From IMG/VR virus record IMGVR_UViG_3300029945_000574, positions 1 to 20,737 of that record: DNA of 20,737 bases, one strand, 5' to 3'. Position 1 is the stretch's first letter. Each line of letters starts with the position of its first letter. This document shows positions 1-20,737 of this stretch, one piece after another. This DNA comes from a virus. The notes under the pieces are model-generated. The model ran no database searches. It saw only the letters and a program-made list of their open reading frames with translations, and was not told the DNA's origin. A program made the position numbers and the translations under genes.

Positions 1-1937
1 GCCAGGCGGTTGACGGCATCCTGGTCCTTGTCCGGATCGGTGCGCGCGTCCATGGCCCGCTTGTAATGGTCCTGCAGGTGGAGGTCGTCATTGTCGAGCG
101 GGTTGACGGGCGTGTCCTCGCCCTTCAGCATGAGCGCCCACTCTTCCTTGGGATTCTTGGGCATACCGAGGTCCGGCGGCTCGGGGAGGATGTCGCGGAA
201 GTTGTCGTCGCCCATGGCCGCGTGGATACCGTTGGTGATGACCCACAGCGCGCGGGGGTTCTGGACGACGAGCGGGTTCTGCATGTCGAGCCCGTACAAT
301 TGCATCTGGTTCTGTTTCTTCGCTTCCCGGCTCCAAACGCTGGTCGCGAAGCGCAGATCAAAGTCGTACCGGCCGCCGCGCTCTTCGGCGGTCATCTCGC
401 CGAAGCCGTTCTTGGTCGCAAACAGCTCATTCGCGTCGTCGTCGGTCACGCGGAAGAACACGCTGGGCGGCGAGAACTCGGTGTCGAGCTGCCAGATGTG
501 ATTGATGATCTTGCGGATGTCCTCGCGCAGCATCATCGTGTCGAGCGACGCCCGGACGTTGCCCTGTTCGATGAGGGCGAGCTGGCCGGAAGCCGTTCGT
601 GGGGCGTTGGGCCTGTCGATCGCGCGCCCCAGCGTCTGATCTGAGACGCCAGTGACGCGCTCGCCGTAGCTCATTACCGACTGTTCTTTCGCGACAACAT
701 AGCCCAACTCCGGCTGGATCTGAATCGCCTTGACGCTGTTGGGGTCGTCGCAGGGTATCGCCTGGCCCGGCTCGTACTTCATGGTCTTCGGGTTGTAGCC
801 GACGCCGGGTTTGTAGAAGATCACCGGGCCAACGGTGAACTGGCCGGCCTCGGTGAAAAGGTTGTGATTGACGCTGACTTCGTCGTCGATCGAGTCGAGC
901 AGCTCCCCGAACCCGGCCGACCAGTAGGAACCGTCCTTCACGAGCGACGCCTCTACGAATGGGCGCCGGTCTTTCATGTTGGGGTATAGCTCCATCAGGT
1001 CCTGCACACCGTAGACCTGGTGCAGCTCGGGGAAGTACCAGACCAGGATGTCGCGCTGGTAAAGTTCGCGGGCCTTGATGTCGTTCAGGTCGGGGGATTG
1101 CTTGGGATCGACGGGCAAGCGCCACTTGCCGAACCACTTGTAAACCTGGATCGTGCCACGGTTGGCGAGCGAGCCCTCGTACGTGATCCCCTCGTCGAGA
1201 TCCTTCTCGCGTTTGATCTGCTCGGCCTCCCAGTTGCGCTGCCGTCGCAGACTGGCGAGGTTCACGAACTGGTCGAAGTTCTCGGTGATACCAAACAGCT
1301 TGCCTTGCCGCTCGGCGTCCAGGAGTTGGTCGGGCGTGAGCCGCTGCTGGTGCACGACGAAGCTGAAGTCCTGGAGGTTGGTGGCGTCCTCAGCCGGCAC
1401 GATTAACTCATCGGGCCAGAGTGGCTCGAATCCAGGGCCGTCGTACCAGACCTCGTGTGTGATCTTGCCGTCCTCGCCCTTCTTCAGGAACGTCTCCTGA
1501 ACCCAAGGGGCGGCGGCGAAAGCCCGGCCGCAGAGCGTCAGCCAGAACACGAAGGGACCGAACTTTGAGACGCAATTCATCGAGTCGAACATGCGCCAGG
1601 TCATGTAGCGCCCGATCTTCTTCACCAACCTCTCGTCACTGGGAGCAACCGGCACGGCCACCACTTCAGCGTCGTCGCCAAACAGCGCCTGCATCGTTGT
1701 GGCCATCTTCGAAAACGTGTTCCACTGCACGAGCGGAACGCTGAAGTTGGAAGCTTCCTCGTCGCCAGGCGCCGGCGGATCGACGCGGTTGCGCCACTTC
1801 TGGTAGTAGCCCCGGAAGCGTTCCAGCCGTTTCTCGTGGTCAGCGTTGGCGCCGCGGAAGTCGTAGTCGATCTGGGCGGCTAACTTGGAGAGTTCGTCTT
1901 CGGAGAGTTCAAGTTGGAACTCGGAGCGCTCTTGCAT
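1..1937 (-). CDS. Phage portal protein (partial, C-terminus beyond left edge)
   Basis: The frame is open from an ATG at 1937 to the left edge (about 645 codons). An in-frame TGA lies four codons upstream, which fixes the start. A portal forms the dodecameric ring through which DNA is packaged and to which the tail attaches. The assignment rests on two points. It lies just downstream of the terminase, separated only by two small genes. Its composition resembles large portal proteins: an acidic, helical N-terminus, a central part rich in Trp and Tyr, a stretch near residues 430-470 (SDQTLGRAIDRPNAPRTASG) like the helical stem and wing region, and a C-terminal HLQDHYKRAMDA element typical of long portals. 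Its length and layout fit the longer P22/Gp1-like portals better than the short HK97 type. The start lies 58 bases inside the preceding small gene, so expression is probably coupled to it. Confidence 0.8.
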   Translation of the reverse strand, partial: MQERSEFQLELSEDELSKLAAQIDYDFRGANADHEKRLERFRGYYQKWRNRVDPPAPGDEEASNFSVPLVQWNTFSKMATTMQALFGDDAEVVAVPVAPSDERLVKKIGRYMTWRMFDSMNCVSKFGPFVFWLTLCGRAFAAAPWVQETFLKKGEDGKITHEVWYDGPGFEPLWPDELIVPAEDATNLQDFSFVVHQQRLTPDQLLDAERQGKLFGITENFDQFVNLASLRRQRNWEAEQIKREKDLDEGITYEGSLANRGTIQVYKWFGKWRLPVDPKQSPDLNDIKARELYQRDILVWYFPELHQVYGVQDLMELYPNMKDRRPFVEASLVKDGSYWSAGFGELLDSIDDEVSVNHNLFTEAGQFTVGPVIFYKPGVGYNPKTMKYEPGQAIPCDDPNSVKAIQIQPELGYVVAKEQSVMSYGERVTGVSDQTLGRAIDRPNAPRTASGQLALIEQGNVRASLDTMMLREDIRKIINHIWQLDTEFSPPSVFFRVTDDDANELFATKNGFGEMTAEERGGRYDFDLRFATSVWSREAKKQNQMQLYGLDMQNPLVVQNPRALWVITNGIHAAMGDDNFRDILPEPPDLGMPKNPKEEWALMLKGEDTPVNPLDNDDLHLQDHYKRAMDARTDPDKDQDAVNRL

Positions 1938-2170
1938 GCCTGTTCATTGCAGGCTGGGCGGTAGTATACGCAGCCAGGCGCGTGCGGATGCAGGGGTGGG
2001 ATCTCCCGGCCGGTCCAGTTGCCAACAATGCACTCGCCGGGGCAGGTGGCGTCTTCGGAGCAGCGGATAACCTTAGGACACCAAGCAGCGTGTTCGCCGC
2101 GCCCGAACACGCACGCCTCGCAGCACTTGTCGGGGTTTGGCTGGTAGCGCCGGGAAACAATCTCACCCAT
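1880..2170 (-). CDS. Small Cys-rich phage protein
   Basis: This 96-residue protein has about ten cysteines (DKCCEACVFGR, AAWCPKVIRC, ATCPGEC, GCVYY, PACNEQAC), consistent with one or two zinc-binding knuckles. I do not recognise the family. The start ATG has a good GGAGAG ribosome site seven bases upstream and overlaps the end of the preceding gene by 8 bases. The last 19 codons overlap the start of the portal gene; that Ser/Pro/Asn-rich tail has no cysteines and looks like a by-product of the overlap. Its place between terminase and portal suggests a packaging or head accessory role, but this is inference. Confidence 0.6.
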   Translation of the reverse strand: MGEIVSRRYQPNPDKCCEACVFGRGEHAAWCPKVIRCSEDATCPGECIVGNWTGREIPPLHPHAPGCVYYRPACNEQACKSAPSSNLNSPKTNSPS

Positions 2171-2462
2171 GTAGGCTCTCCATGGCTGCAGGTAACAGGC
2201 TTACTACCTTGACAGGGCACGCATACTCGACCAAAAACCGAAGGGAGGCGCCGAATTCCTCAACGCTCTGGTAAATGACTACTGTCGCCGGATCCACACC
2301 GGCTTTTTGCGCTGCCGCCCTTAGAGCTTCGAACATCCTCATTTCCCAACCAGCCGACCAGTAAATAGCATCGATTGCGCGAATCTCGAATTGAAAGGAC
2401 TGGTTGCGTTCCACTGAGCGTTTCCAATCATCCATAGCAGACGGGCTCTTGTAAACCCCCAT
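2163..2462 (-). CDS. Small phage protein between terminase and portal, function unknown
   Basis: The protein has 99 residues if it starts at the ATG at 2462. That start lies two bases after the terminase stop, and the GGAGG ribosome site is formed by the last terminase codons. The frame stays open further upstream, but those codons fall inside the terminase gene and encode an Arg-rich shadow, so they are excluded. The product looks like a compact alpha/beta protein: DDWKRSVERNQSFQFEIRAI, then GWEMRMFEALRAAAQKAGVD, and a hydrophobic strand pair near the C-terminus (YACPVKVVSLLPAA). It ends in an 8-base overlap with the next gene. I do not recognise the family. Confidence 0.6.
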   Translation of the reverse strand: MGVYKSPSAMDDWKRSVERNQSFQFEIRAIDAIYWSAGWEMRMFEALRAAAQKAGVDPATVVIYQSVEEFGASLRFLVEYACPVKVVSLLPAAMESLHG

Positions 2463-2464
2463 GA

Positions 2465-4195
2465 CTACCTCCGTATCCTCCGGTACTGCACAACCTCGGC
2501 GACGGGTTTGTTCGCTTCGGCCTTGGCCGCGGCCTCCCGCCGCTCCTGGGCGCGCACGGCGAACGGCAGTGTGTGGACACCCACAGCCAGCGCCATCACA
2601 CAATCGTCGTGATTTCCTTGGCTCGCGGCTTGCTTTCCGTTCGGCCACGTCACGAACGTCCGCAGTTCGGCGCGCGTGGTCTTGTCGCGAATCAGGACTG
2701 TCATCTCGCGCAGCGCCCGGCTCAGGCTGGCAATGGCCTGGGGCTTGGTCACGGTCGTCGTTAAAAAGCCGATGTCTTGGAGCAATAGGGGTCGGCGGTC
2801 GTCTGGATCACGCTGACGGTTGTAAATCAACTCCAGTGGGTACTGCGATCTCAGAATCGCCTCGATCATGGCCACGGCCGGCCCATCGGCGTCTGGAGCG
2901 ATGTAGGCCCAGTTGTACCACTTGGCCGTTGCGACAACCATCTCACCGAACTTGGACGGCTCGATGCGGTCCCGGATCATCGCTACCTGCTCGCACGTCG
3001 CGGTGTCGAACACGTGCGCCACCGCGTAATCGGGATCGGCGCTCGTCGCCCGGTCGCTGACGTCGATGCCCTTTGCGGCGTCGGTGGAAACAAGGTAGAA
3101 GTGCCTTTTCTCGGGGCGTTTCCACAGTGACACCGGGCCGTGGCCGTCCTGGCGCGGGTTGAACTGAACCTCTACGCGAATCCCCGTGTTCTCTTCGCAG
3201 AGGTCGCCTACTAGAGCCTCAGAGACCAGCGGCTGCCGCTCCAGCGCCTTCATGTCGAACACCGTGCGGCCCGAAGCGACGAACGCTTCTTCCGGGCACG
3301 CCGGAAACTCCTGGTGAAAGCGGTTGATGTCGCCTTCGCAGGTGGTTTGAATCGCCCAGCGCCGCCACGCCATCTGACCCAGTGTCAGGTTGTAGCGGTT
3401 GCGGATCTCCCACTCTTCCTTGTCGAGCGACCGCTGAAATACTGCAGGATCGGCAAGCTCGCGCGAGTACTCCGGCAGCTCCCACCACGCAACAAACACG
3501 CCGATCCAGCCGGATGTCGAAGAGGGATCCATCGCCTCCATCCAGCCGCGATAGAAGCTGCCCGACGCGCCGTTCGCTGTGCTTTCGTCGATAATCAGCG
3601 TGTCTGGATCGTCCGGGACACGCGCGAGCAGCCCAGTGCGGAGATCTTCAGCCCGACGCCAGAACGCCGTCTCGGATAGCTCCAGAACCTTGAATGGGCG
3701 CGATCGGCCGCCCCGGCTGGTCTCGGCCGAGCCGAACTCAATCGAAGAATGGTTCGCGAACTCAATGATGTGATCCTGGTTCGTCCGCGCCACCTTGGGC
3801 ATGGCCAAGCCAAAGAACGGCTTGTAATTCGCCAGGAACTGGGTAAAGTAATCGTACAGGTTCCGCGTCGCCTCGAACAGGTGCGCGTAGACCTTGGCGT
3901 GTGTGCCCGGGGTGAACGCCGTCCGGCGGAGGACATGGGAGCACGCGCCCATGCTCATGTGCACCTGGCCAGCCTTCAGACAGCGAACGCGAATCGGAAG
4001 ACCCAGGCGCTCCTGATGTTCGATCGCTGTTGTGAGCTTGACCTGGCCCGGGGTGAGGACCAACGGCACCTGTTTGCCGCTCTTGTTGCGGATTTCCAGG
4101 GTCTGCTTGCAGAACCCGGCATGGTCGAAGCGCAGCCTGCCGATCAGCTCCTCGATCTGCGGATTGGTGAGACGCTCGGCCGCCTGAAGGCTCAT
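2465..4195 (-). CDS. terL: Phage terminase large subunit (packaging ATPase/nuclease)
   Basis: This 576-residue protein is the motor that pumps DNA into the prohead and cuts it. The ATPase domain holds a Walker A region at residues 72-84 (LKAGQVHMSMGA), a Walker B-like segment at 168-180 (FKVLELSETAFW) and a coupling segment at 199-209 (TLIIDESTANG). The RNase H-like nuclease domain shows FYLVSTDAAKG (367-375), a strand with APDADGPA (433-440) and the NHDDCVMALA motif (528-537). Full length matches the family. The P-loop is unusual: the glycine expected after Gln-Val is His79. The start overlaps the upstream stop as ATGA. No convincing small terminase was seen; the small genes at 5386-5972 are the nearest candidates. 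Confidence 0.93.
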   Translation of the reverse strand: MSLQAAERLTNPQIEELIGRLRFDHAGFCKQTLEIRNKSGKQVPLVLTPGQVKLTTAIEHQERLGLPIRVRCLKAGQVHMSMGACSHVLRRTAFTPGTHAKVYAHLFEATRNLYDYFTQFLANYKPFFGLAMPKVARTNQDHIIEFANHSSIEFGSAETSRGGRSRPFKVLELSETAFWRRAEDLRTGLLARVPDDPDTLIIDESTANGASGSFYRGWMEAMDPSSTSGWIGVFVAWWELPEYSRELADPAVFQRSLDKEEWEIRNRYNLTLGQMAWRRWAIQTTCEGDINRFHQEFPACPEEAFVASGRTVFDMKALERQPLVSEALVGDLCEENTGIRVEVQFNPRQDGHGPVSLWKRPEKRHFYLVSTDAAKGIDVSDRATSADPDYAVAHVFDTATCEQVAMIRDRIEPSKFGEMVVATAKWYNWAYIAPDADGPAVAMIEAILRSQYPLELIYNRQRDPDDRRPLLLQDIGFLTTTVTKPQAIASLSRALREMTVLIRDKTTRAELRTFVTWPNGKQAASQGNHDDCVMALAVGVHTLPFAVRAQERREAAAKAEANKPVAEVVQYRRIRR

Positions 4196-4425
4196 GGAAG
4201 CGTGACTTCCTCCGAGTCTGACCTAGGCCGTGATGTGATCACCACGCTCACCTCGTGGTTTGGGCAAACGGGATTGCCACGGACTTCCTGCCACCCCTTA
4301 GGCATGGAGGGAAAGAGCACTGGGTTGAACGCCGCGCATCGCCATTCTTCGCTTTCTTCCGCTCCACAGAAGTCACAGCGAAACGTATACCTAACCGTGA
4401 GATTCGCCGGGCAAAGACCATTCAT
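4192..4425 (-). CDS. Small CxxC zinc-ribbon-like phage protein
   Basis: The 77-residue protein has RCDFCGAEESEEWRC near the N-terminus, then MPKGWQEV and PVCPNHE. This gives four cysteines and a histidine in a zinc-ribbon-like arrangement. Small phage proteins with a CDxCG start, a PxGW motif and a late CPxH are common, but I know of no assigned function. Both ends are coupled: its ATG overlaps the sigma-factor stop (ATGA), and its stop overlaps the terminase ATG (ATGA). A packaging or late-regulation role is possible from position only. Confidence 0.65.
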   Translation of the reverse strand: MNGLCPANLTVRYTFRCDFCGAEESEEWRCAAFNPVLFPSMPKGWQEVRGNPVCPNHEVSVVITSRPRSDSEEVTLP

Positions 4426-5114
4426 ACCGTCGTCAGCTCCTGCATCATTGCGCCCAAACGCTCGGACTCAGCGCCCAGCCAGTCACCAACCCAGTCACTC
4501 AGACGCGGCCCCGGGAGCACGTCGCCAGAATCTGTAACGGGAATGCACCGCCCGGGTTCAAAATCCTTCCCGTTGAGATGGACGTTGCTCTTCACAAACA
4601 GAACAGGTGTGCGCATCAGATCGAACTCGCGCGACAGGAGCGTCCGCGCGTCTTTGAGCATGGCGTACACTGTGGACCGGCTCACGCCCATCGCCCGTGC
4701 CACATCGAGCGTGTTCTGTCCGTAGAGCCATACCCAGCGCGCCGCCTGTGCCGTGCGTTGTGGCAGCTCACCCAAACAGCGCTCCACGATGGCGACCAGC
4801 TCGGCGCCGCCGATCTCGTCATCGAAGGCGGGAATCCAGCCGGCGGTCTCCACCTCGGGCATCTCCTCGTGGGTTGCCTCACGCCAGGTCCGACCGCGGA
4901 TCGACATCAGGACCGCGCCACGAACTCGCGGGTAAGCGTACGCCGTGAACGGCACACCGCGCTGCAAATCGAAAGAGTCCTGAGCCTGCCAGGTCGCGAG
5001 CATCGCCACCTGGACCAGGTCGTCGGCTTCGATAGAAGGCGGAAGCCGGCGGGCGATCGAGCGGGCAATGGAGGTCGCCCACTTCTGCAGCTCGGGGATG
5101 AGATCGCGGCTCAT
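4422..5114 (-). CDS. Phage-encoded sigma-70 family RNA polymerase sigma factor
   Basis: This 230-residue protein has sigma region 2 at about residues 29-76: EADDLVQVAMLATWQ, then PFTAYAYPRVRGAVLMSIRG, close to the FliA/SigB style in which xRxxGAxxDxxR follows region 2.2. Region 4, an HTH, lies at about 134-160 (NTLDVARAMGVSRSTVYAML). Region 1 is missing and the region 3 linker is short. After region 4 there is an unrelated tail of about 65 residues that I do not recognise. A sigma factor would direct host RNA polymerase to phage promoters. Its place just before the terminase and portal genes suggests control of late transcription. It overlaps both neighbours as ATGA. A diverged small terminase with an HTH is an alternative, but the region 2 match argues against it. 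Confidence 0.8.
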   Translation of the reverse strand: MSRDLIPELQKWATSIARSIARRLPPSIEADDLVQVAMLATWQAQDSFDLQRGVPFTAYAYPRVRGAVLMSIRGRTWREATHEEMPEVETAGWIPAFDDEIGGAELVAIVERCLGELPQRTAQAARWVWLYGQNTLDVARAMGVSRSTVYAMLKDARTLLSREFDLMRTPVLFVKSNVHLNGKDFEPGRCIPVTDSGDVLPGPRLSDWVGDWLGAESERLGAMMQELTTV

Positions 5115-5341
5115 ACCATGAGCAGAGGCATCCCGGGCTTCGGGTCCGACTCCCGCTCCAGGATGATCACCGGCACGATCATTGGCTCGTCTTTATGCAG
5201 CGCGGAAATGGCGCTCCCCTTGAAGATGCCCGTCGAGAATCCGACGACTTTCGCGCCTTGCTGCGCCAGGTCGTTCAAACACTTCTCGAGCTGGCCAGGC
5301 CCCGCCAGATCCGTCGTTGGTATGACTTTATACTCTTTCAC
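5111..5341 (-). CDS. DUF4177-like small protein
   Basis: The 76-residue protein starts MKEYKVIPT, has LEKCLNDLAQQGAKVVGFS in the middle and ends with a VPVIILERE strand. This is the pattern of DUF4177 (MKEYKV, LNxxAxxGWxVV, then ILER), a small alpha/beta fold of unknown role common in phages and bacteria. The start is GTG at 5341, with a strong GGAGGT ribosome site formed inside the duplicated segment just upstream. The stop overlaps the sigma-factor ATG (ATGA). Confidence 0.65.
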   Translation of the reverse strand: MKEYKVIPTTDLAGPGQLEKCLNDLAQQGAKVVGFSTGIFKGSAISALHKDEPMIVPVIILERESDPKPGMPLLMV

Positions 5342-5356
5342 TTCGCCTCACCTCCA

Positions 5357-5380
5357 GAAATCCGTCTGCGGTACGTTTGC
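5357..5380. repeat. 24-bp direct repeat, intergenic copy
   Basis: This segment is identical over 24 bases and in the same orientation to 5611-5634. On the minus strand it lies between the 69-residue gene and the DUF4177-like gene, just before the latter's ribosome site. In the frame of the 69-residue gene, past its TGA, it reads VQTYRRRISGGEAK and then a stop. Confidence 0.9.
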
Positions 5381-5385
5381 ACCGC

Positions 5386-5595
5386 TCATCGCATCAGTTC
5401 AGCATTCGCCCTCAGCGAATCTGCCAGGCAGCGCAGCCACGTATCGCTGATCTGCACATAGCGCTCACCCTCTGGCTTGTCGGTCGCAGCCCCGAGTCGA
5501 GGCGCAGTATCGAGGGCATCGGCAAACTTATCCAGCCTTTCCGCCACCCCCATCGCAACACTTTGCCGTAGCTCGCATAATTCCGTGAGTGTCAT
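5386..5595 (-). CDS. Small helical phage protein, function unknown
   Basis: The 69-residue protein is predicted largely helical (TLTELCELRQSVAMGVAERL, then ISDTWLRCLADSLRANAEL). The ATG overlaps the preceding stop as ATGA, so it is probably translated by coupling. The TGA at 5386-5388 is followed in the same frame by 15 more sense codons that copy the C-terminus of the upstream gene and end at the next gene's GTG. The present stop may therefore be a secondary truncation. No family recognised. Confidence 0.6.
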   Translation of the reverse strand: MTLTELCELRQSVAMGVAERLDKFADALDTAPRLGAATDKPEGERYVQISDTWLRCLADSLRANAELMR

Positions 5596-5972
5596 TTCGT
5601 CTCTCCCGCTGAAATCCGTCTGCGGTACGTTTGCGTCAGCTCTTCGAGCGTGTAAGCTGCCGTTGCGCTTGAATCGCCGGCGCCGTCCAGTGTGGCAGCT
5701 GCGCGGGAATCGCCCACACTGCGGGCCTCGGCGCGATCGACCAGGCTCAGCAGCTTGTCGAAGGCCTTCTCGTCGCCGCCCTTCAGCTTCTTCACCACGA
5801 CCGCCAGCCCGGCGGCGTAGCCCTCGCGCAGCAGATCGGCATTCTCTTGCGCGAGCTGCTCCTGAAACCTGACGAGCGCCGCGGCCTGCTGCTTGGGGGT
5901 TGGCAGCACAACGGCCACGGCGCTCTTGCGCTTGCGGGAAAGTGGTTTGCGGGGCTTGGGTTTAGCGGTCAT
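5592..5972 (-). CDS. Phage protein with basic N-terminus, first gene of the late group
   Basis: The 126-residue protein starts with a strongly basic segment (KPKPRKPLSRKRKSAVAV), continues with a helical region (KQQAAALVRFQEQLAQENAD), then GYAAGLAVVVKKLKGGDEKAFDKLLSLVDRAEARS, and ends in TQTYRRRISAGETK. It is the first gene after the only sizeable gap in the phage block. Its position before sigma factor and terminase, its basic N-terminus and its helical make-up would fit a DNA-binding small terminase, but no motif proves this. The stop overlaps the next start as ATGA. Its last codons contain one copy of the 24-bp repeat. Confidence 0.6.
   Translation of the reverse strand: MTAKPKPRKPLSRKRKSAVAVVLPTPKQQAAALVRFQEQLAQENADLLREGYAAGLAVVVKKLKGGDEKAFDKLLSLVDRAEARSVGDSRAAATLDGAGDSSATAAYTLEELTQTYRRRISAGETK
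5611..5634. repeat. 24-bp direct repeat, copy inside the 3' end of a gene
   Basis: This is the second exact copy of the segment at 5357-5380. Here it encodes QTYRRRIS near the C-terminus of the 126-residue protein. Similarity continues more weakly downstream on the minus strand, through the stop codon. Confidence 0.9.
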
Positions 5973-6054
5973 TCCACGCCCCGATCATAGGTCGAAAAAA
6001 ACATTTCCAGCGCTTTTTGTCCCAATAAGTACCGCCGCGTCCCATGAAGTGACA
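5973..6054 (-). promoter_or_regulatory. Non-coding gap, candidate late promoter region
   Basis: These 82 bases separate the replication group from the late group and form the only clear gap in the phage block. On the minus strand the gap holds a run of seven T and then TATGAT about 15 bases before the ATG. TATGAT resembles a -10 box, but no -35 hexamer sits at normal spacing and no terminator stem precedes the T-run. It could be a target of the phage sigma factor. This is inference from position. Confidence 0.3.
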
Positions 6055-6258
6055 TCAACTGGGCTTTCCCGCTGGCAGGAAGGCCCGCAGGATCTGTCCA
6101 GAAGCAAAGCGCCATTGCCGTCCGAACCGCGACGCTCCAGGAATCTGGCCATCACGAGCCCGACGCCTCACCGTCTTTTCGTCGAGCCGCAGGATGCCGG
6201 CCACCTCTTTCGCCGTGAGGAAGGCTGGGAGTCGCGGTGGGCGTTGTGCCTGTGTCAT
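6055..6258 (-). CDS. Excisionase/HTH_17-like DNA-binding protein
   Basis: The 67-residue protein has the core FLTAKEVAGILRLDEKTVRR, ARDGQIPGASRFGRQWRF and a short C-terminal helix. This is the winged helix-turn-helix of the excisionase/MerR-like HTH_17 family: LT-x-x-EVA, TVRR, then GxIPxxRxGRxWRF. It would bind DNA as an excisionase, replication accessory or regulator. I chose the ATG at 6258, which overlaps the upstream stop (ATGA); the open frame extends further but lies inside the previous gene. No integrase is in view, so the name excisionase rests on the fold only. Confidence 0.8.
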   Translation of the reverse strand: MTQAQRPPRLPAFLTAKEVAGILRLDEKTVRRRARDGQIPGASRFGRQWRFASGQILRAFLPAGKPS

Positions 6259-6611
6259 TGCAGCTGCGCCTCCGCGGCCATCGCGTCGTGCATCCGGATA
6301 AGGCACGCATCGCACAGCCCGACCTCGCGCAATTCCGGCCGCTCCGCAGGGAGAGCGTTGCCGCAGCCCGTGCAAGGCTGTCGCGCACATTGGAACTTGA
6401 CCTGCCGTGCGGGAACGCGCAGCAAGTACAGAATGCTCGTGTGGTGCCGATGTAGGATCCGTCCAATGGCCGGAAGGCTAAGGCTTCTTTCCCGCAGTTC
6501 GTGAGCCACCAGCCGACGCGCGGCAACTAACTCCCAAGCATGCGACCCGCTAAGCAGATCCTCCACTGCGAGGCCACGCTCCTGGCAAACACGCTCGATG
6601 GTTGTCTTCAT
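6255..6611 (-). CDS. DnaA domain IV-like protein with C-terminal zinc ribbon
   Basis: In this 118-residue protein, residues 4-66 resemble the DNA-binding domain IV of DnaA: IERVCQERGLAVEDLLSGS, VAARRLVAHELRERSLSLPAIGR, then HRHHTSILYL, where DnaA has RDHTTVLHA. The AAA+ ATPase domain is absent. A zinc ribbon follows, with C80/C83 (CTGC) and C100/C103 (CDAC). Such a protein could recognise a phage origin with DnaA-box-like sequences or compete with host DnaA. Its neighbours are a replisome-organiser-like protein and an HTH protein. ATG 6611 overlaps the preceding stop (ATGA) and the stop overlaps the next ATG (ATGA). The longer open frame upstream is a shadow of the previous genes. Confidence 0.75.
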   Translation of the reverse strand: MKTTIERVCQERGLAVEDLLSGSHAWELVAARRLVAHELRERSLSLPAIGRILHRHHTSILYLLRVPARQVKFQCARQPCTGCGNALPAERPELREVGLCDACLIRMHDAMAAEAQLQ

Positions 6612-6796
6612 TTGAACCACTCCCGCCCTCTCTCGATCAACTCTTCCTGCACCGGCTCGGGTTTTGTCTTTGGCGTCTTTTTCTGCGATGGCGGCGGCGC
6701 CGGATTGCACTTGCAGCGCCCGGCCACCGTGCGGCCTCGCAGATCTGTGAACATGCGCATTCCCGTGTAGTTGCAGAGCTTGCAGCCTGGCTTCAC
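6608..6796 (-). CDS. Small zinc-binding peptide
   Basis: This 62-residue protein starts at GTG 6796, overlapping the upstream stop as GTGA. Cysteines are arranged CKLCNYTGMR and then AGRCKCNP, like a DnaJ-type or rubredoxin-like knuckle with two CxC/CxxC pairs. A Pro/Lys-rich linker (PAPPPSQKKTPKTKPEP) and a short acidic helix follow. The N-terminal half resembles small phage proteins encoded next to helicase loaders and replication initiators. Function unknown. Confidence 0.65.
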   Translation of the reverse strand: MKPGCKLCNYTGMRMFTDLRGRTVAGRCKCNPAPPPSQKKTPKTKPEPVQEELIERGREWFK

Positions 6797-7680
6797 ATCG
6801 CCCTCCCAACCGCCTGCTCGCGAGCCAGCGTCACCAGCCAACCCCACCCGTTGCCAGGTTTGCGTTTGCCGACGTGCTTCAGAAACCCAAACAAGCCGTC
6901 CGGATCGTACCCACAGGCATCCAGCAGCGTGTGACAGAGCCCCGCATCCGGCGCAGGCCAGTGGCACTGATTGACCTCGCGAAACTGGTTAAGCATCCCG
7001 ACCGCGGCGTCGAGTTCGTCGTTCGTGTAGCGCTCGCCGAGTAGGCCCGGAAGATTGCGACCAACCAGCGCGCCCGTCGAGGCGAAACCGTTGCGTGGGA
7101 CAGGGGGTGGGTTCACCGGGGTTCGTTTTTGCGGCGGCGTAACAGCCTTCGGACCCTTTTCGCCGCTTTCGCTTATGGCTTCTGAATTTTGGCCTCTGGC
7201 TTCTGACGGGGAGGTAATAGGGGGGTCTGGGGGGAAAGAGGAGGGGGAAACGGGTAAAACCGTTTCAGAAACGTTTCGTGGGGTGGGGTCTGAAACGTTT
7301 CCTTCCCGTTCCATATTCCGTTTCCTTTCTGCCTTGCGTACCCGAAACTCCCTCACCCGTTCCGTCGAACTATCGCTCTCCATCTGGTGCTCATCCCAGT
7401 CGTGGGGCGCCCAGTCGCCCAGAGCAACGAGTTCGAATAGGCCAGCGTCTTTCAGCCCTCTGAGTGCGTCGGCCACCTTGCGAGCTGGGATCAGGAGCGC
7501 CCTGGCGATCGCGCCCTCATCCGGCATCACCCCCTCGTTCTTGCGATAGAGCGCGAGCAGGAGGTGCCACTGCCGGAACTGCTTATCGGTCAGAGTCCGC
7601 GTCTTGTCGTCCGCGTCGAGAACCGTCACGTACGAACGGAACCACAGGTTTTTCTTGCCTTTGCCCGTCTTCCCGCTCAT
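6793..7680 (-). CDS. Phage replisome organiser / DnaD-like replication protein
   Basis: The protein has 295 residues from ATG 7680, which overlaps the upstream stop (ATGA). The N-terminal part, about residues 10-100 (KNLWFRSYVTVLDADDKTRT, then TDKQFRQWHLLLALYRKNEG, IARALLIPARKVADALRGL), matches the winged-helix N-terminus of phage replisome organisers. A charged, Pro/Ser-rich linker spans about 110-205. The C-terminal part has conserved-looking aromatic and glycine positions (DPDGLFGFLKHVGKRKPGN, then GWLVTLAREQ). Such proteins bind the phage origin and recruit helicase or its loader. No helicase or loader gene is in the window, so the phage probably uses the host's. Confidence 0.7.
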   Translation of the reverse strand: MSGKTGKGKKNLWFRSYVTVLDADDKTRTLTDKQFRQWHLLLALYRKNEGVMPDEGAIARALLIPARKVADALRGLKDAGLFELVALGDWAPHDWDEHQMESDSSTERVREFRVRKAERKRNMEREGNVSDPTPRNVSETVLPVSPSSFPPDPPITSPSEARGQNSEAISESGEKGPKAVTPPQKRTPVNPPPVPRNGFASTGALVGRNLPGLLGERYTNDELDAAVGMLNQFREVNQCHWPAPDAGLCHTLLDACGYDPDGLFGFLKHVGKRKPGNGWGWLVTLAREQAVGRAM

Positions 7681-7913
7681 TGTGCTCCGTGCTCCGCCTC
7701 GGGCATCAGCCAAGCCGGCACAGGCTCAGCAGCGACCGGTGTAGGCAGCTTCCGCGGCTGTTCGCAGTCGCGATGGAAGCATTGGCCATCGTTCATATAC
7801 CATGCGTCGTGGATCAGGATTGGCTTCTTGCAGAAGCCGCAGATGCGCTTGGGCTTCTTTGGCTCGGGCTCGGTCGAGCGGCCACAGGTCGGGCATTTGG
7901 GGTAGATCTTCAC
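7677..7913 (-). CDS. Small LIM/zinc-finger-like protein
   Basis: The protein has 78 residues if translation starts at GTG 7913, which overlaps the preceding stop (GTGA); the ATG at 7943 would overlap that gene by 34 bases and is less likely. Two metal sites are visible: CPTC near residue 7, then CGFC near 25 followed by HDAWYMNDGQCFHRDC, which resembles half of a LIM-type finger. It may be a structural adaptor for protein or nucleic acid. Function unknown. Confidence 0.65.
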   Translation of the reverse strand: MKIYPKCPTCGRSTEPEPKKPKRICGFCKKPILIHDAWYMNDGQCFHRDCEQPRKLPTPVAAEPVPAWLMPEAEHGAQ

Positions 7914-8137
7914 TGCCGTGCCTTCTTTCGTAGACGCTTCCACTCGGCAAGCGCGGCGGGCGCCTCGTCAACCTCGCCGCAGTGGCACCGCATCACCTTG
8001 TACCCGACTTTGGTGGAGACGCTGAGGTTGAGGTATTCCGGGGAGTGGCCCGTCTTTCGGCAGGCCTCCGCGCGTGCCGTGTCGCCGTGGACAAACTCGC
8101 CGTCAATCGGCTTGAGCGGACGCGGGCGCTCAGCCAC
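7910..8137 (-). CDS. Small phage protein with CHC motif, function unknown
   Basis: This 75-residue protein starts at GTG 8137, where a GGAGG ribosome site lies six bases upstream and the start overlaps the DUF5131 stop by 8 bases. Visible pieces are a proline-rich start, EACRKTGHSPEYLNLSVSTK, VMRCHCGEVD and a basic C-terminus (EWKRLRKKARQ). Three cysteines and a histidine could bind one zinc ion. The longer open frame upstream runs inside the DUF5131 gene and is not used. Confidence 0.6.
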   Translation of the reverse strand: MAERPRPLKPIDGEFVHGDTARAEACRKTGHSPEYLNLSVSTKVGYKVMRCHCGEVDEAPAALAEWKRLRKKARQ

Positions 8138-9167
8138 GGGGAACCTCCGGAAGCTCGCGCACGCGCAGGTCTTCGGGCCACTCGGCAGGGTCGCCGCCCT
8201 TGCGGTCGTGAGGTAGGACGTGAACTGGAAATCCCTGCCAGTTGCATACGCCTCGGTAGCGCGTATCCATGGGCCACGATGTCGGTGTGTCGCCTTCGAA
8301 ACCATCATCGTTGCAGCCGTAGACGTTCGCCCCGAACTGCTTCACGAAGCACGCCACATCAGCCGCCTTGCACTGCCGCACGATGGAGCGGATCCAGGCC
8401 ACGTTGCAGGGCCTTGCACCAGGTCCGGACTCGCCGCCGACGATCACCCAATCGAGTCCTCTTGTCTTCCCTTCAGTGCAACCATCATTGAGAGCCCACC
8501 CAGGGATCTCGGAGAGATGCATCGGTCGCGGTAGGAATGGAGCAACGCTGATCGGCCCCAGGAGCGGCTCCGCGCTCACGAACCGCACTGCCGCCGGCGT
8601 CAGGAGTAGCTGCGGGATTCGCGCGTCGGCCGTCGCCTGGTTCTCGACAGAGACGCCGAGCCAGACGTTGGGGAGGGGCCACCGAGCCGGATTGCCGATA
8701 AAGCCTGAGGTCGTGTATTCGCCGCCGTCGCGCGTAACAAAACCCTCGCCGTCGGGTCTGAACCGCTGGAGATACGCGAGCATCCGCTCCGGTCGTTTCG
8801 TGAGCACCTGGAAAGTGTGTTCCCGGGCTCTGGCCATTACGCCGAACACGCGGTCAATCGCTTTCTCCGAAAGCGACTCATGGAAAAGATCGCTCATGCT
8901 ATTAACGAAGATCTTGCGTGGCTTCCTCCAGCGCAGCGGCAGTTCCAGCGCCGACTCGATCAGCTCGACCCTGCCCGTCCAGTGTGCCAGCCCGTCCGCC
9001 ATTACCGCCGCGTATGGCAGCCCGGTAACTGGCGAGCTGAGCCCCGGCAGGTTCCGCGCCGCCAGGCGCTCGGCATAGCAACGGCGGCAGCCCTCACTCA
9101 CGCGCGAGCAACCCCGGACGGGGTTCCAGGTTGCGTCGGTCCAGGAAATCTCCGTCTTCGCTCCCAT
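8130..9167 (-). CDS. DUF5131 (phage Gp37/Gp68) three-cysteine family protein
   Basis: The 345-residue protein starts KTEISWTDATWNPVRGC and carries C20, C27 and C30 (C-x6-C-x2-C, ending CRRCYAE), the three-Cys motif of the Gp37/Gp68 family. Other family marks are KIFVNSMSDLFHE, FQVLTKRPERM, VWLGVSVENQ, RFVSAEPLLGP and WVIVGGESGPGARP. The motif resembles a radical-SAM-type iron-sulphur site, although the family's reaction is unproven; elsewhere it often occurs with the TcmP partner protein, which is absent here. I chose ATG 9167, which overlaps the 30-codon ORF stop as TGATG; a GTG one codon earlier is also possible. Confidence 0.9.
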   Translation of the reverse strand: MGAKTEISWTDATWNPVRGCSRVSEGCRRCYAERLAARNLPGLSSPVTGLPYAAVMADGLAHWTGRVELIESALELPLRWRKPRKIFVNSMSDLFHESLSEKAIDRVFGVMARAREHTFQVLTKRPERMLAYLQRFRPDGEGFVTRDGGEYTTSGFIGNPARWPLPNVWLGVSVENQATADARIPQLLLTPAAVRFVSAEPLLGPISVAPFLPRPMHLSEIPGWALNDGCTEGKTRGLDWVIVGGESGPGARPCNVAWIRSIVRQCKAADVACFVKQFGANVYGCNDDGFEGDTPTSWPMDTRYRGVCNWQGFPVHVLPHDRKGGDPAEWPEDLRVRELPEVPRG

Positions 9168-9259
9168 CACTTTCCCTCCAAGTGGTCAATCCGGCTCAGA
9201 ACCTTGATCGCGTCTGGGCATATCCTGAGGCGACGCGAAGCCGCTTCTGCCACGTGCAT
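9167..9259 (-). CDS. 30-codon micro-ORF between rusA and the DUF5131 gene
   Basis: The ATG at 9259 overlaps the RusA stop as TGATG, and its own TGA overlaps the DUF5131 start as TGATG. It encodes MHVAEAASRRLRICPDAIKV and ten more residues, an amphipathic, basic peptide. It fills exactly the space between the two genes. Its 3' end supplies the GGAGG ribosome site for the next gene, so its translation may serve mainly to couple the flanking genes. No homology recognised. Confidence 0.5.
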   Translation of the reverse strand: MHVAEAASRRLRICPDAIKVLSRIDHLEGK

Positions 9260-9696
9260 CAGATTTCCCCCGGTTGCATTGTGTACGGCTGCACTACAAG
9301 CTCCAGCCGCGGCTCCTGCCGGTCCAGGCCGATCCGCGTCTCATGCCAGTGGATCAGCCGGTCGTTGACCACAAAGTTGTTCGTCTGCAGCCAGTCGCCA
9401 ACGGCCTTCTTGTAGTTGTCTTCGTCGCCCCGCTGCGGGTTCGGCAGGTAGACGGCAATCGAGATTCGAATGGGCGTCGCCGCCGGCAGCGTCACGCCCG
9501 CGTTGCGGAGCCGGGCCCAGAGCGTGACCGCGCTCCAGGCCGTCTCCTTCATCCACCGCATGTAGCCCTTCGAAGGCAGCAGCACGTCCCGGCCGCGCGC
9601 CTTGACGCGGTGATTGCCCTTGGTGGGCGTGCGCCCGGGCAGGACCAGGCGCCAGCCTGGCCCCACGCGAGCCGCTCTGAGTTCGTCGAGGGCCAT
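9259..9696 (-). CDS. rusA: RusA-family Holliday junction resolvase
   Basis: This 145-residue endonuclease would resolve Holliday junctions formed during phage recombination or packaging. Family marks are LVLPGRTPTKGNH (18-29), LPSKGYMRWMKE, YLPNPQRGDEDNYKKAVGDWLQ (83-104) and VVNDRLI (109-115). The acidic residues D91, D93, D101 and D112 match the catalytic aspartates. Length is close to the usual 120-150 residues. I chose ATG 9696, overlapping the upstream stop as TGATG; the open frame extends upstream to 9756 but those codons lie in the previous gene. Confidence 0.9.
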   Translation of the reverse strand: MALDELRAARVGPGWRLVLPGRTPTKGNHRVKARGRDVLLPSKGYMRWMKETAWSAVTLWARLRNAGVTLPAATPIRISIAVYLPNPQRGDEDNYKKAVGDWLQTNNFVVNDRLIHWHETRIGLDRQEPRLELVVQPYTMQPGEI

Positions 9697-10148
9697 CAGC
9701 CTTTGCCCTCGCACATTTCGAGGAGCCCCAGGAGCTCCTCGATCGAGCACACGCAATCGGTCCCCAGCAGGTACATCAGCTCAGGCTCAAAGCCCTCCGG
9801 CTGTAAGAGGAATATGACAAGTTTGCCCTTGCCGATCGCGTATCCAGCCTCCAGGTGGGCACTCCGACCGCAGGGAAGAACGCAGACGCACGTGTCGCAC
9901 TTTTCGAGAGCGGCTTTGTCGAAGCCGTAGCCACGCACAACGGCAGGATGCCCCCGGTAGAGGTTCACGGTGAACTTCGGCGGAGTCCACTTGCGCCAGT
10001 CGGGATCAACCTCCGACCAGGCAAAGCCGTGTTCCCCTGGGGCGGGATTGCGGAAGTCATAAACCTCGTGACTCGCCTCGCGCAGGGCAGCGACAACCTG
10101 CGCCTGGAGCGAATTGCGCCACGACGATGCGACGTAGATCCGCTTCAC
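9696..10148 (-). CDS. Nucleoside 2-deoxyribosyltransferase-like protein
   Basis: This 150-residue protein starts at GTG 10148, overlapping the previous stop as GTGA. The sequence VKRIYVASSWRNSLQAQVV, VYDFRNP, GFAWSEVDPDWRKWTP and, near the C-terminus, CVLPCGRSAHLEAGYAIG with EPELMYLLG fits the nucleoside 2-deoxyribosyltransferase-like fold, in which a glutamate (E100 here) acts as nucleophile. Enzymes of this fold exchange or hydrolyse bases on deoxynucleosides or deoxynucleotides. In a phage the likely roles are nucleotide salvage, making a modified base precursor, or cleaving a nucleotide signal. Which applies cannot be told from sequence. Confidence 0.8.
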   Translation of the reverse strand: MKRIYVASSWRNSLQAQVVAALREASHEVYDFRNPAPGEHGFAWSEVDPDWRKWTPPKFTVNLYRGHPAVVRGYGFDKAALEKCDTCVCVLPCGRSAHLEAGYAIGKGKLVIFLLQPEGFEPELMYLLGTDCVCSIEELLGLLEMCEGKG

Positions 10149-11662
10149 TGCGCTGTCTCCTGCGGTTGCTCGGAGTGCCGTTCGTGCGCCCAGGCCACCA
10201 CGCGCGCGCCCGGCGTCTTGAGCTTCTGAACCTGGTCGTCGGGAGCCGTCCTGAGTTGCAGACGGACGCTCTTCATCACCGCGTCCAGCCCCAGGCGAAT
10301 CGCTTCTTCGGATGGAACGTCGACGAAGTCCTCGCCCTGGTCGCTGAACAGCGGCGTCTTCGCTTTGCCCAGCCGCACCCACCAGGCGTAGTTGTAGCCG
10401 TCTTCCATGGCCACGACGCGCACCCGGGTGTACCAGTCGGACTTGGCCTTGATCTCCTCGTCGTACACCACGCGGATCGGCTCCAGGGCCTCGGTGGGCT
10501 CTTCCTCGAACTCCGGGTCCGCGGGGAGCTGGTCGGCTGGCGCGGCGTGATCGCCGATCCAAAGCTCACCCTCGACGAGCAGGGTATTCAGCCAGTCGAG
10601 TATGCGGTTCCACTTCTTCGCATCCCTGTTCGATGCGCGCTGGGCATGATCCCGCGCGAAGTCGTCCATCCGGTTGTATGCCGCAACCGCCGCCTCAACC
10701 TGGTTGGGATAGCAGCCGTGGTTCTCTACGTCCTCGCATAACAGCGGCACTTCGAGCACGGCGCCGCAGCACACCAGTGTCAGGCCGTTGATCCACTCGT
10801 CCAGCCCGATCTGGAGCACGCGCACCTCGGCGTCGGTCCCCTCGGTCATGAAGATGGCCTTGCGGGAGCCGTCCTTGGCCATCGGGAAGATCCGGATCAC
10901 GCGCGGGTCGCGCCGGTCGTAAACGCCGTTCTTGTTCGGTTGTGGCCAGTCAGTGGCCGGAGTCTTCACCGAAACGACCCCACTAGCGGGTAGGGGCGAA
11001 TCATCACCACGCCCAAGGGCCTCAACGGCTTCGTGAAACTCGGTCGCTGTGCCATCGAAGGCCACCTCGCCGTTAGGCCCGGTCACCTTTACCGCGAGCC
11101 CTTCCTTCGCCGGCGCCATCTCCGGCACGATCTGCGGCCGGGGCTGCCCGAACAGCTCCGAGTTACTCTTCGCTGGCCCCTCGGCCTTGGCCTGGTCCTG
11201 TAGCGCGAGCTGCTCCTCGCGGGAGGCAAGCACCAACTTGCCCTCGCCGCCGCCGACCTTCTTCAGGAACTCGAGCAGCTCCTGCTCGCGGCCGTCGACC
11301 AGCATCCGGAACTTCGCCGCCAGATAGGTGCTCTTCGCTTTTCGCTTGCCCTCGCCGATCTTGACGATGATGAAGCGGTCGATCAGCGGGCAGCGCAGCG
11401 CCAGGTGGAAGGGACTCTTGCCGACCGTCGTCAGGTCGAAGGCGGAGTCCGCGTTCCTGATTTCGTAGTCAAGCTCCCACTTCTTGCAGCCCGCCTTGGG
11501 CGTGCTGTCCTGGTCGTAGATGGTCCACTCTGCGCCCATGGCGCGCGCTGCCAGGCGGCTGAGGCGCGCGATTGCGTGCATGTAGGTGGCAACGCCGCCG
11601 CGCGCGATCTTGAACTCGGCGCTCACGAAGTGCGCCTTTTCGAATGTGATTGCCTTGTCCAT
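10145..11662 (-). CDS. Large phage protein of unknown function in the recombination module
   Basis: The protein has 505 residues from ATG 11662, with an AGGAGAT ribosome site upstream; the preceding stop is two bases away. I do not recognise it. There seem to be three parts. The N-terminal domain (1-150) starts MDKAITFEKAHFVSAEF and includes WELDYEIRNADSAFDL. A flexible middle (150-290) contains KSNSELFGQPRPQIVPEM. The C-terminal part holds KAIFMTEGTDAEVRVLQIGLD, an acidic stretch (ADPEFEEEPTEALEP) and WYTRVRVVAMEDGYNYAWWV. Its position between a DEDDh exonuclease and a resolvase points to DNA metabolism, but no catalytic motif is evident. Confidence 0.75.
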   Translation of the reverse strand: MDKAITFEKAHFVSAEFKIARGGVATYMHAIARLSRLAARAMGAEWTIYDQDSTPKAGCKKWELDYEIRNADSAFDLTTVGKSPFHLALRCPLIDRFIIVKIGEGKRKAKSTYLAAKFRMLVDGREQELLEFLKKVGGGEGKLVLASREEQLALQDQAKAEGPAKSNSELFGQPRPQIVPEMAPAKEGLAVKVTGPNGEVAFDGTATEFHEAVEALGRGDDSPLPASGVVSVKTPATDWPQPNKNGVYDRRDPRVIRIFPMAKDGSRKAIFMTEGTDAEVRVLQIGLDEWINGLTLVCCGAVLEVPLLCEDVENHGCYPNQVEAAVAAYNRMDDFARDHAQRASNRDAKKWNRILDWLNTLLVEGELWIGDHAAPADQLPADPEFEEEPTEALEPIRVVYDEEIKAKSDWYTRVRVVAMEDGYNYAWWVRLGKAKTPLFSDQGEDFVDVPSEEAIRLGLDAVMKSVRLQLRTAPDDQVQKLKTPGARVVAWAHERHSEQPQETAQ

Positions 11663-11664
11663 TG

Positions 11665-12294
11665 CTACAGATCTCCTTTTTCCGGCTCCCAGCCGGCAGA
11701 CGCTTCTTCCGGCACGGGGTTGGTAAGTGCGGCCGCGAGCGCCGCGGTTGCCCGCACGTCGGCGAGCGCGTCGTGGGCGCCCTCGAGCGCGACGCCGCAA
11801 AACTTGCAGACGTCGGCGAGCTTGAACGACTCCGGCCGCTTCTTGTAGCCCTGGAAGTGCCACAGCGCGAGCTGCATGACATCGAGCGGCGACGGATGCG
11901 CCGGCAGGAAGATGCCCGCTGCCTTGCAGGCGTGCATCAGGATCGGCATGTCGAACGCCGCTGCGTTATAGCCCGCCAGCCGCGCAACCTGGTAGGCGCG
12001 CCCCGTCCGCTTCGAAACCATCTCGACGCACTTCCACTGGCTGATCCAGTTGGCGAAAGCAGACAGCCCCTCGATCACCGGTACCTGCTGTTTCTGCCAG
12101 ACCTCCGGGTCGTAATGGTTCATTGCGAGCGCTTCTGGATCCGCTGCCGCGCGGTCGAAGTCGAGCTTGGCTTCGAAGTCGACGGATCCGCAGCCGTTGG
12201 GCCTCACCGCGGTGGCGGCAATCTGGATGATGGGGGATGTGACCTCGAGACCCCCAGTCTCCAGGTCGAAATAGATAATCGGATCGAGGATCAT
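11665..12294 (-). CDS. DEDDh 3'-5' exonuclease (DnaQ/RNase T-like)
   Basis: The protein has 209 residues from ATG 12294, with GGAGG eight bases upstream. Exo I is IIYFDLETGGLE (D10, E12), Exo II is LAGYNAAAFDMPIL (N110, D115) and Exo III is GAHDALADVRATAAL (H174, D179), all the metal- and water-binding residues of the DEDDh class. It would remove nucleotides 3'-5', most likely trimming ends for the neighbouring ERF annealing protein or repairing replication ends. The same frame is open to a GTG at 12558, so an 88-residue N-terminal extension is formally possible. I prefer the shorter form because the upstream part looks like a separate gene with a frameshift. Confidence 0.87.
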   Translation of the reverse strand: MILDPIIYFDLETGGLEVTSPIIQIAATAVRPNGCGSVDFEAKLDFDRAAADPEALAMNHYDPEVWQKQQVPVIEGLSAFANWISQWKCVEMVSKRTGRAYQVARLAGYNAAAFDMPILMHACKAAGIFLPAHPSPLDVMQLALWHFQGYKKRPESFKLADVCKFCGVALEGAHDALADVRATAALAAALTNPVPEEASAGWEPEKGDL

Positions 12295-12558
12295 CCCTGG
12301 TCCTCCGCCGGCGACTCGCTCGGCTTGCTGAAAAACCTCATTGCAACCTCTTGTTTCAGTGCCCTGTTTCCCAGGGCTGGTTTTCCCTTGGCCACGGCGC
12401 TTGCACGCGGCCTGGTCCGGGATCTCCGGATAGTCGATGTCAAGGTCCATCCCGACCGGGCAGGCGAGCACCGCGATCGGCTGGGCGTCCGCGCGCTGTT
12501 CGTCGCCGCGGTCGACGCTGGACTCGCCATAGAAGTCGTCGCCGGGAAAGCCGCTCAC
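12291..12558 (-). pseudogene. Small phage gene, apparently frameshifted
   Basis: GTG 12558 overlaps the ERF-protein stop (GTGA) and starts MSGFPGDDFYGESSVDRGDE, then IAVLACPVGMDLDIDYPEIPDQ. Codon third positions stay G/C-rich to about 12400, then this frame loses that signal. The next frame gains it: AVAKGKPALGNRALKQEVAM, then RFFSKPSESPAEDQG, with a stop that overlaps the exonuclease ATG as ATGA. A skip of one base at about 12381-12405 would join both halves into an 88-residue protein with normal coupling on both sides. Explanations are a mutation or assembly indel, programmed +1 frameshifting, or an N-terminal extension of the exonuclease. Function unknown. Confidence 0.45.
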
Positions 12559-13442
12559 TGGGCGTTCCCCTGCAGTTCCGGCGGCAGATCGTTGTCGTCG
12601 ACGGCGACGCCGTGCCCGTTCTTGATGGCGCCCGGGGCTGGTGGTGCGGGTGCTGGAGGCCGGGCGGGCTCCGGGGTGGCGCGCTCGAAGAGGTCCTTAT
12701 GGATCGCGCGCGCTATCGTCGCGTCTGGAACATCCTTCAGCCGCTCGAAGCCGTGCTGGCCGACGACCCCGTAGAACGTAGTGCTCCCCAGCCGCTTCAG
12801 TTCCTCGCGGCACTGTGCCAGAAACGAATGCTGCCCTGGCCACGCCTCGGGCTCGGGCTTCGGCGCCGCGACTGGAGGCGCGGTCGACGGGCGCGTGGTG
12901 GCCTGCTGCTTGGGAGCCGCGGTCCGTTGCTGGGGTGGCGCGCCGGTCGCCTTGCCGTTGATGTTGGTCACGTCGGTGTCTTCATCTGAGGCAATCGGGA
13001 AAGCCGATGTGACCGCGTACCTGCGCAGGTAGGTGATTGCCGTGCCTAGATCTTTCGCCGCGTCCTGGCCCATTCCGACGAATGAAATCGGCATGTCGAG
13101 TCGCGTCATGAGCCGCTGTCCGCTCTTGTGCGCGATGGTCGTCAAAACGCAGGGGCCGTCGCTACGCACGAACGGCGACTGGATTAGCGCGAGCCCGTGC
13201 TTCGCCAGCACCGGACGCAACCCGGCAAGTGTAGTGGCGAGATCTGCATACTTGTACGTATACTCGCTACCCGCCTTCGTTTTGATCTTGGCAGTGCTGT
13301 CCTTGAGTGGGTTGCTCAGCTCCCCGCCGGCGTTGGCGAGCGCGGTCATGAGCAGGTCGCACGGATTCGAGAGATAGAAGAGTGGCGGGGCGTCAAGCGA
13401 CAGCTCTCCGGTCGTCGGGTCTACTTCGTTTTCAGGTGTCAT
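12555..13442 (-). CDS. erf: ERF-family single-strand annealing protein
   Basis: This 295-residue protein of the ERF superfamily anneals complementary single strands during phage recombination. The family core lies at about residues 62-156: YKYADLATTLAGLRPVLAKH, LALIQSP, LTTIAHKSGQ, QDAAKDLGTAITYLRRYAV and FPIASDEDTD. The region after it is Pro/Ala/Gln-rich (165-215) with a helical segment (SFLAQCREELKRLG) and an acidic tip (VDDNDLPPEL), as usual for annealing proteins with a variable tail. ATG 13442 has a GGAGG site eight bases upstream and follows the previous stop by one base. The adjacent DEDDh exonuclease is a plausible partner. Confidence 0.92.
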   Translation of the reverse strand: MTPENEVDPTTGELSLDAPPLFYLSNPCDLLMTALANAGGELSNPLKDSTAKIKTKAGSEYTYKYADLATTLAGLRPVLAKHGLALIQSPFVRSDGPCVLTTIAHKSGQRLMTRLDMPISFVGMGQDAAKDLGTAITYLRRYAVTSAFPIASDEDTDVTNINGKATGAPPQQRTAAPKQQATTRPSTAPPVAAPKPEPEAWPGQHSFLAQCREELKRLGSTTFYGVVGQHGFERLKDVPDATIARAIHKDLFERATPEPARPPAPAPPAPGAIKNGHGVAVDDNDLPPELQGNAQ

Positions 13443-13443
13443 T

Positions 13444-13626
13444 TCAGTTGCCTCCACGTCCCGCCAGAAAGATTCCCGCAAGGATCACGAGCACGATCAC
13501 CGCGCAGAGAGCCTGTGCTTTCAGCTCCTCGATGTAGGGATTGCGCGCCTTTGGCTGCGCTTTCGGCATCCCGATGGAGGCCCGGCCCCGGTCGTAGCCA
13601 CAGGGGTAAAGGGCGTCTCTACGCAT
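13444..13626 (-). CDS. Small single-pass membrane protein
   Basis: The 60-residue protein has a basic N-terminal half and a clear membrane helix near the C-terminus (ALCAVIVLVILAGIFLAG). The positive N-terminal half predicts that the N-terminus stays in the cytoplasm. The start overlaps the upstream gene by 8 bases, and the GGAGG for the ERF gene lies in its last codons. A superinfection or membrane-disturbing role is possible, but nothing in the sequence shows one. Confidence 0.55.
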   Translation of the reverse strand: MRRDALYPCGYDRGRASIGMPKAQPKARNPYIEELKAQALCAVIVLVILAGIFLAGRGGN

Positions 13627-13882
13627 GGGGAGCCCCTACTGGCAGCGCCATCGCATTGCGAACCATCTCCAGCGCTGCCGTCGCTTCCGCGATGTACTCG
13701 CTCCCTTCAGGCAGGAACGAATTGCGCCGGACCTCAAGCTCTTCCGCGATGAAGGATTCGGCGACCTTGAGCGCGGCGCGCATGGTCTCCCGCTCCTCGC
13801 GAGCACCGCAAAGGCACGAGCCCAACCGGCTTGAGTTTTCGGTGAGAGCCGCTACATCGAGCGGAGAAAGCGTGGTGCTCAC
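13619..13882 (-). CDS. Small helical phage protein, function unknown
   Basis: This 87-residue protein starts at GTG 13882, overlapping the preceding stop (GTGA). Visible features are LTENSSRLGSCLCGAREERETMRAALKVAESFIAEEL, written here in pieces (LTENSSRLGSC and MRAALKVAESFIAEELEV), then EGSEYIAEATAALEMVRNAM. It is helical, with a CxC pair. The longer open frame upstream to 13915 lies in the previous gene. No family recognised. Confidence 0.6.
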   Translation of the reverse strand: MSTTLSPLDVAALTENSSRLGSCLCGAREERETMRAALKVAESFIAEELEVRRNSFLPEGSEYIAEATAALEMVRNAMALPVGAPHA

Positions 13883-14130
13883 TGTGCACCGCCCGCAATG
13901 GTGATGACCAGACACCCGGCGAGCATCACTGCCACACCAAACCAGATCGCTTGCCAGACCCGCGCATTGTCGCGCTGCACGAGCGCTACGCGCAGCCGGT
14001 GACCGGCGTCGAGGAGGTCTTCGAGGGGTACGAGTGTAGGAAAAGCAGCCCCAGCCTGTGTACCCCGGTGTACCTGGGATGCGTCACTTGGAGTGATTTC
14101 TGAAACTCCAGGTGCTTTGCCTGCCGTCAA
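13879..14130 (-). CDS. Small membrane protein at the phage/host junction, start uncertain
   Basis: The C-terminal part is convincing: PLEDLLDAGHRLRVALVQRD, then a membrane helix (WFGVAVMLAGCLVITIAGG) and a stop that overlaps the next GTG. Codon third positions are G/C-rich only from about 14036 onward. No candidate start has a ribosome site: TTG 14130 (used here), GTG 13980, or ATG 14208, which would sit on the start codon of the divergent NHL gene. The gene may be truncated at its 5' end by the element boundary. Confidence 0.4.
   Translation of the reverse strand: MTAGKAPGVSEITPSDASQVHRGTQAGAAFPTLVPLEDLLDAGHRLRVALVQRDNARVWQAIWFGVAVMLAGCLVITIAGGAQ
14060..14073. repeat. Near-palindrome GTACCCCGGTGTAC, possible operator
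   Basis: The 14-base near-palindrome has GTAC arms and one mismatched pair, flanked by CCAG (14051) and CTGG (14074) in inverted order. It lies near the start of the phage gene chain, where early control would be expected. No promoter hexamers of normal spacing were found around it, so a regulatory role is only suggested. Confidence 0.25.
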
Positions 14131-14206
14131 ACCGTTGGTGGCGCCAGGAACCCTGCCAACGCCCTGATATACTGTGAGTTTGCGAACCCTTGAACGAACT
14201 ATAACC

Positions 14207-17200
14207 ATGAAGCTGAGCGCACTCTTATTGCTGACTGCGGGTCTTGTTTCGGCCCAACCGCAGTTTTCCACCGCACAAGCAGCCCGCCTCGTCATCGGGC
14301 AACCCAGGTTTTCTTCCCAAAGAAGCGATATCGTCGGGACCATAGTGGGTGCGGCACAGGGCGTCGCCTTTGCCAACGGAACACTGCTCGTCGCCGACGC
14401 CAACCGGCAGGGCGGGTTCCCGGCAAACAGCCGCGTTCTGGTTTACAAGGACATCATCTCCCAGTTCCCCGGCCCGCACGATGAGGTCGTCCAGAATGGA
14501 ACGCCGTGCCCGATCTGCCTGGGCTACCCGGCAGGCGGTGCGCCACCCGGCGGCACGCCATGGCCGGGGGCCAGCACCGTGCTCGGCCAGCCGGATTTTG
14601 TAAGTTATCTGCCCAACCAATCTACGACCGTGAACGCGGCGCCTAGCGCGACAACCATGAGTTATCCCGTCGGCGTGGCCTACAACGGCACGATGGTCGC
14701 GGTTGCCGACGCCGAGAACAACCGCGTGCTGATCTGGAATTCGCTGCCGCAGAACAACGATCAACCGCCCGATTTCGTGGTGGGTCAACCGAATTTCACC
14801 TCCAACACTTCGGGCCAGAACGGCCTCTACGGTTTCCCGTACGGGCACTCTTCGCCTACTTCCCTGCGCGCTCCTTCAGGCGTGTTCCTCGACGCAAATA
14901 ACGGCCTCTGGGTCGCCGACACGGGCAATGATCGCGTGTTGTTTTACGGCCCGATCACTGGCAACGGCCAGGCAGCCCAGCTTGTTCTGGGACAGACGAA
15001 TTTCAGTGTCGACGGGCAGAATGCGTATACGCTCAACACGACGGCCAGCACGCTGTTCGCGCCTGCTTCGGTTTCGAGCGACGGCCAGCATCTGTTCGTC
15101 GCCGACAACTTTCAGAATCGCGTGCTGATCTGGAACACCATCCCCACCACGAACGCCCAACCCGCCGATGTGGTTGTGGGGCAGGCGGACTTCGTCTCCA
15201 ACCTCTCCAACACGCTCACCACAAGCCTGGACTCGTATTTCGTAACTATTTTCAGCTCCGCTCTGTGCGCATCGAATGGCACCGACACCGTCACCGAGGT
15301 CGGGACGACGCTGTATCTGTACCCCGACCGGTGCGCGGGCACGCTCAGCTCGCCGATGTCGGCCATTAGCGACGGAACCCGCCTCTTCATAGCCGACTCG
15401 GGCAATGATCGCGTGTTGGTTTACAACAAGATTCCGACGCAAAATGGCCAGCGGGCCGACGTGATTCTCGGCCAGCTCACCGAGTTTGTGGATAACAGTT
15501 CGGATTCCGGCGAGGCTGCGCTGGTGTCTTCGGCTGACTCTTTCAAGTCGCCCAACTCGCTGGCCTGGGACGGAACCAACCTCTACGTGGCCGACACTTT
15601 CAACCGCAGGATCGCCGTCTACACTCCAGGAGATTTCCAGCTTCCCGTCGCGGCAGTCCGCAATGCCGCCAGTCCGTTTGTTTACGCCCAGGGCACCGTC
15701 GTGGTAACCGGCACCGCCCAGGACAACAACACAGTGACGGTTACCCTCGGTAATAACACCGTGTTGGACTCCACCAACACCGAGATTACGGCTGCCTATT
15801 CTTACAAGGAATCGGCCGGCAACAGCCTGGGCGACATCGTCAATGGAATGGCCAACGCAATCAATAGCGCGAACAACGGCGCCGGCGATCCCTACGTGAC
15901 TGCGATCCCGGACCCGATCGCAGCCACATTGATTCTTAAAGCGAAAGCGACCGACACCGACGGCAACGAAGTTACTCTGGCCGCCTCTACCAGCCTCACT
16001 TCCTCGAAGACAACCGTCACGGCCTCGGGAACCACATTGACCGGTGGTGAGGACGCGGCGATGATGGCGCCGTTCGCGCTGGTTCGCATCTCGGGCGGAC
16101 TCAACCAGAACATCGTGAACCTGGATGCATCTCAATTGCCTCCGGTGCAGCCGTTAAACAAGCCCCTGCCTGCATCTCTGGGCGGCGTCGAGTTCTATGT
16201 GGACGGCATCAAGTGTCCGCTGGTCGCCGTGACCCCGACATCGTTCGTAGCGCAAATGCCGATCGAACTGGCATTCGCGCTGGAACCGGAGACGACGGTT
16301 CCCGACCCCAGCACTACAGTCAACGTCACGGATACGCTGCGTTACCCGAGGACGGCATCAGGCGTTGTGCGAGTCACAAGCCCGGATGGTTCCGTTCAAG
16401 TGAGTTCGGCCCTGCACATTCCGATCATTCAGCAGAACCCGTCGATCTTCTACGATCCGAGCATGCAGCCGAATCCTGGCGTCGCCTTCCACTCCTCGAG
16501 CCAGGCGACGGCCACAATCTCCGTGGACGGGTCGATCCAGGGCGGCGATCAGGCGTCTCTTTACATCCGGGACCGCGTTTACATGTACACCGTGCAGCCG
16601 GCCGACGCGCTGGTCACTGTGCGTGACGCGCTGATCGCGATGGTCAATGCCTCCGACCCCGAGGTCCAGGCCTCGCCCTCGGGCCCGTTCGCCCGCATTC
16701 GTCTGCAAGCCTTCGTGCCGGGTCCGATGGGCAACGGGATTCCGATCTCCACAGCCGTCACATCGAGCATCATCACGACTGCGGCGACGAGCACCGCCGT
16801 GGCCGTCTACGAGGCGGCAAAGATCATCCTGACCGCATTCAATTCGACACTTTGCTGCGCCAACATCGCGGGCGCGCCGGTCACTACGGCAAACCCCGCC
16901 GTCCCGGGCGAGACCATCTCAATCTACGCCTCCGGCCTGGGACGCCTGCAAGACACCAGCGATTTCGTCGCCATGATCGACGGCCAACCCTTCAACGGCA
17001 GTCCGACCAACAACGTGACTGACAATGGGTTCGTCGCGGCATTGGTTGGTGGCAAAACGGCAAACGTGCTGTTCTCCGGACTAAAACTGGGTTACGTCGG
17101 CGTCTACCAGCTTGACCTGGAACTGAATTCGGGCCTCACAACGAATCCTAAGACAACGTTGACGATCTCCCAGTTGTACCAAACGTCGAATATCGTCTCG

Positions 17201-17233
17201 ATTCCGGTGGTCGGCACGGCGCCGGCGAACTAA
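14207..17233 (+). CDS. Large secreted NHL-repeat beta-propeller protein
   Basis: The protein has 1008 residues from ATG 14207, with signal peptide MKLSALLLLTAGLVSA. Residues about 18-490 hold six NHL-type blades marked by repeats such as LWVADTGNDRVLFYG, LFVADNFQNRVLIWN, LFIADSGNDRVLVYN and LYVADTFNRRIAVYT, each followed by a VxGQxxF strand. This would make a six-bladed propeller. Two related beta domains follow at about 493-604 and 764-861. The C-terminus (about 900-1000, PGETISIYASGLGRL, then GYVGVYQLDLEL) is a domain common in secreted Solibacter-type proteins. Function unknown; surface binding is likely. A GTG at 14174 in frame precedes the signal peptide and is not used. TATACT at 14168 is a possible -10 box. 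Confidence 0.87.
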   Translation: MKLSALLLLTAGLVSAQPQFSTAQAARLVIGQPRFSSQRSDIVGTIVGAAQGVAFANGTLLVADANRQGGFPANSRVLVYKDIISQFPGPHDEVVQNGTPCPICLGYPAGGAPPGGTPWPGASTVLGQPDFVSYLPNQSTTVNAAPSATTMSYPVGVAYNGTMVAVADAENNRVLIWNSLPQNNDQPPDFVVGQPNFTSNTSGQNGLYGFPYGHSSPTSLRAPSGVFLDANNGLWVADTGNDRVLFYGPITGNGQAAQLVLGQTNFSVDGQNAYTLNTTASTLFAPASVSSDGQHLFVADNFQNRVLIWNTIPTTNAQPADVVVGQADFVSNLSNTLTTSLDSYFVTIFSSALCASNGTDTVTEVGTTLYLYPDRCAGTLSSPMSAISDGTRLFIADSGNDRVLVYNKIPTQNGQRADVILGQLTEFVDNSSDSGEAALVSSADSFKSPNSLAWDGTNLYVADTFNRRIAVYTPGDFQLPVAAVRNAASPFVYAQGTVVVTGTAQDNNTVTVTLGNNTVLDSTNTEITAAYSYKESAGNSLGDIVNGMANAINSANNGAGDPYVTAIPDPIAATLILKAKATDTDGNEVTLAASTSLTSSKTTVTASGTTLTGGEDAAMMAPFALVRISGGLNQNIVNLDASQLPPVQPLNKPLPASLGGVEFYVDGIKCPLVAVTPTSFVAQMPIELAFALEPETTVPDPSTTVNVTDTLRYPRTASGVVRVTSPDGSVQVSSALHIPIIQQNPSIFYDPSMQPNPGVAFHSSSQATATISVDGSIQGGDQASLYIRDRVYMYTVQPADALVTVRDALIAMVNASDPEVQASPSGPFARIRLQAFVPGPMGNGIPISTAVTSSIITTAATSTAVAVYEAAKIILTAFNSTLCCANIAGAPVTTANPAVPGETISIYASGLGRLQDTSDFVAMIDGQPFNGSPTNNVTDNGFVAALVGGKTANVLFSGLKLGYVGVYQLDLELNSGLTTNPKTTLTISQLYQTSNIVSIPVVGTAPAN

Positions 17234-17274
17234 CCGGCAAACTGAGAATCGAGCCGATCAGCTGCCCAAGGGCG

Positions 17275-17294
17275 AGAGCGCTACACAGCGCTCT
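17275..17294 (+). terminator. 8-bp perfect hairpin after the NHL gene
   Basis: The arms AGAGCGCT and AGCGCTCT pair perfectly around the loop ACAC, followed by only two T and then CC. It may act as a weak terminator for the NHL gene. It lies directly before the TATAAT at 17302 and covers the expected -35 position, so it could instead be an operator for the next gene. Confidence 0.4.
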
Positions 17295-17301
17295 TTCCAG
17301 C

Positions 17302-17307
17302 TATAAT
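17302..17307 (+). promoter_or_regulatory. TATAAT, candidate -10 box of the 75-residue gene
   Basis: A perfect -10 hexamer lies 18 bases before the ATG at 17325. No -35 hexamer stands at 16-18 bases; the hairpin at 17275-17294 covers that position. If used, the leader would be about 10 bases. Confidence 0.4.
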
Positions 17308-17324
17308 AGTAGGCAGACGTAACG

Positions 17325-17552
17325 ATGAACTCGCGTTTCGATCCTGCCGCCGCACTCGAGGACCTCCGTGAGGAGGCACTTCTGCCGAACCCTGTGCGTG
17401 TGCGCGACATGATCCTTCGGACCGAGCACAGCCCGGAAGAAGCGCTTGAGCTTAACCGGAAGTTCACCGTTTACCAACAGGTCTTTGCCGAGGCGCAAAG
17501 GCTCGCAGCCGGGCTCCTGGCAGAGCTCGAACACGCCGTAAAAAAGGTGTGA
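17325..17552 (+). CDS. Small acidic helical protein, function unknown
   Basis: The 75-residue protein is largely helical (DPAAALEDLREEALL, EEALELNRKFTVYQQVFAEA, LLAELEHAVKKV). It stands alone on the plus strand between the NHL gene and the DUF2934 gene, with a possible promoter just upstream. There is no membrane segment and no cysteine. I do not recognise a family. The coding frame is open from ATG to TGA with host-like codon use. Confidence 0.55.
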   Translation: MNSRFDPAAALEDLREEALLPNPVRVRDMILRTEHSPEEALELNRKFTVYQQVFAEAQRLAAGLLAELEHAVKKV

Positions 17553-17702
17553 CCGCGTTCTAAGTTTTCCGCTTCCCTGCGCCGCCCACAATGCAATGTA
17601 GCTACCGGCGGAAAGCTGAAACATTTCTTCATCCAAACGTTAGCTGGAGTTCAACTCAGCGATGTATCAAGAATCAACCAATCAACAGGAGAAACGGAAT
17701 CA

Positions 17703-18089
17703 ATGGCTATCCGGAAGAAAACTACTGCAAAATCGGAGACCGTGAGCGCGGAGGAGACGGTCAAGTCAGGTCAAAACTCTTCGCGCGTCCGCACTACCTC
17801 CGCTGCTGACGCAACAGGTGCGCCCGACAACAAGGCCGCGAAAGCCCAGTCTCCCGCTGCCGCTACGCACAAGTCGCCGGCGCGCAAGAGTGTCAATGCC
17901 GCGCCGGCCGCGGAACTGCTGGTCGAATCCAGCAGCGTTGAAAAGACTACGTTCGATGTCGCGCTGCACCAGGAGGAAATCCGCAAGGAAGCCTACTGCA
18001 ACTGGCTGCACAACGGCTGCCCGCAGGGCAGCGAGCATCAGGACTGGCTGGCCGCGATAGAAATCGTCCGCGCCCGTCACGAAAAGTAG
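17703..18089 (+). CDS. DUF2934 domain protein
   Basis: In this 128-residue protein, the first 80 residues are a low-complexity Ala/Lys/Ser/Thr-rich stretch. The C-terminal 40 (EEIRKEAYCNWLHNGCPQGS, then DWLAAIEIVRARHEK) are a DUF2934 domain: IxxxAYxxW, GxPxGS, then DWxxAExxx. The domain is a short helical pair of unknown role, frequent in Acidobacteriota and some proteobacteria. An AGGAG ribosome site lies 12 bases before ATG 17703. It ends convergent with lexA; no clear terminator separates them in the 87 bases between. Confidence 0.8.
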   Translation: MAIRKKTTAKSETVSAEETVKSGQNSSRVRTTSAADATGAPDNKAAKAQSPAAATHKSPARKSVNAAPAAELLVESSSVEKTTFDVALHQEEIRKEAYCNWLHNGCPQGSEHQDWLAAIEIVRARHEK

Positions 18090-18176
18090 AGTTGCCGGAG
18101 AGCGGGCTTCCGCGGCCAGGAAATGCGCAATCCCCACTGGAGTTGCCTGGCTGGAAGTCCGCTCCATTCCGAGCGC

Positions 18177-18812
18177 TTAACGATACTTCCTCAGCACTGC
18201 CAACACCCGGCCCTGCAACTGCACATTCGCGGCCGGAACGATGATGGGCGCCATGGACGCGTTTGCCGGTTGAAGACGAATGTTCTCGCCTTCCCGGTAG
18301 AGCCGTTTAAGGGTTGTCTCCGCGCCATCCACCAAGGCGACCACGATCTCCCCGTCGCGCGCCGACTGGACCTTCTGCACCAGCACGTAATCGCCGGCGC
18401 AAATGTGGTCCTCGATCATGGAATCACCCCGGACACGCAGGGCAAACATGCCGGGCGCACCCGCGAAGTCGCCGAAATCGAGAGTCTCGGGACTTTCCAT
18501 GGCTTCGACAGGCGCTCCGGCTGCAATCGTGCCCATCAGCGGGATTTCGAAGGCAGAGCCGCTTTCGCGCTTCTCCAGACGATCATGTTCCGAACGTAGA
18601 TATTCCTCGGAGACTTCCAGCGAACGGCTCTCGTTGTAGCGGCGCTTGAGATAACCCTTCTGCTGCAAAGCCGTAATGTGCTTGTGGACCGTGGCGAGGG
18701 AGCCAAGCCCCACGCCTCGCGCGATCTCTTCGAAACTGGGGCAGTATCCGGTTCGTTCGGTGAACGAAGCCACGAAATCCAGAACATTCTTTTGCTTGGG
18801 GGTTAAGGCCAT
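18177..18812 (-). CDS. lexA: LexA, SOS repressor
   Basis: LexA represses DNA-damage response genes and cleaves itself when RecA filaments form. The protein has 211 residues from ATG 18812. The N-terminal winged HTH covers about 1-65 (LTPKQKNVLDFVASFTERTG, then FEEIARGVGLGSLATVHKHI). The cleavage site is A98-G99 (GTIAAGAPV), and the Ser/Lys dyad is S131 (VRGDSMIEDHI) and K169 (ETTLKRLY). All key residues are present and the length is normal. An in-frame ATG at 18851 lies inside the -35 region of the likely promoter and is not used. ATG 18812 has no ribosome site and coincides with the predicted transcript start, so the mRNA may be leaderless. Confidence 0.95.
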   Translation of the reverse strand: MALTPKQKNVLDFVASFTERTGYCPSFEEIARGVGLGSLATVHKHITALQQKGYLKRRYNESRSLEVSEEYLRSEHDRLEKRESGSAFEIPLMGTIAAGAPVEAMESPETLDFGDFAGAPGMFALRVRGDSMIEDHICAGDYVLVQKVQSARDGEIVVALVDGAETTLKRLYREGENIRLQPANASMAPIIVPAANVQLQGRVLAVLRKYR

Positions 18813-18818
18813 ACCCGC

Positions 18819-18847
18819 AGTATTGGCGAATACAGAGCGAAAGTCAA
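18819..18847 (-). promoter_or_regulatory. Likely lexA promoter with TTCGC direct repeat
   Basis: On the minus strand, TTGACT (18847-18842) and AATACT (18824-18819) are separated by exactly 17 bases. The start point predicted about seven bases on falls on the A of the ATG at 18812. Between the boxes, TTCGC occurs twice, six bases apart (18841-18837 and 18830-18826). A direct repeat inside the promoter would suit an autorepressor site, though the Acidobacteriota LexA box is not known to me. Confidence 0.55.
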
Positions 18848-18892
18848 GCATTACGAGGCGCTCTTATCCGTAGCCATCCGCGAAGGTCACAG

Positions 18893-18930
18893 AGCGGCCC
18901 TGTGTACAAAGCGACGGTTGGCCGCTTTTT
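18893..18930 (+). terminator. Terminator-like hairpin upstream of lexA
   Basis: AGCGGCC (18893) pairs with GGCCGCT (18920), followed by five T to 18930. A competing shorter stem, AAAGCG with CGCTTT, lies inside. The T-run makes sense only for plus-strand transcription, yet no plus-strand gene ends here. It may mark a small RNA or an old gene end. Confidence 0.35.
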
Positions 18931-19099
18931 GGCATTCTCAGCTCTGTGCTGGGGGCAGTTTCATCATTGGGGGTGACCCGGACTGGATGGCTGTGTAATT
19001 GCCTGCTGATTATCCGACAGCTTCGTAGAAATGCGGCCCACTTTTTATTGAAGACGCCGCCGCGAGCATTTTGATCTTACGTTTGGAGGATTGAGAGTC

Positions 19100-19759
19100 A
19101 TGCAATCTTGCAGTTGGATGGTAGCTGGAATCTTAACTAGCTGTGTTTGTTTTGGCCAGACGATTTCAATCGGAGTCATCGGGGGAGTCAGGGCCACCGA
19201 TGATCTGACCGGCGGAGGGGCAACGAGTGTGTCAAAGCGATACGCCGTCGGGCCGACGCTGGAAGTCGGCCTGCCGTTCGGGCTGGCGGTGGAAGCCGAC
19301 GCGCTGTACCGGCGCGCGGGATTCCAGACATCCGCTTCGAACGGAGACTACAACGTTTTCGCCGTAGAGCACGCAAATCTGTGGGAAGTTCCAATATTGC
19401 TGAAGTACAGAATTCCCATTGCCGCGGCCAAGCCATTTCTGGAAGCCGGTTATGTGTCCCGTGTGATTGCCGGATCACCGACCAAGAACGAGGTGGACCA
19501 CTTGCCCGGAGGCATAGTGTATACGTATTCCACATACTACTCGAACTGGTCCAATGACAACGGATTTGTCGTTGGCGGAGGAGTGCAGTTCGCGCTCGGC
19601 CACCTGCGCCTGTCGCCGGTAATCCGCTATACGCGCTGGAGCGGCAGCACGGTCATGGGCGCATATGCCGGTCCGATGGAGATTTTCAGCGCCCCGCCCT
19701 GGCAATCCAATCAAAACCAGGTGGACGTGCTGCTCGGCGTCGCCTGGAAAGTGCGCTAG
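19100..19759 (+). CDS. Outer-membrane beta-barrel protein
   Basis: The protein has 219 residues from ATG 19100, with GGAGG ten bases upstream. The signal peptide is MQSCSWMVAGILTSCVCFGQ, ending near Gly-Gln. The rest alternates polar and hydrophobic residues in strands typical of an 8-stranded barrel: ISIGVIGGVR, YAVGPTLEVGLPFGLAVEAD, WEVPILLKYRIP, KPFLEAGYV, GFVVGGGVQFAL, LRLSPVIRYTRW, VDVLLGVAWKV. It resembles the OmpW/outer-membrane beta-barrel group frequent in Acidobacteriota and Bacteroidota. Likely in the outer membrane; ligand unknown. An in-frame TTG at 19091 is less likely because it sits on the ribosome site. Confidence 0.8.
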   Translation: MQSCSWMVAGILTSCVCFGQTISIGVIGGVRATDDLTGGGATSVSKRYAVGPTLEVGLPFGLAVEADALYRRAGFQTSASNGDYNVFAVEHANLWEVPILLKYRIPIAAAKPFLEAGYVSRVIAGSPTKNEVDHLPGGIVYTYSTYYSNWSNDNGFVVGGGVQFALGHLRLSPVIRYTRWSGSTVMGAYAGPMEIFSAPPWQSNQNQVDVLLGVAWKVR

Positions 19760-19877
19760 GACTTTGACGGCTGGCGCTTGACGCGCGAGGAGGGTGGCGG
19801 AGACAGTTCGTCGGAGGCCGCAGCTATCGCGGAGGAGAATCCGGCGTAGACATCACGCAGCGGGCCGCACTCAGACG
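19757..19877 (-). other. Short coding-like remnant downstream of vapC
   Basis: On the minus strand a frame without ATG, GTG or TTG reads SECGPLRDVYAGFSSAIAAA, then SDELSPPPSSRVKRQPSKS and a TAG. Third codon positions are mostly G or C. It starts after stops inside the end of vapC. It looks like the C-terminal end of a lost gene, but chance is possible in high-GC DNA. Confidence 0.2.
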
Positions 19878-20314
19878 CTTCCTATCAAAACCAGGTTTCC
19901 GGGCTCGGCGCGTTGTACTGCTTTCAACGGGATTGACCGGTCGAACGTGGCGAGCCGTCCGTGATTTCGAACGGCAAGCCCGAGCAAATACGCATCCGTG
20001 ATCTTCTGGTGTCCAACGATCATCGCCGCCCGGAACAACGACTCGTCCAGGAGGGACACCGAGTCCTGCCAGAAATGATGATCCACCGTGGAACAAAGGC
20101 CTCGCAGGCGATCGGTCACTTCCGAGGGAGACGCCTTCACTGTGGGATATGCCGGGTTACTCAAGACCCGGATACAGCCATTGGCCGTTATCGGGCATGT
20201 CGCCCAGCCATGTTTTCGATTCCGGCCGAACCAGCGGTGCGCCTCTTCGTGATTGTCGTGGGCAGGATCGAAGAGAGCTACCAGAACATTCACGTCCAGC
20301 AGGGCGATACTCAC
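19871..20314 (-). CDS. vapC: VapC-type PIN-domain toxin
   Basis: The 147-residue PIN-domain ribonuclease toxin starts at GTG 20314, overlapping the antitoxin stop as GTGA. Conserved parts are ALLDVNVLVALFDPAHDNHE (first catalytic Asp), CPITANGCIRVLSNPAYP, HQKITDAYLLGLAV (Asp) and GRLATFDRSIP (Asp). This arrangement fits the VapC subgroup with GHxxxTDAYLLxLA. Free toxin would cleave tRNA or other structured RNA and stop growth; the partner antitoxin neutralises it. All expected acidic residues are present, so it should be active. Confidence 0.92.
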   Translation of the reverse strand: MSIALLDVNVLVALFDPAHDNHEEAHRWFGRNRKHGWATCPITANGCIRVLSNPAYPTVKASPSEVTDRLRGLCSTVDHHFWQDSVSLLDESLFRAAMIVGHQKITDAYLLGLAVRNHGRLATFDRSIPLKAVQRAEPGNLVLIGSV

Positions 20315-20535
20315 GCCTCGTCTCTCAATTCGTTCACAATCCGCAGATCAGGCTTCGAAGTGCGAGCCTTCGGCACGAAAAGCAGAGCCCCGTTGCGCAC
20401 TTTCAGGGGCGCTTTCGTGGTCAGCGATTGTCGAGCTAGTTCCGAGATGACCTGCCCAAGCGTTACCCCTTGCTCGCGAGCCAGATCTCTGGCCGTGGTT
20501 ATGAGATCGTCGTCGAGTTCCAGCGTCGTACGCAT
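20311..20535 (-). CDS. vapB: VapB-type ribbon-helix-helix antitoxin
   Basis: The protein has 74 residues from ATG 20535. The N-terminus MRTTLELDDDLITTARDLA, then QGVTLGQVISELARQSL, is a ribbon-helix-helix DNA-binding domain. The C-terminal part (LLFVPKARTSKPDLRIVNEL) would wrap the toxin. It lies directly before vapC with a GTGA overlap, the usual order for VapBC. It probably represses its own operon at the inverted repeat 20557-20582. The in-frame ATG at 20556 is less likely because it crowds that operator. Confidence 0.88.
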   Translation of the reverse strand: MRTTLELDDDLITTARDLAREQGVTLGQVISELARQSLTTKAPLKVRNGALLFVPKARTSKPDLRIVNELRDEA

Positions 20536-20556
20536 GCCTTCAACGTAACACATCAC

Positions 20557-20582
20557 GCATCAAATTATGTAATGTTTGATGC
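20557..20582 (-). promoter_or_regulatory. Perfect inverted repeat, likely VapB operator/promoter
   Basis: GCATCAAA and TTTGATGC form perfect 8-base arms around a 10-base centre. On the minus strand the centre contains CATAAT, a near-consensus -10 box, 30-40 bases before the vapB ATG. A repressor bound here would block the operon. No good -35 hexamer was found, as is usual for repressible promoters. Confidence 0.65.
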
Positions 20583-20737
20583 AATCCACGGAGCCGTCAC
20601 TCGAAACGAGAAGGCAAGTTGCGGCCGAAGCACGCAGTTATGGCAGCCGTTTTACTCCGCGCTGTCGGTAGTAAGTCAACTTGTCCGCTTTTATTCACAC
20701 GTGATCTGTCCGCATCAGTCGACAAGGCCCGAAGTTC
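20583..20737. other. Non-coding edge with repeated TGTCCGC
   Basis: No gene was found in these 155 bases. TGTCCGC occurs at 20682-20688 and 20707-20713, the first followed by TTTTA. Spaced short direct repeats near an end are seen in insertion sequences such as the IS21 family, but the rest of any such element lies outside the window. Confidence 0.25.

Follow-up and report, generated by a model that had tools for sequence, protein, structure and literature searches.

In our reading, which we hold with fair confidence, the early replication and recombination operon of an acidobacterial prophage carries two independent accessory enzymes—a deoxyribosyltransferase-like (NDT-like) protein predicted to attack deoxynucleoside monophosphates and a DUF5131 protein predicted to be a radical-SAM enzyme. 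The two genes occur in many phages as loose neighbours and do not make up a dedicated two-enzyme system. From the gene content, predicted folds, invariant residues and a loose co-occurrence, we infer reactions, substrates and biological roles for each protein separately.

The window, the whole 20,737-base IMG/VR virus record analysed here, encodes its phage genes on the minus strand. Near the operon start lies a gene for an ERF single-strand annealing protein (12555–13442; PF04404, E = 9.6e-17), followed by an exonuclease and a 505-amino-acid protein that matched nothing in Pfam, PHROG or PADLOC (10145–11662). Next come the NDT-like protein (9696–10148; 150 amino acids, GTG start; phrog_12607, E = 1.6e-42), a RusA-like Holliday junction resolvase (9259–9696; 145 amino acids; PF05866, E = 4.8e-6; phrog_34, E = 1.3e-9), a putatively coding 30-codon open reading frame (ORF) (9167–9259; MHVAEAASRRLRICPDAIKVLSRIDHLEGK) and the DUF5131 protein (8130–9167; 345 amino acids; PF07505, E = 1.8e-81). 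The two enzymes and the resolvase thus lie at 8130–10148, where the initial annotation had placed them. Downstream are small ORFs, one of which (7910–8137; 75 amino acids) overlaps the end of the DUF5131 gene by 8 bp and belonged to no family in Pfam scans, and a replication-initiation or DnaD-like protein of the same operon (6793–7680; phrog_3926, E = 1.2e-8). A protein encoded at 6255–6617 has the DnaA C-terminal DNA-binding domain (PF08299) without the DnaA ATPase, and a phage sigma-70-like factor with regions 2 and 4 is encoded at 4422–5114, two genes upstream of the terminase. To the right of the phage genes, an apparent host flank (14174–20556) contains a gene for a Solibacter C-terminal-domain protein and lexA, suggesting that the window spans a prophage edge in an acidobacterium; adjacent ORFs at 19871–20556 look, by eye, like a VapBC-type toxin–antitoxin pair. 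A further virus record in our collection (L001) matches the window over 12,085 bases with zero differences and is a fragment of the same virus, so it provides no independent evidence.

The initial annotation described the two enzymes as joined by TGATG overlaps to the resolvase in one coupled unit. This holds for the NDT-like gene, which overlaps the RusA gene by 1 bp at a TGATG, but not for DUF5131, because the 30-codon ORF, with TGATG at both ends, lies between it and RusA. The ORF may be a real micro-gene or a mere coupling device. At its other end, the NDT-like gene has its GTG start within the stop of the 505-amino-acid gene (GTGA, 4-bp overlap). The reconstructed operon has 17 junctions, and genes overlap at 13 of them; the TGATG overlap therefore does not set the NDT-like, RusA and DUF5131 genes apart, and we rejected it as a sign of a dedicated unit; the weak, one-sided co-occurrence described below likewise speaks against such a unit.

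The NDT-like protein scored below the Pfam gathering thresholds of the NDT families (PF05014, 13.4 versus 28.8 bits; PF15891, 17.9 versus 30 bits), which are detection thresholds and not biochemical definitions, and 13 of its 52 homologues matched PF05014 at E = 0.01. Judged by their sequences, these proteins are a divergent clade of the NDT superfamily. A single-sequence PDB search gave no useful direct match for either the NDT-like or the DUF5131 protein. The AlphaFold2 (AF2) model of the NDT-like protein (pLDDT 93.5) has the flavodoxin-like NDT fold and is closest to a 2'-deoxyribosyltransferase (7o62; Z = 16.1, r.m.s.d. 1.9 over 123 residues), followed by DNPH1 (Z = 13.6). Three residues, Tyr5, Asp77 and Glu100, are invariant in the alignment of 52 sequences and form the Tyr-Asp/Asn-Glu set that is catalytic in this superfamily; they correspond to the triad Tyr6/Asn77/Glu103 of phage DmtZ (PMC12884076), and the Asp and Glu to D80 and E104 in the active site of human DNPH1 (PMC10603095). 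The predicted fold of a nucleos(t)ide N-glycosidase or transferase, together with the triad, agrees with the earlier assignment to nucleoside chemistry. Plasmids of Mycobacterium and Mycobacteroides species also encode related proteins (40–42%), annotated as hypothetical.

Comparison with characterized enzymes points to a nucleotide substrate. DmtZ of Gordonia phage Ghobes is likewise a phage NDT-fold enzyme of about 150 amino acids with a Tyr/Asn(Asp)/Glu triad (PMC12884076), and differs in having Asn as the middle residue and in its Z-genome context with PurZ; PurZ (PF00709) was found in none of the 50 NDT virus records, and we rejected a role in a Z-DNA pathway. DmtZ frequently occurs as a fusion with a dNTP hydrolase, and three phage homologues of the NDT-like protein carry a fused C-terminal MazG/DUF550-like domain (L002:8001-8831, L051:8001-8834 and L056:8001-8834), a call that rests on a below-cut-off PF04447 match in L056 (E = 0.001) and on likeness by eye in the other two; the domain in L051 had no relative in the phage collection. 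With DNPH1/RCL and the MilB/BcmB N-glycosidases, the family shares the fold, the active-site Asp and Glu and a local motif (SAHLEAGY compared with GTHIEIGW), whereas overall identity is only about 15–20% and the likely base pocket is partly different, with WRN and HEVYDFRNP invariant in the NDT-like family. The profile of 52 sequences matched a MilB/BcmB-type CMP N-glycosidase and a designed phosphodeoxyribosyltransferase (E = 3e-4). Six residues ahead of Glu100 the protein has Gly94, and a Gly occupies the same place in the designed enzyme (4hx9), consistent with a 5'-phosphate substrate. The protein most likely acts on a deoxynucleoside monophosphate, by cleavage or by transfer, and is probably a 2'-deoxynucleoside 5'-monophosphate N-glycosidase or phosphodeoxyribosyltransferase. 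Glu100 would most likely attack C1' of the nucleotide to form a glycosyl-enzyme ester, which Tyr5 would hold and Asp77 would serve; the enzyme would then free the base and deoxyribose 5-phosphate or hand the sugar phosphate to another base, probably cleaning or biasing the deoxynucleotide pool during phage replication. TIR NADase folds also resemble the model (Z about 12), which makes NAD or another substrate possible.

The DUF5131 protein is a clear member of the Gp37/Gp68 family (PF07505, 273.7 bits versus a gathering cut-off of 28.9; phrog_2045), unusual only in a C-terminal part longer than in many members. Relatives were found in 156 of 50,697 phage records; the literature yielded only incidental mentions of DUF5131. 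Three cysteines, C20, C27 and C30, are invariant across 56 sequences, in keeping with an N-terminal loop that holds a 4Fe-4S cluster, and are spaced CX6CX2C instead of the canonical CX3CX2C. The canonical spacing does not strictly define radical-SAM enzymes, among which spacing variants are known. The AF2 model (pLDDT 87.4) contains a partial TIM barrel, and nearly all of its 22 best PDB entries (Z = 7.8–12.2) are radical-SAM enzymes, led by spore photoproduct lyase (SPL; Z = 12.2 over 203 residues, r.m.s.d. 3.2); LIAS and RlmN scored 9.5–9.7 and non-SAM barrels 7.7 or less. All 56 members matched the NCBIfam model rSAM_mob_pairA, with a best E value of 3e-15 that lies below the cut-off of that model. 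These features fit the iron–sulphur enzyme that the initial annotation had considered possible.

Profile alignment placed DUF5131 next to an SplB-like protein with Radical_SAM and SPL domains in Pfam (hhalign score 50.4, E = 1.4e-6), with NPVRGCSRVSEGCRRCYA aligned over NPYRGCSHSCVYCYA. Here the cysteine motif GCSRVSEGCRRCYA lies over GCSHSCVYCYA, that is, CX3CX2C plus three extra residues. Among the controls, the best unrelated ORF reached 28.8 and the best shuffle 21.8, and the score fell to 26.4 once the three cysteines were removed; two far higher scores in the random sample were set aside and taken as DUF5131 genes, which their loci contain. The likeness to SPL is mostly structural in the model: alignment to a bona fide SPL sequence was insignificant (E = 0.13), the Foldseek TM score was low (0.31–0.35), a Pfam scan of the window protein matched neither SPL (PF20903) nor Radical_SAM, and a PDB search with the DUF5131 profile gave no useful match. 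Given the insignificant alignment and the low TM score, we name the protein 'radical SAM, SPL-like' and not 'SPL'; its most likely identity is an SPL-type radical-SAM enzyme whose cysteine motif has expanded to CX6CX2C. The three cysteines would most likely bind a SAM-splitting 4Fe-4S cluster, and because the predicted barrel resembles that of SPL, a base in DNA (or RNA) would be the likeliest target. Small proteins are encoded next to DUF5131 or near NDT genes in other records (L081:3451-4188, L108:8966-9301 and L013:4943-5392), with one weak ASCH match among them (E = 0.015); ASCH/PUA-like domains read modified nucleosides.

Only the DUF5131 half of the candidate TcmP–DUF5131 pair (TIGR04474; PADLOC PDC-M30/M41) is present in the window. 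The initial annotation was right that TcmP is missing: none was found among the window ORFs scanned. TcmP occurs in none of 50 phage DUF5131 records, including the fragment of the window virus, so its absence is the normal state in phages, and we rejected TcmP as a missing partner. The TcmP pairing may instead belong to the defence candidates of PADLOC, to which the window protein itself is related (PDC-M41B, E = 3e-68; PDC-M30B, E = 7e-65).

The initial annotation had proposed a neighbourhood analysis across phages to check for a pair that might install or remove a modified base, or counter a host defence based on nucleotide signals. DUF5131 was present in 15 of 50 NDT virus records and in 5 of 46 SSB-bearing controls (p = 0.025), a comparison in which the NDT records were drawn by similarity to the window phage, favouring its own gene content. 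The SSB-bearing controls took the place of an ERF-based set, which gave only 2 loci. In the reverse direction, NDT genes were no commoner in DUF5131 virus records (1/50) than in controls (1/46). The co-occurrence is weak and one-sided and does not support a functional pair. Where both genes occur they are 66 bp to 38 kb apart, and less than 1 kb apart in 5 of 15 records, a proximity comparable to that of C5-methylases to NDT (less than 1 kb in 3 of 16). No constant neighbour of either gene was found in phages; the neighbours scatter over replication and DNA-metabolism genes, the commonest being dCMP deaminase for NDT (4/139) and HNH for DUF5131 (4/145), and a small recurring AERRRQ-type protein (L048:12640-12978; no Pfam match) was rejected as not enriched (4/50 versus 3/46). 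Isolated phages with NDT had no annotated DUF5131 nearby. Among cultivable phages, Rhizobium phage RR1-B and Mycobacterium phage Amochick carry an NDT gene and Mycobacterium phage Panchino carries DUF5131. L002, L003 and L004, the virus records whose NDT genes are closest to that of the window, all have DUF5131, so a link at the level of the lineage is possible. A single modified-base pathway of phage DNA, in which the NDT-like protein would supply or destroy a nucleotide and the radical-SAM enzyme would alter a base, draws on the one-directional enrichment, on genes that are adjacent in L029 (66 bp) or lie within 0.6 kb of each other in L003, L047, L048 and L053, and on near-adjacent genes in two bacterial contigs (L253 and L294). 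We nevertheless consider it quite improbable: reciprocal enrichment is missing, the proximity is like that of other early genes, the 50 NDT records are devoid of PurZ, no modification polymerase or kinase was seen in the window, and the closest bacterial relative of the NDT-like gene (70%), from an Acidobacteria metagenome-assembled genome, lies on a 5 kb contig that lacks DUF5131. Counter-defence, in which the NDT-like protein would destroy an NAD-derived or cyclic nucleotide signal or DUF5131 would interfere with host defence, seems very unlikely. The fold shared with TIR NADases, the PADLOC matches of DUF5131 and a Tad2-like neighbour of NDT in one phage are compatible with it, yet that neighbour is single (1/139), the NDT-like protein has no PADLOC match, the genes around both are replication genes, TcmP is absent from the phage DUF5131 records, and nothing points to cyclic-nucleotide signalling.

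The bacterial relatives of the NDT-like protein suggest a narrower version of the role that our preferred account of two independent enzymes gives this protein. A genome scan yielded 80 bacterial loci with a family member, rumen Bacteroidales being the source of many, and in about eleven Bacteroidales genomes the gene lies 8–9 nt upstream of one for a Vsr mismatch endonuclease. No other gene adjoins bacterial NDT genes nearly as often as Vsr (PF03852; 9/117; the chance expectation is far below one if there is one Vsr per 2,500 genes, although the loci come from related lineages), and genes for a NUDIX hydrolase and for a C5-cytosine methylase also occur in several of these neighbourhoods; Pfam confirmed these identities. 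The Vsr-linked loci (L271:6001-6989, L260, L302, L309 and others, from Prevotellaceae) make up a recurrent group of genes associated with cytosine methylation. The nucleotide that human DNPH1 removes, hydroxymethyl-dUMP, originates from modified cytosine (PMC10603095), and the NDT-like enzyme may by analogy sanitize methylated-cytosine nucleotides (5-methyl-dCMP or a derivative), in phages those from degraded methylated host DNA. Besides the Vsr, NUDIX and methylase neighbours, this is in line with an NgoBV restriction enzyme that adjoins NDT in 3 bacterial loci, with dcm directly downstream (10 bp) of the family gene on the Bacteroides fragilis plasmid pBFO17_1 (L327:6001-7195) and with CMP/hydroxymethyl-CMP N-glycosidases among the closest characterized profile matches; we regard it as tentative and on the unlikely side, because the Vsr loci are all from Bacteroidales, mostly Prevotellaceae, and are not fully independent, and because phage NDT records show no enrichment of C5-methylases over controls (16/50 versus 12/46), a possibility that we rejected. 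The Vsr, C5-methylase and NUDIX neighbours, taken with the three MazG-like fusions, nonetheless suggest clearance of modified, perhaps 5-methyl-dC, nucleotides. It is doubtful, though conceivable, that the phrog_12607-type family does in prokaryotes and phages what DNPH1 does in humans. Its members would then clear the dNTP pool of epigenetically modified cytosine nucleotides, 5-methyl-dCMP for example, acting after a dNTP pyrophosphatase of the NUDIX or MazG-like kind and alongside C5-methylase/Vsr systems.

As a pair, the NDT-like and DUF5131 genes are ordinary; each alone gives a specific, testable prediction. DUF5131, a common phage family, is predicted to be an SPL-like radical-SAM family with an expanded cysteine motif. 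The NDT clade, widespread in phages and Bacteroidales, is predicted to cleave deoxynucleotides and may sanitize methylated-cytosine nucleotides, in which case the enzyme should act on 5-methyl-dCMP or a relative. If true, such sanitation would mean that the DNPH1 principle also holds in bacteria and phages.
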